A model generated the notes under the pieces. The model was not told where the DNA came from. It saw only the letters and a program-made list of their open reading frames with translations, and searched no databases. A stretch of DNA of 64,000 nt from contig NZ_JARHUI010000001.1 in assembly GCF_029222925.1 (NCBI RefSeq), forward strand, positions 62,986-126,985, in the 5' to 3' direction. Position 1 is the first letter of the stretch, and the number at the start of each line of letters is the position of its first letter. The position numbers and the translations under genes were made by a program. The DNA comes from Algoriphagus sp. CAU 1675. GTDB lineage: Bacteria; Bacteroidota; Bacteroidia; Cytophagales; Cyclobacteriaceae. Below are positions 1 through 64,000 of this stretch, piece by piece.

Positions 1-637
1 ATTCATCCTGGGTCTTTTTGGACAATCCCCGGATAAACCTCCCGAAAACCATGGCAATCACCACCAGCACCGGAAAAGTCCCCAGCATGAACAGAGTCAG
101 CTTTGGAGTATTGAGCATGAGGAAAACAATACCTGCTAGGAGGGTTACAACCTGCCTGAACAATTCTGCAAGCGTGACCGAGAAAGTATCCTGTAGCAAA
201 CTGACATCAGAAGTGATCCTGGAGATCAATTCTCCGGTTCTTCTTTTATCAAAAAATGTCATCGGAAGACGGAGCAATCTGCTGTATAAGGACTGACGAA
301 TATCACGCATGGACCTTTCAGAAACCAAGGCAAACAGCCAAACCCTGAAAAAGGAAAAGATACTTTGAACTGCAAGAATACCTACAAGAATCAGCGCGAT
401 GCTATTTATGTCCGAAACTATCCATGACTGCCCTTCGGCTGTGTCGATAAGTTTACCGGCGACATAGGGGAAAGTCAATAAGGTCAGGGAAGAAAGAAGC
501 AAAAATACCAGCCCTAGGAAAAACACTCCTTTATAGGGCAAGATAAACCTGAAAACACCTCCTAGTTTACTTAAATTCTGCTTATTCAGTTTTCTCTTTT
601 CACCCTCTTCCAAAGCAGTTCCTCTTTTCTTAGCCAT
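1..637 (-). CDS. ABC exporter, N-terminal membrane domain (partial)
   Basis: About 212 codons of the N-terminal part of an MsbA/LmrA-type ABC exporter are visible; the rest lies beyond the left edge. The ATG is at 637. A basic start (MAKKRG...) is followed by membrane segments of the ABC_membrane fold, then the coupling region RLPMTFFDKRRTGELISR and, at the window edge, GLSKKTQDE, both typical of this family before the nucleotide-binding domain. A half-transporter that dimerises in the inner membrane to export lipid, drug or peptide is expected; the substrate cannot be told from this part. A -7 box lies 21 nt upstream. Confidence 0.85.
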   Translation of the reverse strand, partial: MAKKRGTALEEGEKRKLNKQNLSKLGGVFRFILPYKGVFFLGLVFLLLSSLTLLTFPYVAGKLIDTAEGQSWIVSDINSIALILVGILAVQSIFSFFRVWLFALVSERSMRDIRQSLYSRLLRLPMTFFDKRRTGELISRITSDVSLLQDTFSVTLAELFRQVVTLLAGIVFLMLNTPKLTLFMLGTFPVLVVIAMVFGRFIRGLSKKTQDE

Positions 638-658
638 TTTTCTTTTTACTTCAATCGG

Positions 659-666
659 CAAAAATA
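659..666 (-). promoter_or_regulatory. Bacteroidota -7 promoter box for ABC exporter
   Basis: On the minus strand this reads TATTTTTG, matching the Bacteroidota consensus TAnnTTTG, 21 nt before the exporter ATG. No clear -33 TTTG was found. Confidence 0.4.
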
Positions 667-714
667 GCCCTTTTGATCGAGAAATGTCAGGAAATATGGA
701 TAGTGGAAAAAATC

Positions 715-1839
715 TCAGCCAAAAGGCTCTTTCAGTTGATCAGCGAGCAATTCCCCCAATGCTGCAGAATGCTTGAATCCATGTCCTGAACAGGCAGAAA
801 CATAGGTGACCTGCTCCATTTCAGGCAACTTCCCCATTACAAATCTGGAGTCTTCAGTTACGGTATAAAAACAAACCTCTGATTTGACAAACTCAGGTTT
901 CAGACCACCTATCCTTCCTTCAACCCTTTCTTTCCAGAATTTTTCCTGTTCCTCTTTTGTCACTGAGCGATTTATTTGTTCGGCAGACTCGGTCTCAACA
1001 AATGATTCACTGGACAATTTGATGCTTTCTCCATCCAATGAGGGGAAGCCATAGATAAAGTCCTCAGGATTGGGGCCAAAACCCCACATGAACACCGGGC
1101 TTTCCTTATAGGCTGTATTTCCCTCCTCAAGCCGAACCCAGTGCAGGACCTGTCTGCAGATTTTAAACTTGGGCCGCTCGGACTGGGGCAAAAACTCCTT
1201 TACCCAACCCCCTGCAGCCAAAAGCACCCGGCGAGCAAACACCTTTTCTTCCTTCAAATGGAGTTTGACTACGTCTTCTGTCATCTCTATACTGGATACT
1301 GGAGCGTTAACTTTTAATTTGGCTCCAAACTCATTGGCAAGACTCAACTGAACACGTATAATTTCCTCAGGAAAAAGATAGCCGGCTGAAGGCTCAAAAT
1401 ATGCCTTTCCTTCTTTTTCCAGCAGAAATTGAGGGTATCGCTCCCTGAGTTTTTCGGAGGAATATATCTGGTGAGGTATATTCATCTCCTGAGCGTATGA
1501 AACCGTTTTTTCAAAAAATCCAGCTCCTCCGTGTTTGGCCCAAGGCTGTATCCCTGAATCCATCAAAATGCCACCTACCGGATGGAAAAGCTCTACCCCA
1601 GATATACTTTCCAATCCCTTCCAAATCTTCTGGGAACGAAGAGCAAGGTTTACATAGTCTTTTCCCTCTCCCACAGCCAATCGAGTAATCCTGGTCTCTC
1701 CATGAGATGAACCAAAACAATGGGGAGGATCAAACCGGTCAATTCCGATTACAGAAAGTTCTTTTTGTTTGGCCAGATGGTAAAGGGCAGCAGAACCCAC
1801 CGCTCCAAGCCCGACTACAGCGACATCGAAGATTTTCAT
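715..1839 (-). CDS. FAD-dependent oxidoreductase, sarcosine/N-methyl-tryptophan oxidase family
   Basis: A 374-residue flavoenzyme of the monomeric sarcosine oxidase/SolA family, expected to oxidise a secondary or N-methyl amine to an imine with release of H2O2. The ATG at 1839 was chosen because the Rossmann motif VVGLGAVGSAALYHL follows directly; a longer frame upstream has no conserved sequence. The family signature GSSHGETRITR follows. Near residue 323 the motif CFYTVTEDSRF matches the region carrying the cysteine that binds FAD covalently in sarcosine oxidase. The usual length is 370-390, so it looks complete. The substrate is not determined. It lies downstream of the coiled-coil membrane protein but is separated from it by a terminator. 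Confidence 0.85.
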   Translation of the reverse strand: MKIFDVAVVGLGAVGSAALYHLAKQKELSVIGIDRFDPPHCFGSSHGETRITRLAVGEGKDYVNLALRSQKIWKGLESISGVELFHPVGGILMDSGIQPWAKHGGAGFFEKTVSYAQEMNIPHQIYSSEKLRERYPQFLLEKEGKAYFEPSAGYLFPEEIIRVQLSLANEFGAKLKVNAPVSSIEMTEDVVKLHLKEEKVFARRVLLAAGGWVKEFLPQSERPKFKICRQVLHWVRLEEGNTAYKESPVFMWGFGPNPEDFIYGFPSLDGESIKLSSESFVETESAEQINRSVTKEEQEKFWKERVEGRIGGLKPEFVKSEVCFYTVTEDSRFVMGKLPEMEQVTYVSACSGHGFKHSAALGELLADQLKEPFG

Positions 1840-1873
1840 AGAAACAACAAACTCAGGCCTGAATCTATAAAAA

Positions 1874-1896
1874 ATCCCGGCATTGGAAACCGGGAT
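1874..1896 (-). terminator. Intrinsic terminator of the 1913-2512 gene
   Basis: A 7-bp stem (ATCCCGG/CCGGGAT) with a 9-nt loop is followed on the minus strand by a run of six T, just after the stop of the upstream gene. Confidence 0.7.
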
Positions 1897-1912
1897 CTTA
1901 TTTCTAATTCTA

Positions 1913-2512
1913 TTAGGATTTGCCCATTTGTGCATCAATGAGCTCTCGCTTCAGCTTGCGCTCCCTTTCCAAGGTGTTTTTGCGGTGCTGGTCAAACTCC
2001 TCCTGTACTTCTTCCAGATCCTTTTGTGCCTTTCTGATCTTCTTGAAGCTACGGAAATACTGGAAAGAGAAAAATCCCAAAGCAGCAGCCAAGCCCGCCA
2101 CCAGCAACCACATAAAGGATGAATACACGGATTTATGAATATTCAGTCCCAAAAAGACAAATTGGTCTTTGGCAGCAATGGCCTCCTGCTTTTCTGTCTC
2201 GGTCTTCTGGAGAATTACATTCAGAGATCCTACGGAGTCCTTTTGACTTGAAATTGTATTTTTTAGGTCCAGAACCTCACTTCTCATGGTTCGCATGGAA
2301 TCCAAAATATTGGATTTCAATCTATCAAGACTTCGAATTTTGACTACTTTGTAATCTTGGTAATTGTTGGAACTTTGATAGATGTAATCAAATTGGCTAT
2401 CAATAGTTCCGGAATCCAATGAACCGCTCGGCGTGGAAGTTTCCTGAGCACTGAGGCCACTTGAAAACAAGGAAAACACTACAAGCAAGGATCCAAGGGT
2501 AAATAATTTCAT
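1913..2512 (-). CDS. Signal-peptide, single-TM coiled-coil protein of unknown function
   Basis: 199 residues from the ATG at 2512, chosen because MKLFTLGSLLVVFSLFSSGLS is a good signal peptide; the longer frame adds a non-hydrophobic leader. After the signal comes a region with DSQFDYIYQSSNNYQDYKVVK, a heptad-rich segment (about residues 75-125), one membrane helix (SSFMWLLVAGLAAALGFFSF) and a charged coiled coil ending in LERERKLKRELIDAQ. From memory, relatives in Bacteroidota are often labelled 'tRNA (guanine-N1)-methyltransferase', but nothing here resembles TrmD: no SPOUT fold and no SAM motif. A cell-envelope role is more plausible; the real function is unknown. Confidence 0.75.
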   Translation of the reverse strand: MKLFTLGSLLVVFSLFSSGLSAQETSTPSGSLDSGTIDSQFDYIYQSSNNYQDYKVVKIRSLDRLKSNILDSMRTMRSEVLDLKNTISSQKDSVGSLNVILQKTETEKQEAIAAKDQFVFLGLNIHKSVYSSFMWLLVAGLAAALGFFSFQYFRSFKKIRKAQKDLEEVQEEFDQHRKNTLERERKLKRELIDAQMGKS

Positions 2513-2685
2513 CTGGGTTAATTTAGTTTGAATATTCCGCGTTAAACAAGCCAAACCAATAAACGTGCCTAAGGGTATTCGTAAAATGGTTTTTTTAACA
2601 CACTCATTCAAAAAATTCAACTACTTGTTTATCCAAGCTCTTCCATTTTGCCCAATTCCCCACTTCAATTTGTAGATTTAAGATC

Positions 2686-3894
2686 ATGAAGAAATTACTT
2701 CCTGTTTTTCAAATTTGCCTATTCCTGTACTCTTTTTCGGTAAATGGACAAGATCAGGCCAAGTTCAACGAACTCGACTTGGGCCTGCAGTCCTTTAATT
2801 CTGAAGAATATGGGACTGCTCTTATCCATTTTGATGCTTGGACTCGAGAAAACCCCAATGACCCCATGGGATATTGGTACAAGGGTCAATGCTATGAGGC
2901 TTTTGGAGGGGAGGAACTGGTGATGGCATTAGAAAATTATTCCATAGCTCTCACTCTGAATCCCGAGATTACACCTATTTACTTGAACAAAGGCCGTGTT
3001 CTTTATTTGTTAAAACGATTTGAGGAAGCAGAACAGAATTTCAATACCTATTTAAAGCTACCCAAAGGAGAAACCACACAGGTTATATACCGAAAATCTT
3101 CGACGGGGACAGGCATCTCTGGCATTTTTACAGACCAAACAGAAAACCCTTCCCATATCTATTACCAGATTGGGTTATGCCGCATGGGTCTGGAGGATTT
3201 CGAGGCGGCTGTTTCTTTTCTGGATTCTGCTATTTTCTACAGCCCAAATGAGGCAGATTACCATGCAGAGCAGGGAAAAGCTCTCATGGAATTGGGTCGA
3301 AATCAAGAAGCATTAGAAAATCTGAAAAGAGCAATTGAACTAGACCCCAATCATTATCTGGCCATCCAACGCATTCTTTTAATAGAAAAGGGGGGAGACA
3401 GTGAAAACCTGGAAGCACTCACACTGGCAATTTCAAATGATCCGGAAAATCCAGAAGTTTGGAATCTCCGTGGGTATTATAAATTGACCCATGAGGATGC
3501 TGTGGGAGCCATCCAAGATTTTTCTGAGGCAATTTCCCTAAATCCAGAGCTCCCCGAAAGCTGGATGTATCGGGCAAAAGCCAATGCCTCAGTTAAGAAT
3601 TGGCCAAAAGCGGAATCCGATTTCTCCGAAGCTTTGATATTGGATGAATATAATCCTGAACTGTTTTTGGGAAGGGGACAGACCCGCTACTACCAAAGCG
3701 AAAATCTCTTGGCCTTGGCTGACTTCATGCAGATGATAATTTTAGATCCCGGAAACCCCTCTGGTTATTATCATCGGGGAATCACTTTGCATCGTTTAAA
3801 CCGGTTTGAGGAAGCCTGTCAGGATTTGAAAAAAGCCTATGAAATGGGAATGCGTGAAGCAATGGCTGTCTTTGAAAAAATCTGCTCGGATTGA
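2686..3894 (+). CDS. Secreted/periplasmic TPR-repeat protein
   Basis: 402 residues with an N-terminal signal peptide (MKKLLPVFQICLFLYSFSVNGQ) followed by tandem tetratricopeptide repeats across almost the whole length; units such as EQGKALMELGRNQEALENL and LNPELPESWMYRAKANASVKN are clear. TPR solenoids are protein-interaction scaffolds and no catalytic motif is visible, so the role cannot be named. It converges on the lolE-like gene: its TGA stop and the opposing stop together form the palindrome TGATCA with no intergenic space. Confidence 0.8.
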   Translation: MKKLLPVFQICLFLYSFSVNGQDQAKFNELDLGLQSFNSEEYGTALIHFDAWTRENPNDPMGYWYKGQCYEAFGGEELVMALENYSIALTLNPEITPIYLNKGRVLYLLKRFEEAEQNFNTYLKLPKGETTQVIYRKSSTGTGISGIFTDQTENPSHIYYQIGLCRMGLEDFEAAVSFLDSAIFYSPNEADYHAEQGKALMELGRNQEALENLKRAIELDPNHYLAIQRILLIEKGGDSENLEALTLAISNDPENPEVWNLRGYYKLTHEDAVGAIQDFSEAISLNPELPESWMYRAKANASVKNWPKAESDFSEALILDEYNPELFLGRGQTRYYQSENLLALADFMQMIILDPGNPSGYYHRGITLHRLNRFEEACQDLKKAYEMGMREAMAVFEKICSD

Positions 3895-5121
3895 TCAAAG
3901 TTCTGTCACCGTATTTACCCGAGAAGCTATAAAGGCGGGTCTCCAAGATGCAAGTAGCGTAATGGATATTACTGCCAAACTGATCCAGATAAAATCCCAC
4001 CAAACTATCCGAACCGGATAAGCCTCAATCACCGCTGAGGAAATCCCCAGGGAAACCAAACCGAAATTCTCCTGAGCCAAGCAAATCAAGTAGCCAAGCA
4101 CCAGACCAATAACTGCACCTGAAAATGCAATTAATGCCCCTTGTTTCAGGAAAATTTGTTGGATCAGCTTTTCTGGAGCTCCCATGGCTTTAAGTACGGC
4201 AATGTCCTTCTTTTTCTCTATTGCCAGCATACTCAGGGAAAAGAAGATATTAAAAGAAGCAATAGCCAGAATAAAAGTCAGGGTCAAAAACACAAATAGT
4301 TTTTCCAATTTGACAGTCCTAAGGAGCCCGGCATGTTGCTCATCCGTGTTTTTTACCAAAAACTCAGGTCCCAGGTGGGATTTGAGCTCTTGTTGGACCT
4401 CATCAATGGAATAGCCCTCTTCAACTTTAACTTCCAGAGAAGTTCGCTTGTTTCCATAATTCAGCAAATCCCGTGTAAATGCCAAGGGAGCGATCACATA
4501 TTCATCATCAAACTGCCGCTCCACAGAAAAAAATGCCACCGGTTCCAATATCCCGGAGCTATAGAGTTGATTGGGGTCCAAGCTAGCTGCTGATCGAGGT
4601 GCTTTGGGGTAGAAAATTTTAAGGGGGATATTGATATCATCCAAGTTTACAGAAAGAAAAAATCCTACCCCTCTTCCCAAAATTGCACCTGGCCGGAGCT
4701 CATTTCCCAAAGTGGTGTCACCCCAAAAATACCCTTTTGAAAACCTTCCTTGCTCCAGAAAATTATCAGAAACTCCTTTGATTGTCCCGACTATTTGATT
4801 CCCATTGTAATCAAGCAAAGCCTTGTCTTCAATTACTTCTGTAAGAATGGCAACACCCTCCAAATTCCGGATTTCATCCAACCAATCCTCCTCAACTGTG
4901 AAGCTTTTTCCCATCGCTGCCTCGATCTTCAATTCCGCATCAAAACTGGCAAACAAACCCCTAATGAGATCCTCCAGTCCGTTGAATACAGACATGACTA
5001 TCACCAAAGCCATAGTCCCCACGGCCACTCCTACCATGGAAATGGTAGACAATACCGTGATGAAGTTCCGCTTCTTTTTACTGCGAAAATAACGGGCCGC
5101 TATGAAAAAACTGAGGTTCAA
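3895..5121 (-). CDS. lolE: Lipoprotein-releasing/FtsX-type ABC permease (LolC/LolE family)
   Basis: 408 residues of the MacB/FtsX permease superfamily. One membrane helix near residues 20-45 (FITVLSTISMVGVAVGTMAL) is followed by a large periplasmic domain and three C-terminal helices, the LolC/LolE layout. The start is TTG at 5121; MNLSFFIAARYFRSKKK matches the usual start of the family, which supports this codon. It follows rbfA by 9 bp, so the two are probably co-transcribed. Expected role: extraction of outer-membrane lipoproteins from the inner membrane together with a LolD ATPase, which is not in this window. LolC versus LolE cannot be distinguished. Confidence 0.85.
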   Translation of the reverse strand: MNLSFFIAARYFRSKKKRNFITVLSTISMVGVAVGTMALVIVMSVFNGLEDLIRGLFASFDAELKIEAAMGKSFTVEEDWLDEIRNLEGVAILTEVIEDKALLDYNGNQIVGTIKGVSDNFLEQGRFSKGYFWGDTTLGNELRPGAILGRGVGFFLSVNLDDINIPLKIFYPKAPRSAASLDPNQLYSSGILEPVAFFSVERQFDDEYVIAPLAFTRDLLNYGNKRTSLEVKVEEGYSIDEVQQELKSHLGPEFLVKNTDEQHAGLLRTVKLEKLFVFLTLTFILAIASFNIFFSLSMLAIEKKKDIAVLKAMGAPEKLIQQIFLKQGALIAFSGAVIGLVLGYLICLAQENFGLVSLGISSAVIEAYPVRIVWWDFIWISLAVISITLLASWRPAFIASRVNTVTEL

Positions 5122-5130
5122 ATTCCTGAA

Positions 5131-5508
5131 TTAATCCTCTTCTTCCTCTTCTTCAGGAGCAGGAGGGATCTCCAAATCCGAAATCACCTTGTCCATATGC
5201 TGAGCATAGGAAGCGGAATCATCCGGAAAAAAGGCCAACTCAGGAATGATACGCACGGATTTTCCGATACGCTTTGCGAGGTGATGCCTAATTTCCTTCT
5301 TGTGATCATTGATCAGCTGGTAGATAGTCTGGGGATCTGCGAGAAGGAAACTGAGGTAAACCTTTGCAAAACCCAAATCCGGGCTGACCATGACACGGGT
5401 GATAGTCACCATAGCCCTACCCACCAAGTGTTTGGCTTCTTTCTGAAAAATATCTCCAAGCTCCTTTTGAAGCAATTTGGCGTGTTTTTGTTGTCTTTTA
5501 CTTTCCAT
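5131..5508 (-). CDS. rbfA: 30S ribosome-binding factor A
   Basis: 125 residues from the ATG at 5508 (MESKRQQKHAKLLQKELGDIF); the upstream in-frame extension is unlikely because it runs over the promoter box. The protein shows the RbfA KH-like pattern with VTITRVMVSPDLGFAKVYLSF and HLAKRIGKSVRIIPELAFFPDDS, and ends in an acidic tail of seven Glu/Asp. RbfA helps mature the 5' end of 16S rRNA and supports growth in the cold. It is first in an apparent operon with the lolE-like permease. Confidence 0.92.
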   Translation of the reverse strand: MESKRQQKHAKLLQKELGDIFQKEAKHLVGRAMVTITRVMVSPDLGFAKVYLSFLLADPQTIYQLINDHKKEIRHHLAKRIGKSVRIIPELAFFPDDSASYAQHMDKVISDLEIPPAPEEEEEED

Positions 5509-5525
5509 GTGAAGTATTTGTGGTA

Positions 5526-5533
5526 CAAATTTA
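5526..5533 (-). promoter_or_regulatory. -7 promoter box for rbfA-lolE
   Basis: The minus strand reads TAAATTTG, a match to TAnnTTTG, 17 nt before the rbfA ATG. It lies in an 85-bp divergent region shared with the membrane protein at 5594. Confidence 0.4.
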
Positions 5534-5593
5534 GCGAAATACTTGGGCATGCTTTAATTTCGGGGCATCACAAATCCCAAAGACACCTGGACC

Positions 5594-6982
5594 TTGCTCG
5601 AATTTTTCAAAGTCAATGACCCTTTTAGACTGATTGGTGTAGGAATTTACTTCCTGATCACTACTTTTTTATATCTCGTCTTTGGGCAACTTCCCATTAC
5701 TTCTCCCCAATTGGATTGGATGCTTTTAGGAGAGCGCTTGGGCGATGGCTATTTTCTATATCAGGATATTATCGATGATACTGGACCATTTTCAGCCGGT
5801 TTCTTTTTTTTGGTGGATTTCATCTTTGGAAGATCTCCCCTCATCTATGAGATTCTGGGAAGAATCCTGATCTTTTTTCAGATCTACTATTGGAACAGAA
5901 TCCTGATACGATATAAGGTATTTGATGAAAACACCTATGTGCCGTCAATTGTGATGCTAGCACTATTCCATTTTGGGTTTGATATGCTGTCAATCTCCCC
6001 CGCATTGTTGGGAAGTACTTTTTTGCTTTTGGCTTTGGGACATTTATTCTCCCAGACAGTCATCCAGAAAGACGGTAGTGAATCAACTCTACTGATTGGA
6101 ATATATGGAGGATTGGCTACAGGTTTCCATCCAATCTATGTTGTTTTTCTACCCTTCATGATTTTTGCAGGAATAGTAGTCAGTGGCTTTTCTTTCCGCC
6201 AACTCATGCTTTCTCTTGTTGGGTATTTTCTTCCCATCCTCTTGATGTCAGTATTTTATTTCTGGAAAGACAGCCTTGATGAAGCCATTACAATATGGCC
6301 ACTGATCTTTTTTTCGGAAAAATACCACTATCAATCCTATCTGGACTGGGCTATTTTGGGAACCTTCCCATTAATTCTTTCCTTGGTTGGTTATTTTTAT
6401 ACCTCGCTTTTGAGGGCCTCCACTATCAATCAGCAAAAACAAAGGCAACTAATTTTGATTTGGCTCCTATTTGCAATAGCAGGAATTTTTATTGCAAAAA
6501 GGGAGGCAAGTTTTCAGTTGGTTATTCTTACTCCAATTTTAAGTTATCTCATTACTCAGTTTTTTCTGAATGTCAGGAAAGCACCGGTGCTTAGGATAGC
6601 ATTTTTTCTTCTGGTAATTGGGCTCCCTGTTGCAAGCTGGTGGTATTGGGAAAAAAAATCCCAGGAAAATACGGGATACTTTGTTCAGGGCCCAGAAAAA
6701 ACTAGCAATACTAAACAACCACTTTTGGTTCTCGGAAATGATCGTTCCCCATACCTTAACGGCAGCTTGGATGGGCCTTTTCTGAATTTCAACCTAAGCA
6801 AACTTTACCTCAGTCAAGAACGGGATTTACCACAGCGCGCCCGTTTGTTTCGGATGATCGAAAAACAGAAACCAAAACTCATTTTGGACCAAGAAGGTGT
6901 TTTTGCAAAAATACTTGAAGATTATCCCGAACTCAGCCGTCAATATCAAATGACTTCTCCCGGGGTCTATTCATTAAAATGA
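5594..6982 (+). CDS. Polytopic membrane protein of unknown function
   Basis: 462 residues with about ten predicted membrane helices across the first 350 residues, then a soluble C-terminal domain of about 100 residues (LLVLGNDRSPYLNGSLDGPF and onward). The start is TTG at 5594; MLEFFKVNDPFRLIG resembles the opening of related Bacteroidota membrane proteins as I recall them, and the first ATG, eight codons in, would cut this off. The layout (short cytosolic start, Asp-rich first loop, many helices, C-terminal soluble part) resembles GT-C type glycosyltransferases and DUF6427-like proteins, but no catalytic motif is definite. Function unknown. Confidence 0.75.
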   Translation: MLEFFKVNDPFRLIGVGIYFLITTFLYLVFGQLPITSPQLDWMLLGERLGDGYFLYQDIIDDTGPFSAGFFFLVDFIFGRSPLIYEILGRILIFFQIYYWNRILIRYKVFDENTYVPSIVMLALFHFGFDMLSISPALLGSTFLLLALGHLFSQTVIQKDGSESTLLIGIYGGLATGFHPIYVVFLPFMIFAGIVVSGFSFRQLMLSLVGYFLPILLMSVFYFWKDSLDEAITIWPLIFFSEKYHYQSYLDWAILGTFPLILSLVGYFYTSLLRASTINQQKQRQLILIWLLFAIAGIFIAKREASFQLVILTPILSYLITQFFLNVRKAPVLRIAFFLLVIGLPVASWWYWEKKSQENTGYFVQGPEKTSNTKQPLLVLGNDRSPYLNGSLDGPFLNFNLSKLYLSQERDLPQRARLFRMIEKQKPKLILDQEGVFAKILEDYPELSRQYQMTSPGVYSLK

Positions 6983-7077
6983 TACTAAATCATCCATTTT
7001 AAGAAGGAAATCAATTTTTTGATCATCAAACAGTCAATAAATTTTGCTGAGCGGAGAAAATAATCTACTTAGCAAGA

Positions 7078-8757
7078 ATGAAGAGACTAGCGCCTTACCT
7101 TTTAATTCTTTCCCCTCTCTTTTTCTCCTGCTCCCTTTCGAAAAAGAATGAATCTTCCGTGGACATTTCTACGGATCAAGAACAGATACAATCCGGAAAA
7201 AACCTTTTTGAACAAAACTGTTCGGCATGTCACAGTTTCACCCAGACTACCATAGGTCCAAATCTAAGTGGCCTCACGATAAGTGTGGAATCAGAATGGA
7301 TCCGAAATTTCATCAAAAATCCCCAAGCTCTTATTGATAGGGGAGACGAAAGAGCAAAAGACCTTTATGCAAAGTTTAAAGTATACATGCCTGCCTTTGG
7401 GCATTTGAAAGACCCGGAAATCGAAGATTTACTGAGTTACATGCATACTTTTCAGACCCTTCCGGACACCACTCAGCCAAAAGGCCTAGAGGATCCAATT
7501 CCAGCAAAAATCCAAGATTCGGGAATCCGGTTGGAGCTCGAATTTTTAACCCAGGTTCCCGCTTCCGACTCAGTTTCCCCACTGGCAAAAATCACCAAGT
7601 TGGAGTCCGAACCGATTTCAGGAAGGACTTTTGTCAATGACCAACATGGAACCCTCTATGAACTGAAAGGTGGAAAAGTCCAAGTCTATCTTCCTCTGAA
7701 AACCCTCCGACCCAAACTGGTCTCCAAACCGGGACTGGCTACCGGTTTTGGAAGTTATGCCTTTCATCCTGAATTTGTCGAAAACGGGAAACTTTATACC
7801 AGTCATACAGAACCCGGAGACACAGCCAAAGCAGATTTTGCCTATGCCGACAGTATTCCGGTAAAAATGCAATGGGTTCTTACCGAATGGGAAACCGACA
7901 ATCCACAAGCTCATGAGTTCAAAGGAACAGGTAAGGAACTGATGCGTATCGATGTGGTCACCCAAATCCATGGCGTGCAGGAGCTGACCTTCAATCCCAA
8001 CTCGAAAAAAGGCGATTCGGACTATGGCTTGCTCTATATTGGAATAGGAGATGGGGGTAGTGCAGAAAGCGGATATTCTTTTATTTCCGACCATTACGGT
8101 ACCAAAATCTGGAGCAGTATCCTCAGAATAGACCCATCCGGAACCAACAGCAAAAATGGAAAATATGGAATTCCGTCCTCTAATCCATTGGCAGGCAATC
8201 CTAGTAAAGCCGGGGAAGTGTATGCCTATGGTTTTCGAAATCCCAACCGGATTTTCTGGGATGAAAAAGGGAGAATGTTTGCCACAGAAATCGGTCACAA
8301 AAATGTCGAGGAACTCAATGTAATTGAGGCCGGTAATTTCTATGGTTGGCCACAACGGGAAGGAACCTTCGTCATCAATGCTTATGGCAATATGGACGAG
8401 ATTTATGCACTTCCAAAAAATGATGCGGAGTTGGGTTCGGTTTATCCCCTCATCCAATTGGACCATGATGAACTCTCGGCAATCATTGGTGGCTATTTTG
8501 TGAAAAACGGCCCGCTCAAAGGAAAATGGCTCTTTGGTGACGTTCCTTCAGGAAGGTTGTTTTATGCTGATTTGGAGGAAGAAGAAAATGTGAAAGTAGA
8601 AACTTGGGGGATATCATTCGAAGGGAAGGAAATGACCCTTCAGGAACTTTGCGGTAAACCCCGGGTCGACCTAAAGTTCGGTCAGGATAAGTCAGGTCAA
8701 ATTTACCTCATGACCAAGGCTGACGGAAAAATCTACAAAATCAAAGGTACCCTATAA
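7078..8757 (+). CDS. Lipoprotein cytochrome c fused to PQQ-dependent sugar dehydrogenase
   Basis: 559 residues in two domains. The N-terminus is a lipoprotein signal with Cys18 (LILSPLFFSC), so export and membrane anchoring are expected. A class I cytochrome c domain follows with haem motif C48-S-A-C51-H52 and probable axial Met104 in VYMPAFGHLKD. From about residue 160 to the end is a glucose/sorbosone dehydrogenase six-bladed propeller with GLLYIGIGDGG, YAYGFRNPNR and ATEIGHKNVEELN, the pattern of soluble PQQ glucose dehydrogenase. It probably oxidises a sugar in the periplasm and passes electrons through its own haem. No PQQ synthesis genes are in the window and the substrate is unknown. 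Confidence 0.85.
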   Translation: MKRLAPYLLILSPLFFSCSLSKKNESSVDISTDQEQIQSGKNLFEQNCSACHSFTQTTIGPNLSGLTISVESEWIRNFIKNPQALIDRGDERAKDLYAKFKVYMPAFGHLKDPEIEDLLSYMHTFQTLPDTTQPKGLEDPIPAKIQDSGIRLELEFLTQVPASDSVSPLAKITKLESEPISGRTFVNDQHGTLYELKGGKVQVYLPLKTLRPKLVSKPGLATGFGSYAFHPEFVENGKLYTSHTEPGDTAKADFAYADSIPVKMQWVLTEWETDNPQAHEFKGTGKELMRIDVVTQIHGVQELTFNPNSKKGDSDYGLLYIGIGDGGSAESGYSFISDHYGTKIWSSILRIDPSGTNSKNGKYGIPSSNPLAGNPSKAGEVYAYGFRNPNRIFWDEKGRMFATEIGHKNVEELNVIEAGNFYGWPQREGTFVINAYGNMDEIYALPKNDAELGSVYPLIQLDHDELSAIIGGYFVKNGPLKGKWLFGDVPSGRLFYADLEEEENVKVETWGISFEGKEMTLQELCGKPRVDLKFGQDKSGQIYLMTKADGKIYKIKGTL

Positions 8758-8758
8758 C

Positions 8759-8794
8759 AAAGAAAGCTGCTCTATAATTAGAGCAGCTTTCTTT
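8759..8794. terminator. Bidirectional terminator between sugar dehydrogenase and secDF
   Basis: A perfect inverted repeat of about 15 bp (core GAAAGCTGCTCT/AGAGCAGCTTTC, 6-nt loop) flanked by A-rich and T-rich runs. It can end transcripts arriving from either side. Confidence 0.85.
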
Positions 8795-8810
8795 TTGCAT
8801 TCAGATTGGA

Positions 8811-11768
8811 TTAAGCCTTTTTAGCTTCTTTTTCCTGCTCCAATTCTCTCTTCATCAAGTCCACTACAATTGGAGTGGCAATGTAAACAGAAGAATAAGT
8901 ACCTACTACGATACCGATAAATAGGGCAAAGGAGAAGCCTCTCAATACTTCACCACCAAAAATCAAGAGTACAATCACCACAACCAAGGTTGTAAATGAA
9001 GTGATCAAAGTACGTCCCAAAGTTTGGTTGATCGCATCGTTGAATACCTTCACCAATTTTCCGGTACCACGGTTCTCGATATTTTCACGGATACGGTCAA
9101 ATACAATCACGGTATCGTTGATGGAGTAACCAATTACGGTCAAGACTGCAGCGATAAACACCTGGTCAATCTCAAAGGTAGCACCCAGTGCACTGGCAAT
9201 CGCAAAGGCTGCAATCACAAACAAGGTATCGTGAATCAGGGCAATGATGGAAGCCAGTGAGAACTGCCACTTACGGAATCTCAACAAAATGTAAAGGAAG
9301 ATCGCTACCAATGCTGCCAACATTGCCTCTGCGGAAGAAGCTTTGATGTCATCAGCCACAGTGGCACCTACTTTGGATGAACCCGTGATTGCAAACTGTC
9401 CGGAAGACAGGTTTTCTGCATCCTCGGTGAATCTGAATCCTGTCACCGTAGCAATTCCTTCTTTTACTTTTTCTTCAACAGCTTTGTTGGAAGCGTCGTC
9501 ATCCTCATTGATCAGATAAGAAGTAGTCACTTTAAGGACATTATTAGCTCCATAAGTCTTCACCTCTACAGAGCCATCAAATTCTCTGTCCAAACCAACT
9601 TTCAATTCAGAAGGAACAACCGGCTCGTCAAAAGCAACGATATAGGATCTACCTCCCGTAAAATCAACCCCGAATTTCAGTCCGTTAATTGCGGCAATTG
9701 CAAGACCGATTACGATGATTCCAGAAGAAATCAGATAGGCTACCTTACGCTTGCTCAAGAAATCCAAGTTCAGGGAGCTCAAGGCATTTTTTGCAAATGG
9801 AGTAGCGAAGCTGATGGAGCTCTTTTCTCCCTTCTTGCTCATCCAGTATACAATTACTCGTGTGATGAATACCGCAGAGAAGAAAGAAGACGCAATACCG
9901 ATCATCAACACAATCGCGAAGCCTTTCACTGGTCCCTGTCCCAATGCATACAAAATCGCACCGGTCAAGAAGGTAGTTACGTTGGAGTCAAGGATTGCAG
10001 AGAATGCCTTATTGTAACCAGCGTTGATGGATGCAATCAAGCCTACCCCGTTTCTCAGTTCTTCTTTGATACGTTCGAAAATCAGAACGTTGGCGTCAAT
10101 GGACATACCAATAGTCAACACGATACCAGCGATACCCGGCAAGGTCAAAGCGGCACCCAACTGCGCCAAGATTCCAAGGATGAAGAAGATGTTGAATACC
10201 AATGCAGCAATCGCCACCAAACCACCTTTGGAATAATAAGCAACCATAAACAAGACCACAATCACCAAACCAGCAACCATGGAAACGATACCTTGACTTT
10301 GAGCCTCTTTACCCAAAGTTGGACCGATAATGCTTTCCTCCACAATTTGGGTAGGAGCCGGAAGAGAACCGGATTTCAGAATATTAGCCAAATCTTGTGC
10401 TTCCTGAAGGGTAAAGTTACCAGAGATTTCAGACTGTCCAGTTGGGATTTCTCCATTTACAACCGGAGCGGTATACACATAATCATCCAAAACAACAGCA
10501 ATTCTTCTTCCGATATTGGCAGCAGTCAGGGTTCTCCATTTTCTGGCACCTTCTGCGTTCATCTGCATGGAAACTGCAGGTCGGGAAGTTTGGTCCAATG
10601 TCTGACGGGCATCAGTCACTACATCACCTTCCAAAGGAGCTTGGTCAGTTCCTCTTGGAGCCTTGATGGCATACAACTCCATTACCTCAGCACCATCCTC
10701 TGTCACAAATGGCTTCACGCCCCAAAGCAACTTGATGTCCCTTGGAAGTAAGGAGCTGTAGTTAGGATTTTTCAAAATTCTATTGATGGCCATCGTGTCG
10801 CCCAACTCATAGGCAAGACCCATATTTGGCATCAACAAACTATAAATAGGAGACACATCATTTCCTCCTGCATTCATTGGATCAATCTGCTCCAACTGTT
10901 TTTCCAAGGCAATTCTCAAGGAGTCTTCCTGAGACATTCCTTCTTCATAAACCTCTTCCTCCTCAGCTGAATTTGCCTTATTGTCAGCTACCCAGCTAGA
11001 ATTGATGGCATCAAGAGCTCCGCCTATTTCATTGACTTCGGCAACTTCCCAAAACTGAAGCTTAGCCACACCTTGAAGCAAGTTTCTCACACGCTCCTGA
11101 TTGTCCACACCTGGAAGTTCGATCTGGATACGTCCAGAACCCTGAATCCTCTGAATATTTGGCTGAGAAGTACCGAATCGGTCGATACGTGTTCTCAAAA
11201 TGTTGAAAGAACGGTCTATGGCATTTTCAACCTCAGTATCGATAATCTCAAGGATTTCGGAATCAGAGGATTCCAAAGAGATTCTACCTCTGTTCGCTGC
11301 AGTGGCAAAAATGCTACTAAGGTTTTTGCCTGAATTGTTTCTTTGCCAAGCTGAATAAAACAGGTCAACAAACTTCTCATCAGAAGTTTTTGCTGCTTCT
11401 CTTGCTTCATCCACAGACTGGTTGAATGCCTGATCCTTGGGGTTTCCGGCAATACCTTTTACGATTTCAACAGGAGAAACCTCCAGAGTCACGTGCATAC
11501 CTCCTTGAAGGTCAAGACCCAATCCAAGCTCGGTTTCTTTAATCTCCTGATAGGTAAAATCAGCACCTAGGAAATTGTATACAGGCTGTCTCCAGATGGA
11601 GTCCAGATATCCTCGTCTTTTGGCAAAGTCAACATTGCCGGAAGCGTCAGTAGCATAGGCTGTTGCCTTTTCCTGAACGCCAGTAGATACAAATGTGAAT
11701 GACAGATAATACAGACAAAGCGCTGTAATAATCACTGTCAAAAACACAATGACACCTTTGTTTTGCAT
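8811..11768 (-). CDS. secDF: Fused protein translocase subunit SecDF
   Basis: 985 residues, the SecD and SecF halves joined in one chain as is usual in Bacteroidota. The N-terminal membrane helix and long periplasmic region contain LGLGLDLQGGMHVTLEVSP and RTRIDRFGTSQPNIQRIQG, the SecD signatures. The first six-helix RND block follows (GIVLTIGMSIDANVLIFERIK), then SecF with KFGVDFTGGRSYIVAF and GYSINDTVIVFDRIRENIE. SecDF uses the proton-motive force to help pull exported proteins through SecYEG. The ATG at 11768 begins MQNKGVIVFLTVIIT. The gene stands alone between terminator 8759-8794 and a small gene 93 bp upstream. Confidence 0.96.
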   Translation of the reverse strand: MQNKGVIVFLTVIITALCLYYLSFTFVSTGVQEKATAYATDASGNVDFAKRRGYLDSIWRQPVYNFLGADFTYQEIKETELGLGLDLQGGMHVTLEVSPVEIVKGIAGNPKDQAFNQSVDEAREAAKTSDEKFVDLFYSAWQRNNSGKNLSSIFATAANRGRISLESSDSEILEIIDTEVENAIDRSFNILRTRIDRFGTSQPNIQRIQGSGRIQIELPGVDNQERVRNLLQGVAKLQFWEVAEVNEIGGALDAINSSWVADNKANSAEEEEVYEEGMSQEDSLRIALEKQLEQIDPMNAGGNDVSPIYSLLMPNMGLAYELGDTMAINRILKNPNYSSLLPRDIKLLWGVKPFVTEDGAEVMELYAIKAPRGTDQAPLEGDVVTDARQTLDQTSRPAVSMQMNAEGARKWRTLTAANIGRRIAVVLDDYVYTAPVVNGEIPTGQSEISGNFTLQEAQDLANILKSGSLPAPTQIVEESIIGPTLGKEAQSQGIVSMVAGLVIVVLFMVAYYSKGGLVAIAALVFNIFFILGILAQLGAALTLPGIAGIVLTIGMSIDANVLIFERIKEELRNGVGLIASINAGYNKAFSAILDSNVTTFLTGAILYALGQGPVKGFAIVLMIGIASSFFSAVFITRVIVYWMSKKGEKSSISFATPFAKNALSSLNLDFLSKRKVAYLISSGIIVIGLAIAAINGLKFGVDFTGGRSYIVAFDEPVVPSELKVGLDREFDGSVEVKTYGANNVLKVTTSYLINEDDDASNKAVEEKVKEGIATVTGFRFTEDAENLSSGQFAITGSSKVGATVADDIKASSAEAMLAALVAIFLYILLRFRKWQFSLASIIALIHDTLFVIAAFAIASALGATFEIDQVFIAAVLTVIGYSINDTVIVFDRIRENIENRGTGKLVKVFNDAINQTLGRTLITSFTTLVVVIVLLIFGGEVLRGFSFALFIGIVVGTYSSVYIATPIVVDLMKRELEQEKEAKKA

Positions 11769-11861
11769 AGAAATAGATATTAATTAATTGAATTGTAAAT
11801 ACAGATATAGTGTGGAACTGCTCATACAGATCCTAAAATAAAGCCGAGAAAAAAAGGAGGA

Positions 11862-12206
11862 TTAGGGCCCCTTGGTCGAAATTATCCTTTCAAAAAGGAT
11901 TTCTACCAATTGATTTGGCTGAAAAACAGAAACAACTTCGGCTACAAAAGTTTTGGGCTCAAAGCTGATGATTTCATAGATCAAATAAAATACGGAATGA
12001 CTTACCTGAAGCGCAAAAGGAACAACTGCATCAAGAGCAACATTTAAAAAAGTCTGCTCGGAATCGGAATTAGCGTGATTTTCAACCTTCACGGATTCCG
12101 GCTCAGGCATGTACTCCAAAGAAGAAACAAAAAAGCACAATAGCAATGCAAGCATCAAAGTGATGCGCTGTTGGATCAGTTTGCTATTTGCCTTTTTATT
12201 GTTCAT
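11862..12206 (-). CDS. Small protein with N-terminal hydrophobic segment, unknown
   Basis: 114 residues from the ATG at 12206. A basic start (NNKKANSKLIQQR) precedes a hydrophobic segment (ITLMLALLLCFFVSSLEYM) that could be a signal peptide or anchor; the remainder is mostly helical with no motif I recognise. The start is supported by a -7 box (TATATTTG) six nucleotides before it, which would make the mRNA leaderless. It sits between udk and secDF in the same orientation. Function unknown. Confidence 0.6.
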   Translation of the reverse strand: MNNKKANSKLIQQRITLMLALLLCFFVSSLEYMPEPESVKVENHANSDSEQTFLNVALDAVVPFALQVSHSVFYLIYEIISFEPKTFVAEVVSVFQPNQLVEILFERIISTKGP

Positions 12207-12212
12207 GGGTCG

Positions 12213-12220
12213 CAAATATA
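12213..12220 (-). promoter_or_regulatory. -7 box six nt before ATG (candidate leaderless promoter)
   Basis: The minus strand reads TATATTTG, then CGACCC, then ATG. In Bacteroidota transcription starts a few nt after this box, so the mRNA may begin at or next to the start codon. Confidence 0.45.
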
Positions 12221-12263
12221 GCCATTATTTGAAATTCAAGAAGTTTGGCCAACTTTTTTTGAA

Positions 12264-12884
12264 TCACTTGCTGGACTTGGCTCTCATATAGGTCCGGATC
12301 ACATCCAAAGCCCTGTCAAAATTGCTGTTGTTTGGAACGATCAGATCTGCCTCATTTTTGAATGGTTCGATGTACTTTTCATAGGTAGGCATCACGTGCA
12401 TCTCATAGCGGTACAGCACATCATCCAAATCATAGCCCCGCTCCACTTTGTCACGGATGATTCTGCGCTTCAATTTGATATGATCCTTTGCATCAATAAA
12501 AATCTTCAGATCCAGCAACTCTGCCAACTCCGGATAATATAAAACAAAAATACCCTCTACCACCACTACTGGAGCGGAGGAAAAGGTCAGCATTTTGGGC
12601 TTCTTGGCAGAATTGTTAAAAGTGTACTCCTCCCGCTGTACCGTTTCCCCGGCCTGTATCTTCCGGATATCCGCGGCATATGCTTCAAAGTCAATGCTCT
12701 GAGGAGTATCAAAATTGTGAACCCCCTGGGCATCGACGGGCTGCAAGTTTCTAGGTTTATAATAATTGTCCTGGGAAATCAAACAGACTTCCTCTGGATC
12801 AAAAGAACTTAGCAGGCGCTCAAGAAAAAGCGTTTTCCCAGAGGCCGAACCTCCCGTAATCCCGACTATAAACGGTTTTTGCAT
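12264..12884 (-). CDS. udk: Uridine kinase
   Basis: 206 residues. Walker A GGSASGKT lies at residues 11-18, and the family patterns ISQDNYYKPR, NFDTPQSIDF and VVVVEGIFVLYYPEL follow in order. The enzyme phosphorylates uridine or cytidine with ATP or GTP for pyrimidine salvage. The ATG at 12884 is preferred over a GTG two codons upstream because the GTG overlaps the -7 box TAACTTTG. Length and motifs are typical. The upstream gene rdgB is co-oriented, 32 bp away, but each has its own promoter-like box. Confidence 0.93.
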   Translation of the reverse strand: MQKPFIVGITGGSASGKTLFLERLLSSFDPEEVCLISQDNYYKPRNLQPVDAQGVHNFDTPQSIDFEAYAADIRKIQAGETVQREEYTFNNSAKKPKMLTFSSAPVVVVEGIFVLYYPELAELLDLKIFIDAKDHIKLKRRIIRDKVERGYDLDDVLYRYEMHVMPTYEKYIEPFKNEADLIVPNNSNFDRALDVIRTYMRAKSSK

Positions 12885-12889
12885 GGTCA

Positions 12890-12897
12890 CAAAGTTA
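12890..12897 (-). promoter_or_regulatory. -7 box five nt before udk ATG
   Basis: The minus strand reads TAACTTTG, then TGACC, then ATG. It matches TAnnTTTG and would give a leaderless or nearly leaderless udk mRNA. No -33 TTTG was recognised. Confidence 0.4.
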
Positions 12898-12916
12898 ATT
12901 CAAATTCGGGCTAAAT

Positions 12917-13498
12917 TCAGAATTTTCTTTGGCTCAGAAATTCGATCAAAGCCCTGACCGCCTTTCCCCGATGGGAAATTTGATTCTTTTCATCCAGGCT
13001 CAGTTCGGCAAATGTCTTTTCATATCCCTCTGGACAGAATACAGGATCATACCCAAATCCTCCTTCTCCTACTTTTTCCTCCAAAATCTCTCCTTTTGCT
13101 ATTCCTTCAAACTGGAATTCTTCTCCATCCAGAATCAAGGCGATGACAGTCCTGAACCGAGCCTTTCTATTCTCCAAGCCCTGCATATTCTTCAAAAGCA
13201 ACTCAATATTCCGCTCATCGGATCTGGGTTCCCCGGCATATCGCCCAGAATAGACTCCGGGAGCTCCAGCCAAGGCCTCCACTTCCAATCCAGTATCATC
13301 TGCAAAGCAGTCCACTCCATAATTCTCCTTGACATAGCGGGCTTTTTGAAAGGCATTGTGCTCCAAGGTGTCCCCTGTTTCAGGAAGCTCCTCATTACAG
13401 CCCACTTCTTTGAGGGAAACAATTTCAAAGTCAGAGCCGAGCGCAGCTTTCACTTCTTCGATTTTCTTGGTATTGTTTGTTGCAAAGCAGATTTTCAT
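12917..13498 (-). CDS. rdgB: XTP/dITP pyrophosphatase (Ham1 family)
   Basis: 193 residues with the full Ham1/RdgB signature: substrate-binding ATNNTKKIEEV at the N-terminus, FADDTGLEVEALAGAPGVYS in the middle, and GFGYDPVFCPEGY followed by SHRGKAVRAL at the C-terminus. It hydrolyses non-canonical purine triphosphates (ITP, dITP, XTP) to monophosphates and pyrophosphate, keeping them out of DNA and RNA. The ATG at 13498 gives the usual length. A -7 box ends only four nucleotides upstream. It is divergent from the LOG-family gene at 13597. Confidence 0.95.
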   Translation of the reverse strand: MKICFATNNTKKIEEVKAALGSDFEIVSLKEVGCNEELPETGDTLEHNAFQKARYVKENYGVDCFADDTGLEVEALAGAPGVYSGRYAGEPRSDERNIELLLKNMQGLENRKARFRTVIALILDGEEFQFEGIAKGEILEEKVGEGGFGYDPVFCPEGYEKTFAELSLDEKNQISHRGKAVRALIEFLSQRKF

Positions 13499-13502
13499 AG
13501 TC

Positions 13503-13510
13503 CAAAAATA
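13503..13510 (-). promoter_or_regulatory. -7 box four nt before rdgB ATG
   Basis: The minus strand reads TATTTTTG, then GACT, then ATG, a TAnnTTTG match so close to the start that a leaderless mRNA is implied. Confidence 0.45.
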
Positions 13511-13596
13511 GGCAAAACATAGGTTGTGAAGAAGTTTGGAAAAAGATATAGACTGTCCACCTCAGATTGCCTATTTTCACTTTAAAATTTGGGCTT

Positions 13597-14160
13597 ATGA
13601 AAAAGATTACCATTTATTGCGGTTCCAGAAAAGGCGAATCATCGGTTTTTGAATCAGGAGCAAGGGCCTTGGCTCAGGAAATGATCAAAAGGGATCACTC
13701 CCTTGTTTATGGTGCAGGTCGAGTAGGGCTCATGGGTATTATCGCCGATGAAATGTTGGGAGCAGGGAAGGAAGTCTTGGGGATCATTCCGCAAAAATTG
13801 GTAGATCGGGAAGTGGCCCATGAAGGCTGTACTGAGCTCATCATCGTGGAAACCATGCGCGACAGGAAATGGCTAATGGCTGAGCGTGGAGACGGATTTA
13901 TTGCCATGCCAGGAGGAATCGGAACTTTGGAGGAACTCTTTGAAATCATGACCTTGAACCAACTCCGATATATCCAAAAACCCCTGGCGCTTTATAATGT
14001 AAATGGATACTTCGACAAGCTGATTGACTTCCTCAACCATGCCATGGACTCCGGCTTTTTATATCCTGAGCAAGAAGAGCTGTTGATCATTTCCGATGAT
14101 CCCGTCGATTTGCTCGACCAAATGGCGGCCTACCAAGCCAGAAGACCATCAGATTGGTAA
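13597..14160 (+). CDS. LOG family protein (TIGR00730)
   Basis: 187 residues of the Lonely Guy family, a Rossmann-like fold. The two nucleotide-binding signatures are present: GAGRVGLMG at residues 39-47 and PGGIGTLEE at 105-113. Characterised members release cytokinin bases from their ribotides or act as nucleotide 5'-monophosphate phosphoribohydrolases; the bacterial physiological substrate is usually uncertain. The ATG at 13597 (MKKITIYCGSRKG) is the natural start; the longer frame upstream reads into the promoter. A TAnnnTTTG-like sequence (TAAAATTTG) ends five nt before the ATG. Confidence 0.88.
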   Translation: MKKITIYCGSRKGESSVFESGARALAQEMIKRDHSLVYGAGRVGLMGIIADEMLGAGKEVLGIIPQKLVDREVAHEGCTELIIVETMRDRKWLMAERGDGFIAMPGGIGTLEELFEIMTLNQLRYIQKPLALYNVNGYFDKLIDFLNHAMDSGFLYPEQEELLIISDDPVDLLDQMAAYQARRPSDW

Positions 14161-14286
14161 AAGCATCCTTTCCGGCAAACCGTGGCAGTGTGTTTGCCCA
14201 AAATTCGAAAGAAAAACTTCTTTTCCGGGTCAATTTTCCTCCCATTGTGAGGAATTCCCTATTTTTGCTCAGCAATTCAGCACAAC

Positions 14287-14790
14287 ATGATTCAAAAACT
14301 GTTTCCACTTGACAAAAACTACATTCTCAGACAGGCACAGTCTGTTTTGGAGGAAGAGTTGATCGATAGAATGGTTTTTGAACTGAAGAAATCCTACACA
14401 TTATTATATAATCCCCTGCGACTGATGGATCCGACCTATGAGCGGATTTTGGACACTTTTGAATTTCCACGGGACCGGGTTCGGTTGATTTATCGGCAGC
14501 TCTGTGGAATCTACCGCTACAAGCATGGGGATAATCAATTGGAATTGCTTTTCGACGGGCGAACCCATTTTGAAAAATTCCAGGAGGATTGGGCTAGCAG
14601 TTTGGTGAATTATACCCAACAGCTCGGAATGCATGAACAATACGTCAAGACCATGCTCCGGATGACCATACTTTTTGATACTGAGAGCAGAGCGGAATGG
14701 GCAGAAAACCACTGCAAGGCATTTATCAACCAGTTTTTTGAGATCAAGGTGGTAAAAAGACAGGGTGAGCTGAAACTTAAAGTCAGCTAA
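14287..14790 (+). CDS. Conserved hypothetical protein
   Basis: 167 residues, soluble, predicted mostly helical, no signal peptide or membrane segment and no motif I recognise. Notable segments are LLYNPLRLMDPTYERILDTF and LFDGRTHFEKFQEDWASSL. A TATTTTTG -7 box lies about 20 nt before the ATG. It converges on ruvB with 7 bp between stop codons. Codon use looks like its neighbours, so a lineage-specific housekeeping protein rather than a transferred one is likely. Confidence 0.65.
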   Translation: MIQKLFPLDKNYILRQAQSVLEEELIDRMVFELKKSYTLLYNPLRLMDPTYERILDTFEFPRDRVRLIYRQLCGIYRYKHGDNQLELLFDGRTHFEKFQEDWASSLVNYTQQLGMHEQYVKTMLRMTILFDTESRAEWAENHCKAFINQFFEIKVVKRQGELKLKVS

Positions 14791-14797
14791 ACCACTG

Positions 14798-15832
14798 CTA
14801 AAAGCCCTCAAATAAGGTCCCTGTGCTTGAATTGGGCTTGATATTTAGATGCTTATAAGCCAATTCAGTGGCCATTCTACCTCTGGAGGTCCGTTTCATA
14901 TAACCTTCCTGAATCAAAAAAGGCTCATAAACCTCCTCGATGGTTTCAGATTCCTCCCCACAGGCAGTAGCAATGGTACCCAATCCTACCGGCCCTCCTT
15001 TGAATTTCTCGATTATGGTCAACAGGATACGATTATCCATTTCATCCAGGCCATGTTCATCCACATCCAGCGCATTCAAGGCAATCTTTGCGATATCCAG
15101 GGTGATTGTTCCGTTTCCCTTGACTTCTGCAAAGTCACGGGTTCGGCGAAGTAGCATATTGGCAATTCTTGGCGTGCCCCGGCTTCTTCTAGCGATTTCA
15201 TAAGCGGCCACTTCGTCAATTGGAGTCTGCAAAATCCCGGCGGAACGGGACACAATATCAGTCAGTAATTTGGCATCGTAGTATTCCAGTCGGGAATTGA
15301 TCCCGAAGCGGGCACGTAGGGGAGAAGTAAGCAAGCCTGAACGAGTCGTCGCCCCAATCAAGGTAAATGGACTCAAGGAAATCTGAACAGATCGGGCATT
15401 AGGACCACTATCCAGCATGATATCAATTCGAAAATCCTCCATGGCAGAATACAGATATTCCTCCACGATGGGATTGAGACGGTGAATCTCATCAATGAAA
15501 AGCACATCCCCCTCTTCCAAATTCGTCAGCAAGCCTGCTAAATCAGAGGGTTTGTCCAGTACTGGTCCAGAGGTGATCTTAATCCCCGCCTGCAATTCAT
15601 TGGCGATGATATGACTGAGCGTGGTTTTGCCCAATCCCGGAGGGCCATGAAGTAATACATGGTCCAGAGGTTCATTTCGGTTTTTGGCAGCAAGGACAAA
15701 CACCCGGAGGTTTTCCACGATTTTTGCCTGTCCGGTAAAGTCCTCAAAACTTAAAGGGCGAAGTGCTTTCTCAAACTCTTTATCCTTCGAACTTAAATGC
15801 TCCTCGTCTCCTCTCAGATAGTCTTCTCTCAT
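14798..15832 (-). CDS. ruvB: Holliday junction branch-migration ATPase RuvB
   Basis: 344 residues. The family opening [19 protein letters not shown] is followed by Walker A GPPGLGKT (residues 63-70), Walker [12 protein letters not shown], sensor 1 [10 protein letters not shown], the arginine-finger region [14 protein letters not shown] and a C-terminal winged helix with GFLIQ-like [15 protein letters not shown]. RuvB forms hexameric rings that drive Holliday junction migration with RuvA and RuvC, neither of which is in the window. The length is standard. A TATATTTG box lies 17 nt upstream of the ATG. Confidence 0.97.
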
Positions 15833-15849
15833 AGTCTTGCAATACCTTA

Positions 15850-15857
15850 CAAATATA
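15850..15857 (-). promoter_or_regulatory. -7 promoter box for ruvB
   Basis: The minus strand reads TATATTTG, 17 nt before the ruvB ATG, matching TAnnTTTG. Confidence 0.4.
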
Positions 15858-15952
15858 GAAAAATACAGAAGCGAGGACAGATGATTTTTGATCAGTGAAC
15901 TCTGGCCTCCATGCCAAAATAAGCTTTAACTTTGAGCCAAATTCCAAGTGCT

Positions 15953-17020
15953 ATGCGTCCCAATGCCCGAAAAAATATAGTCTATTCCCTGGTTTTGTTG
16001 CTAATGGTGATCCTGGTCTATTCCTGGAGGACCCGGGAAGCGAAAGAGTCGAGCCTTTCTCTACCCCAGAAAACTGAAATCAGTAAAATGACTCTTTCCG
16101 GCCAAACCATGGGGACTACCTACCATATTTCCTATTTGGATTCCGCAGAAAGGGATTTTCAGACATCTGTAGACTCTCTTTTGGTAGTTTTCAACCAAAG
16201 CTTGTCCACCTATATCCCGGATTCTGAGCTAAGCCGCTTCAACCAAAACGACAGCTTGGATTTTGAACTTCCCTATCTCCCTGAAGTTTTGGCTGCCTCC
16301 AAGGTGGTTTATGAAAAAACCGGAGGAGCATTTGATCCAACTGTAGGCCCATTGGTCAATGTTTGGGGTTTTGGTCCAGGAGGGCCTGAACTGAAAGATA
16401 GCGTAGCCATCAGCGAAATGTTGAACAAAGTTGGATTTGAAAAGATCGAATGGGATGAGAATCAACTCCGAAAAAAAATACCGGGAATTTATCTGGACTT
16501 TTCCGCCATTGCCAAGGGACAGGGTGTGGATGTAGTTGGAAATTTCCTGGCCTCCAAAGGCATCAAAAATTACCTTGTCGAAATCGGTGGAGAGTTAGTA
16601 GCCAGAGGTCTCAACGAAAAGGGAGAACTTTGGAAAGTGGGGGTCAACCGCCCGGAAGAATCCGCCAATGCCTCTGAACTCTACAGCATCATCGCACTTC
16701 AGGATAAAGGAATGGCAACTTCTGGCAATTACAGAAACTTCTATGTCAGAGATTCCCTAAAAATCTCCCATACCATCAATCCAAAAACCGGATATCCTGT
16801 CAGTCATAGTTTATTGAGCGCCACTGTGATTGCCAAGGACTGCATGACAGCCGATGCCTTTGCTACTGCCATGATGGTCATGGGAACCGAAAAGGCCATA
16901 GCCTTGGACGAAGAGCTGGAAGAAATCGAAATCTTTTTGATTTTCAGTGGTGCCAATGGGGAATATGAGACATATGCCAGTGAAAGCCTAAAACCCTATC
17001 TCTCCTTTATTCAGGAATAG
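15953..17020 (+). CDS. apbE: FAD:protein FMN transferase (ApbE family)
   Basis: 355 residues from the ATG at 15953; a TTG seven codons earlier is possible but weaker. One N-terminal membrane helix (NIVYSLVLLLMVILVYSW) anchors the protein with its catalytic part in the periplasm. ApbE signatures are GQTMGTTYHISY, STYIPDSELSRFN, GGAFDPTVGPLVNVWGFG, DFSAIAKGQGVDVVG, VEIGGELVARG and HTINPKTGYPV. ApbE attaches FMN to threonine in flavoproteins such as NQR or RNF subunits, using FAD and Mg2+. Target proteins are not nearby. Confidence 0.92.
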   Translation: MRPNARKNIVYSLVLLLMVILVYSWRTREAKESSLSLPQKTEISKMTLSGQTMGTTYHISYLDSAERDFQTSVDSLLVVFNQSLSTYIPDSELSRFNQNDSLDFELPYLPEVLAASKVVYEKTGGAFDPTVGPLVNVWGFGPGGPELKDSVAISEMLNKVGFEKIEWDENQLRKKIPGIYLDFSAIAKGQGVDVVGNFLASKGIKNYLVEIGGELVARGLNEKGELWKVGVNRPEESANASELYSIIALQDKGMATSGNYRNFYVRDSLKISHTINPKTGYPVSHSLLSATVIAKDCMTADAFATAMMVMGTEKAIALDEELEEIEIFLIFSGANGEYETYASESLKPYLSFIQE

Positions 17021-17076
17021 GACTGGGCAGTGGGATCGGAATCCCTTGCATTAAATGCAACATTATTGAATTTTAT

Positions 17077-17084
17077 TACCTTTG
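17077..17084 (+). promoter_or_regulatory. -7 promoter box for the ZIP transporter
   Basis: TACCTTTG matches TAnnTTTG, about 56 nt upstream of the ATG at 17141; a GGGAGGAAAAG purine-rich stretch lies between them. Confidence 0.4.
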
Positions 17085-17140
17085 CCTTGGTTATACCTGC
17101 AAATTCCCCCTTTATCGGGAGGAAAAGAGCATAGCAATCC

Positions 17141-17899
17141 ATGGCAATAAATTTTATCCTTCTTTTTTTAACAGCAATCGGAGTTGGTTCGATTGTATTT
17201 TTCGCTCCGAATTTCAGGGAAAATTATTTCAAGTTGGCCCTGGTTTTTGCCGGAGCCTATCTTTTTTCCATCACCATTCTACACATCATCCCCGAACTCT
17301 TTGCAGGTGGATTCGGAACTTCCCAAATGGGACTTTACATCTTGATTGGTTTTCTTCTGCAACAGATTCTCGAATATTTGTCCAGTGGAATAGAGCACGG
17401 GCATATCCATTTGCATCACCATGAAGGTTCTGGTAAAGGTGGAGTACTGACAGTGATGCTGGGACTGTTTATCCATGCATTTCTGGAAGGAACCCTTCTT
17501 TCCCATGGTAGCTTGATGGAATCTGTCACCCATACCGGAGGACATATCCACAGTGGCAAAACTGTACTACTGGGTATCATCATGCACAAAGGGCCAGCAG
17601 CTTTTGCTTTAGCGGCAGTACTTTCTTCCGTACTGAGCAAGCGACTGAGCTTTTTTCTTTTGGTGCTTTTTGCACTTGCTTCTCCCTTGGGAATGTATTC
17701 CAGCGCATACCTATATGAATTGGGAGTATTAGAAAAAGAAGGAGTGGGAATTCTCTATGGGCTTGTTGCGGGAGGATTTCTGCATATTTCCACCACCATT
17801 TTCTTCGAAAGTAGCCCTCATCATAAGTTGCAACTCAATAAAATGCTAATCAGCTTTTTGGCGGCGGCACTGGCCATCCTTTCGGAATATTTAATCTAA
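17141..17899 (+). CDS. ZIP-family divalent metal transporter
   Basis: 252 residues with about eight membrane helices. The ZIP metal-path motifs are visible: IHAFLEGTLLSHG in helix 4 and MHKGPAAFALAAVL in helix 5, corresponding to the usual HSxxEG and HKxPEG. The loop between helices 3 and 4 is His-rich (EHGHIHLHHHEG), as in many ZIP proteins. It is expected to carry Zn2+ or a similar ion into the cytoplasm. The helix 5 motif has GPAA rather than IPEG, a possible change in selectivity. It stands alone, with no regulator next to it. Confidence 0.88.
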   Translation: MAINFILLFLTAIGVGSIVFFAPNFRENYFKLALVFAGAYLFSITILHIIPELFAGGFGTSQMGLYILIGFLLQQILEYLSSGIEHGHIHLHHHEGSGKGGVLTVMLGLFIHAFLEGTLLSHGSLMESVTHTGGHIHSGKTVLLGIIMHKGPAAFALAAVLSSVLSKRLSFFLLVLFALASPLGMYSSAYLYELGVLEKEGVGILYGLVAGGFLHISTTIFFESSPHHKLQLNKMLISFLAAALAILSEYLI

Positions 17900-18058
17900 G
17901 CCTTACATTTTTCTTAGGCATTCAATAATTCCCAAAGAAAATCAGGGATAAATCAAGACTTTCAGAAATTTTTTGTGTTTTTCATAAAAAACTGGTTGCT
18001 TTTGGAGCAAGCATACCCCTACTTTAGGAGGAAATGATATTCCCAAAATCCAGTCCCC

Positions 18059-18322
18059 ATGTCGTCCCAAAAGCAACAAATGAAAGCGTATTGGAGAAAA
18101 AATCTCCAAACACTTCTGATTCTTCTCCTCATCTGGTTTCTTGTATCCTTTGGTTTTGGAATCCTACTAGTGGATCCTTTAAATAAGATCCAGTTAGGCG
18201 GTTTTAAACTCGGCTTTTGGTTTGCGCAACAAGGCTCTATTTACTCCTTCGTGATTTTGATTTTCGTCTATGTATGGAAGATGAATCGGCTCGACAAGGA
18301 ATTTGATGTCAACGAAGATTAA
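18059..18322 (+). CDS. DUF4212 small subunit of Na+/solute symporter
   Basis: 87 residues with two membrane helices (LLILLLIWFLVSFGFGILLV and IYSFVILIFVYVWKM) and the family pattern AYWRKNLQTLLILLLIWF. DUF4212 proteins are almost always encoded next to a VC_2705-type sodium:solute symporter and are thought to be its small subunit. Here the symporter begins 27 bp downstream, in the same direction, in the usual order. First gene of the acetate-uptake and activation module. Confidence 0.92.
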   Translation: MSSQKQQMKAYWRKNLQTLLILLLIWFLVSFGFGILLVDPLNKIQLGGFKLGFWFAQQGSIYSFVILIFVYVWKMNRLDKEFDVNED

Positions 18323-18349
18323 ATAAAGTCCACTCAAAAAGCTCATACT

Positions 18350-20035
18350 ATGGAAATTCTTACCTGGACATATATTTTGGTGGGGCTGACTTTTGCCCTG
18401 TATATAGGAATTGCAATCTGGACCCGAGCCGGATCCACTAAGGAATTTTACGTTGCCGGGGGTGGAGTATCTCCCCTCGCCAATGGCTTGGCCACGGCTG
18501 CGGATTGGATGTCGGCGGCTTCCTTTATCTCCATGGCTGGAATAATATCCTTTGCAGGCTATGATGGATCGGTCTATCTCATGGGCTGGACCGGAGGATA
18601 TGTTTTGTTGGCTCTTTTGCTGGCTCCTTATCTTAGAAAATTCGGAAAGTTTACGGTTCCGGATTTTGTTGGAGACCGATACTATTCCACTACGGCAAAA
18701 ATTGTCGCCGTTGTTTGCGCCCTGTTCATCTCCTTCACCTATGTAGCCGGACAAATGCGAGGTGTTGGGATCGTATTCTCCCGATACCTGGAAGTCCCCA
18801 TAGAATGGGGAGTGGTGATCGGAATGTGTATTGTCTTCTTTTATGCGGTTTTGGGAGGAATGAAAGGCATTACGTATACCCAAGTTGCCCAGTATTGTGT
18901 CTTGATTTTTGCATACATGGTTCCTGCCATATTCATTTCCATGCAGTTGACCGGAAACCCAATACCTCAATTGGGTTTGGGAGGGGATTTAGCTGATGGA
19001 ACTCCCCTTTTGGCAAAATTGGACGGAGTTCTTTCCGAATTGGGATTTGCAGAGTATACCAGTGGCCGAAAAGGCATGACGGATGTCTTTATGATCACCC
19101 TGGCACTGATGGTCGGGACAGCAGGCCTACCCCATGTAATTGTCCGCTTTTTTACGGTACCAAGAGTGAAGGATGCACGGCTTTCGGCTGGCTACGCCCT
19201 TGTTTTTATAGCGATATTATATACCACGGCTCCTGCTTTGGCGGCATTTGGCATTTACAATACCATCAACAGTACCTCTGAAAAAAACATCTCCGCTCTT
19301 CCTGAATGGGTAAATACCTGGCAAAAAACCAACTTGATCCATGTGGATGACAAAAACGGAGATGGAAAGGTCCAGTATCTGGCCGACCCTGTTGCCAATG
19401 AACTTTCCATTGACAGGGACATCATGGTACTGGCAAGTCCTGAAATCGCCCAACTTCCCAATTGGGTAGTGGGATTGGTAGCCGCAGGAGCGATGGCTGC
19501 CGCACTATCAACTGCCGCGGGCTTGCTCTTGGTGATCTCCACGTCTGTTTCCAGAGATCTTTTCAAAACTTTCAAACCAGACATTTCTGAAAAGAAAGAA
19601 CTCCGGATTGCCCGAATTGCCGCAGCAGGTGCGGTAATCCTGGCTGGTTATTTCGGAGTGAATCCTCCGGGATTTGTGGCTCAGGTAGTTGCCTTTGCCT
19701 TTGGACTGGCCGCAGCCTCATTTTTCCCCGTCATTATCATGGGGATTTTCTCCTCAAGGATAAACAAGGAAGGAGCAATTGCCGGGATGCTCTCCGGATT
19801 GGTTTTCACCCTTGGCTATATTATTTTCTTTAAATTTATCAGCCCCGAGCTCAACACGGCTGAGAATTGGTGGTTTGGCGTATCTCCGGAGGGAATAGGT
19901 TCAATAGGCATGATCCTCAACTTTGTGGTCTGCATCACCATTTCCAAATTCACACCTGCGCCACCTCAGGAAGTCCAGGAAATGATCCAAGAAATCCGGA
20001 TACCAAGAGGAGCAGGAAAAGCAATAGAACATTAA
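18350..20035 (+). CDS. Sodium:solute symporter, VC_2705 family (probable acetate uptake)
   Basis: 561 residues with about 13 membrane helices of the SSS/LeuT fold. The opening TWTYILVGLTFALYIGIAIW, the segment GLATAADWMSAASFISMAG and the later AALSTAAGLLLVISTSVSRD (Na2-site region) match ActP-like symporters. A hydrophilic loop near residues 320-365 carries D334-K-N-G-D-G, an EF-hand-like calcium pattern. Position between DUF4212 and acetyl-CoA synthetase points to acetate or another short-chain carboxylate as substrate; this is inference from context. The gap to acs is 39 bp. Confidence 0.9.
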   Translation: MEILTWTYILVGLTFALYIGIAIWTRAGSTKEFYVAGGGVSPLANGLATAADWMSAASFISMAGIISFAGYDGSVYLMGWTGGYVLLALLLAPYLRKFGKFTVPDFVGDRYYSTTAKIVAVVCALFISFTYVAGQMRGVGIVFSRYLEVPIEWGVVIGMCIVFFYAVLGGMKGITYTQVAQYCVLIFAYMVPAIFISMQLTGNPIPQLGLGGDLADGTPLLAKLDGVLSELGFAEYTSGRKGMTDVFMITLALMVGTAGLPHVIVRFFTVPRVKDARLSAGYALVFIAILYTTAPALAAFGIYNTINSTSEKNISALPEWVNTWQKTNLIHVDDKNGDGKVQYLADPVANELSIDRDIMVLASPEIAQLPNWVVGLVAAGAMAAALSTAAGLLLVISTSVSRDLFKTFKPDISEKKELRIARIAAAGAVILAGYFGVNPPGFVAQVVAFAFGLAAASFFPVIIMGIFSSRINKEGAIAGMLSGLVFTLGYIIFFKFISPELNTAENWWFGVSPEGIGSIGMILNFVVCITISKFTPAPPQEVQEMIQEIRIPRGAGKAIEH

Positions 20036-20074
20036 CGATTTACATCAATACTCGATTCAATAAACCTCAAGATT

Positions 20075-21967
20075 ATGAGTGACAGATTACATACCCTAAG
20101 CGGATACCTTTATGAATACCAAAAAAGTGTAACCCAACCGGAGGAATTTTGGGCAAGGATTGCCGATTCATTCCACTGGAGAAAACGCTGGTCCAAAGTC
20201 CTCAAATGGAATTTCAATGACCCGGATGTCAAGTGGTTTATTGACGGAAAACTGAATATTACCGAGAATATATTTGAACGCCACCTCTTTACAATTGGAG
20301 ATCGACCTGCCATCATTTGGGAACCCAACGATCCCAATGAGGAAAGCCGCACGATTACCTACAGAGAGCTTTATCATGAAGTTTGTCGGTTCGCAAATGC
20401 TCTAAAATCCAAAGGAATCGGAAAGGGAGACCGTGTCATTATCTACATGCCCATGGTCCCTGAAGCTGCTATAGCCATGTTGGCCTGTGCCAGAATCGGT
20501 GCTGTGCATTCCGTTGTTTTTGCCGGATTTTCAAGCACAGCCTTGGCCGACCGGATCAATGACTGCTCCGCAAAAGCGATTTTAACATCAGATGGAAACT
20601 TCCGAGGCAACAAGAAGATCGGTGTCAAATCCGTAGTGGATGAGGCGCTGGAGAAATCAAGTGTGGAAACTGTCATCGTCCATCAAAGAACCGGAGTGGA
20701 AGTATCCATGAAGGAAGGTCGGGATTACTGGTGGCATGAGGTAATGGAAGGAATGTCCGATTCGAATGTTGCCGAAGAGATGGACTCAGAGGATATGCTG
20801 TTTATCCTTTATACTTCCGGTTCCACCGGAAAACCAAAAGGTGTGGTTCACACCACGGGAGGGTATATGGTTTATACTCAGTATTCCTTTGAGAATGTCT
20901 TCCAATACTCTCCTGGGGATGTGTATTGGTGTACAGCAGATATTGGCTGGATCACGGGACATTCCTACATCGTATACGGGCCATTGCTGTCAGGAGCTAC
21001 GACCCTGATGTTTGAAGGTGTGCCGACCTATCCGGACGCCAGCCGCTTTTGGTCTGTGGTGGAAAAACACAAGGTGAATCAGTTTTATACCGCCCCAACA
21101 GCGATTAGAGCTTTGCAAGCATATGGCACAGAACCTATTGAAGGCCATGACCTGAGCTCGCTAAAAGTACTGGGATCAGTAGGTGAACCCATCAACGAAG
21201 AGGCTTGGCATTGGTACCATACCCATATCGGAAAAGGCCAATGCCCTATCGTGGATACCTGGTGGCAAACAGAAACCGGAGGCATCATGGTTTCCCCACT
21301 TGCCGGAATTACCCCAACCAAACCAGCCTATGCCACCTTACCTCTGCCTGGAATCCAACTTTGCATCGTGGATGCAGATGGGCATGAACTGACCGGGAAT
21401 GGAGTAGAAGGCAACCTCTGTGTCAAATTCCCTTGGCCTTCCATGATCCGAACCACCTATGGGGATCATGAGCGCTGCAAGCAAACCTACTTCTCGACTT
21501 ACAAAAACATGTATTTCACTGGGGATGGGGTCAAAAGAGACCATGACGGATACTACAGAATTCTGGGGAGAGTGGATGACGTGATCAATGTCTCAGGTCA
21601 CAGAATGGGAACTGCCGAGGTGGAAAACGCCATCAACGAGCACCCACTGGTAATCGAATCAGCAGTGGTTGGATATCCTCACGAAGTCAAAGGGCAGGGT
21701 ATTTATGCCTATGTGATTTGCGATATGAAAAACCGAACCGAAGAAAACCTGATCAACGAAATCAAGGACACGGTTTCCAAAATCATCGGACCTATCGCCA
21801 AACCGGACAAGATCCAAATCGTACCTGGCTTACCCAAAACTAGATCCGGAAAAATCATGCGCCGTATCCTGAGAAAGGTGGCAGAAGGAAGTCTGGACAA
21901 CATGGGTGATACCAGTACACTTCTGGATCCAGAAGTAGTCAACCAAATCATAGAAGGAAAGAAATAA
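20075..21967 (+). CDS. acs: Acetyl-CoA synthetase (AMP-forming)
   Basis: 630 residues, slightly under the usual 640-655. The ANL-family motifs are clear: P-loop-like YTSGSTGKPKG, DTWWQTETGG, YFTGDGVKRDHDGYYRILGR, the hinge INVSGHRMGTAEVE and the C-terminal PKTRSGKIMRRILRK, whose Lys is the catalytic residue known to be controlled by acetylation in this family. It converts acetate, ATP and CoA to acetyl-CoA. Located directly after the symporter pair and ending at a strong terminator. Confidence 0.97.
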   Translation: MSDRLHTLSGYLYEYQKSVTQPEEFWARIADSFHWRKRWSKVLKWNFNDPDVKWFIDGKLNITENIFERHLFTIGDRPAIIWEPNDPNEESRTITYRELYHEVCRFANALKSKGIGKGDRVIIYMPMVPEAAIAMLACARIGAVHSVVFAGFSSTALADRINDCSAKAILTSDGNFRGNKKIGVKSVVDEALEKSSVETVIVHQRTGVEVSMKEGRDYWWHEVMEGMSDSNVAEEMDSEDMLFILYTSGSTGKPKGVVHTTGGYMVYTQYSFENVFQYSPGDVYWCTADIGWITGHSYIVYGPLLSGATTLMFEGVPTYPDASRFWSVVEKHKVNQFYTAPTAIRALQAYGTEPIEGHDLSSLKVLGSVGEPINEEAWHWYHTHIGKGQCPIVDTWWQTETGGIMVSPLAGITPTKPAYATLPLPGIQLCIVDADGHELTGNGVEGNLCVKFPWPSMIRTTYGDHERCKQTYFSTYKNMYFTGDGVKRDHDGYYRILGRVDDVINVSGHRMGTAEVENAINEHPLVIESAVVGYPHEVKGQGIYAYVICDMKNRTEENLINEIKDTVSKIIGPIAKPDKIQIVPGLPKTRSGKIMRRILRKVAEGSLDNMGDTSTLLDPEVVNQIIEGKK

Positions 21968-21977
21968 TCCAGTAATG

Positions 21978-22006
21978 AAAAGAGCCAAAATTTATTTGGC
22001 TCTTTT
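21978..22006. terminator. Terminator after acs (bidirectional)
   Basis: A 12-bp perfect stem (AAAAGAGCCAAA/TTTGGCTCTTTT) with a 5-nt loop, followed by a T run; the A-rich left arm can also end the opposing small gene at 22017. Confidence 0.85.
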
Positions 22007-22016
22007 TTTCTTCCCT

Positions 22017-22190
22017 TTAAAGTTTGGGCGCGGAATCCTCATCCTCGGCATCCACATGAATGGAAGAAATAATAGAGTCCGGGGAATCCATTTCCTGCTT
22101 GTAAAAATTGTGAACTCCCACCATAAAGGCAACAATTAATGCCCACATGATTCTTCTGATAGGCTTGGCAATTTTGAAAAGTCTCTTCAT
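22017..22190 (-). CDS. Small single-TM protein, unknown
   Basis: 57 residues from the ATG at 22190 (MKRLFKIAKPIRRIMWALIVAFM...). A strongly basic start leads into one membrane helix, then an acidic tail (SIHVDAEDEDSAPKL), so a positive-inside membrane miniprotein is likely. It lies between the terminator of acs and the divergent DUF294 gene. No family recognised. The clear charge layout and its own intergenic space support a real gene, but it is short. Confidence 0.5.
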   Translation of the reverse strand: MKRLFKIAKPIRRIMWALIVAFMVGVHNFYKQEMDSPDSIISSIHVDAEDEDSAPKL

Positions 22191-22288
22191 TCCCAATAAT
22201 TTAGAGCTACATAGGATCAATTAGAATGCTGAAAAATTTTCTGACATTATGACGGTAAAAGAGAAGGATTGATCCTTAAATTGAAGAA

Positions 22289-24232
22289 ATGGCAAATGTA
22301 ATTGTAAACCGGGTTTTGGAGTTCCTGAGGAGATATCCGCCTTTTTCCTTTCTTGGCAGAGAGGAACTCGAACGAGTGGCCTCCGCTGTGGAAATCCATT
22401 ATCTGGAAAAGGGTGAATTGCTGTTCAATCAGGGAGAAGCGGCCCAGCCCCATTTTTTTGTCTTGAAAGAAGGTTCGGTAGAGCTCATCGAAACCAAGGC
22501 CGGAAAGGAAGAAATCCAGGAAATCTGTGACGAGGGAGATGTGTTTGGGGTATTGGCCCTTTTGGGAAAAAGACCCTACGTCCTTACCGCCAGAATCGCC
22601 GAAAACTCACTCATTTATTCCATCCCAGTGGAGATTTTTGAAGAGGTCCTGGAAAAAAACACCAAAGTTGCTCTCTATTTTGCTGCTGGGTTTGCATCCG
22701 GTCAGGTGGTAGTCCGCCAGGATCTTTCTCAGGGACAGAAGGCCCGTGGGGTATTCAAAGCTGAAAACAGGGACCATTCCCTACTGATCTTTTCAGACCA
22801 GTCGGAAATCAAAATTTCAGAAAAAGTGCTTACCTGCCGCCCCGATACGAGCATTCAAGAATTGGCAAATCAAATGTCTGAGGCAGATGTCAGCAGTATT
22901 GTGGTCAGCTCTGAGAAAGGCTTTCCCTTGGGGATCATTACGGATAAGGATCTCCGAAAAAGAGTCATAGCCCAATCCCTCCAAACCTCTGCTTTGGCTT
23001 CGGAGATCATGAGTACGCCGGTCATCACGCGAAAGAAAGAGTCCGGGTTTTCGGACCTCTATCTGACCATGATCAAAAACCGCTTGCATCATCTGATCCT
23101 TACCGAAGATGGGTCAGACCAAAGTCCTGTTTGTGGGATTCTATCGGACCATGATGTGCTGCTTTCCATGGGCAACAGTCCAGCGGTCCTGATCCATGGA
23201 TTGATGAATACCTTGGATGTCAAAGAAATGCGCACCATAAGGGATCGGGCAGAACAAATGCTCCGGTACTATCTGGAAAATGAGGTAGCCATGGATTTCG
23301 TGGCTTCAATAATGACTGAAATCAACGATGTGATCATCCGTCAGGCAGTCAAAATCGCAGAAAGCAACTTAAAAGTAGAATATCCTGAATTCAAAAATAC
23401 CCGCTATTGCTTTCTCTCCATGGGCTCAGAAGGTAGGGAGGAACAGCTCCTGCGAACAGATCAGGATAATGCTCTTGTATATGAAGACGTACCCGAAAAA
23501 CTGAAGGAAAAAGCTGCAGAATATTTCTTGAAACTGGGGACTTCCATTGTAGAAGTGATGCTTGCCTGTGGTTTTGCCTCTTGCCCAGGGGATATCATGG
23601 CCAGCAACCCGGAATGGGTACAGCCCTTGTCCACCTGGAAAAACTATTTCAGCAAATGGATTCTAACCCCAACCCAGGATGCCTTGATGCGGGCTTCGAT
23701 TTTCTTTGACTTTAGAGCGGTGACAGGCAATACCGGACTGGCCGAGGAACTCAGCCTTCACATCTACCAAGAGGTTCAAAAGAAGCAGGCATTCCTGAGT
23801 TTTCTAGCCCAAAACGCACTGGCTAATCCTGCTCCACTAGGCTTTTTCCGAAATTTCATGGTGGAAAAGTCCGGGGAACACAGGGACCAATTTGACATCA
23901 AAGCCCGCGCAATGATGCCTTTGACAGATCTGGCCAGACTTCTGGTTTTAAGTCACGGGGTTATTGGGGTCAATAATACATTCAAGCGATTTGAACGCCT
24001 GGCTGAATTGGAGCCCAACTACGAGGCGCTCTTTACTCAAGCAGGAAAAGCCTATGAAATCCTCATGAGGATGCGGGCTTTGGAAGGACTCAAAGAAGGA
24101 GACAGTGGACGATATATCCATCCCGAAAACTTGGGTAAACTACAGCGACAACTCCTCAAGAACACATTTTCCCCAATCTCCGAACTCCAGGAAATCGTAC
24201 AGGTCCGTTTTCAGTTAGATTATTTCAGGTAA
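22289..24232 (+). CDS. cNMP-binding / CBS / DUF294 nucleotidyltransferase-like signalling protein
   Basis: 647 residues in four parts: a cyclic-nucleotide-binding-like beta barrel (about 15-135, with GELLFNQGEAAQPHFFVLKEG), a tandem CBS pair (about 175-310, with SIVVSSEKGFPLGIITDKDLRK), a nucleotidyltransferase-like DUF294 domain carrying GSEGREEQLLRTDQDNAL, where the two Asp match the GlnD-type metal-binding DxD, and a helical DUF294 C-terminal domain. The layout suggests a nucleotide-sensing regulator. The gene is commonly found with acs and a DnaQ-like exonuclease; here its stop overlaps the next start (TAATG). Its target is unknown. Confidence 0.88.
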   Translation: MANVIVNRVLEFLRRYPPFSFLGREELERVASAVEIHYLEKGELLFNQGEAAQPHFFVLKEGSVELIETKAGKEEIQEICDEGDVFGVLALLGKRPYVLTARIAENSLIYSIPVEIFEEVLEKNTKVALYFAAGFASGQVVVRQDLSQGQKARGVFKAENRDHSLLIFSDQSEIKISEKVLTCRPDTSIQELANQMSEADVSSIVVSSEKGFPLGIITDKDLRKRVIAQSLQTSALASEIMSTPVITRKKESGFSDLYLTMIKNRLHHLILTEDGSDQSPVCGILSDHDVLLSMGNSPAVLIHGLMNTLDVKEMRTIRDRAEQMLRYYLENEVAMDFVASIMTEINDVIIRQAVKIAESNLKVEYPEFKNTRYCFLSMGSEGREEQLLRTDQDNALVYEDVPEKLKEKAAEYFLKLGTSIVEVMLACGFASCPGDIMASNPEWVQPLSTWKNYFSKWILTPTQDALMRASIFFDFRAVTGNTGLAEELSLHIYQEVQKKQAFLSFLAQNALANPAPLGFFRNFMVEKSGEHRDQFDIKARAMMPLTDLARLLVLSHGVIGVNNTFKRFERLAELEPNYEALFTQAGKAYEILMRMRALEGLKEGDSGRYIHPENLGKLQRQLLKNTFSPISELQEIVQVRFQLDYFR

Positions 24233-24903
24233 TGAGTTGGTGGCCTTTTGAAAATAAGAAAACAGTCAAAACCGACTTTGTCAAAGCCTTCCTCGAGAAA
24301 GCCAGCAAACCTATTCCCTCCATTCGAAGTTTGGACCAGTTAAACTTCGTGGTGCTTGATACGGAGACTACCGGACTCAACCCCGAGGAGGATTTCATCC
24401 TTTCCTTTGGAGCCGTCAAAATCGAAAAGGGAAAAATCCTGGTCCACACAGCCTGCGAATGGTATCCTACTTCTCCCAAATCGGGAGGCGAAACTGCAAA
24501 GATCCACGGCTTAGTCAGTAGAGAAGAGGAAATCGAGTTAGAGGTTTTTGTCAAAAAACTCCTCCCATATTTAGACCAATCCATTTTGGTAGGGCATCAT
24601 TTGGGTTTTGATTTGCAGATGCTGAAGAAAGCCTGTAAGCCTTTTGGCCTTGAAAAATTCCCAAACCCTGTTCTGGATACCATGAATTTTGCCGTTCGAC
24701 TCGAATACGGGCCCCAAATTGATTGGCATCGGATCAAAAAGGAAGAGTATAGCCTGGACTCCCTTTGTGAGCGATATGGAATCGCCAAAGATGACCGCCA
24801 TACGGCAGCAGGAGATGCTTTCCTGACTGCACAGCTTCTTTTGAAATTATTGAAAGTTGCCGAATCCAAAGGCATTGAAAATTTCGGGCAACTCATGCGC
24901 TGA
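24232..24903 (+). CDS. DnaQ-like 3'-5' exonuclease
   Basis: 223 residues with DEDDh exonuclease motifs: Exo I VVLDTETTGLNPEEDFI, Exo II LVGHHLGFDLQML and Exo III RHTAAGDAFLTAQLL (His and Asp). The family resembles the epsilon subunit of DNA polymerase III, but genes in this position next to acs and DUF294 are stand-alone proteins of unknown substrate. It overlaps the upstream gene by one base (TAATG), indicating translational coupling. Its TGA stop abuts the stop of the DUF4403 gene within TGATCA. Confidence 0.9.
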   Translation: MSWWPFENKKTVKTDFVKAFLEKASKPIPSIRSLDQLNFVVLDTETTGLNPEEDFILSFGAVKIEKGKILVHTACEWYPTSPKSGGETAKIHGLVSREEEIELEVFVKKLLPYLDQSILVGHHLGFDLQMLKKACKPFGLEKFPNPVLDTMNFAVRLEYGPQIDWHRIKKEEYSLDSLCERYGIAKDDRHTAAGDAFLTAQLLLKLLKVAESKGIENFGQLMR

Positions 24904-26304
24904 TCAGCGCCAGGACACCCTCACTTTACCGCTGGCTTTCATATAAACCAACAGCCCTCTGGAAACAGGAATAAACTGATCGGGAACAATTTCAAGTTCT
25001 GAAATAGCCAAGTCCGCAACTTCGGTTTCAAAACCCAGCCTTTCCAAAATCCCTTCTTCACTATCGGCAAGTAAGTCCCTTATCGGAAACTTGGACTGCT
25101 TCTGTATCTGCCTGATGATTTTTCGCTTTTTGAGAGCCACTCCCCATCTCGCCTGTGACTGATCGCTATCCAGTTTAAGGTTCAAATCTTTGAAAACCAC
25201 GTTTTGGGTTTGACTGTCAAACTCAGGCCTTCCGACCACATAAATCTTTCCTTTCCAATCCTCACCTACTGATCTTTTTGCCAAGAAATCCATGGAAACC
25301 AAAACTAAACTCCCAAAGGCCTCCGTACGGATTCCTCCTAAGCTAAGATTGGTTTTTCTATTGACCCGGAAATTCCTTCCTTCCAGGTTCTGCTCCAGAA
25401 GTTGATCCAGATCGGCGTAGTCCACTTCCAAAGGCAATAAGATTTCCAAATGGTTCCCGTAGTCATTATTGCTACTGAGGTTGGGCAGGGGAAATGCCCG
25501 GGAAGGTGCAGCATCAATGGGATGCGTATTGATCTTTCCATCCAGTCCCAAAAGCACATTAAAATTGTCATCAGTGTCAAAGTATTCCTTAAACCGTACT
25601 TGCTCCGGCTGTAAGGAAAAAGCAGACCTGCCCCCCTGCCAGTCCACTGAAAAAGGTCTTCCGGCCTGATTCCAGGCTTTTTCTACAAAAGGCTTCAGGT
25701 TAAGCAGGGCTTTATCTTCATTCAGATTTTCCAAAGCCCATCTACGGAGTTCCTTTTCCATCAAACCGGTCAAATCCAGTCTCAACCCCAATACTTCCAA
25801 GCTAAGGTTTCCTCCCAGATCCACCAATTCAAATTCAGAGATACTGATGGTCCAGTTGCTATTGATCTCGGGATTGAATCTAAAAACAGGAGCAAACTCC
25901 TCATTCAAGGGGACTTTTCCTCTGAATATATTCCCCAAGCCTCCCCGCTTCAACACAACTTGTCCTTCAAGTTTGAGGGGAAGGCGGATTTGCACCGTCT
26001 GGCTATCCAAAGCATTCCAACTTAGTTCCCCATTTCGGATGAGAAGGAGGTTTCCTTCCATCCCAGATCCAAAATCAAGATTTTCCTCCTGAATTATTCT
26101 GGAAGGAATTTGAGAATTCAGGATACGATCCAGCGTATTTTTGGGCATTTCAAATGGCACATTCACCGTAGAACTCGCCAATGGAGGACTGGAAACAGGA
26201 CCTGGCTTGCTAAGGTCCAGACTTTTGCAGGAGGCCAAGATCAAAAATCCGAATAGAAGTATCTTATAATGTTTTTTCAATTTGCTCGCGAAATGTATTT
26301 TCAT
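24904..26304 (-). CDS. DUF4403 family lipoprotein
   Basis: 466 residues with a lipoprotein signal (LLFGFLILASC, Cys26). The body is a long mostly beta protein with paired repeats, as expected for DUF4403, a Bacteroidota/Proteobacteria family related in shape to lipid-transfer-type (BPI/TULIP-like) proteins; that relation is from memory and tentative. Features seen: SIEFNLGDAF-like strands, VDWQGGRSAFSLQPEQVRF and LLPLEVDYADLDQLLEQNL. Function unknown; an outer-membrane or periplasmic lipid role is possible. Its stop abuts that of the exonuclease. Confidence 0.82.
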   Translation of the reverse strand: MKIHFASKLKKHYKILLFGFLILASCKSLDLSKPGPVSSPPLASSTVNVPFEMPKNTLDRILNSQIPSRIIQEENLDFGSGMEGNLLLIRNGELSWNALDSQTVQIRLPLKLEGQVVLKRGGLGNIFRGKVPLNEEFAPVFRFNPEINSNWTISISEFELVDLGGNLSLEVLGLRLDLTGLMEKELRRWALENLNEDKALLNLKPFVEKAWNQAGRPFSVDWQGGRSAFSLQPEQVRFKEYFDTDDNFNVLLGLDGKINTHPIDAAPSRAFPLPNLSSNNDYGNHLEILLPLEVDYADLDQLLEQNLEGRNFRVNRKTNLSLGGIRTEAFGSLVLVSMDFLAKRSVGEDWKGKIYVVGRPEFDSQTQNVVFKDLNLKLDSDQSQARWGVALKKRKIIRQIQKQSKFPIRDLLADSEEGILERLGFETEVADLAISELEIVPDQFIPVSRGLLVYMKASGKVRVSWR

Positions 26305-26377
26305 ACCAAAATTCTATACTTGGTTTAGGAACTATTATTCCCCTACAAGTATTGTCCCAAAATAAGGATAAAAGAAT

Positions 26378-26713
26378 ATGAACTGGAATAAACTCACCCA
26401 AGTCGGACAAATCGAGGAAATCAAAGAACTCAGCATGACTCAACCTGTCTTGATTTTCAAACATAGCACCCGGTGCTCGGTGAGCAGCATGTCATTGGAT
26501 CGACTTCTGAGAAACTGGAAGCCTGAAGACACTGAGAAAATTGTCCCTTACTTCTTGGATCTCATCGCTTATCGGGAACTTTCCGACAGAGTGGAAGATG
26601 AATTTGGCGTCCCTCATCAATCTCCCCAGATCATTTTGATCAAAAATGGGGTTGCGGTCTATGACAACAGCCACTTTGGAATTTCCTATCCTGAAATTAT
26701 GGGGCAGATTTAA
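26378..26713 (+). CDS. ytxJ: Bacillithiol system redox-active protein YtxJ
   Basis: 111 residues with a thioredoxin-like fold. The signature FKHSTRCSVSSMSLDRL contains a single redox cysteine, and SPQIILIKNGVAVYDNSHFGIS completes the pattern of DUF2847/YtxJ. The family is associated with bacillithiol-dependent redox control as a monothiol bacilliredoxin-like protein. Bacillithiol is known from several Bacteroidota, so the protein fits the lineage. Divergent from the DUF4403 gene, with about 70 bp between. Confidence 0.88.
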   Translation: MNWNKLTQVGQIEEIKELSMTQPVLIFKHSTRCSVSSMSLDRLLRNWKPEDTEKIVPYFLDLIAYRELSDRVEDEFGVPHQSPQIILIKNGVAVYDNSHFGISYPEIMGQI

Positions 26714-26863
26714 GCCAACATCAGATCTATTTCTTGGAAGAATTAATTTTTAAATAGGAATTACACCATTTATCCCCCTCTAATTCCATTCTTATTTTTT
26801 TAAAAGTTCGGAATAAACCTTTGGCTTTCTGAATTAGTCAAAGAAGATGAACTTTGCATTCAA

Positions 26864-29722
26864 ATGAAAACAAGACATTCTTTAATCGTCCTGACTTTTA
26901 GTCTATTACTTGCCTTTTCGGCGTTCGGACAGCGTCCACAGGGACAGGAACGTAAATTTACCGGAACCGTAATTGACGGGACGGTCAACAAACCTATGAT
27001 TGGTGCCAATGTACTGATCAAAACCTTGGCGGATTCCCTTTTGCGCGGAACCACCACAGACGGACAGGGTAAGTTTGAAATAGTACGGCCTGATATTCCC
27101 CAGGTGAAACTTGAAATTACTTTTATCGGATATAAAACCATTAGCCGGGTCCATAGCTTCCGAGAGTCTGTGGAGCTTGGTGAGATTGTGCTTCTGGAAG
27201 ACACTAAGGTGTTGGGGGAAGTGCTGATCGAGGGACAGATTCCGGTAGGAGAGCAAAAAGGGGATACCACCTCCTTCAATGCCAATGCATTCAAAACTCA
27301 ACAAAACGCTCAGGCAGAAGACCTGATCCGTAAAATGCCGGGCATCAGTTTCCAAAATGGCCAAATCCAGGCTCAAGGTGAACAGGTACAAAAAATCCTG
27401 GTAGATGGACGGGAGTTTTTTGGATCCGACCCCAACATTGCCTTGAGAAACTTACCTGCCGATGCAATTGACCGAGTGGAAGTTTTAGACCAACGTTCGG
27501 ATCAAAGCCGACTGACTGGCTTTGACGACGGTAATTATACCAAAACCATCAACATCATCCTAAGAGAAGACCGCAAAAACGGACAATTTGGACGTGTTTA
27601 TGGGGGCTATGGAACCGATGATCGCTATTCAGCTGGAGGAAGCCTGAATCTTTTTGGCGGGGATCGAAGGGTTTCAATTTTGGGACTTTTCAACAACATT
27701 AACCAACAGAATTTCTCCTCCCAGGACTTGGCAGGCGTGACCGCCAATGCTTCCGGAGGAGGTGGAAGACGCGGCGGATTTGGCGGTGGAAGATGGGGAG
27801 GAGGAAACAATAATTTCTTTGTCGGAAATGACATCGGGATCATTGGAACCAACGCCCTGGGTCTGAACTACAGTGACAAATGGGGCAAAAAGGTCAACTT
27901 CACCGGAAGTTACTTTTTCAACAATACCAACAACACCCTGCGTCAGACGACCAACCGGGAGACCATCATCAATGAAGATCTAAGCCAGTTTTATCAGGAA
28001 AGCCTGATCAACAATGTGGAAAATTTCAACCACAGAGCAAATGCACGGATCGAGGCAGACCTGAATGAGAAAAACAGCCTGATTATTACTCCCAATATTT
28101 CATTTCAGACCAATCGAACCTATAGTGATCGGGATGCATTGACCCTCAACAGCGAAGGAGATTCCCTTTCTGCCCTGCGATCAATTTCAAATGCGGAAAC
28201 CCAGGCTTATACTATTTCCAACAATTTGACCTATCGCTATAAATTTGACAAAACCGGAAGAACATTCTCCACGGATATCAATACCAGTTGGAACAACCGG
28301 GATTTATATTCCGATCTGTTGGCGGCAAACAGGGATTATAACAGAAATTTCCTGGACACCTCTCTTCAGGAAACCAATTCTCTGAATGAGGGCTTCAATT
28401 ACAGGGTCAATCTGACCCTTACCGAGCCTTTGGGCGAAAAATCCATAGGAACATTCGGATACCAGATCAGCAACAACAAAACCCGGGCTGATCAGAAAAC
28501 CAGAGTTTTTGACGAGGACAATATTCCTCAGTTGGATACAGCACTTAGTAATGAATTCAACAACAAATTCACTACCCAGCGATTGCGCACAGGCTATGCC
28601 TACAATAACAACGGCTGGAATATCAATCTGAATCTGGATTACCAGAATGCGCGTCTGGACAATGAGTCCTTTTTCCCTACAGAAGGAGTTTTCAAAAGAG
28701 ATTTCAACAATATCCTACCAAGTGCCAATATCAACTACCGCAACCGGGAGACTGGATTTTCTTGGAGACTACGCTACCGTACCGATACAGATGAGCCAAG
28801 TGTCAACGAGCTTCAAAATGTAGTCAACAATCAAAATCCACTCAATCTGAGGGTGGGTAACCCAAGCTTGGGTCAGAGTTTCAACCATAATTTCTTCGCA
28901 AATATCAGCAAGGTGAATCTGGAAAAATCCAGAACCTTTTTCATGTTTGTAAACTATTCGGCTACCAGCAATTTCATAGGCAATAGCACCTTTGTAGCTT
29001 CTCAGGACACGTTGATCAACGGAGAAATTCTCCTGAGACCGGGAGGGCAAATTTCTCAGCCCGTCAATTTGGACGGAAATTGGAGAACCCGCTTTTTCCT
29101 TACCTATGGAGCCCCGATTCCAAAGTTGAAATTGCAGTTCAACACCAACACCAGACTGGGATTCAACCGTACTCCAGGCTTGATCAATGGGGATAAAAAC
29201 CTCAATGACAACATTGACCTGAGTCAGGGGATTACTTTGAGCAGCAACATCAGCAAAAACGTGGATTTCTCGGTAAGCACCACTGGTACTTATACCATTG
29301 TCAATTCCAGTTTGCAGTCCAATTTGGATCAAAACTACTACATACAGGAATCCAATATCCGTCTGTATTTTTCTCCAAACAACGGAAAGCTATTTGTAGG
29401 CAACACTGTCAACAATATGTTATATAGCGGGCTTTCTGAGGGCTTCGACCAATCTGTGTGGCTCTGGAATATCGAAGGAGGTTTCCGCTTTGCCAAAAAC
29501 AACAAAGCAGAATTGAAGGTGGTGATCTTTGACTTGCTCAACCAAAACAACAGCATCAGCAGAACCATTTCTGACGTAGCCATCACCGACGTCTTTACCA
29601 ATGTCCTGACCAGATATGGAATGTTGACTTTTACCTACATCATTGGAAATTTCAAAGAACCTGAGCCTTCCAACAACCAGCCTTGGCAGCGCATGCGCCC
29701 AGGAGGAGGAAGAACATGGTAA
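26864..29722 (+). CDS. Outer-membrane beta-barrel protein, TonB-receptor-like
   Basis: 952 residues: a signal peptide (LIVLTFSLLLAFSAFGQ), a carboxypeptidase-regulatory-like domain (about 30-115), a plug-like region with KMPGISFQNGQIQAQGEQVQ and ILVDGREFFGSDPNIALRNL, then a large C-terminal beta barrel of the OMP_b-brl_3 type. No clear TonB box is visible. Residues 298-314 form a Gly/Arg-rich tract (SGGGGRRGGFGGGRWGGG), an unusual insertion likely in a surface or periplasmic loop. Such proteins in Bacteroidota carry nutrients or siderophores or have structural roles; the ligand is unknown. Flanked by a terminator on the right. Confidence 0.85.
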   Translation: MKTRHSLIVLTFSLLLAFSAFGQRPQGQERKFTGTVIDGTVNKPMIGANVLIKTLADSLLRGTTTDGQGKFEIVRPDIPQVKLEITFIGYKTISRVHSFRESVELGEIVLLEDTKVLGEVLIEGQIPVGEQKGDTTSFNANAFKTQQNAQAEDLIRKMPGISFQNGQIQAQGEQVQKILVDGREFFGSDPNIALRNLPADAIDRVEVLDQRSDQSRLTGFDDGNYTKTINIILREDRKNGQFGRVYGGYGTDDRYSAGGSLNLFGGDRRVSILGLFNNINQQNFSSQDLAGVTANASGGGGRRGGFGGGRWGGGNNNFFVGNDIGIIGTNALGLNYSDKWGKKVNFTGSYFFNNTNNTLRQTTNRETIINEDLSQFYQESLINNVENFNHRANARIEADLNEKNSLIITPNISFQTNRTYSDRDALTLNSEGDSLSALRSISNAETQAYTISNNLTYRYKFDKTGRTFSTDINTSWNNRDLYSDLLAANRDYNRNFLDTSLQETNSLNEGFNYRVNLTLTEPLGEKSIGTFGYQISNNKTRADQKTRVFDEDNIPQLDTALSNEFNNKFTTQRLRTGYAYNNNGWNINLNLDYQNARLDNESFFPTEGVFKRDFNNILPSANINYRNRETGFSWRLRYRTDTDEPSVNELQNVVNNQNPLNLRVGNPSLGQSFNHNFFANISKVNLEKSRTFFMFVNYSATSNFIGNSTFVASQDTLINGEILLRPGGQISQPVNLDGNWRTRFFLTYGAPIPKLKLQFNTNTRLGFNRTPGLINGDKNLNDNIDLSQGITLSSNISKNVDFSVSTTGTYTIVNSSLQSNLDQNYYIQESNIRLYFSPNNGKLFVGNTVNNMLYSGLSEGFDQSVWLWNIEGGFRFAKNNKAELKVVIFDLLNQNNSISRTISDVAITDVFTNVLTRYGMLTFTYIIGNFKEPEPSNNQPWQRMRPGGGRTW

Positions 29723-29743
29723 TTCATAATAGGGGTGATTAAG

Positions 29744-29777
29744 AAAAAAGCCGGCGGGATTCCCAGCTGGCTTTTTT
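29744..29777 (+). terminator. Intrinsic terminator after the outer-membrane gene
   Basis: Stem AAAAAGCCGGC-GGG...CCC-AGCTGGCTTTTTT with one G:U pair and one bulged A, followed by a T run. Confidence 0.75.
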
Positions 29778-29872
29778 ATTTACCGGGCCCATAAAACGGG
29801 TTTATAATCCAAAAAGCAGGGAATCCAGTAGGCTCTTTTAGGGATGTTCTTCCCATAAATGCTCAAAAATCT

Positions 29873-29880
29873 TAGCTTTG
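29873..29880 (+). promoter_or_regulatory. -7 promoter box for pheS
   Basis: TAGCTTTG matches TAnnTTTG, 22 nt before the pheS ATG at 29903. This position argues against the TTG at 29885 as start. Confidence 0.4.
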
Positions 29881-29902
29881 TGCTTTGATTGATTTTCATC
29901 AC

Positions 29903-30931
29903 ATGTACCAGGAAAAAATCGAAGCCATCAAAGCGGCCATAGCCGTCGCTGACGCAAATACTCCCGAACAGCTGGAATCCTACCGCATGGAGTTTATCTC
30001 CAAAAAAAGTGTAGTGGGAGAACTTTTTGCCGCCATGGGTCAAATCCCCAATGAGGAGAAAAGAACCTATGGACAATTGGTCAATGGAGTCAAGCAATTG
30101 GCTGAGGCCAAGTTTCAGGAACTGATCGAAAAAGTAAACTCGGCTACCAAAAAGGCTAAATCTGCGGAGGTAGACCTTACCCTTCCTCCTTCCAACCATT
30201 CTTTGGGAGGAATTCATCCCTTGACCGCTACCCGTCAGCGTATCATAGAGATTTTCGAGCGTATTGGATTCAACCTTTCAGAAGGCCCCGAAATAGAAGA
30301 TGACTGGCATAATTTCACTGCATTGAACTTCCCTGAAAACCACCCAGCGAGGGAAATGCAGGATACCTTCTTTATCGAAAAAAACCCGGATATCGCGTTG
30401 AGGACACACACTTCCTCTGTACAGGTGCGGGTGATGGAAAACCAAAAACCTCCAATCCGGACTCTTTCTCCGGGAAGGGTGTACCGAAACGAAGCGATTT
30501 CGGCACGGGCCCACTGTATTTTCCATCAGGTAGAAGGGCTGTATGTGGATGAAAACGTAGGCTTTGCCGACTTGAAAAATACCCTTTACCATTTTGCCAA
30601 GGAAATGTTTGGAAAGGAAACCAAAGTCCGATTCAGACCTTCTTATTTCCCCTTTACCGAACCCAGTGCGGAAATTGATATTTCCTGCCTGATTTGCGGA
30701 GGAAAGGGCTGCAATGTGTGTAAGGGAACAGGCTGGGTAGAAATCGGAGGATCCGGAATGGTAGACCCGAATGTTCTCGAAAACTGCGGCATTGACTCCA
30801 ACAAATACACAGGATTTGCTTTTGGAATGGGTATAGAACGCATTGCCATGCTGAAATATCAAATCAAGGATTTGAGACTGTTTACTGAAAATGATGTCCG
30901 ATTCCTGAGGCAGTTTAGGCCTCTCTTATAA
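29903..30931 (+). CDS. pheS: Phenylalanyl-tRNA synthetase alpha subunit
   Basis: 342 residues from the ATG at 29903. The N-terminal coiled coil (EKIEAIKAAIAVADA) is followed by the class II core: motif 2 region with RTLSPGRVYRNEAISARAHC and FHQVEGLYVDENVGFADLK, and motif 3 GFAFGMGIERIAMLKYQIKD. The zinc-knuckle-like CLICGGKGCNVCKGTGW is typical of bacterial PheS. It charges tRNA-Phe together with PheT, which is not adjacent; separation of pheS and pheT is common in Bacteroidota. Ends at a terminator. Confidence 0.96.
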   Translation: MYQEKIEAIKAAIAVADANTPEQLESYRMEFISKKSVVGELFAAMGQIPNEEKRTYGQLVNGVKQLAEAKFQELIEKVNSATKKAKSAEVDLTLPPSNHSLGGIHPLTATRQRIIEIFERIGFNLSEGPEIEDDWHNFTALNFPENHPAREMQDTFFIEKNPDIALRTHTSSVQVRVMENQKPPIRTLSPGRVYRNEAISARAHCIFHQVEGLYVDENVGFADLKNTLYHFAKEMFGKETKVRFRPSYFPFTEPSAEIDISCLICGGKGCNVCKGTGWVEIGGSGMVDPNVLENCGIDSNKYTGFAFGMGIERIAMLKYQIKDLRLFTENDVRFLRQFRPLL

Positions 30932-30939
30932 AGTTACTG

Positions 30940-30964
30940 AAACCCCGGCTCAAGGCTGGGGTTT
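30940..30964 (+). terminator. Intrinsic terminator after pheS
   Basis: A 10-bp stem (AAACCCCGGC/GCTGGGGTTT, one G:U) with a short loop and following T-rich sequence. Confidence 0.75.
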
Positions 30965-30993
30965 TGTTTTATAGCCCATTTTCTTTAGGACAA

Positions 30994-31001
30994 TAATTTT
31001 G
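30994..31001 (+). promoter_or_regulatory. Orphan -7 promoter box (possible small RNA)
   Basis: TAATTTTG on the plus strand, followed by CGCTGC, an exact 14-nt match to the promoter of the dehydrogenase gene at 46514-46527. No open reading frame follows; the next feature downstream is the terminator at 31143-31166. The 178-base stretch 30965-31142 has no gene that I can support. Confidence 0.35.
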
Positions 31002-31142
31002 CGCTGCCTTTTCGATTTCGACCCTTATCCTTCCAACCCTCATTCTTTCCTGTTTGGCAGCTATTCAGGACCCCACCATTATGATAAGGCAGAACCGAAA
31101 AAGATGAAATAGGGCCTATTTCACAAAAACCAACTCAACCAA

Positions 31143-31166
31143 AAAAGCCCGGTAAACCGGGCTTTT
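31143..31166. terminator. Terminator after rpiB (bidirectional)
   Basis: A perfect 10-bp stem (AAAAGCCCGG/CCGGGCTTTT) with a TAAA loop. It is placed to end the minus-strand glyA-tatC-rpiB transcript and could also end plus-strand transcripts. Confidence 0.85.
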
Positions 31167-31184
31167 ATTCAATTTCAAATCAAA

Positions 31185-31622
31185 TTAGGAACAGGCAATC
31201 TTATTTACTCTGTTTTGATGGCGCCCCCCTTCAAACTCCGTAGTCAGGAAGATCTCAGCGAGCTTTTCAGCCAATTCATAAGAGATAAATCGTGCAGGCA
31301 AGGCGATCACATTGGCATTGTTGTGCTGACGGGCCAAAGCTGCCAGATCCTCGTTCCAGCAAAGCGCCGCACGGATTCCCTGATGCTTGTTGGCAGTAAT
31401 CGCGACTCCATTTCCACTTCCGCAGATTACAATTCCCAGGTCAAATTCACCCTTTTCTACTGCTGTACTCAGAGGGTGTACAAAATCCGGGTAGTCTACC
31501 GATGCATCCGAAAAAGGCCCGAAGTCCTTCACCTCATAACCCAGGCTTTCCAGCTTTTTGATCAGCTTGGCCTTGTATTCAAATCCGGCGTGGTCCCCGC
31601 CAATTGCTATTTTCTTTGCCAT
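31185..31622 (-). CDS. rpiB: Ribose-5-phosphate isomerase B
   Basis: 145 residues of the RpiB/LacAB family. Signatures: IAIGGDHAGFEYK at the start, DFGPFSDASVDYPDFVHPL, the active-site Cys region IVICGSGNGVAITANKH and RAALCWNEDLAALARQHNNANVIALPAR. It interconverts ribose 5-phosphate and ribulose 5-phosphate in the pentose phosphate pathway. It lies 19 bp downstream of tatC and is last in the glyA-tatC-rpiB chain, followed by a strong terminator. Confidence 0.95.
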   Translation of the reverse strand: MAKKIAIGGDHAGFEYKAKLIKKLESLGYEVKDFGPFSDASVDYPDFVHPLSTAVEKGEFDLGIVICGSGNGVAITANKHQGIRAALCWNEDLAALARQHNNANVIALPARFISYELAEKLAEIFLTTEFEGGRHQNRVNKIACS

Positions 31623-31641
31623 GATTGTGCTTTTAATATAC

Positions 31642-32493
31642 TTATTCAGAATCTTCTCTTGCTTCCATTGCCTCCTTCAGGGCTCTTTTCTTTTCCAAGC
31701 GCTTGGCAATATTGATCCCAATTTCATACAGAACCAATATAGGCATGGCAATCAGCAATTGACTGATCACATCCGGAGGAGTAATCACAGCAGCAACCAC
31801 CAAGATCACCACAATGGCATGCCTTCTATATGCCCTCAACATGGAGGAAGTCACCAATCCTGACATGGAAAGGAAATAGACCACCACAGGAAGCTGGAAC
31901 ATGATCGCCGAGGCCAACACCAACATAATCAAGGTGGTGACATAGGAGCTGATATCAAATTCATTGAGAATGGAGGGGTCTAACTGGTAGTTGGAAAGGA
32001 AGTTGATCGAAAGAGGGGAAAGGATAAAATATCCAAAACAGGCTCCTAGAAAAAACAACAAGCTCACAAAGAACACCGCTCCCCGGGCTGCACTTTTTTC
32101 CTGATCATACAAGCCTGGACTTATGAACCTCCAAAACTCCCAGAAAACATAGGGAAATGCCACCACAAAACCCACTACAAAACTGGAAGTCATGTGCATG
32201 GAAAACTGTCCAGTCATCTGACGGCTTTGGATAGTAAAAGGCAATTCGTCAATACACAAAGCAGAGATTCCCAGATAATCCCCGATATCACATAGTACCC
32301 GGTAGGTCAAAAAGTCCACTTTGGACGGACCCAAGATAACCATTCCAAAAACGATGCTTTTGGAAAGAAATGCGATAACAGAAAGAATAAGAACCGCTGC
32401 AACGGATCTCAATAAATGCCAACGAAGGGCTTCCAAATGATCGAGAAAGGACATTCCTTCCTCTTCCTCTTCTTGATATTGGTCTAATGCCAC
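31642..32493 (-). CDS. tatC: Twin-arginine translocase subunit TatC
   Basis: 283 residues with six membrane helices. The TatC start FLDHLEALRWHLLRS and the conserved FPYVFWEFWRFISPGLYDQEK are clear, as is ITPPDVISQLLIAMPILVLYEIGI near the C-terminus. TatC forms the receptor for folded proteins with twin-arginine signals. The longest start is GTG at 32493, 16 bp after glyA; an ATG at residue 14 (32454) is an alternative that drops an acidic stretch. A loop of about 50 residues between helices 1 and 2 is somewhat long. TatA/B genes are not adjacent. Confidence 0.94.
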   Translation of the reverse strand: MALDQYQEEEEEGMSFLDHLEALRWHLLRSVAAVLILSVIAFLSKSIVFGMVILGPSKVDFLTYRVLCDIGDYLGISALCIDELPFTIQSRQMTGQFSMHMTSSFVVGFVVAFPYVFWEFWRFISPGLYDQEKSAARGAVFFVSLLFFLGACFGYFILSPLSINFLSNYQLDPSILNEFDISSYVTTLIMLVLASAIMFQLPVVVYFLSMSGLVTSSMLRAYRRHAIVVILVVAAVITPPDVISQLLIAMPILVLYEIGINIAKRLEKKRALKEAMEAREDSE

Positions 32494-32509
32494 TTTAATA
32501 AATTACGCT

Positions 32510-33778
32510 TTAGTACAAAGGAAATTGAACCATCCAGCTGTTGACCTCCGCACGGATTTTATCCAGTTCGGCTTCGTTGTCGTGATTGTTCAGGGCACGG
32601 TCAATCAACTGTACAATTTTTTTCATGTCTTCCTCTTTCAATCCACGGGTAGTGACTGCTGCAGAACCAACGCGCATACCGGAAGTCACAAAAGGAGATT
32701 TGGTATCGAAAGGAACCATGTTTTTATTGATGGTGATATCTACTTTGCCCAGAGTCTCCTCTGCAAGTTTTCCAGTCAGATTTTTATTTCTCAAGTCAAT
32801 TAGCATCAGGTGGTTGTCAGTACCTCCTGAAATCAACTGATATCCCAATTTTACAAATTCATCTGCCATCACGGATGCATTTTTCTTCACTTGCAGCACA
32901 TAGTCCATGTATTCGTCAGAAAGGGCTTCCTGAAAAGCAACAGCTTTGGCAGCAATAATGTGCTCCAATGGACCACCTTGAGTTCCTGGGAATACCCCCA
33001 TATCCAACAAGGAAGACATTTTTCTGATCTCTCCTTTTGGAGTGGTCAAGCCCCATGGATTGTCAAAATCCTCTCTCATCATGATCAAACCACCTCTAGG
33101 GCCTCTAAGAGTCTTGTGGGTAGTAGTGGTGACGATATGGCAATGCTCCAATGGGTCATTCAATAAACCTCTGGCGATCAAACCGGATGGGTGGGAGATA
33201 TCTGCCAAAAGGATAGCATCAACCTGATCAGCAATGTCTCTCAACCTTTCGTAATCCCAGTCTCTGGAATAGGCAGAAGCACCGCAAATGATCATTTTTG
33301 GGTTCACAGCAAGGGCTTTTTCCTCCACCTTGTCATAATCGATCACCCCGGTTTCCTCCTCTACTCCGTAGAAATGTGGTTCGTACAATTTCCCGGAGAA
33401 GTTTACAGGAGAACCATGGGTAAGGTGCCCTCCATGGGAAAGGTCAAAACCAAGAATGGCATCACCTGGCTTCAGGCAGGCCAGCATCACAGCAGCATTA
33501 GCCTGTGCTCCAGAGTGGGGCTGAACATTGGCCCAAGTAGCTCCGAAAAGCTCCTTGGCACGGTCAATAGCAATTTGCTCAATATCATCCACTACCTCGC
33601 ACCCGCCATAGTAGCGTTTACCCGGAAGACCTTCCGCATATTTATTGGTCAACACGCTTCCAGCAGCTTCCATTACTTGCTTGCTGGTGAAGTTTTCCGA
33701 AGCAATCAGCTCGATGCCACGCTTTTGTCTGTCTTCCTCTCGGGCAATGAGGTCAAATACTACCGTATCTCTTTTCAT
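32510..33778 (-). CDS. glyA: Serine hydroxymethyltransferase
   Basis: 422 residues from the ATG at 33778 ([21 protein letters not shown]). The PLP enzyme signatures are present: [38 protein letters not shown], and the PLP-lysine motif [14 protein letters not shown]. It makes glycine and methylene-tetrahydrofolate from serine and tetrahydrofolate. A TATTTTTG -7 box lies 64 nt upstream of the start. It heads the glyA-tatC-rpiB operon. Confidence 0.97.
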
Positions 33779-33842
33779 AATCAGGGGTTTGAAAGCAATT
33801 TTGTAGGAGAAAAGCAGGAAATCTCCTGCTTCAAACAAGGCT

Positions 33843-33850
33843 CAAAAATA
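33843..33850 (-). promoter_or_regulatory. -7 promoter box for glyA-tatC-rpiB
   Basis: The minus strand reads TATTTTTG, 64 nt before the glyA ATG. Confidence 0.4.
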
Positions 33851-33913
33851 GCCTGAAAGTCCCTATTATCCAATCTTAAAGAGAGATAGGAATTTTCTCA
33901 TTCTGCTAATTCT

Positions 33914-33921
33914 TACTTTTG
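33914..33921 (+). promoter_or_regulatory. -7 box three nt before ATG (candidate leaderless promoter)
   Basis: TACTTTTG, then TCC, then ATG at 33925. The spacing leaves no room for a 5' leader. Confidence 0.45.
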
Positions 33922-33924
33922 TCC

Positions 33925-34299
33925 ATGTTTGATTTCAAATTCCGCCCAAAAACCTACTTTGAAGAGGACATTTCCTCCGCCTTATTGGTCAAACTTCACT
34001 ATCCAGAAAGTCAATGGGGAGAGCAAATTAGCATCTATGCGCACCAAAGCGGCTACCACATCCAACTGGAAGCAGTCGACTTTTATGGACATGAATATAT
34101 GCTCTATCCCAGCAAAATCGAAGAGCCTTTATCTTTGGAAGATTTAATAGACTTGATTGAGGGCATGAAGCTCAATAGAGATGAGCTGGACGGAAAAATG
34201 GAATTGGTATTGGATGGAATTCCCGAGGCAAAAAGCAATTATTACCCCGAGTTGGAAAAATACTATTCGGAAAAGAGAAAAGACTTTGGCCTGGACTAG
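33925..34299 (+). CDS. Conserved hypothetical protein
   Basis: 124 residues, acidic, soluble, with no signal peptide. Notable parts are FDFKFRPKTYFEEDISSALL, HQSGYHIQLEAVDFYGHEYM and the helical C-terminus YYPELEKYYSEKRKDFGLD. It was not recognised as a known family. The ATG at 33925 is set by the -7 box directly before it. It converges on the small gene at 34296, and the two stop codons overlap in CTAG. Confidence 0.65.
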   Translation: MFDFKFRPKTYFEEDISSALLVKLHYPESQWGEQISIYAHQSGYHIQLEAVDFYGHEYMLYPSKIEEPLSLEDLIDLIEGMKLNRDELDGKMELVLDGIPEAKSNYYPELEKYYSEKRKDFGLD

Positions 34300-34523
34300 A
34301 AATCAAGCAAGGCCTGTCTCTGAACATACAATTGGTGACTTCTGAACCACAGCAAATAGGTGTCAAATGCCACACAATCGTTTAGCTCAATTCCGTTGAG
34401 ATTTATTTTTTTCAAAGAGTTGACGGGAAGCCAGGATTTAAGCCGCAGTGCTTGCTCCACGGAAAGCTGGGATAGCTGAATCCAATTGCTTCCATTTATA
34501 GAAATCGGTATCAGTTTACTCAT
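34296..34523 (-). CDS. Small hypothetical protein
   Basis: 75 residues from the ATG at 34523 (MSKLIPISINGSNWIQ); an ATG three codons earlier, at 34532, is equally possible. The rest reads LSQLSVEQALRLKSWLPVNS and ends LYVQRQALLDF. It has no membrane helix and no recognised domain. A TATTTTTG box at 34542-34549 on this strand and an exact tail-to-tail stop overlap (CTAG) with the neighbouring gene support a real gene. Confidence 0.55.
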   Translation of the reverse strand: MSKLIPISINGSNWIQLSQLSVEQALRLKSWLPVNSLKKINLNGIELNDCVAFDTYLLWFRSHQLYVQRQALLDF

Positions 34524-34541
34524 AGCACACATTTTTCTGTT

Positions 34542-34549
34542 CAAAAATA
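34542..34549 (-). promoter_or_regulatory. -7 box for the small gene at 34296
   Basis: The minus strand reads TATTTTTG, 9 nt before the ATG at 34532 and 18 nt before the ATG at 34523. Confidence 0.35.
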
Positions 34550-34624
34550 TTCTGAGGATCAGATCCTTACAATTTTATCAGATTAAGGTTGTGTTAATAA
34601 AAGCACCCTTTATAAATTCAGACC

Positions 34625-35533
34625 ATGATCGGAGCCCTACTAGCCGTTTTGTTTTTAATTTCAGGTTTGATCCTACAGCGACGGCCGGGCTTTCCGCTGG
34701 AAAAAGCCATCGCGCTTACCAATTCCTACCTCTTCAACCTAGTGCTCCCTGCTCTAGCTTTGCTTTACATCCCAAAAATCAAACCAGGATGGGACTTACT
34801 CATTCCCATATCAGCTTCCTGGCTTACTTTTTTTCTTTCCTGGCTGGTATTTGGACTTCTTGGAAAGTTATTTCATTGGAACCGACAAATCACCGGGTGT
34901 CTTGCGGTGGTTTCAGGTTTGGCAAATACTTCTTTTTTGGGCTTTCCAGTAATCGAAGGACTCTACGGAAAGGCGGGTCTTCCCGTAGCTCTATTGATGG
35001 ATCAGGGAGGCTCCTTTTTATTGGTTTCCTCCATGTCCATTCTAATCGCCACTATCTACAGTCATCAAAGAGGTAATCTTCGGGCCATTCCGCTGAAAAT
35101 TCTCAAATTTCCTCCTTTTGGCTTTCTGATTGGAACTCTGATCATGAGTCTAATGGGGTGGAAAACTCCCGAGTTCATTATGCCGGTTTTGGGACTAATC
35201 GGAAAAACCATGGCTCCTGTTGCGCTCTTCGCAATTGGACTCCGGTTTAGCCTGAAAAGTAAAGACCTAGGCTCCGGATATTTCTGGCTGGGACTAGGGT
35301 ATAGATTAATCCTCGCACCAGCGTTAATTTGGATAATTTACCGAAACTTCATGGATGAAAGCGACCTCACCTTCAAAGTTACTGTCATGGAAAGTGCCAT
35401 GGCCCCTATGATCACAGGGTCAATAGTCGCAATCAAATACAACCTAGAACCCAAACTAGCCACCTTATTAGCCGGTTTGGGCATCCCGATTTCTGTGATT
35501 ACTCTTTTTGCCTGGTACCTCTTTTTGGCTTAA
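34625..35533 (+). CDS. AEC family transporter (auxin efflux carrier-like)
   Basis: 302 residues with about ten membrane helices. Family features include LTNSYLFNLVLPALALLYIP, the central GLANTSFLGFPVIEGLYG with the helix-breaking pattern of the carrier fold, and VMESAMAPMITGSIVAIKY. Bacterial members move dicarboxylates or malonate-like anions; the substrate is not clear here. It converges on suhB with stops overlapping in TTAA. Confidence 0.85.
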   Translation: MIGALLAVLFLISGLILQRRPGFPLEKAIALTNSYLFNLVLPALALLYIPKIKPGWDLLIPISASWLTFFLSWLVFGLLGKLFHWNRQITGCLAVVSGLANTSFLGFPVIEGLYGKAGLPVALLMDQGGSFLLVSSMSILIATIYSHQRGNLRAIPLKILKFPPFGFLIGTLIMSLMGWKTPEFIMPVLGLIGKTMAPVALFAIGLRFSLKSKDLGSGYFWLGLGYRLILAPALIWIIYRNFMDESDLTFKVTVMESAMAPMITGSIVAIKYNLEPKLATLLAGLGIPISVITLFAWYLFLA

Positions 35534-36336
35534 GAGTTCCAAATCCTCTGCAATTCCGCGAGAAATTCCTCGTGGATGCTTTGGTTGGAAGCCAAAATCT
35601 GCCTTCCAAAAATGTAGTCTCCGCCCCCTGAAAAATCAGTTACCTTTCCACCAGCCTCCTGAACGATCAGGGTTCCCGCTGCTACATCATAGGAGTTGAG
35701 ATTGTATTCAAAGAAACCTTCTATCCTGCCTGAAGCCACATAGCAAAGATCCACTGCGGCAGACCCAAATCTCCTCAGTCCGTGAGTGGATTGCATGAGG
35801 GATTTTAAAGCCGCTAGGTAGCGATCTATCAGTTCAAAATTGTAATAAGGGAAACCGGTAGCCACTAGGGATGCCGCTAGATTTTTTGCCTTACTGACTG
35901 AAATTCTGGTTTCATTGCAGAATGCCCCGCCTCCTTTGATTGCATAGAAACACTCATGCATGTTGACCTCATAAACAACTCCAAGGATCACTTGCTCCTT
36001 TTCCATCAAGGCAATGCTGACAGAATAAACAGGGACTCCGTGGATAAAATTGGTCGTTCCGTCCAAGGGATCTATGACCCAATTGTAAATCTCAGCCCTA
36101 GTCGTGTTGGTACCTTCTTCAGTGATAAAGCCTGCTTCGGGAAAAATATGGGAAAGCTTGGCCACAATTCTTTTCTCGGCTTCCTTATCCACATAGGAAA
36201 CCAAATCATTGAAGCCTTTGTGCTCCACTGCATCCATGTCAAAGTGCTGTCTTTCCTTCCGGATAAAAGATCCTACTTCCTTGGCAATTTCTTGAGTTTG
36301 CTCCAACAGCAAACTGAGTTTTTCTTTGGTAATCAT
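35530..36336 (-). CDS. suhB: Inositol monophosphatase family protein
   Basis: 268 residues with the metal-binding motifs of the lithium-sensitive phosphatases: TEEGTN near residues 72-77, DPLDGTTNF at 89-97 and SYDVAAGTLIVQEAGGKVTD near the C-terminus. Likely hydrolyses inositol-1-phosphate or a similar sugar phosphate. It lies 15 bp downstream of rsmI and ends the DUF493-phhB-rsmI chain. Its stop overlaps that of the AEC transporter. Confidence 0.92.
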   Translation of the reverse strand: MITKEKLSLLLEQTQEIAKEVGSFIRKERQHFDMDAVEHKGFNDLVSYVDKEAEKRIVAKLSHIFPEAGFITEEGTNTTRAEIYNWVIDPLDGTTNFIHGVPVYSVSIALMEKEQVILGVVYEVNMHECFYAIKGGGAFCNETRISVSKAKNLAASLVATGFPYYNFELIDRYLAALKSLMQSTHGLRRFGSAAVDLCYVASGRIEGFFEYNLNSYDVAAGTLIVQEAGGKVTDFSGGGDYIFGRQILASNQSIHEEFLAELQRIWNS

Positions 36337-36351
36337 ACAATCAATAGGTGT

Positions 36352-37044
36352 TTAGGCTTTTGGATTCTTTCCAGCAACAACGAGGACAATTTCCCCCTTT
36401 AGTGGGTTGGTTTGATAATATTCAATCAGTTCTAAAAAACTCCCTCTCACATTCTCTTCATGGAGCTTAGTCAGTTCTCTGGACACACAAGCTTGCCTAT
36501 CCCCTCCAAAAGCTTCAGCCAACTGCTCCAATGTTTTCATCAGCCTGTGGGGAGATTCATAAAAAATCATGGTCCGAGTTTCCTCCAACAAGGACTCAAT
36601 CCTTGTTTTCCTTCCTTTTTTATGGGGTAAAAAGCCCTCAAATACAAAGCGATCATTGGGAAGACCACTATTGACCAAGGCAGGTACAAATGCAGTGGGA
36701 CCGGGAAGGCACTGGACTTCCAGACCTTCCGCCAAAACCTCCCGAACCAATAAAAACCCAGGATCGGAAATAGCCGGAGTCCCCGCATCACTTACCAAAG
36801 CGAATTTCTCGCCTTTCTTCATGCGGTCAACCAGTTTTTCTACTGCTTTATGTTCATTGAAAATATGATAGGACTGCAAGGGCCTTGAAATCTCAAGATG
36901 CTTCAGCAGCATACCCGTTGTGCGGGTATCCTCCGCAAGAATTACATCAACCGACTTTAGGGTCTCAATTGCCCGAAGCGTGATATCCTTCAGGTTCCCG
37001 ATAGGAGTGGGGACAAGAAATAAGTTTATTTCCTTTTCAGTCAT
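36352..37044 (-). CDS. rsmI: 16S rRNA 2'-O-ribose C1402 methyltransferase
   Basis: 230 residues of the tetrapyrrole-methylase fold. The motifs [51 protein letters not shown] and [18 protein letters not shown] are diagnostic of RsmI. It methylates the ribose of C1402 in the ribosomal decoding centre. Shorter than the E. coli enzyme (about 286) because the C-terminal domain is absent, as in many Bacteroidota. Its ATG overlaps the stop of phhB (ATGA). Confidence 0.94.
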
Positions 37045-37274
37045 GAAATCAAAGCATCAATAGCTTGAGCAAGTTGGTGATCCTTTTCAGTCACGGTATT
37101 TCCGGCATCATGTGTAGTCAGCTCGATTTCAACCGTATTGTACACGTTGCTCCAATTTGGGTGATGCTGATGGGCTTCCGCCAAAAATGCAACACGGGTC
37201 ATAAAGGCAAAGGCCTCCTGAAAGTCCCCAAACTTGAAGGTACGCTTCAGTTTATTGTCCTCTTCTTTCCACAT
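37041..37274 (-). CDS. phhB: 4a-hydroxytetrahydrobiopterin dehydratase
   Basis: 77 residues, short for the family but with its core: [20 protein letters not shown] (the HHPNW active-site motif) and [20 protein letters not shown]. It dehydrates the 4a-carbinolamine that forms during aromatic amino-acid hydroxylation; family members can also act as transcription cofactors. The short N-terminus is usual for the Bacteroidota form as I recall it. No phenylalanine hydroxylase is nearby. Confidence 0.9.
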
Positions 37275-37285
37275 AAATGATCTGT

Positions 37286-37552
37286 TTACAAGGAAATCAC
37301 TCCCTCAATGGTAGATGCTTGTTCGTAAATCTCAATAATCTGATCGGCACTTTCCATCATGATCTGAATAGTGGTGCTGATGTATTTCCCTCCAGAACTT
37401 GGCTTCAAAACCATTTCATTCTTGGGGAAAATAGCCCCAATCTCATGTTCCCTACCATTGGGAACGATAAATTTAAACATATATAGCATTGGAAACTGTC
37501 CATTAGCTTCCAACTTTTCCCTAAATGATTCTTTGTCGAATTTATTTTGCAT
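37286..37552 (-). CDS. DUF493 (YbeD-like) protein
   Basis: 88 residues. The pattern [34 protein letters not shown] and [14 protein letters not shown] fits the DUF493/YbeD family, small alpha-beta (ACT-like) proteins of unknown role. It is 11 bp upstream of phhB and 68 bp downstream of the PpiD-like gene, with a terminator in between. Confidence 0.88.
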
Positions 37553-37582
37553 CCTCTTTCTTTAAACTTGAATACAAACAAA

Positions 37583-37608
37583 GAACCCATGCTGTATGGC
37601 ATGGGTTC
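37583..37608 (-). terminator. Intrinsic terminator after the PpiD-like gene
   Basis: A perfect 10-bp stem (GAACCCATGC/GCATGGGTTC) with a 6-nt loop; on the minus strand it is followed by TTTGTTTG. It separates the envelope block from the DUF493 chain. Confidence 0.65.
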
Positions 37609-37620
37609 CAATTTTAATTC

Positions 37621-39729
37621 TTAGAAGAACTTATATCGGAAATCCTTCACATTTGCCAGATCTTCCAAGGCCATCATCACCTGATAAGAAGCCCGCTGTG
37701 CGGCGCTTTGGGTGAGTTGAGCCTGGTAGGCTGTATAATCTCCGATTTCCGCAGCAGGAGTCAAGGTGTTCAATTTACCTACAACCACTCCAATGTCTTC
37801 TTTGATTGGCTGAGTCAGCTGTCCTGCCTCAATGCCGAAGATAGAACCGATGGCTTTTGGAGCAAAACCGATTCCAGGGATCACAGAGGCACTCATTCTC
37901 AGATCAGGGATTTCGTTTACAGAAGCTTCATTTGGGTAAAGGCCTTTCATTTCTTCCAAGGACGCCTTGCCTTTCAGGTTTTCCATGATCATCTCCGCTT
38001 TCTTCTCATTTCTTACCTGAGCTTCCACTTGAGCTCTTACATCCTCAAGAGTAGCATCACCTTCTTCTTTTTTACTAACCAAAGAGGCTACGATGTATGC
38101 GTTGTCCAGTTCAAAAACCGGAGAAACTTCACCTTGGGAAGCTTCGGCAAAAGCCCAACGGATGATCTCGCGCGCATTTTGTAGATTGTTCAGGTTTCTG
38201 GCACCGGCATCTACGTTGTTTGCCTGAAGGATACGGTAGTTGTTATCGATCGCGTTTTCGCTGAATTCATTTCTGTTTCCGGATTCACCCGCAAAAGAAT
38301 CTGCATTTCTGAAGGCCTCGTTACGGGTAGCATCGGAAGCAACCAGCTCCAACTGAAGAACGGCAATTTTGGTGTATTCTGATTTAGGGAGTTCGGTAAC
38401 TTCAATAATATGGAAACCATATTCCGTTTCGACGAGGTTAGGCAATAGGCCTGTAGATTTTCTGGCATAAGTCGCATCCGCAAACTCAGTCACGAAGTCC
38501 TCTTTTGCAAACCAACCCAAGTCTCCACCAGTCTGGGAAGTTCCATCCTGACCATACTGACTTGCAGCCATGGCAAAATCTCCTCCGTTTTTCAGGTCAG
38601 CCAAAACCGACTCGGCCTGTGCACGAACCTCAGCCTTTGCAGCGTCATCCATTCCTTCAGTACTGAAGAGAATATGGGAAGCTCTCATTCTAGGTGTACC
38701 CTGATAGGTATCAGAGATTTTGTAGGAAACGTAAGTGGAATTAGCAGTTACAAAAGGACCGTAAGTCTGGCCTTCCTGGAAATCAGAAACATTGTTTGTA
38801 AGATCTGCAGGGAAATTGTCACCAGGTCTGATCGTAATAAATGCTGGACGAACATCAGAATTTCTGGAAACGAAAGCTGAGTCATTGTCAGTGGTTTTCA
38901 ACTCTTCAGTCAATTCCTGAATATTGGAAATAACATCAGCTGAATCAGCACCACTTGGAAGAATGCTGAAACTTACATACTCGATATTAGCAGAGTTTCC
39001 GGTTCTGAACTTGCTCTTATTTTCATTTAGATAAGCCTGCATTTCGCTTTCACTTACTGAAACTGCGGAATCCGAGATCGCATAGTAAGGAACAAAAAGC
39101 ACTGAAGCATCTGCGATGGTGTTCGCCGCTATGTACTCCAGTTTAGCCTCAGCAGAGGTGGCGTACTCAGAAGTAGCCAAAAGGTTGTCATATTTGATTC
39201 TCAATCGAGAATCTGCAAACAACTGCTCCTGCTGTGCCCAAAAAGCCTGCTGAGCTGGATCAGCAGTCTCCAAAGACTGTAGGAATGCAATTAGCTGAGT
39301 TTTGTCAAACTGACCGGTTTGCGGGTTAATCAACTGCTGACGAAGTTCGGGAACGATATTCTTGCCCTGAACCATATCTACCAATTCTGCTGGAGAAATA
39401 GTCAGTCCAAGTTTTTCATATTCTTCCTTGAACACCTTTTCAACGATCATTGCCTGCCAGGCCTGCTCTCTCACGGTGAACATTTCTACCTCAGAAGGAG
39501 CTCTTCCGGTACGCTGCTGATAAGCAACTCGAAACTCCTCCACCTTGGCTACATATTCTTCATATGTAATTTCCTCACCGGCAATTTCACCCACGATGTT
39601 CTGATTTGAATTCAACAGGGTGGAATTTGGACTCAAAAGGTCACCCCCAAGAAGGAATAAAATCAACCCGCCGGCGATCACACCGATTGCGAGACCCGTT
39701 CTCTGTCTTATTTGTTTAATTAACGCCAT
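37621..39729 (-). CDS. ppiD: Membrane-anchored peptidyl-prolyl isomerase (PpiD/SurA-like)
   Basis: 702 residues. One N-terminal membrane anchor (GLAIGVIAGGLILFLLGGDLL) is followed by a SurA_N-type helical chaperone region. A parvulin-type rotamase domain lies at about 340-450 (MRASHILFSTEGMDDAAK, GGDLGWFAKEDFVTEFADA, LVETEYGFHIIEVTEL), with a second incomplete parvulin-like segment after it. This matches PpiD, a periplasmic folding helper at the Sec translocon. It follows the CNNM/CorC gene by 85 bp in the same direction and is the last gene of the envelope block. Confidence 0.9.
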   Translation of the reverse strand: MALIKQIRQRTGLAIGVIAGGLILFLLGGDLLSPNSTLLNSNQNIVGEIAGEEITYEEYVAKVEEFRVAYQQRTGRAPSEVEMFTVREQAWQAMIVEKVFKEEYEKLGLTISPAELVDMVQGKNIVPELRQQLINPQTGQFDKTQLIAFLQSLETADPAQQAFWAQQEQLFADSRLRIKYDNLLATSEYATSAEAKLEYIAANTIADASVLFVPYYAISDSAVSVSESEMQAYLNENKSKFRTGNSANIEYVSFSILPSGADSADVISNIQELTEELKTTDNDSAFVSRNSDVRPAFITIRPGDNFPADLTNNVSDFQEGQTYGPFVTANSTYVSYKISDTYQGTPRMRASHILFSTEGMDDAAKAEVRAQAESVLADLKNGGDFAMAASQYGQDGTSQTGGDLGWFAKEDFVTEFADATYARKSTGLLPNLVETEYGFHIIEVTELPKSEYTKIAVLQLELVASDATRNEAFRNADSFAGESGNRNEFSENAIDNNYRILQANNVDAGARNLNNLQNAREIIRWAFAEASQGEVSPVFELDNAYIVASLVSKKEEGDATLEDVRAQVEAQVRNEKKAEMIMENLKGKASLEEMKGLYPNEASVNEIPDLRMSASVIPGIGFAPKAIGSIFGIEAGQLTQPIKEDIGVVVGKLNTLTPAAEIGDYTAYQAQLTQSAAQRASYQVMMALEDLANVKDFRYKFF

Positions 39730-39814
39730 TATTGTTACTACGCTTTTTTAGAAGTGTCGCAAAATAATAGCATTAGTAACGAAATTCAAAATATATTCTG
39801 AATCAAACCCTTAT

Positions 39815-41095
39815 CTAAAAAATCCCAGAGGGGTTGATTTTAAGGCGAACGGTATCAATCCGGTGTTCCTGTTTAGAAACCACAGTAAAAGTGTAAGGCC
39901 CAATCATCACAGACTCACCCTTTTTGGGGAGATTTTCTGTGTAGGACAAAATCAGACCAGACAGGGTTTCAAACTCCCCAATGGGCAATTCCCAGTCATA
40001 TTTATCATTTAAATAATCTATTTCGTGACGGGCACTGAGCAGATATTCATCCTCTCCGACTTTTTGTTCCATCAGATCATCGATATCATACTCGTCCTCG
40101 ATTTCCCCAAAAATTTCCTCAATAATATCTTCCATGGAAACAATCCCACTCGTTCCGCCAAATTCATCCACAACTAATGCAAGGCTTTTCCGTTCTTGGA
40201 TAAACTGGATCAGAAGCTCGTTGGCTAAGGCAGACTCCGGAACAATGATGATAGGAGTAAGAATCTCCTCAACAGATTTGGGCTTTTTGAACAGTTCCAG
40301 CTGATGACAATAACCAATCACATCATCAATAGACTCTCGGTAAACAATGATTTTTGAATGACCGCTTTCGGCAAAAATCTCCTTTAGATCTTCAATACTA
40401 TCTTCCATTTCGACTGCAACAATATCTGTCCTCGGGACCATACATTCCCTCACCCGAACTGTTTTAAATTCAACCGCGTTATCAAAAATCTTTGTATCAA
40501 TCTCCGCTTTTCCCTCTGCACTTGCCTGATTCATGTGGTTTTGGATAAAGCTGTTCAAGTCTGTCACCGTAAATACCGGACTGTCTTCACTATACTCCAG
40601 ACGTAAAATTTTGGTAATGAAAAACCGTGAAAGCCCGACAACTGCCCAAACAACCGGATACATCACATAATAAATCCCCACAAAGGGAATGGCAAAAAAG
40701 GTCATCATGCTATTAGGATTGAGCATGAATAGACTTTTTGGTAAAAACTCAGCCGTTACCAATACAACCAATGTTGAAATTAAGGTTTGCAAAACCAGGA
40801 TCACCCCTTCATTATTGAGACTCTCGGGAAGCCACATGGCCAATGGATCTTCCAAAAGATAGGCCATGAAAATACCATAAAGTACCAGAGAGATGGTATT
40901 ACCCATCAACGTAGTGCCTATAAATTGGCCGGGGCGCTTTACGAAATCACTAAGGATACGCCCACTCAGACTACCTTGCTTGTTTTGCAGTTCGATCTGA
41001 AGTTTGTTCGCAGAGATATAGGCAATCTCAATCCCGGAAAACAATGCCGAAAAAAGCAGCGTGATGATGACGTAGACCAAATAGCTTGTTTCCAT
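39815..41095 (-). CDS. CNNM/CorC-type transporter with CBS pair
   Basis: 426 residues: a four-helix CNNM (DUF21) membrane domain (to about 190) opening YVIITLLFSALFSGIEIAYIS, two CBS domains (about 205-330, MVPRTDIVAVEMEDS and VVDEFGGTSGIVSMEDIIEE), and a C-terminal CorC/HlyC domain ending in EHRIDTVRLKI. Related proteins export Mg2+ or adjust its balance. In Bacteroidetes, GldE of gliding motility has the same layout; whether this is GldE cannot be said from the sequence. It follows the small membrane gene by 2 bp. Confidence 0.88.
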   Translation of the reverse strand: METSYLVYVIITLLFSALFSGIEIAYISANKLQIELQNKQGSLSGRILSDFVKRPGQFIGTTLMGNTISLVLYGIFMAYLLEDPLAMWLPESLNNEGVILVLQTLISTLVVLVTAEFLPKSLFMLNPNSMMTFFAIPFVGIYYVMYPVVWAVVGLSRFFITKILRLEYSEDSPVFTVTDLNSFIQNHMNQASAEGKAEIDTKIFDNAVEFKTVRVRECMVPRTDIVAVEMEDSIEDLKEIFAESGHSKIIVYRESIDDVIGYCHQLELFKKPKSVEEILTPIIIVPESALANELLIQFIQERKSLALVVDEFGGTSGIVSMEDIIEEIFGEIEDEYDIDDLMEQKVGEDEYLLSARHEIDYLNDKYDWELPIGEFETLSGLILSYTENLPKKGESVMIGPYTFTVVSKQEHRIDTVRLKINPSGIF

Positions 41096-41097
41096 AA

Positions 41098-41307
41098 TCA
41101 GCGTTTCCGCCCGGGTTTTTTCTTGGTAGATGATTCCTTCTCCTCAGCAGCCTGCTTGTTTCTTCTGATTTGAAACCAAAAGAGCAGTGCTACCGCAAAC
41201 ATAAATATAGAATAAGAATACCCTATTCCTACAGTCATAGACTGATGAATTCCGATAATAATCAGGGCCAAAGCCAGGGATAAGATCAATACGTCTGCTA
41301 GTTTCAT
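41098..41307 (-). CDS. Small two-helix membrane protein
   Basis: 69 residues with two hydrophobic helices (VLILSLALALIIIGIHQSM and YSIFMFAVALLFWFQI) and a basic tail (KKKPGRKR). It overlaps the stop of lptC by 4 bp and ends 2 bp before the CNNM gene, so it is translated within this operon. No family name recognised. Confidence 0.75.
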   Translation of the reverse strand: MKLADVLILSLALALIIIGIHQSMTVGIGYSYSIFMFAVALLFWFQIRRNKQAAEEKESSTKKKPGRKR

Positions 41308-41846
41308 AGTCCTTCTCCAGGTAACAGGGTTTTACTGTCTCTCACTTGTTTGAGGGTATAATTGGTGAAACTTTCATCTGCCTCCATCCCGGTACCGTTG
41401 AAGAGGGTCTGTTTGTCCTGAATGGTCACGAAAGTCTCAGTATAAATCCGCTTTTCATTGGGGTTCCAAAACAATTCTTCTGCCTGCAACCGCTGATCTT
41501 CCAGAAGGTTTCTCACCTGCACATTGCCTTCTCCACGGTACAAGTTGTCTTTTTTGTCAAAATACCCCCTATCCGCACGCATGGTGGTACTGAGGGTCCC
41601 ATCGATTTCAAAAAATTCTATTTCAATCCCATCCGGGAATTCCAGATCCCCTTCTGCAAACTCCAGCTGCTTGGGTGCTCTGATTTCTGATCGGACTATG
41701 GCAGAATCGGAATGCACGACATGGACATTGGTAGCCATATTCACCGGACCGTCATAAACCTGAAAAGCGGCAGAGTCTACCTCACTTCTACAGGAAGCAG
41801 CCAGGACGAACAAGAAAAGGGTAAGCAAATAATGAAATCTGTTCAC
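41304..41846 (-). CDS. lptC: LPS export ABC transporter periplasmic protein LptC
   Basis: 180 residues with a GTG start at 41846 (no suitable ATG) and a lipoprotein-like signal (LLTLFLFVLAASC, Cys19). The OstA/LptC fold is indicated by LEFAEGDLEFPDGIEIEFFE, MRADRGYFDKKDNLYRGEGN and NEKRIYTETFVTIQDKQTLF. LptC passes lipopolysaccharide from the inner-membrane LptBFG complex to LptA. Here it appears lipid-anchored rather than helix-anchored, which fits Bacteroidota. Upstream is a terminator that separates it from the TPR gene. Confidence 0.88.
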   Translation of the reverse strand: MNRFHYLLTLFLFVLAASCRSEVDSAAFQVYDGPVNMATNVHVVHSDSAIVRSEIRAPKQLEFAEGDLEFPDGIEIEFFEIDGTLSTTMRADRGYFDKKDNLYRGEGNVQVRNLLEDQRLQAEELFWNPNEKRIYTETFVTIQDKQTLFNGTGMEADESFTNYTLKQVRDSKTLLPGEGL

Positions 41847-41887
41847 AGGACAAAGATACCAGAAATTGCGGTAAGAGCTTAAACGAA

Positions 41888-41914
41888 AAAAGGCAGTCTT
41901 AAGGACTGCCTTTT
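41888..41914 (-). terminator. Terminator after the TPR gene
   Basis: An 11-bp stem (AAAAGGCAGTC/GACTGCCTTTT) with a 5-nt loop and T-rich end on the minus strand, between the TPR gene stop and lptC. Confidence 0.8.
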
Positions 41915-41934
41915 AAATATTTAATCACTAGAAA

Positions 41935-43236
41935 TTAATCTCTAGTCGCAATGGATACATTTTCACCGATCCAGCATCCGGTACTGATGCTTCCACCTAC
42001 CTGAAGACCTTCAGTAAAGACTTCTTCCTTGGAAGGGAACTGAGCTCTTGCCTGCGCCATACCCTGAGAATCACCGGCTCTCTGGTACGCATTGTAGGCA
42101 GCCATAAAGATTGCACGGTCCTTAACTCTGGAAACACCACCCTTACAATCGTTGAAGGAGTTCATATATAATCCAGCAATCATAGTGTAAGCATCTTTGG
42201 TTTTTTCAGGATCCAAACTTGCGGCTTCACGAGCAGCTGCTCTTGCAGCAGACTTTCTACCCAAATTGGCATGTACTTTAGCCAAGTCCATTTGGATTTC
42301 GGCCTTTTGAGCATCATTCTCTGCCAAAGCCAAAGCTTTTTCCAAAACAGGCTGAGCTTTTTCATAATCCTGCTCTTGGATATATCTCATTGCTCTTACC
42401 TGAGAAGTAGCATAGGTTGGGTTATTGGAGTCGATCAACTCCAATGCAGCCAAAAATGCATTTGAAGAAAGGCACTTGTACTGCACAGAGTATTTGAAGA
42501 TCTGCTGAGCCAATTGCTCGTTGGTTGGATCTGCAGCCAATTTAGAACCCATGGTATTTTCGATGAATTCACAATCGATCAGTTCCATTGCCACCAACAG
42601 TTGCTCCAAAGTACCTTTAGGACTGCTCACATCTTTACCGGAAGCTGCTGCTTCATCCAACAAAGCCTGGATTTTATCGTGAATTTCAAGGATTTGCTCA
42701 CTTGTATAGGCTTTGTTGTAAGCCCAGTGACGATATACCAAATCGAAATAAGCAGCAGTTAGAGATGGAGTCATGGTTCCATTCAATTCCAATGCTTTTT
42801 CAAAGTTGCCTACAGCCTCACCAAGTTTTTCCTTAGCTCCTTTGTAGTATCTGTATCCGTAATACGCTTTGTTTTCAATCCAGTTGGATTCGTTGTTGTA
42901 CAACTCACCTCTTTTGTTGTAAATAGCTATCACAGAATCCTGGTATACTCTTTTTTGAGCCTCATCAGAAACAGCATCGGCAGCCCCATCATAGATCTTT
43001 ACCCCATTGATATAAAGGGACTCGTTCAACTCAGGAACGTTTACCAGCAACCAATTCAAGGGTTTGGTAGCCTCAACAAATTGCTCAGACTTCATGTAGT
43101 CTACATATGCTGCATTCAGTTCCCTAGCTTTAGCTTCTTGTTCAGCATCAGATGGCCAATTCCATCCATCCTGTGCTTGCACCATTCCGGCGAGAAGCAA
43201 GGCGGCTAGCCCCAGAAGGGTTGATTTAATTTTCAT
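41935..43236 (-). CDS. Exported TPR-repeat protein
   Basis: 433 residues with a signal peptide (TLLGLAALLLAGMVQAQ) and several helical repeats, for example NFEKALELNGTMTPSLTAAY and AQPVLEKALALAENDAQKAE. The last 70 residues contain a conserved-looking segment with two Cys (KGGVSRVKDRAIFMAAYNAY and STGCWIGENVSIATRD). Likely a periplasmic or outer-membrane-associated scaffold. It is 71 bp downstream of the outer-membrane protein gene, in the same order I recall from other Bacteroidota. Function unknown. Confidence 0.8.
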   Translation of the reverse strand: MKIKSTLLGLAALLLAGMVQAQDGWNWPSDAEQEAKARELNAAYVDYMKSEQFVEATKPLNWLLVNVPELNESLYINGVKIYDGAADAVSDEAQKRVYQDSVIAIYNKRGELYNNESNWIENKAYYGYRYYKGAKEKLGEAVGNFEKALELNGTMTPSLTAAYFDLVYRHWAYNKAYTSEQILEIHDKIQALLDEAAASGKDVSSPKGTLEQLLVAMELIDCEFIENTMGSKLAADPTNEQLAQQIFKYSVQYKCLSSNAFLAALELIDSNNPTYATSQVRAMRYIQEQDYEKAQPVLEKALALAENDAQKAEIQMDLAKVHANLGRKSAARAAAREAASLDPEKTKDAYTMIAGLYMNSFNDCKGGVSRVKDRAIFMAAYNAYQRAGDSQGMAQARAQFPSKEEVFTEGLQVGGSISTGCWIGENVSIATRD

Positions 43237-43307
43237 GGTTTTAACTGTTTAATTCGGTTTAATTGCTCTTTTCCATCAATTCTGCTGACCTCAGCTGCTG
43301 GTCGGCA

Positions 43308-44591
43308 TTATTCAAATACTCGTTTGTAGAACCAACTGTTATCGTTCAGTGAAAATCCCAGAGTGAAGTTCACATAATTCTCGCGAATCAATCCGTTGGT
43401 GGTAGTTCCTCTCTGGCCAACCTTGACTGCGAAATTAAGCAATGACAATTGATTAACAGGAAACGAGGCTCCAAAGTTAATGCCAAGATCATTGATTTTT
43501 TGTTGGTTCAGATAGTAGGGGGTCTGCAAGAACTCCAATCCGAACCGGTAAGTAGCCCGTTCCCATCCATTGTCAACCGCCAAGTAATTCGGTACAATCT
43601 GGAATCCAAGGCCAAGTTTGAGAGCTTCCTTCAGCTGTAAAGGATCCCCAAAGAAATTCTTGTATTCGGTAAAGTCCTGATACTGACCTTCCAATCCAAT
43701 CACATATTTATTCAGCTTTTCATAGCTAAGTCCAAATCCGTAACGATTTGGTATATAAATACTTCCCTTTTCGTCGTTGGAAATCAAGTCCCCCTCCGAA
43801 TCGGGGTCGCTAGCTTCCCCAAATGAGGCCAGTTTGGCAAAAGTTTTTCCACTAACGTCCCCTAGGTTCTGATAAATGGCACCTAAATGAAGGTTATTCC
43901 CATCACCGACTTTGAAGAAGTAGTGTGCACCGAACTTCAGGCCGATATCACTAATTGTTAATCTTTCATAATATTCAGAAGTATTCCCTACCTGATTGCC
44001 ATTGTCATTGAAAATCGTCAACTGATTGGTACGGATAGTGGATCCGAATAAGTAGGAAGCCTGCAAACCCAAGCTCAGATTTTTGGCAACCAAAATCCCG
44101 GTGTTCAGGTAAACTTCTGAGATACCACCGTCTCCCTTGATATTATTGATGGCGGTGTATTCGGCGTTGTTGACCTGACTCTCCACCTGCATGTCATAGT
44201 TCACACTGGTAATCTGGTTGAGTCCCATCCCTGTGGTGATCTTTCCAGCCTTAAAAGGAAGAGATAATGCAACGTAAGAAAGGCCTCCACCGTCAACATC
44301 CGAACTTTCAGAGCCATTGGAAGCATTGATTTTTCTATAGTTCAACGCTGCCTGGAAGTTGAAAATGGTGTTTCTCGTCGTCAAAGCCGGATTGACCACG
44401 TTCGCGTTCCAGCCGGTGGCAAAGCTGATCCCAAGCCCTCCCATACCCTGGTTATGCGTCAATCCGGAGTAATTAAACTCCCCGATCCCAAGCGCACTAT
44501 AGGTGGAAGAACTGGACTGAGCCCGAGCTTCTGAAAATAAGAAAAGGGCGCAGAGCACACCCAGCAAATGCAATTTGATTTTACTCAACAT
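43308..44591 (-). CDS. Outer-membrane beta-barrel protein of unknown function
   Basis: 427 residues with a signal peptide (HLLGVLCALFLFSEARAQ) and alternating beta strands with the pattern of an FadL-like or porin-like barrel: STYSALGIGEFNYSGLTHNQ, MGGLGISFATGWNANVVNPA, VNFTLGFSLNDNSWFYKRVFE. The last residue is aromatic-plus-acid rather than a clean terminal Phe. Its ATG lies inside the last codons of coaX (11-bp overlap), so translation is probably coupled. No ligand can be assigned. Confidence 0.8.
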   Translation of the reverse strand: MLSKIKLHLLGVLCALFLFSEARAQSSSSTYSALGIGEFNYSGLTHNQGMGGLGISFATGWNANVVNPALTTRNTIFNFQAALNYRKINASNGSESSDVDGGGLSYVALSLPFKAGKITTGMGLNQITSVNYDMQVESQVNNAEYTAINNIKGDGGISEVYLNTGILVAKNLSLGLQASYLFGSTIRTNQLTIFNDNGNQVGNTSEYYERLTISDIGLKFGAHYFFKVGDGNNLHLGAIYQNLGDVSGKTFAKLASFGEASDPDSEGDLISNDEKGSIYIPNRYGFGLSYEKLNKYVIGLEGQYQDFTEYKNFFGDPLQLKEALKLGLGFQIVPNYLAVDNGWERATYRFGLEFLQTPYYLNQQKINDLGINFGASFPVNQLSLLNFAVKVGQRGTTTNGLIRENYVNFTLGFSLNDNSWFYKRVFE

Positions 44592-45297
44592 TGTGGTTTA
44601 GAATACAATTCAGCCCATGCAGGACCAAATTTGGGACTACAAATATGTGGTCTTTTGCCAATGAATCAAAAGATTGTGCATCTCCTCCGCAAACAAAGAC
44701 CTTAATTTCGGGAAATTCTGACCTATAAGCCTCTATTTGGCCCTTAATTTCAAACTCCACCCCGTACCAAATCCCGGATTGCATACAGGTTTGGGTAGAA
44801 TCCCCCATTAGCTTTTTGGGTTTTTCGCTTAGGGAAACCAAAGGCAGTCTTGCCGTAAACTGGTTCATGGCCTTTGCACGCATAGCCAAACCGGGACTAA
44901 TCGCTCCTCCCAAATAAACCCCATTACCATCCACGAACTCAAAAGTCAAACAACTCCCCATGTCAATGACTAAGACAGGCTTCCCTTGGGACATGGCCCA
45001 TCCTCCCACGGCTGCTGCAATTCTGTCTAAGCCAAGGGTCTCGGGAGTTCCATACCCATTTTTGACAGGAATGGGGGTAAGCCTATCCAAAAAAAGAAAA
45101 GAAAAGCCCAATTGCTTCTCCAATTCTTCTTTGGACCATCTAACGGAAGAAACCAAGCAATGCCCCAACTCAAGAGTTTTCCAAACAGGAATAGCCTCTT
45201 CCAAATCCGTAAATGCCAATTCCTGAACCAACTCCTGGTCCTGGAAGAGCGCGGATTTGATCCGGGTGTTGCCTATGTCTATGATTAGATTTCTCAT
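44581..45297 (-). CDS. coaX: Type III pantothenate kinase
   Basis: 238 residues of the ASKHA fold. Phosphate-binding IDIGNTRIKSALFQ is at the start, then LVSSVRWSKEELE, GTPETLGLDRIAAAVGG and VLVIDMGSCLTFEFVDGNGVYLGGAISPGL. CoaX makes 4'-phosphopantothenate, the first step of CoA synthesis, and depends on a monovalent cation. The length is standard. It heads the envelope block and overlaps the next gene by 11 bp. Confidence 0.94.
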   Translation of the reverse strand: MRNLIIDIGNTRIKSALFQDQELVQELAFTDLEEAIPVWKTLELGHCLVSSVRWSKEELEKQLGFSFLFLDRLTPIPVKNGYGTPETLGLDRIAAAVGGWAMSQGKPVLVIDMGSCLTFEFVDGNGVYLGGAISPGLAMRAKAMNQFTARLPLVSLSEKPKKLMGDSTQTCMQSGIWYGVEFEIKGQIEAYRSEFPEIKVFVCGGDAQSFDSLAKDHIFVVPNLVLHGLNCILNHNVE

Positions 45298-45360
45298 GGG
45301 GATGGATCTGCCCGCAAAATAGCCAATTCTAAAAAGGGGGGATTTTCCGAGTTCTAAAAT

Positions 45361-45368
45361 TATCTTTG
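45361..45368 (+). promoter_or_regulatory. -7 promoter box for anmK
   Basis: TATCTTTG matches TAnnTTTG, 30 nt before the anmK ATG. Confidence 0.4.
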
Positions 45369-45398
45369 AAAACCGGGATACTTAACAAACATTAACCC

Positions 45399-46472
45399 AT
45401 GAGCAGTATTATCTACCAGGCAATCGGACTGATGTCCGGGACTTCAGGAGATGGATTAGACATTGCCTTCTGTGAATTCGAACTCACCGATAAATGGGCA
45501 TTTCGGATTTTGAATGCCAGCACAGTGCCTTTTCCTGAAGCTTTGAAAAAGAGCCTGATGCATTCCCATGAGCTAAGCGCCCTGGACTTGGCGGTTTTGG
45601 ATGTAGAATTTGGAAAATGGACCGGGACCCAAGTCAAAGCATTTTGTGAAAAAATCGGGAAAAAGCCGGAAATCATCTGTTCACATGGACATACGGTGTT
45701 TCACCAGCCATCCAAGGGAATCAGTCTACAGATCGGCAATGGCTGGGCCATTCATCAGGCATCCGGCATGAAAGTGATCAATGATTTTCGGATGCTGGAT
45801 GTTCAACTGGGAGGTCAAGGCGCTCCCTTGGTACCCATTGGAGACCGCTTGTTGTTTTCCGACATGGACTTCTGTCTCAACTTGGGGGGAATATCCAACG
45901 TCAGTATGGAGCACCAAGGAAAACGTATAGCTTTTGATTGCAGTCCATTTAACCTACTTCTGAACCCCATCGCAAGGGAACTGGGAAGAGAATATGACGA
46001 TGGAGGCCAATGGGCATCAGAAGGAAAGGTGAATTTGGATCTGCTGGAAAAGCTCAATGCCCTATCTTTCTATAAGGTTCCCTCAGCCAAATCCCTCGGC
46101 AGGGAGGATATAGAAAGGGACTTTGAACCCCTTCTTCAAGACTCGGAAATTCCTTTAAAGGATCTTCTCTGCACCTTGGTAGAGCACTATGCCATGCAGA
46201 TTGCAGCTGTCATCAAACGCTACCAAAGCCAAAGTAATCCGAGAGTGCTGATTACCGGAGGAGGGGCCTATCATCTTTATTTTATAAATAGACTGGACTT
46301 TCATTTGCAAGGCGCTTGGGAGCATTTTCCGGCTTCCTCGCAAATTATAGAATTTAAAGAAGCTTTGGTTTTTGCCTTTTTGGGAGTATTGCGTCTCAGG
46401 GAAGAGTCCAATTGCCTTGCATCAGTAACCGGAGCAAGCTCAGATTCCTGTGGCGGAGTGATTTATGGCTAA
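45399..46472 (+). CDS. anmK: Anhydro-N-acetylmuramic acid kinase
   Basis: 357 residues. The nucleotide-binding signature GLMSGTSGDGLDIAFCEF is at residues 10-27; ICSHGHTVFHQPSKGISLQIGN, FRMLDVQLGGQGAPLVPIGD and INLGG-like CLNLGGISNVSM follow. AnmK opens and phosphorylates 1,6-anhydroMurNAc in cell-wall recycling. A little shorter than the E. coli enzyme (369). No nagZ or murQ is next to it. Confidence 0.94.
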   Translation: MSSIIYQAIGLMSGTSGDGLDIAFCEFELTDKWAFRILNASTVPFPEALKKSLMHSHELSALDLAVLDVEFGKWTGTQVKAFCEKIGKKPEIICSHGHTVFHQPSKGISLQIGNGWAIHQASGMKVINDFRMLDVQLGGQGAPLVPIGDRLLFSDMDFCLNLGGISNVSMEHQGKRIAFDCSPFNLLLNPIARELGREYDDGGQWASEGKVNLDLLEKLNALSFYKVPSAKSLGREDIERDFEPLLQDSEIPLKDLLCTLVEHYAMQIAAVIKRYQSQSNPRVLITGGGAYHLYFINRLDFHLQGAWEHFPASSQIIEFKEALVFAFLGVLRLREESNCLASVTGASSDSCGGVIYG

Positions 46473-46513
46473 TCAAGCCTCTGAAACAACTTAGGTCCGG
46501 GAAGATATTTTTC

Positions 46514-46521
46514 TAATTTTG
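46514..46521 (+). promoter_or_regulatory. -7 promoter box for the dehydrogenase
   Basis: TAATTTTG, followed by CGCTGC; ATG is 25 nt downstream. The same 14 bases occur at 30994-31007. Confidence 0.4.
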
Positions 46522-46546
46522 CGCTGCATATAAACCCAAATCAAAA

Positions 46547-47773
46547 ATGCAGGAATTATTAAAAAAGTTTGAGAATAAGCAACCTGAAATCATTTTCGAA
46601 TGGAGTGATTCAGAATCTGAAGCAGAGGGTTGGGTAGTAATCAACTCCCTTCGGGGAGGAGCTGCCGGAGGTGGAACCCGGATGAGAAAAGGGCTGGACA
46701 GGAGGGAAGTCGAGTCCTTGGCCAAAACCATGGAGGTGAAATTTACAGTTTCCGGACCAGCCATCGGTGGGGCAAAATCAGGAATCAACTTCGATCCCAG
46801 CGACCCTAGAAAAGAAGAGGTACTCCGAAGGTGGTACAAGGCAGTCATGCCCCTACTCAAAAATTACTACGGAACAGGTGGAGATCTCAACGTAGATGAA
46901 ATCCATGAAGTCATTCCAATCACCGAGTCCTATGGACTTTGGCATCCTCAGGAGGGAGTTGTCAATGGCCATTTCCACGCCAATGAACCTGAAAAAATCC
47001 GTAAGATTGGCCAATTGAGACAAGGAGTGTCCAAGGTACTTGAAGATCCCCTTTACACTCCCGATGGAGAAAAAAAATATACGGTAGCGGATATGATCAC
47101 CGGATTTGGGGTAGCTGAGGCAATCCGCCACTACTACAAAATCTGGGGAGGAAATATAAAAGGCAAACGAGCCGTCATTCAAGGCTGGGGAAATGTGGGA
47201 GCTGCTGCTGCCTGCTTCCTTGCAGTTGAAGGAGTCAAAATCGTAGGGATCATTGACCGGGTAGGAGGGTTGATTAATCCGGAAGGCTTCTCTCTGGATG
47301 AGGTCAGATCTCTTTTCCTCAAACGTGAAGGAAACAAGCTGGTAGCCGATGACTTGATACCATTCGAAGAAATAAACCAAAAGATCTGGGATTTGGAAAG
47401 CGAAATCTTTATCCCTGCTGCCGCTTCCCGACTAATCACCCAGGAGCAAGCTGAGCGAATGGTGAATTCCGGTTTGGAGGTTATTTCCTGTGGTGCCAAT
47501 GTCCCATTTGCCGATCCGGAGATTTTCTTCGGGCCAATAGCGGCATGGACAGATCAGCAGGTATCCGTAATCCCGGATTTCATCGCCAATTGTGGTATGG
47601 CAAGAGTTTTTGCCTACCTGATGAGCGAAAAGGCAGAAGTCACTGACCGGGCAATTTTCCGGGATGTGAGCAAGACCATAGAAAAAGCATTAAAGAAGAC
47701 TTTCGCAGAAAATCCGGAAAAAACTAAACTGGCTGAAAGCTCCTTTAAAATAGCTTTGGATCAACTCGTGTAA
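46547..47773 (+). CDS. Glu/Leu/Phe/Val dehydrogenase
   Basis: 408 residues of the amino-acid dehydrogenase family. The N-terminal catalytic half has SLRGGAAGGGTRMRKGLDRR and the Lys in FTVSGPAIGGAKSGINFDP; the NAD-binding half has AVIQGWGNVGAAAACFLAVE and the C-terminal PDFIANCGMARVFAYLMSE. It reversibly deaminates an amino acid with NAD(P)+. The binding-site residues are not enough to say glutamate rather than a branched-chain amino acid. The monocistronic unit ends at a terminator. Confidence 0.9.
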   Translation: MQELLKKFENKQPEIIFEWSDSESEAEGWVVINSLRGGAAGGGTRMRKGLDRREVESLAKTMEVKFTVSGPAIGGAKSGINFDPSDPRKEEVLRRWYKAVMPLLKNYYGTGGDLNVDEIHEVIPITESYGLWHPQEGVVNGHFHANEPEKIRKIGQLRQGVSKVLEDPLYTPDGEKKYTVADMITGFGVAEAIRHYYKIWGGNIKGKRAVIQGWGNVGAAAACFLAVEGVKIVGIIDRVGGLINPEGFSLDEVRSLFLKREGNKLVADDLIPFEEINQKIWDLESEIFIPAAASRLITQEQAERMVNSGLEVISCGANVPFADPEIFFGPIAAWTDQQVSVIPDFIANCGMARVFAYLMSEKAEVTDRAIFRDVSKTIEKALKKTFAENPEKTKLAESSFKIALDQLV

Positions 47774-47790
47774 AACCTTTCTTCCTGAAT

Positions 47791-47828
47791 GCCCGGCTGT
47801 AGTTAATTTTTGGACAATTCAGCCGGGC
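47791..47828 (+). terminator. Terminator after the dehydrogenase
   Basis: A perfect 9-bp stem (GCCCGGCTG/CAGCCGGGC) with a 20-nt loop and a following CTTTCTTTT. Confidence 0.65.
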
Positions 47829-47954
47829 CTTTCTTTTGGATAGGTGCAAATTCATGCAAAATCTGTAGTTTAGTGCTCGCCACATTGGATTTCCATCCAA
47901 TTATAATTTCCTTTAATTAACCGAAAAGAATATACAGCTTACCAAATTATCCCC

Positions 47955-49478
47955 ATGAAGAATTTTATACTAAGTTTCTCCATACTTTTCGGAATTTTAT
48001 TTTTCGCAGGACCTCAGGTATCTGAAGTCCTTGCCCAAGACAACCCCGTAGAGCAAAACTATCTGGCTCAAGCCGATCATCAATCTGTAGATCATTCCAG
48101 TGCCGGTGAACACCAAGTTGATGCCGACCATGGAGAAGCCGCACACCATACACCTCCTACCTGGCTGGTGATTCCTTTTGTGGCATTGTTGCTGATGATT
48201 GCCACAGGACCTTTGTTTTATGAGCATTTCTGGCATCACAACTATCCAAAAATCGCAGTAGGGTTAGCCATTTTGGTAGTAGTCTATTATCTATTTGTAT
48301 TGGAAAATGTCCATGGACCAGTACACGCTTTAGCAGAATATGTTCAGTTTATAGCCCTCTTGGCTTCACTTTACATTGCCTCTGGAGGCATCCTGATTGA
48401 AATTGATAAAAAAGCCACACCTCTGGCCAATGTTACCCTACTGGTTATTGGTGCATTGATCTCCAACCTGATTGGTACAACCGGAGCTTCCATGTTGTTG
48501 ATCCGTCCCTTTATTCGACTGAACAAAGGAAACATACAACCTTATCATATTATCTTCTTCATCTTCATGGTGAGTAATATTGGAGGTTCCTTAACCCCAA
48601 TTGGCGACCCTCCACTTTTCCTTGGATTCCTGAAAGGAATTCCATTCTTCTGGACCTTTGAGCACAACTGGCCTGCTTGGGTTTTTGCATTGCTGCTTCT
48701 TGCTTTGGTATTCTATGTTATAGACCGGAAGTTCGGACGCTCTGCTGATGATTCAGAAGTAGAGGCTAATAATTATACCAACAAGTTCACCCTCATCGGA
48801 GTCAAGAATTTTGGATGGCTGTTCATCGTAATCTGTTCTGTGTTCCTAGATCCAAACGTAATCGAATGGGTACCTTCCATTCAATATGACGGGCAGAAAT
48901 TCTCCTTCCTACGTGAGATCATCATGCTTTCTGTGGCCTTTTTATCTTACCGATTTGCAGATCAGAAGGCAATCCAAGGCAATGAATTCAACTTCGAACC
49001 AATCCGTGAAGTGGCATTCATCTTCATCGGTATTTTCGGTACCATGATGCCAGCATTGGAATTGGTAGGTAACTTTGCAAAATCTCCTGAAGGAGCAGCA
49101 TTGATCACGCACAATACCCTTTATTGGGGGACTGGTACACTTTCTGGGTTCCTGGACAACGCACCAACCTACCTTAATTTCCTTGCAGCAGCCATGGCTT
49201 CCAAAGGCGCCTCCATCAATAATATCGAAGAGGTGCGCCAATTTGCCGCAGACGGATTCCATGATTCAGCCTTTGAACTGATGGCCATCGCCGTAGCCTC
49301 CGTATTCTTTGGTGCGATGACCTATATCGGAAATGGTCCAAACTTCATGGTGAAGTCTATTGCAGAGCAAAGTGGAATTAAGATGCCTTCTTTCTTTGGC
49401 TATATCATCCGCTTCTCTTTGCCAATTTTGCTTCCGCTTCTATTTATTGTTTGGCTAGTCTTCTTTGCTTTTGTTTAA
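47955..49478 (+). CDS. nhaD: NhaD-type sodium:proton antiporter
   Basis: 507 residues. A signal-like helix (FILSFSILFGILFFAGPQV) is followed by a His-rich segment (about residues 41-66; His42, 47, 53, 59, 64, 65), then about 11 membrane helices. Ion-transporter-superfamily motifs include ALISNLIGTTGASMLLIRPF, SNIGGSLTPIGDPPLFLGFL and GTLSGFLDNAPTYLNFLAAA, typical of NhaD. It exports Na+ in exchange for H+, supporting salt and alkali tolerance. The His-rich, presumably periplasmic N-terminus is unusual and might sense pH or metal. Confidence 0.9.
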   Translation: MKNFILSFSILFGILFFAGPQVSEVLAQDNPVEQNYLAQADHQSVDHSSAGEHQVDADHGEAAHHTPPTWLVIPFVALLLMIATGPLFYEHFWHHNYPKIAVGLAILVVVYYLFVLENVHGPVHALAEYVQFIALLASLYIASGGILIEIDKKATPLANVTLLVIGALISNLIGTTGASMLLIRPFIRLNKGNIQPYHIIFFIFMVSNIGGSLTPIGDPPLFLGFLKGIPFFWTFEHNWPAWVFALLLLALVFYVIDRKFGRSADDSEVEANNYTNKFTLIGVKNFGWLFIVICSVFLDPNVIEWVPSIQYDGQKFSFLREIIMLSVAFLSYRFADQKAIQGNEFNFEPIREVAFIFIGIFGTMMPALELVGNFAKSPEGAALITHNTLYWGTGTLSGFLDNAPTYLNFLAAAMASKGASINNIEEVRQFAADGFHDSAFELMAIAVASVFFGAMTYIGNGPNFMVKSIAEQSGIKMPSFFGYIIRFSLPILLPLLFIVWLVFFAFV

Positions 49479-49500
49479 CTATTCCAGTTACTAAAAAGCA

Positions 49501-49534
49501 AAAACGGTCTGGTGAAAAATCACCAGACCGTTTT
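49501..49534 (+). terminator. Terminator after nhaD
   Basis: A perfect 15-bp stem (AAAACGGTCTGGTGA and its complement) with an AAAA loop and a T run. Confidence 0.9.
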
Positions 49535-49668
49535 TTATTAAAACTTTCATTTGTTCATCAAAACCAAGAGGATTTGGAGCCTCTGGCGAGAAAAACCCAA
49601 TTTTTTAGGAGTTTTTTTTCAACAAACGAGTATGTTGAATCGTATTGATTATGAATCAATTATAAGCC

Positions 49669-50247
49669 ATGAAAGCCAATCATTTTTTCCTGATCTTCTG
49701 CCTTCTTTTTTTGCTGTCCTGTTCGGAAGAAGACTATCTCCCTAGAGGAAGTCAACTTCTTTTGAACCCTAATTTATCCCTATACCAGGATTCTGTTTTT
49801 CCTTGGGCTCCTAGGTTTCCAAATGAAATTCAGTATGGAGTCAGTAGAGAGGTATTCTTGACTGGAAATCGATCACTCTTCATTGAGAATAAGGAAAGGT
49901 CCTCCGCTAATTCAGCTACTTGGATTCAAACCTACACTGGACCAATGCCTGCACCGGGAAGCACATTGGAGCTCATGGCTTTTGTAAAAGGAGAAAATGT
50001 GGTAGACTTGACGGCAGGAGGTAGAGTGCACATTGGGATAAAGGTCTTTCCCTTCGAAACGAGCGAAAGTAGAAATGCTTTCGCTACAAATGAACAACTA
50101 TTACAAGGGGATTTCGATTGGATCCTGTTGAAGGCAACTTTAGAAAACTTCCCAAAAGATGCGGAAAAAATTCAGGTTAGTTTGTTTGTGCCTGATTTGA
50201 CATTGGGAAAAGTTTACTTTGATGAGATTAACCTTTATGCGAGGTAA
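49669..50247 (+). CDS. Lipoprotein with carbohydrate-binding-like jelly-roll domain
   Basis: 192 residues. The lipoprotein signal ends LIFCLLFLLSC (Cys18). The remainder looks like a beta-sandwich of the CBM-type jelly roll: LLLNPNLSLYQDSVFPWAPR, TGNRSLFIENKERSSANSAT, LELMAFVKGENVVDLTAGGR and the end VYFDEINLYAR, a usual last strand in such domains. A surface or periplasmic binding role is possible but there is no enzyme domain. It converges on tag with a 9-bp gap. Confidence 0.65.
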   Translation: MKANHFFLIFCLLFLLSCSEEDYLPRGSQLLLNPNLSLYQDSVFPWAPRFPNEIQYGVSREVFLTGNRSLFIENKERSSANSATWIQTYTGPMPAPGSTLELMAFVKGENVVDLTAGGRVHIGIKVFPFETSESRNAFATNEQLLQGDFDWILLKATLENFPKDAEKIQVSLFVPDLTLGKVYFDEINLYAR

Positions 50248-50256
50248 AGTCCAAGC

Positions 50257-50850
50257 TTAAGAACGCTGCAGTTTTTTCACTTCATCATATCGAAAACAAT
50301 CCACCAAATGATCATTGACCAAGCCTGCCGCTTGCATATGGGCATAAATGGTGGTGCTTCCCAAAAATTTAAATCCACGCTTTTTCAAATCCTTGGCAAG
50401 GCGGTCTGATTCGGGCGAGGTAGCAGGAGCATCTTTTATGCTTTGAAGTTTATTTTGGATAGGTTTACCTCCAACAAATCCCCAGATATAATCGGAAAAG
50501 GAACCAAACTCTTTTTGTACCTCTTGAAATCTCTGGGCGTTGTTGATAGCAGCTTTGATCTTTAGTTTATTCCGGATGATGCCCGGCTCCTGAAGCAGTT
50601 CCTCGACATAACTCTCTGGGAAGTCGGCCACAACTCTATAATCGAAGTCGGCAAATGCTTTTTTGTAACCCTCCCGTTTTTTGAGAATGGTCGCCCAACT
50701 CAAACCTGCTTGTGCCGATTCCAAAACCAAAAATTCAAAATGAACCCGATCATCGTATACAGGAACACCCCATTCTTCATCGTGGTATTTTACATATTCC
50801 TCAAAGGAGAGGCACCAAGGGCATCGGGTTTGGTTTTCTGAAGGTTTCAT
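50257..50850 (-). CDS. tag: DNA-3-methyladenine glycosylase I
   Basis: 197 residues of the Tag HhH family. Zinc-site and active-site features are present: RCPWCLSFEEYVKYHDEEWG at the start, LLVLESAQAGLSWATILKKR, EPGIIRNKLKIKAAINNAQR and FLGSTTIYAHMQAAGLVNDH near the C-terminus. It removes 3-methyladenine from alkylated DNA. The length and order of motifs are standard. Confidence 0.95.
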   Translation of the reverse strand: MKPSENQTRCPWCLSFEEYVKYHDEEWGVPVYDDRVHFEFLVLESAQAGLSWATILKKREGYKKAFADFDYRVVADFPESYVEELLQEPGIIRNKLKIKAAINNAQRFQEVQKEFGSFSDYIWGFVGGKPIQNKLQSIKDAPATSPESDRLAKDLKKRGFKFLGSTTIYAHMQAAGLVNDHLVDCFRYDEVKKLQRS

Positions 50851-50917
50851 CCAAGTATCTTTTGTTTAAAAGTAGAAAAGGTTTGCGATTTCCTTCGGAA
50901 TGGCCTTACTTTTTGTC

Positions 50918-52090
50918 ATGCAAGATTTCCCAACAGGTATTCCTACTTCCCGTCTTGAAATTAGCGCAAAAGCCTACCGCCAAAACATCCGCTACTTACG
51001 TTCCGAAATAGGGCCCAAGCCAACCATCTCCGCCGTGGTAAAAGGAAATGCCTATGGACATGGAATCGCCCAAGTCGTTCAAATTGCAGAGAAAACAGGG
51101 ATCCGACATTTTAGCACCTTTAGTTCGGATGAAGCGTGGACAGTTAGAAAGCATTCTACCAAAAATTCCGAAATCATGATTATGGGGATGCTATATGAGG
51201 AAGAGTTGGAGGATTTGATTCGTTCGGGTATTAGTTTTTATGTGTTTGATTTTCAGCGTTTGGAGCGTGCCATTGAAGTTTCCAATCGGATCGGAATCCC
51301 TGCAAAAATTCATGTGGAATTAGAAACTGGTTTTCATCGAACAGGCTTCGAATGGGAGGACCGGGAAAAATTGGTGGAGCTTCTTCAACAAGGAAAAGAT
51401 CAGGTGATTTTGGAAGGGCTATGTACGCATTATGCCGGGGCAGAAAGTGTGAGCAATTATGTCCGCGTGAAAAAGCAGATCGCCGTTTATTATGATTTCA
51501 AAAATTACCTATCCGAAAACAAGCTGTTTTTTAACCGTTATCATTCCGCCTGTTCGGCCGCAACATTGATATTTCCGGAAACCATCATGGATATGGTTCG
51601 AATTGGGATTGCCGGATATGGTTTTTGGCCAACCAAGGAAACCTACTTTGCCAAGTTGAAAGACCTCCCTAAAAACAACAAAAACCCTCTGAAAAGACTG
51701 ATTACCTGGAAAAGTCAGGTAATGAGTTTGAAAAAAGTGGAAATGGGTGAGTTTGTGGGTTATGGAAATAGTTTTATGGCTTTGAGAGAAATGATGTTGG
51801 CGATTGTCCCCGTAGGCTATGGGCACGGGTACAGCCGATTGCTGAGTAATTCCGGTCAGGTGTTGATCGGAGGAAAATATTGTCAGGTGGTGGGAACGGT
51901 AACCATGAATGCGATCGCGGTGGACATTTCAGCGATGAAGGGGGTGAAAATCGGCGACGAGGTCGTCATGATTGGCAAACAAGGAAGACAGGAAATTACG
52001 GTTGCGAGTTTCTCGGAATCAACCCAACAGGTCAATTATGAATTATTGACCCGACTTCCACGGGACATTCCCCGAAAGATCATCGATTGA
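50918..52090 (+). CDS. alr: Alanine racemase
   Basis: 390 residues from the ATG at 50918. An ATG six codons earlier (50900) is possible, but a TACTTTTTG promoter-like sequence lies between the two. The PLP lysine is in ISAVVKGNAYGHG; ELETGFHRTGFEW, FNRYHSACSAATLIFPETIM and FVGYGNSFMALREMMLAIVP VGYGHGYSR follow in order, the last containing the catalytic Tyr region. It interconverts L- and D-alanine for peptidoglycan. The family's usual GRVCMDQ is GTVTMNAI here, a slight divergence. Confidence 0.92.
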   Translation: MQDFPTGIPTSRLEISAKAYRQNIRYLRSEIGPKPTISAVVKGNAYGHGIAQVVQIAEKTGIRHFSTFSSDEAWTVRKHSTKNSEIMIMGMLYEEELEDLIRSGISFYVFDFQRLERAIEVSNRIGIPAKIHVELETGFHRTGFEWEDREKLVELLQQGKDQVILEGLCTHYAGAESVSNYVRVKKQIAVYYDFKNYLSENKLFFNRYHSACSAATLIFPETIMDMVRIGIAGYGFWPTKETYFAKLKDLPKNNKNPLKRLITWKSQVMSLKKVEMGEFVGYGNSFMALREMMLAIVPVGYGHGYSRLLSNSGQVLIGGKYCQVVGTVTMNAIAVDISAMKGVKIGDEVVMIGKQGRQEITVASFSESTQQVNYELLTRLPRDIPRKIID

Positions 52091-52097
52091 AATTGTA

Positions 52098-52835
52098 TCA
52101 GGAATTCCAGATTTTCCATGCCGCCTCGGCCTGAAGTTCCAGCATTTCGAGGCCATTTTTAGCCTTTCCCCCTCGATCCAGGCAAGCCTTCATCAAGGTG
52201 GTGATCTCCGGATTATAAACCAAGTCATATACAAAATGCACAGAATTCAGATGATCAACCGGAATATCCGGCATGTCCTCAGTCTTGGGATAAGTACCCA
52301 AAGGAGTACAGTTGATCAACAAGTGATACCCTTGAATCAAGTTTGGATCTTGATGCAAATCGGAATAGGTAATTTGATTTTCTCCGGCAGTTCTTGAAAC
52401 CGACAGGAACTCTAAGCCCATATCTGAAAGAGCCTGCTTAATGGCCTTGGACGCACCACCTGTTCCCAAAACCAAGGCTTTGGGCTTTGTCCTTCCTAGC
52501 CATTTTTCCAAGGATTCCTTAAAACCAATGTAATCCGTGTTGAAGCCTTTGAGTTTTCCTGGACGGATTTGGATACAATTGACAGCACCGATTTTAGCGC
52601 ATGCCGGATCCAGCTCATCCAGATAAGCCATCACTTCCTGCTTGTAGGGAATGGTTACGGACATGCCCTCCAGTTTAGGGTTTGCCTTCAGCACTTCCGG
52701 AAAATCCTGAATGCTTGGAATTTCATAAAGATCAAAGCGGCAGTCCTGAATATGCTCACGTTCAAATTTGGCAGTAAAGTATTTTTTCGAAAAAGAATGT
52801 CCCAAAGGGTACCCTATCAAACCAAATTTTCTCAT
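52098..52835 (-). CDS. aroE: Shikimate dehydrogenase
   Basis: 245 residues, a little shorter than E. coli AroE. Substrate-binding GYPLGHSFSKKYF, the catalytic Lys region VTIPYKQEVMAYLDELDP and cofactor motif VLGTGGASKAIKQAL, then NCTPLGTYP are present. It reduces 3-dehydroshikimate to shikimate with NADPH. Its ATG overlaps the stop of the DUF368 gene by four bases (ATGA), so both are probably translated from one mRNA. Confidence 0.95.
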   Translation of the reverse strand: MRKFGLIGYPLGHSFSKKYFTAKFEREHIQDCRFDLYEIPSIQDFPEVLKANPKLEGMSVTIPYKQEVMAYLDELDPACAKIGAVNCIQIRPGKLKGFNTDYIGFKESLEKWLGRTKPKALVLGTGGASKAIKQALSDMGLEFLSVSRTAGENQITYSDLHQDPNLIQGYHLLINCTPLGTYPKTEDMPDIPVDHLNSVHFVYDLVYNPEITTLMKACLDRGGKAKNGLEMLELQAEAAWKIWNS

Positions 52836-53767
52836 GACTTCTTCAATTGATTTGCGAGCAAGTCTATTCCTAAAACAAGCAAAATCCCTCCAACAAATCC
52901 CGCTATTGCCAAGCCTACAAAAGGTTCCTGACCCACTTGCGCTAAATACTCACTTGGAAGGAGATTTTCTGTAAGAAAGGGCTTTTGCTCTCCTGAAGAA
53001 GAAATTCGGTATTCAGTTACGATTTTCCAAGGCCAGAGCTTATTGACCGATCCTAACATAAAGCCTGAAAGCAAACCTATGGTGGTCGAGTGAAATTTGC
53101 GCAGCAACCAAGAAATCACCCGACTAAAAGAAAGAATTCCGACAATGCAACCCAGAGCAAAAAGACCCAAAGTCAAAATATCCCTCTCAGAAACAGCATG
53201 GAGAATGGTCTCATATTTTCCCAAGATCAACAGAATAAAACTTCCGCTGATACCGGGCAGGATCATCGCACAAATGGCAATGGCACCGGAAACAAAAGTA
53301 AACCAAAGTGCATCCGGTGAGGAAGTAGGAGGCAATTCTGTAACCCAATAGGCTATTGCAGTTCCTAGTAAAACAGAAACTACCACACCCAAATGCCAGC
53401 GTTTGATTTCTTTCAGGATCATAAATGCGCTGACCAAAATTAATCCGCAGAAAAATGACCAAAGGACTACAGGATGCTCAATCATCAGATAGGTGATGAG
53501 CCTGGAAAGAGTAAAAATACTGGTGAGTATCCCCAATAATAAACTCAGGAGAAAGCTGCCATTTACTGATTTGTAAAATCCCTTGAGATCAAACTTGACC
53601 AGCAATGTCAAATTTTCCCGATTGAAGGAATTGATACTATCCAGCAATCTTTGGTAGATCCCGGTGATCAGGGCAATAGAGCCTCCCGATACTCCGGGTA
53701 CAATGTCCGCTGCCCCCATGGCCATCCCTTTGAGGTAGATCAGTAGGTATTTTTTGATTAAATCCAT
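52832..53767 (-). CDS. popT: Undecaprenyl-phosphate translocase, DUF368/PopT family
   Basis: 311 residues from the ATG at 53767. About eight membrane helices with the DUF368 motif GMAMGAADIVPGVSGGSIAL at the start and a second, similar copy later (MILPGISGSFILLILGKYE), reflecting the internal repeat of the family. DUF368 proteins (PopT) were shown in recent work to recycle undecaprenyl phosphate across the inner membrane for cell-envelope synthesis. It overlaps aroE by 4 bp, and follows comA after a terminator. Confidence 0.88.
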   Translation of the reverse strand: MDLIKKYLLIYLKGMAMGAADIVPGVSGGSIALITGIYQRLLDSINSFNRENLTLLVKFDLKGFYKSVNGSFLLSLLLGILTSIFTLSRLITYLMIEHPVVLWSFFCGLILVSAFMILKEIKRWHLGVVVSVLLGTAIAYWVTELPPTSSPDALWFTFVSGAIAICAMILPGISGSFILLILGKYETILHAVSERDILTLGLFALGCIVGILSFSRVISWLLRKFHSTTIGLLSGFMLGSVNKLWPWKIVTEYRISSSGEQKPFLTENLLPSEYLAQVGQEPFVGLAIAGFVGGILLVLGIDLLANQLKKS

Positions 53768-53781
53768 GAACAAAAATAAAG

Positions 53782-53809
53782 GCTGACCAGAATGAATTCT
53801 GATCAGCCC
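53782..53809 (-). terminator. Terminator after comA
   Basis: Hairpin GGCTGA(C)CAGAA / TTCTG(A)TCAGCC with one mismatch; on the minus strand it is followed by TTTATTTTTG. Confidence 0.7.
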
Positions 53810-53825
53810 GATTAGATTCTGCTAA

Positions 53826-54596
53826 TTACAATTTGATTTCTCCCAAAAAATGGTCGAATGTGTCGCCTCTGAGTCCGAGACGAATGGTCTCCAAAGGAAT
53901 CACTTCCGCTGGACTGATGTTTCCAAGGTTTACATTGGCACCCAAAAGCTTGATAAACCAAACCTGCTGGGACTTAATTGGGGCTTCCCAAATGATGCGC
54001 TCTTCAGGAACTTGAGTGAGGATCTCCTCAACCAATCCCTGACGTACTTCACCCGAGTCTCTGAAAAGTCCTACGTTTCCACCTTCTCTGGCTTCCCCGA
54101 TTACTTTCCAAGCACCCGCCTGAAGCTCGGTTTGCATCTGCTCGATCCACTTATAGGGAGGGATAATCTTGGCAGCGTCTTTGGAACCCACCTCAGACAA
54201 AACAGTCACCTGCTGGGAAAGGGTGGAAATAAACTCACACTTTTTGTCGTGATTTAGGGAAATGGAGCCGTCGGAAACCTCTGCGTAACCCAAGTCATAT
54301 TTATCCAGAACCTTTCGGTAATCATCAAATTGACCTCGTACGATAAAGGCTTCGAAAAGTGTTCCTCCAAAATAAACCGGGATGCCGGCGGATTTATAGA
54401 TCGCGATTTTCTCAGCGAGATGCTTGGTCACGTAAGATGTGGCCCATCCCAATTTGACAATGTCCACAAAATCGGAGCAGCTGTCTACAAAATCTTCCAC
54501 GGCACGAAGGCTGAGGCCTTTGTCCATGGCCATAGTAAATCCCGTGGTACGCGGCTTTTCAGTACGTACAGGGATGTTCTTTAGCACATAATTCAT
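53826..54596 (-). CDS. comA: Phosphosulfolactate synthase
   Basis: 256 residues of the ComA family: a TIM-barrel with GFTMAMDKGLSLRAVEDF, DIVKLGWATSYVTKHLAEKI, VYFGGTLFEAFIVRGQFDD, and EVSDGSISLNHDKKCEFI; later KVIGEAREGGNVGLFRDSGE and FIKLLGANVNLGNISPAEVI. Known members add sulfite to phosphoenolpyruvate to make phosphosulfolactate, the first step of coenzyme M synthesis in archaea. Bacteroidota do not make coenzyme M; a link to sulfonolipid (capnine-type) or other sulfonates is suggested by inference. It follows the TPR gene by 14 bp. Confidence 0.9.
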   Translation of the reverse strand: MNYVLKNIPVRTEKPRTTGFTMAMDKGLSLRAVEDFVDSCSDFVDIVKLGWATSYVTKHLAEKIAIYKSAGIPVYFGGTLFEAFIVRGQFDDYRKVLDKYDLGYAEVSDGSISLNHDKKCEFISTLSQQVTVLSEVGSKDAAKIIPPYKWIEQMQTELQAGAWKVIGEAREGGNVGLFRDSGEVRQGLVEEILTQVPEERIIWEAPIKSQQVWFIKLLGANVNLGNISPAEVIPLETIRLGLRGDTFDHFLGEIKL

Positions 54597-54610
54597 TCGC
54601 TTGTATTAGT

Positions 54611-56026
54611 TTAGGGCTGGAGATTCTCATCTCTATACTGGGCAATCAGCTTGTAGATGGCCTTTTGCTTTTCCAGCTCGGGCATCAAATCATACAAAAC
54701 TGTATGCCGATCAAAGTCCAAAGTTAAGCCATTTTCCAAATATGAAAACGCCTCTTTGTAATTGCCCATTTTGATTTGATAAACAACCATTCGATAATAG
54801 AGCTCCGCCTCCTCGGGCAACTCCTCTATTCCTTCCCGAATTACATCAATCGCTTCCTCGAATCTGTTCTGGTCAAAATAAATCACAGACAGGTTGACAT
54901 AGGTTTCCATGATGCCGGGCTCCAGATTGATGGCCTCTTCATAGGCTTCCGAACTGGCCTGTAGATTTCCCAGGTTAAATTCCGCATCTGCCAATCCTAC
55001 CCAATAATTCGGGTTTTCTTTGCTGAGATTCAGTGCTTTTTTGAAATAGTGGATGGCTTCAAAGAATTTCTCCTTTTTGAGCATGCACATTCCCAAGCCA
55101 AACCAAGCATCGTCATACTCCTCATCCAGCTTGGCGGATTTTTTGAAATATTTGAAGGCTTCATCAACTTTTCCCAACTTTTCATAGGCAGCACCCATGT
55201 AGCAGCAGTTTTCCGCATTGGCGCCTTCACAGTTGATGGTATTCTGGTACGCCTCTAAAGCAAGCTCGTATTGCTGGGTATTCATCAGGGCATTGCCCAA
55301 ATTGAAATAAGCTGAAGCAAAGGAATCATCAATCAAAAGCGCATAATCATAGGCCTTGATGGCTTCTTCAAACCTGCCAAGCCGGTTATAAACTACCCCC
55401 AAATTGTACCATGCACCCGCACTGTAGGGATCTTGATCGATAAATTCCTGATAAAAAGTGAGGATCTCGTCAAAAGATCCATCCTCTTCGGTGATCATGG
55501 CCAGCTGAAACAGGGCGTCCTCATGGTTGATCCGGATCTTCACCGCCTCCTTGAAAGCCTCACTTGCTTTCTCATTGTCCCCTTTGGCTCGAAATAGATT
55601 TCCCAAGGAATAATAAACCTCGGCCTTATCCTCTGCAAGTGGAAGAAAACGCTCCAACAACTCAATGCCCTCTTGGGGATTTCCAGCAAGAATATAGGCA
55701 TTGCCCAAGGCAAGTATAATTTCCTCGTTATTGGGAGAGATGTTGTTGATGTTTTCCAGGATACCCAACCCTTCCTCCAATTCATCATTGAAGATCAGGC
55801 ACTGGGCTTTCAGTAATTTGATTTCCACTGAAAACGGGAATTTCTCCAGGGCGAATTCAGAGGCTCTTAAAGCTTTTAGGAATTTTTGCTGATCGAAATA
55901 AAATCGAATGATGTCTTCCAGTTCTTCCTCTTCAAAATAAAGATCGAGATTGGCTTTCAGGGAATTCTCAAACCGCTCAACAAGCTTTTTGTCGTTTTCC
56001 CAATCTTGGTCGTGATCTCCTGTCAT
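54611..56026 (-). CDS. TPR-repeat protein, cytoplasmic
   Basis: 471 residues made almost wholly of about 12 tetratricopeptide repeats, for example AEVYYSLGNLFRAKGDNEKA, AWYNLGVVYNRLGRFEEAIK and AWFGLGMCMLKKEKFFEAIH. No signal peptide or membrane helix was seen, and the start is acidic (MTGDHDQDWENDKKLVERFE). The scaffold role is clear, the partners are not. It is upstream of comA with a 14-bp gap and probably co-transcribed. Confidence 0.85.
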   Translation of the reverse strand: MTGDHDQDWENDKKLVERFENSLKANLDLYFEEEELEDIIRFYFDQQKFLKALRASEFALEKFPFSVEIKLLKAQCLIFNDELEEGLGILENINNISPNNEEIILALGNAYILAGNPQEGIELLERFLPLAEDKAEVYYSLGNLFRAKGDNEKASEAFKEAVKIRINHEDALFQLAMITEEDGSFDEILTFYQEFIDQDPYSAGAWYNLGVVYNRLGRFEEAIKAYDYALLIDDSFASAYFNLGNALMNTQQYELALEAYQNTINCEGANAENCCYMGAAYEKLGKVDEAFKYFKKSAKLDEEYDDAWFGLGMCMLKKEKFFEAIHYFKKALNLSKENPNYWVGLADAEFNLGNLQASSEAYEEAINLEPGIMETYVNLSVIYFDQNRFEEAIDVIREGIEELPEEAELYYRMVVYQIKMGNYKEAFSYLENGLTLDFDRHTVLYDLMPELEKQKAIYKLIAQYRDENLQP

Positions 56027-56172
56027 TCAGATGTGTTATGGTTTACTTAAGATACCAAATATTCCGGTCTCTCAAAATCGTGATTTGTTAAATTTTTCCA
56101 AGCCTATCACTTTCTATTCAAGCTTGGAGTTGGTCTGCGGAATGTGGATAACGAAGGGGATGAAAAATAAGT

Positions 56173-57126
56173 TTATTTAGCCCATAAAAAGGTGTCTTTC
56201 AGGTCTCTGTATTTGAATTCTAGCAGGCTGGTAGCTTTGGTGTTGTCGTAGGTGATTTTTTGGGTTGAAAGCATCGCAGTTTTATTATTTAGGGGGTTTT
56301 TGCTCAACCCCAATTTTCTGGAAATTGAGGCATAAAGAACTGCAAGTCGCAACATCAGGGAATTGGTAGGACGGTGTGGCGCTTTTTTTCCAAAGGCCTC
56401 GGCCATTATCTGGAAAAACTCCTTATAAGGCATGCTTTCTTTATTCAGAATAAAACGCTTTCCCCAGGCTTCCTTTTCCACCAATAACCGCACCATCTCT
56501 GCAGCATCTCGCACATCCAGATAATTCACATTCCCGGAAGGGTAAAATGAATTTTCTTCCAGCACATAGTGATAAATGGCGGTACTGCTTCTATCGTCAC
56601 TGATCTTCCCCAGCAAAACAGATGGGTTGACTACCATTAAATCCAGGCCTTCCTGTTCCCCTCTCCAGGCCTCTAGCTCTCCCCAGTACTTGGAAATGGC
56701 ATAATCCGTATTAAAGGGAGATTCAGTCCATTTGAAATCTTCATCATAGAATTGCTGTTCCGGGGCTCTACCGATGGCCGCCACAGAACTCACATGAACA
56801 AGCTTTCTGACTTCGGTTTGGAGCATTGCATTGACCAGATTTGCTGTACCCCTGACATTGGTTTCATAAAGCTGATCTGTATCTGCCGGATCATAGGAAA
56901 CCATTCCTGCCACATGAATTACCAGATCTTTTCCGGAAATAGCTGATTCCAGGGAATCCACATCCGATAGTGCTCCCTCATGCCAATGAATTGGAAAATC
57001 CACATCCTCAAGCAAACGCGTAGATGAACCGGGTCTTTTGATCCCATGGATCTCTCCAAGGGAGGCAAATTCCTTTGCCAAATAACTTCCCAAAAGTCCA
57101 GTGATACCGGTAATGAGGATTTTCAT
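56173..57126 (-). CDS. NAD-dependent epimerase/dehydratase
   Basis: 317 residues of the extended SDR family. The cofactor motif ITGITGLLGSYLAKEFASLG (TGxxGxxG) is at the start; HVSSVAAIGRAP and the catalytic YAISKYWGE (YxxxK) follow. Fold and length match sugar-nucleotide epimerases or reductases of the dihydroflavonol reductase group; the substrate is not known. It lies 12 bp after the CpsB-like gene and ends the rfbC operon. Confidence 0.85.
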   Translation of the reverse strand: MKILITGITGLLGSYLAKEFASLGEIHGIKRPGSSTRLLEDVDFPIHWHEGALSDVDSLESAISGKDLVIHVAGMVSYDPADTDQLYETNVRGTANLVNAMLQTEVRKLVHVSSVAAIGRAPEQQFYDEDFKWTESPFNTDYAISKYWGELEAWRGEQEGLDLMVVNPSVLLGKISDDRSSTAIYHYVLEENSFYPSGNVNYLDVRDAAEMVRLLVEKEAWGKRFILNKESMPYKEFFQIMAEAFGKKAPHRPTNSLMLRLAVLYASISRKLGLSKNPLNNKTAMLSTQKITYDNTKATSLLEFKYRDLKDTFLWAK

Positions 57127-57138
57127 GCGTTCAAATTC

Positions 57139-57885
57139 TTATAAATCCGTGTTTTTCCAATTGGCCTCTTGAAGTTGCCGATAATATTTTGTTTGCGGAA
57201 GGGTCCCCAAGACCTCCAAATAGCGGTCATTGTGGCAATCCGTACCCAAGAACTTGATCAGGCCTTTTTTCAAGAGCATTTCTGCAAATTCCTTCACCTC
57301 TCTGGAATAAAAGCCGGTGAAGGAAAGCAAATTTACCTGAAACAAAATATTGCGATCAATCAGATCCTTGAGCAATTCCTTGTTGAAAATAAGATATTGA
57401 TAGCGTTCAGGATGTGCAAGAATTGGTTTGTATCCTGCCATTTCCAATTGGAACAGTACTTCAAAGAGCATCTGGGGCTTATTAACAAAGCCTGTTTCCA
57501 CCAAAATATACTGATCCCCAAAAGTAAGCAGTGGTTCACCGGCCTCCACCTTTTCCAAAAGAACCTCGTCCATGAAATATTCCGCTGCCGCTTCGATTTC
57601 CATAGCTATTCCCTCCGAGGCAACCTCCCGTTTCAGATCTTCCAGCCCCATGTGGATGATTTCAGGGGTGTTTCTGAAAAATTCCGACATGATATGAGGG
57701 GTAGTAATGAGTTTTCGAAGTCCAAAGTCAGCTAGTTGCTTGATCAGTCTAATTGATTCTTCCATAGACTTGGATCCGTCATCAATACCGGGGATCAGGT
57801 GGGAATGCATATCCACCTGCATCCAACTCAAATCCAGTGGCTCTTTGACTTGCTCCTTTTTTTTGAAAAAATCAAAAATCCCCAT
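57139..57885 (-). CDS. CpsB/YwqE-like protein tyrosine phosphatase (PHP family)
   Basis: 248 residues. The PHP metal-binding motif MQVDMHSHLIPGIDDGSKS starts near residue 22 (Asp25, His27, His29), with LITTPHIMSEFFRNTPE, ILAHPERYQYLIFN and FLGTDCHND later. CpsB/Wzb-type enzymes of this fold dephosphorylate the tyrosine kinases that control capsule or exopolysaccharide export. The start overlaps the rfbC stop by one base (TAATG), so the genes are translationally coupled. No cognate kinase is in the window. Confidence 0.9.
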   Translation of the reverse strand: MGIFDFFKKKEQVKEPLDLSWMQVDMHSHLIPGIDDGSKSMEESIRLIKQLADFGLRKLITTPHIMSEFFRNTPEIIHMGLEDLKREVASEGIAMEIEAAAEYFMDEVLLEKVEAGEPLLTFGDQYILVETGFVNKPQMLFEVLFQLEMAGYKPILAHPERYQYLIFNKELLKDLIDRNILFQVNLLSFTGFYSREVKEFAEMLLKKGLIKFLGTDCHNDRYLEVLGTLPQTKYYRQLQEANWKNTDL

Positions 57886-58439
57886 TACAGTCCTCCTTTG
57901 CTTATTTGCTTAAACTCCTCAAGAGTGGGCCAATAGCTGTCTTTTTCAGAAATAATGGGTTCACTGACCTGCCAGTCAATTCCCAAATCGGGATCGTTCC
58001 AGATGATCCCTCCTTCAGCTGGTTTATTGTAGTAATTGGAGCACTTGTAGACGAATACAGCATCCTCCAACACGGAAAACCCATGTGCAAATCCCGCTGG
58101 AATGTACAACAGGTTATGTTTCTCAGTGTCAAGGGTAACAGTCAATGATTGACCAAAGGTTGGGGAATCCTTTCTGAGATCCACAACGGCATCCAGTACT
58201 TTCCCTTGAATGACCCGCACTAATTTGGCCTGGGCAAAGGGCGAATGTTGGAAATGCAATCCTCTAACGGTTCCCTTTTGGGAATAAGACTGATTGTCCT
58301 GCACCCAGCCATGATCCACCCCAAAAGGGCTTAGCCAGTCCTCCCGGTACGATTCAAAAAAATAACCTCTTTGGTCCTTGAATACAGTCGGGAAAATCTC
58401 CAAAACACCGGAAAGTGATGTTTCTTTTACTTGAGCCAT
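57885..58439 (-). CDS. rfbC: dTDP-4-dehydrorhamnose 3,5-epimerase
   Basis: 184 residues with the cupin fold. The motifs IFPTVFKDQRGYFFESYRED, DNQSYSQKGTVRGLHFQHSP (catalytic His) and VVDLRKDSPTFGQSLTVTLD, then PAGFAHGFSVLEDAVFVYKC are diagnostic. It epimerises the dTDP-4-keto sugar on the way to dTDP-L-rhamnose. rfbA, rfbB and rfbD are not in the window. It heads an operon with the phosphatase and the epimerase. Confidence 0.95.
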   Translation of the reverse strand: MAQVKETSLSGVLEIFPTVFKDQRGYFFESYREDWLSPFGVDHGWVQDNQSYSQKGTVRGLHFQHSPFAQAKLVRVIQGKVLDAVVDLRKDSPTFGQSLTVTLDTEKHNLLYIPAGFAHGFSVLEDAVFVYKCSNYYNKPAEGGIIWNDPDLGIDWQVSEPIISEKDSYWPTLEEFKQISKGGL

Positions 58440-58632
58440 AGGGAGCTGTTGGTTTAATTCAAACAGACAGTAAAATAACCACGAGCAAAAACACTATCCT
58501 AATCAATTTTGGAGAAATATACCGAACTTTGCAGGCTACAGGCTGATTTTCAGTAGAGCATCCGTTTGATTCTGTTCAGAAAAGAAACTAAAAATCCCAA
58601 AGCCTGCTTTTATTCCTAGATTCAAACAGCAC

Positions 58633-59895
58633 ATGAGCAAATTTTCGCGCAAGCTTCAAAAATTACACGATACTGCACCCAAGCAGGAAACCGCAGTCTT
58701 AGTCAGCGTCATCCGACAAAACCAAAGCGAACAGGAAACGGAGGAGCATCTGGATGAACTGGCCTTCCTGACCGAAACTCTAGGCGTAAAGGCTGTTTAC
58801 CGTTTTACCCAAAAAATGGAAAAACCCGATATCCGCACCTTTGTGGGTAAAGGAAAGTTGGAGGAAATCCAGGCCTATGTGGAGCATTTTGGGGTGGATA
58901 TGGTCATTTTCGATGATGACCTTTCTCCTTCGCAGATGAAAAACCTGGAGAATGAACTGAAGGTAAAAGTCTATGATCGGTCTTTGTTGATTCTGGATAT
59001 TTTCCTGAAACGGGCTCAAACAGCCCAAGCAAAAACCCAGGTGGAATTGGCCCGCTACCAATACCTTTTACCAAGATTGACCCGCATGTGGACGCACTTG
59101 GAACGTCAGCGAGGAGGAACTTCTACCCGAGGCGGTGCCGGTGAAAAGGAAATCGAAACGGATAAGCGGGATATCCGAAATAAAATCTCCCTCCTTAAAG
59201 CCAAATTGAAGGAGATTGAAAAACAAGGAGAGACCCAGAGAAAAGGCCGAAAGGGTATAGTCCGTGTTGCTTTGGTTGGTTATACCAACGTAGGAAAGAG
59301 CACCTTGATGAACCTCATCACCAAAACTGATATTCTGGCCGAAAACAAACTGTTTGCGACTGTGGATTCAACGGTTCGGAAAGTTGTCCTGGATAATATT
59401 CCCTTTCTGCTTTCGGATACGGTTGGGTTTATCCGAAAACTTCCGACCCACTTGATCGAATCCTTCAAATCTACCTTGGACGAAATTAGAGAAGCGGACC
59501 TACTGGTCCATGTGGTGGATATTTCACATCCCAGCTTTGAGGATCATATTTCCGTGGTCAATCAGACCCTGAGAGAAATCAAAGCCGGTGACAAGCCCGT
59601 TTTGTTGGTTTTCAACAAGATAGACTTGGTGGAAACTATGCCGTCCGAAGAAAAAATCCAAGAGATGAGCGAATTGGAACTGGAGGAAGCCAACTATTTG
59701 GATTTTCAGGCTTTATCCGATGCTTATGAAAAGAAAAATGGGATCAAGCCGGTATTTATGGCAGCAGCAAGTGGACTCCATGTTGAGGAATTCCGGGAGG
59801 CTCTGGTCAACGAAGTCAAAAAGCAGCATAGAAAAATCTACCCGCATTACCTGGAAGATCAGGTGGTCTCTTTTGATCAGACCGAAGAAAAGTAA
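58633..59895 (+). CDS. hflX: GTPase HflX
   Basis: 420 residues. The HflX N-terminal domain (AYVEHFGVDMVIFDDDLSPS and VYDRSLLILDIFLKRAQTAQ) and helical linker (RQRGGTSTRGGAGEKEIETD) precede the G domain: G1 GYTNVGKST near residue 216, G3 DTVGFIRKLP, G4 NKID. HflX binds the 50S subunit and splits stalled ribosomes, notably under heat stress. Length and motif order are standard. The gene is divergent from rfbC and ends at a terminator. Confidence 0.96.
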   Translation: MSKFSRKLQKLHDTAPKQETAVLVSVIRQNQSEQETEEHLDELAFLTETLGVKAVYRFTQKMEKPDIRTFVGKGKLEEIQAYVEHFGVDMVIFDDDLSPSQMKNLENELKVKVYDRSLLILDIFLKRAQTAQAKTQVELARYQYLLPRLTRMWTHLERQRGGTSTRGGAGEKEIETDKRDIRNKISLLKAKLKEIEKQGETQRKGRKGIVRVALVGYTNVGKSTLMNLITKTDILAENKLFATVDSTVRKVVLDNIPFLLSDTVGFIRKLPTHLIESFKSTLDEIREADLLVHVVDISHPSFEDHISVVNQTLREIKAGDKPVLLVFNKIDLVETMPSEEKIQEMSELELEEANYLDFQALSDAYEKKNGIKPVFMAAASGLHVEEFREALVNEVKKQHRKIYPHYLEDQVVSFDQTEEK

Positions 59896-59938
59896 ACTGA
59901 ATTTTGAAGGCCCTTTTCACTGAATCAGTCCAGAACTA

Positions 59939-59974
59939 AAAAAGTCCTGCTTCTCATGAGAGGCAGGACTTTTT
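59939..59974. terminator. Bidirectional terminator between hflX and the TonB receptor
   Basis: An 11-bp stem (AAAAGTCCTGC/GCAGGACTTTT) extended by a few pairs inside, flanked by A and T runs on both sides. Confidence 0.85.
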
Positions 59975-59994
59975 AAATACCTAAAAACAAACTT

Positions 59995-62382
59995 TTAGAA
60001 CTTCATACTCACTCCCAACAGGAAGTTGGTTCCTGCCATTGGGTAATAGTAATTTTCTGTAATCAATTCTCTTCCTGAATCTCCCGGCACGAAATAGCTA
60101 AAGGTGTAGCCATTCGGCTCATACATCTCATTGAAGATATTATTGATCAGGAGATTCACTTCCAATCCCTTGAAGAAACGAGGCTGTGCCACATAACTGA
60201 TCCGAAGGTCATTGGTAAAGAATGCATCCAAAGATCTTGATTCATTGGAGGAATTGTCCAAAAACTGTCTGCCCACGTATTTGCTCAACCAGTTTAGCGA
60301 AAGGTTTTTCACCGGTTTAAATTCTATCATGGCTGAACTTACCACGTTTGGTGAAAATGCGATATCTGTATCGGTGTAGCTGAAGCTTTCCTGACGGAAA
60401 TCCTCCACACTATAGTCATCCACATATTCGGTAAACTCCTTGATCTTGTTTTGGCTCAGGGCAATATTAGCTCCCAAGGTCCAAGCTTTGGATACTTGGT
60501 AAGCTCCGTCCAACTCAAGTCCTGCCCGGTAGGAAGAGGCCACGTTTTCGCGGATATAGGCTCCGACATCATTGATCTGTCCGGTAAGGATCAACTGATC
60601 TTTGTAGTCCATGTAGTAAAGGTTGGCATTGTAGGAGAAATTTCCTGCCTTGGCTCTGACACCAGCTTCAATATTGTTCAAGCGTTCCGGTCTTGGCACT
60701 TCGGTGATCGGGTTATCGGTAAAATCTGATCTGGTGGGTTCACGGTTTGCTACGGCATAACTAGCATACCAGGTCTTTCCTAGATTTTCATAGCTCAGAC
60801 CAAACTTGGGATTGAAGAAGGTATAATTTTCTCCACCATCTACAATTCTTTGATCATCATTGACGCCTTCAAAAGAGTAATTAATCCCTCTTACCTGTAA
60901 ATCACCAAATAGATTCAGGCCTGTACTTACCTCATAGGTTGCTTTTGCATAAATATTCCTATCATCCTTGATGGCATTGTTATCATAGTAGCGATCTCGG
61001 ATATTGAGATCTCCGGCAATTCGTGCCCAGATGATTTCTCCAAAATGCCCTCCATCATATCGGTTGGCTCCTCCACCCAGAACCAAGTCCAGTTTACCAT
61101 CTGTGGAAACGTAATTGACAGAGCCCACGAACCCAAAGAAATCATTGTCCAGCCATCTTCTGCGGATGATGTCTGTGCGGGAAATCAACTCCTCTCCGAT
61201 CTGCACGTCTGGTAATCCGTACCTGGAAAACTTGTCATCAGCCCGAAACTGCTCATAATATCCTCTTCCATATGTATAATGCAGGGCCAGATTGGTCTTC
61301 CAGTTGGAGCCGTACTTTCCGGTATAGATCAACTGGTAATGATCCTGCTGATAATTGTCCGTTTCGTTATCGTAGGTGTAGTAATTGGAGGTTCTGTCAG
61401 TCTCCAACAAATACTCCGGAAGACCCCACCAAGACTGGTAGGTTTGCTCTTTTCCGGAGAAAACATTGACCTTCACCACATGCTTTTCACCATAATATCC
61501 ACCGGAAACAAAATAACTTCCCAAATCCGAAAAGGCTCTGTCCACATATCCGTCAGAAGTAATTTTGGAAAGTCTGGCATCCACGGCAAAATGGTTGTTG
61601 AGCAATCCGGTCCCAGCCTTTACAGTGTGCTTCCACGTGTTGAATGAACCCACACTGTTGTCCACTTCTGCATAAGCCTCATCTCTACGGGTGTCGGTCT
61701 GGAAGTTCAAGCTGGCCCCAAAAGTAGCCGCACCGTTGGTGGAGGTACCCACTCCTCTCTGGATCTGCACATTGTCTACAGAGGAGGCAAAATCCGGCAT
61801 ATTCACCCAAAAAACCCCGTGTGATTCTGCGTCATTAAGCGGGATTCCGTTTACTGTTACGTTGATTCGGGTTTGGTCTGTGCCACGGATTCTTAGCCCG
61901 GTATAACCTACCCCTGCACCAGCATCGGAGTGAGTCACCACAGAAGGCGTAAAATTGAGCAGGATTGGAATATCCTGACCCAGATTTCGCTTTGCGATGT
62001 CTCTCTTGCCAATAGTTTGGAAAGTGGTTGGAGTTGTTTCAGAGGCCCTTGTGGAGGAAACGATAAATTCCTCTGTCATAAAATCCTGACTAGTCAGCCT
62101 GATTTCGAGCTCCCCAGAAAAAGGAAGAGTCAAAGTTTGTCTATAGGTCTCATATCCTAGATAAGAAACCCTCAGCTCAATTTCCCCTTGGGGTAATTTG
62201 CTCAATGTAAAATTTCCTTTGGAATCAGTAACGGCACCTCTTCCCAGTTTTTCAGTCCAAACGGAAGCTCCTGTAAGTGGCTCCCCGCTTTGGGCATCCA
62301 GAACTTTCCCGCTCAATGATTCCTGAGCCATAGCTGAAAATGCGGCCAGCCAAAAGGCCAGACCAAGTAATACGTTTTTCAT
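59995..62382 (-). CDS. TonB-dependent receptor, predicted thiamin transporter
   Basis: 795 residues: a signal peptide (LLGLAFWLAAFSAMAQ), a carboxypeptidase-regulatory-like domain (about 22-105, LSGKVLDAQSGEPLTGASVW), a plug domain (ILLNFTPSVVTHSDAGAGVG, LRIRGTDQTRINVTVNGIPL) and a 22-strand-type barrel ending in GVSMKF with the usual terminal Phe. A TPP riboswitch in its 5' leader strongly suggests it imports thiamin or a thiamin precursor through the outer membrane; TPP-controlled receptors of this kind were predicted earlier in Bacteroidota. No inner-membrane thiamin carrier is next to it. Confidence 0.9.
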   Translation of the reverse strand: MKNVLLGLAFWLAAFSAMAQESLSGKVLDAQSGEPLTGASVWTEKLGRGAVTDSKGNFTLSKLPQGEIELRVSYLGYETYRQTLTLPFSGELEIRLTSQDFMTEEFIVSSTRASETTPTTFQTIGKRDIAKRNLGQDIPILLNFTPSVVTHSDAGAGVGYTGLRIRGTDQTRINVTVNGIPLNDAESHGVFWVNMPDFASSVDNVQIQRGVGTSTNGAATFGASLNFQTDTRRDEAYAEVDNSVGSFNTWKHTVKAGTGLLNNHFAVDARLSKITSDGYVDRAFSDLGSYFVSGGYYGEKHVVKVNVFSGKEQTYQSWWGLPEYLLETDRTSNYYTYDNETDNYQQDHYQLIYTGKYGSNWKTNLALHYTYGRGYYEQFRADDKFSRYGLPDVQIGEELISRTDIIRRRWLDNDFFGFVGSVNYVSTDGKLDLVLGGGANRYDGGHFGEIIWARIAGDLNIRDRYYDNNAIKDDRNIYAKATYEVSTGLNLFGDLQVRGINYSFEGVNDDQRIVDGGENYTFFNPKFGLSYENLGKTWYASYAVANREPTRSDFTDNPITEVPRPERLNNIEAGVRAKAGNFSYNANLYYMDYKDQLILTGQINDVGAYIRENVASSYRAGLELDGAYQVSKAWTLGANIALSQNKIKEFTEYVDDYSVEDFRQESFSYTDTDIAFSPNVVSSAMIEFKPVKNLSLNWLSKYVGRQFLDNSSNESRSLDAFFTNDLRISYVAQPRFFKGLEVNLLINNIFNEMYEPNGYTFSYFVPGDSGRELITENYYYPMAGTNFLLGVSMKF

Positions 62383-62390
62383 TTGTTTTT

Positions 62391-62402
62391 ACCCTTTCGG
62401 GT
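62391..62402 (-). promoter_or_regulatory. Small hairpin before the receptor start codon
   Basis: ACCC-GAAA-GGGT, a 4-bp stem with a GNRA tetraloop, ends 8 nt before the ATG. It could affect ribosome access in the TPP-controlled leader; no further evidence. Confidence 0.3.
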
Positions 62403-62480
62403 GATTGAGTGAAACATTAGAAAACTTAGGGGAAGCTTTCCGTGATTGTTTACCCGTGTCGCGCAATGAAATGGAACAGG

Positions 62481-62505
62481 AAAAACCGAATGGTACCAAG
62501 TCCGG
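62481..62505 (-). terminator. Possible regulatory terminator in the TPP leader
   Basis: On the minus strand CCGGA-(10 nt)-TTCGG is followed directly by TTTTT. The 5-bp stem with one G:U is short, but its place about 30 nt after the aptamer fits an expression platform. Confidence 0.35.
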
Positions 62506-62534
62506 CACTCCGAATTCAAATACTCTTTTACGCT

Positions 62535-62630
62535 TTCTCATTTGCCTTCGCCGGCATTACCCGGATCAGGTCGTATGGGTATGATCTCAGCCCGTTGTAT
62601 TAAGGCACCCCTTATGATCTGAGAGCAAAG
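62535..62630 (-). promoter_or_regulatory. TPP riboswitch (THI element)
   Basis: The minus strand carries the conserved core of the thiamin pyrophosphate aptamer in order: GGGGTGCC, then a variable hairpin, GGGCTGAGATCATACCC, ACCTGATCCGGGTAATGCCGGCGAAGG. All the invariant blocks (GGGGUGCC, CUGAGA, ACCUGAUC, UAAUGCC-GCGAAGG) are present. It lies about 150 nt upstream of the TonB-dependent receptor and directs its control by TPP. Confidence 0.96.
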
Positions 62631-62673
62631 GTACAGTGGAAAAGTTTGTTTCCAAGGCTTCAAAACAAAAAAA

Positions 62674-62694
62674 GGGGCTTCAAAAAAGCCCCTA
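62674..62694 (-). terminator. Terminator after the AAA+ ATPase gene
   Basis: On the minus strand AGGGGCTT-loop-AAGCCCCT is an 8-bp stem followed by seven T. Confidence 0.85.
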
Positions 62695-62717
62695 CTTAAA
62701 ATATCAAGAGAATTTCT

Positions 62718-64000
62718 TTACAAATCATCCTCCTCAAAATCGTCCTCTTCTCCGGCTCCCATATCAAACATAGAGCTGAACAAATCCTTGAACTGCAGAC
62801 CTGTATCGAGCATTTTTTTACTCAATTGGGAATATTCGGCCAAACCATGCAGCGCGAATTCCATGAAAAATTCCTTCTCCTTTTCAGGAAGATTCTTGAC
62901 CATCTGGGTCACTACATCTTCCAATCCCGGTACAGAATGCAGCAAGGTCTTGTATTCCTTATCGGATTGGGAGGCTAAAATGTCCAGGACATTTCCCTCC
63001 CCAAACCAGGCCAACGGAATCACGTAGGGGTTTCCTTCCCGGTCTTTTTTCTTTTGCTCCGGAGATGGAAAATAATTGGCAAACTGAGTTCGAATAGCTT
63101 TACCGATCAGATTGTAAGCCACCAAACCTGCACCTTCCTGCTCTCCCTCATAGACCAATTCCACTTTTCCGGTAATGGCCGGGATCACGCCAATGAGATC
63201 CGCAACCCGGACTACGGTATTGTTTTCCCCGTTCAGGTACAAACGTCTTTCCGCTGCTGAAATCAAATTCTCATAGGCAGAGATGGTCAATCGGGCAGAA
63301 ACCCCGCTTTTTTCGTCCACATATTCAGAATTTCTGGCCTCTATCGCGATCTGCTCGATCAGATCCTTCATCAGCTCAGGTACATGGATTTGCTGTACGG
63401 GCTTCCCGTCCAAATTTGCCTCTTGAGCGGTAATCCTTTTTCCGATCTCAATGGATTTGGGATAGTGGGTAATAATCTGGCTTTCGATCCGGTCCTTCAG
63501 CGGGGTTACGATACTTCCCCGGTTGGTATAATCCTCCGGGTTGGCAGTAAAGACAAACTGAATGTCCAAAGGCAATCTCAGCTTAAATCCACGGATCTGA
63601 ATATCTCCTTCCTGCAATATATTGAACAGGGCCACCTGGATTCGGGCCTGCAGATCCGGCAACTCGTTTATCACAAAGATGGAACGGTGGGAGCGGGGTA
63701 CCAATCCGTAATGTATCACCCGCTCGTCATTATAGCTTAGCTTCAAAGTAGCTGCTTTAATGGGATCCACATCGCCGATCAGATCCGCAACCGAAACATC
63801 TGGTGTAGCCAGTTTTTCGGTATAGCGATCCTCTCTGTGCCACCAAGAAATCGGGGTCTGATCACCTTTGGACTCTATCAATTCTTTCGCATAGGAACTC
63901 AAAGGATGAAGTGGATCATCATTGAGTTCAGAGCCTTCTACTACGGGAACATACTCGTCCAGCAACAAAGTCATCATTCGGGCAATTCTGGTCTTAGCCT
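62718..64000 (-). CDS. Magnesium-chelatase-like AAA+ ATPase (partial, N-terminus missing)
   Basis: About 427 codons of the C-terminal part; the frame runs open past the right edge (AKTRIARMMTLLLDEY, where AKT is the end of a Walker A-like loop). Walker B/sensor region HRSIFVINELPDLQARIQVA, LFNILQEGDIQIRGF, FVFTANPEDYTNRGSIVTPL and an acidic end (EEDDFEEDDL) match the ChlI/BchI-like AAA+ family found widely in Bacteroidota. Such genes often pair with a VWA-domain protein, and no chlorophyll synthesis is implied. The true start lies outside the window. Confidence 0.85.
   Translation of the reverse strand, partial: AKTRIARMMTLLLDEYVPVVEGSELNDDPLHPLSSYAKELIESKGDQTPISWWHREDRYTEKLATPDVSVADLIGDVDPIKAATLKLSYNDERVIHYGLVPRSHRSIFVINELPDLQARIQVALFNILQEGDIQIRGFKLRLPLDIQFVFTANPEDYTNRGSIVTPLKDRIESQIITHYPKSIEIGKRITAQEANLDGKPVQQIHVPELMKDLIEQIAIEARNSEYVDEKSGVSARLTISAYENLISAAERRLYLNGENNTVVRVADLIGVIPAITGKVELVYEGEQEGAGLVAYNLIGKAIRTQFANYFPSPEQKKKDREGNPYVIPLAWFGEGNVLDILASQSDKEYKTLLHSVPGLEDVVTQMVKNLPEKEKEFFMEFALHGLAEYSQLSKKMLDTGLQFKDLFSSMFDMGAGEEDDFEEDDL

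Follow-up and report, generated by a model that had tools for sequence, protein, structure and literature searches.

A TPP riboswitch-led TonB-dependent receptor in Algoriphagus and a candidate thiamin salvage route with a NadR-kinase-like protein

Algoriphagus sp. CAU 1675 carries a thiamin pyrophosphate (TPP) riboswitch in front of a lone TonB-dependent receptor. Judged by aptamer, domains and relatives, we regard the identification of the pair as a riboswitch and a thiamin receptor as nearly certain. The evidence as a whole is probably best explained by a riboswitch-controlled thiamin receptor acting together with a PnuT-like permease, an AAA_28 protein and ThiL.

The aptamer and the receptor gene

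The window, i.e. the whole stretch of 64,000 nucleotides that was analysed, holds a single Rfam match at gathering thresholds (cmscan): the TPP riboswitch RF00059, on the minus strand at positions 62526-62622. Its score is 62.9 bits (E 5.5e-10), above the gathering threshold of 54.3, and the match spans the full model, 1-105, with the core elements CUGAGAU, ACCUGAUCCGG and UAAUGCCGGCGAAGG present. A preliminary description of this DNA had recognised a TPP aptamer on the minus strand, and the Infernal search with the Rfam model bears it out; the location then given, 62535-62630, was right, but its exact ends are about 9 nt off. The genome of the window (G000; 17 contigs totalling 3.81 Mb, completeness 100%) yielded one TPP riboswitch among the 150 first-look candidates that were scored out of 190.

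The receptor gene lies on the same strand at 59995-62382 and encodes a predicted outer-membrane thiamin transporter of 795 residues. Three domains exceed the Pfam cut-offs: an N-terminal CarboxypepD_reg-like domain (PF13715), and the plug (PF07715) and beta-barrel (PF00593) that together make a TonB-dependent receptor. From the aptamer to the start codon at 62382 the gap is 143 nt, close to the 150 nt estimated earlier. Among the matches listed, the named records closest to the receptor are those of Algoriphagus, the best being 84% identical. The AlphaFold model of the protein is moderate (mean pLDDT 65.8, with residues 99-231 below 50) and too weak for a fold search.

The receptor appears to be its own transcription unit, because a hairpin with a T run that resembles a terminator (62673-62693, minus strand, terminator scan) lies behind the upstream gene and the downstream neighbour, HflX (58633-59895), is encoded on the opposite strand. 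The initial view of a lone receptor thus stands.

Promoter and leader

Immediately before the aptamer we find TACCTTTG (62626-62633, minus strand), which we take to be a Bacteroidota-type -7 promoter element of consensus TAnnTTTG; all 17 aligned leaders share the same letter at five of its eight positions. A TTG at 62653-62655 (minus strand), both T of which are invariant in the 17 leaders, is a possible -33 element by the consensus for that site. A scan for promoters of the sigma-70 type returned no site.

From aptamer to start codon, the leader (62391-62533) is occupied by three hairpins on the minus strand, an arrangement conserved among Algoriphagus relatives. Hairpin A (62461-62533, RNAfold) follows the aptamer directly and recurs as a long stem, branched in some cases, in each of the 17 leaders when these are folded one by one. 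Hairpin B (62407-62455), GGGUAAAC...CACUC with a C-rich loop, was obtained with RNAalifold from the 17 leaders; four of its 17 pairs have pair-keeping changes on both sides. Hairpin C, ACCC-GAAA-GGGU at 62391-62402, emerges from leader alignment and folding and is placed 8 nt before the ATG.

Two candidate expression platforms were considered. For an intrinsic terminator, the region between aptamer and ATG offers only a weak hairpin (62508-62493); the terminator sites of the leader region number two against a shuffle mean of 0.7, and one of them is the terminator of the upstream gene. For sequestration of the start codon, constrained folding of the 17 leaders gave no consistent change: with the aptamer enforced, access to the start codon was lower by more than 0.05 in two leaders, that of the window included, and higher in none. 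A pairing of four bases of the aptamer 5'-strand with the start codon region, proposed by RNAalifold, was treated as chance, and the fold of the whole leader is not more stable than its shuffles (z -0.11). A passage of PMC5613172 reports that the mRNA of Bacteroides transport operons is not significantly changed by thiamin; translational control would fit such unchanged transcripts.

Riboswitch and receptor in relatives

We kept the best 80 of 592 candidate receptor loci. A match to the aptamer model lies just upstream of the receptor in 79 of these best 80, the weakest being L083 with 25.4 bits; at the 80th, L076, the receptor match starts at base 29 of the contig and no leader sequence is there. 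The aptamer model was built from 27 sequences, the window's own among them, so the window's aptamer matches by construction. Judged from these matches, the pairing of riboswitch and receptor is more than chance across the receptor loci. In the family sample, a TPP riboswitch is matched at E <= 0.01 in 189 of 196 genomes and over the cut-off in 168.

Tandem matches to the aptamer model precede the receptor in eight of the 79 loci (L059, L070, L085, L088, L098, L100, L103 and L110). Four of the eight are named Pedobacter, and some of the second copies are weak, with E up to 0.046. Tandem TPP riboswitches are termed rare in a passage of PMC2258182.

Thiamin genes and the permease-kinase pair

None of ThiC, TMP-TENI (ThiE) and thiamin pyrophosphokinase (TPK) was matched in G000. 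ThiL is encoded at C12:221430-222422 (333 bits). By its gene content, the organism is apparently auxotrophic for thiamin. Taken with the covariance model and the pairing in relatives, the missing ThiC and TMP-TENI matches support the original proposal that the receptor is a probable outer-membrane thiamin transporter. ThiL needs thiamin monophosphate (TMP); as no ThiE was found, a kinase would have to supply it from thiamin, and an AAA_28 protein is the obvious candidate for this kinase.

In G000 we found a single gene each for the PnuC family and for AAA_28 (68 of 78 AAA_28 candidates scored), adjacent and in overlapping frames at C1:569454-570576. The rest of the route had been expected elsewhere in the genome, and these two genes indeed stand together 444 kb from the riboswitch, with no riboswitch of their own. 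The permease matches PF04973 and, in NCBIfam, the nicotinamide riboside transporter PnuC (113.6 against a cut-off of 42.45). The kinase-like protein shows only AAA_28, in a stretch of 173 residues (Pfam), where a NadR would have both domains.

These names invite the main alternative, that the distant PnuC and AAA_28 genes encode a nicotinamide riboside transporter and kinase of NAD salvage, and that thiamin passes the inner membrane by another carrier and is phosphorylated by another enzyme. The Pfam, NCBIfam and PDB matches (NMN transporter family, AAA_28, NadR) all point that way, as does the lack of riboswitch linkage of the pair in G000. The PnuC name itself does not discriminate, because NCBIfam gives it both to a riboswitch-led permease of Marivirga and to a NadR-linked one.

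Gene context in relatives argues against NAD salvage. An AAA_28 gene lies 140-2316 nt upstream of the first possible start of the TPP-riboswitch receptor, on the same strand, in 26 of the best 80 of 592 loci; for 20 of the 26, the flank contains a PnuC-family gene as well. The upstream flank was longer than 5.5 kb in 68 of the 80 loci and shorter in the rest. Records of Cyclobacteriaceae, Marivirgaceae, Hymenobacteraceae, Sphingobacteriaceae and Flavobacteriales are included among the AAA_28-receptor loci. L086 has a PnuC-family gene alone in the receptor flank; L096, where no receptor ORF was called, has neither gene. The receptor flanks of the 12 loci named Algoriphagus contain no permease-kinase pair. 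The preliminary description had it that a thiamin kinase often accompanies such receptors: a kinase-like gene does so in the 26 loci, but the partner in Bacteroides, Tnr3, is a thiamine pyrophosphorylase according to a passage of PMC5613172.

The permease-kinase pair can itself be headed by a TPP riboswitch, which again speaks against NAD salvage. Marivirga (L059) has three riboswitches that exceed the gathering score of 54.3: one, with 54.6, stands directly before pnuT-AAA_28, and the other two precede the receptor. G178 carries a second PnuC-family gene, which lies directly behind a TPP aptamer (L132:4943-5055) that scores 45.5 bits, below 54.3, with its core intact; that this gene is present besides the orthologue of G000's permease is, on the other hand, a point against the thiamin route. 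A TPP riboswitch match was found at eight of the 17 family pair loci fetched, loci that were partly picked for it, and at three of the 15 class pair loci fetched; the 12 without one count against the thiamin route. In the Algoriphagus genomes the pair has moved away from the riboswitch: by 27-33 kb in G082, G158 and G178, to another contig in G130, and by the 444 kb of G000. The permease of G000 may be called PnuT-like in the following sense: it belongs to the PnuC family, and the linkage to thiamin genes or riboswitches is seen in members of its clade, not in G000.

Other recurrent neighbours were considered for the missing kinase and rejected: Pfam assigned unrelated families to the ten ORFs scanned, of which nine come from pair-less receptor loci and the tenth adjoins G178's second PnuC gene. 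Separately, in four family genomes (G136, G137, G104 and G033; L152-L155) the kinase-like gene adjoins an MFS gene, with no PnuC-family gene there. All four neighbours are MFS by Pfam, and the two scanned with NCBIfam come nearest to efflux-type models, below the cut-offs; we make no claim for them as thiamin carriers.

The receptor might also carry something other than free thiamin, such as a precursor of the vitamin or one of its phosphorylated forms, and import of whole TPP would make a kinase unnecessary. After all, the riboswitch senses TPP and not the cargo, and the Pfam and NCBIfam family names of the receptor give no hint of thiamin. Precursors, however, would be useless without ThiE, of which none was found, and relatives put the kinase gene, often with the permease gene, beside the receptor. 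We hold such a cargo to be very unlikely, and free thiamin remains our preferred reading.

Thiamin and NAD genes across the family

We profiled ThiC, TMP-TENI (ThiE), TPK, ThiL, the PnuC family, AAA_28 and NadA in 40 family genomes, hand-picked from the 196-genome sample and including G000. ThiL is present in all 40, AAA_28 in 37, the PnuC family in 37 and ThiC in 11, leaving 29 without it. The TPK catalytic domain (PF04263) was matched in none of the 40, G000 included; the control, Bacteroides ihuae, gave its match. TMP-TENI is matched at E <= 0.001 in 20 of the 40 genomes, over the cut-off in 18, and is counted as strong in 17; set aside from the strong ones were G120 (partial matches over the cut-off) and G149 and G170 (below it).

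All 23 family genomes that lack both ThiC and a strong TMP-TENI have AAA_28 (22 of 22 if G120 is removed). AAA_28 is likewise present in 29 of 29 ThiC-minus genomes versus 8 of 11 ThiC-plus ones, with a Fisher p of 0.017 for genomes that are related to each other. The three genomes without a PnuC/AAA_28 pair (G066, G068 and G124) possess ThiC and TMP-TENI, and NadA too. Their NadA counts in favour of NAD salvage, and the ThiC-minus/AAA_28 pattern therefore fits that alternative as well.

NadA gave no match in 25 of the 40 family genomes, G000 among them, which is a further point for NAD salvage: without NadA, G000 could need the uptake of nicotinamide riboside. For the same reason, NAD prototrophy fails as an argument against nicotinamide riboside. 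An anticorrelation of the pair with TPK does not discriminate either; in the class sample of 37 genomes, permease and kinase genes adjoin each other in 21 of the 28 that lack TPK and in 5 of the 9 that have it.

Trees, lid motif and fold

We compared the pair with NadR systems in an AAA_28 tree of 72 rows and a permease tree of 57 rows, calling riboswitch-linked any copy within 4 kb of a hand-listed match. The AAA_28 protein of G000 falls into a 14-row clade (100/96) that includes one identical pair: nine rows are riboswitch-linked, and the remaining five come from G000 and members of its genus. The NadR-type kinase domains of G017, G065, G122 and G136 form one clade (100/99) together with the PnuC-adjacent copies of G033 and G104. 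The permease tree is split in the same way, with G000 among riboswitch-linked copies (100/98) and the NadR-type permeases apart (100/98). There are exceptions: the riboswitch-linked permeases L164 and L165 group with NadR-type permeases (96/85), and L173 and L174, f6 kinases that are likewise riboswitch-linked, stay outside the main AAA_28 clade. The places of several tree rows are unsure because of long branches.

In G017, G065, G122 and G136 the PnuC-family gene adjoins a protein of NadR length (320-328 residues); in L188 and L190, the two that were scanned (from G017 and G122), Pfam sees both the adenylyltransferase and the kinase domain. The NadR-length protein of G075 is more divergent, its adenylyltransferase-domain match being below the cut-off. 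A separate main-clade AAA_28 protein exists in each of G017, G033, G065, G104, G122 and G136, so that the four genomes with a PnuC-adjacent NadR-length protein have it in addition, which weighs against NAD salvage. The only PnuC-family protein found in these six ThiC-minus genomes belongs to the NadR-type clade, and thiamin would therefore need another carrier there.

The two types also differ in their lid motif, as read from an alignment of 28 chosen rows. With the f6 and NadR-type copies set aside, all 19 that remain have DPxR(E/D), and 14 of these are riboswitch-linked. Six of the seven NadR-type rows have DGxRD, the seventh, L192, not being readable, and the solved NadR lid is DGLRS. Both f6 copies aligned (L173 and L186) have DDxRD.

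In the f6 proteins of three class genomes (L173:3269-5389, L174 and L175), the AAA_28 domain sits inside a frame of 706-774 residues. The one scanned, L173, is a fusion of AAA_28 with DUF4301; L181 and L186 have a separate DUF4301 gene after AAA_28.

The model of an Aquiflexum AAA_28 protein (pLDDT 94.4) is nearest to NadR structures (TM 0.88 to 8x7f), followed by thymidylate kinases. As the nearest solved relatives are nicotinamide riboside enzymes, a changed substrate is a prediction. With the distinct clade and lid of the NadR-type copies set beside the family names and the NadA counts, we consider the assignment of the pair to NAD salvage unlikely.

A relaxed permease and kinase might instead serve both vitamins, thiamin and nicotinamide riboside. 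G000, where one PnuC-family and one AAA_28 gene were found and neither ThiC nor NadA was matched, would suit such double duty. The existence of separate NadR-type clades is against it, and we give this idea slightly less credence still than an altered receptor cargo.

Discussion

In the route that we favour, the riboswitch would sense the TPP of the cell and, when TPP is bound, turn expression off, probably without a strong intrinsic terminator, so that less of the lone receptor is made. The receptor would import thiamin across the outer membrane and the PnuT-like permease would carry it through the inner one. The AAA_28 protein would then phosphorylate thiamin to TMP, trapping it in this way, and ThiL would make TPP from TMP. 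We lean towards this full route, with AAA_28 as the thiamin kinase, on the strength of gene content and context. We infer the kinase step from the pathway gap and the gene context, with nicotinamide riboside as the main rival substrate.

Taken alone, the riboswitch-receptor pair is unremarkable and follows an arrangement already known, that of Bacteroides OMthi. As described in PMC5613172, Bacteroides thetaiotaomicron has OMthi (BT2390) and pnuT-tnr3: like here, a TPP riboswitch precedes a TonB-dependent receptor, the permease is of the PnuC family, and the genes for receptor and permease may lie apart in the genome. The same source states for Bacteroides that deletion of OMthi or pnuT raises the need for thiamin once biosynthesis is also deleted. 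Unlike here, B. thetaiotaomicron has Tnr3 and a biosynthesis operon (PMC5613172). G000, with no TPK or ThiC match, has ThiL and a NadR-kinase-like protein instead.

The candidate pair resembles NadR and PnuC in that an AAA_28 kinase domain of the same fold adjoins a PnuC-family permease. The G000 protein differs from NadR by having no adenylyltransferase domain, by its lid motif and clade, and by the riboswitch linkage of its relatives. In E. coli, ThiK and ThiL salvage thiamin in two steps, thiamin to TMP to TPP, and ThiK belongs to the APH kinase family. The candidate route would follow the same two steps, with an AAA_28-type P-loop kinase in place of a ThiK-type enzyme.

A full-text literature search, with subscription journals mostly outside its coverage, found no description of a NadR-like thiamin kinase. 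We think it rather likely that AAA_28 proteins with the DPxR(E/D) lid are such an undescribed thiamin kinase, and that together with ThiL they replace TPK across Cyclobacteriaceae and relatives.

Among the family genomes sampled, the presence of ThiL (40 of 40) without a recognisable TPK (0 of 40), and for the most part without ThiC (29 of 40), exposes a gap, and the pair recurs by the riboswitch-led receptor. If thiamin is the substrate of AAA_28, the gap in vitamin B1 salvage would be closed, and the salvage route of receptor, PnuT, kinase and ThiL would be complete in auxotrophs. The names given to PnuC- and NadR-like proteins of many Bacteroidota, now taken as nicotinamide riboside proteins, would then have to be re-examined.
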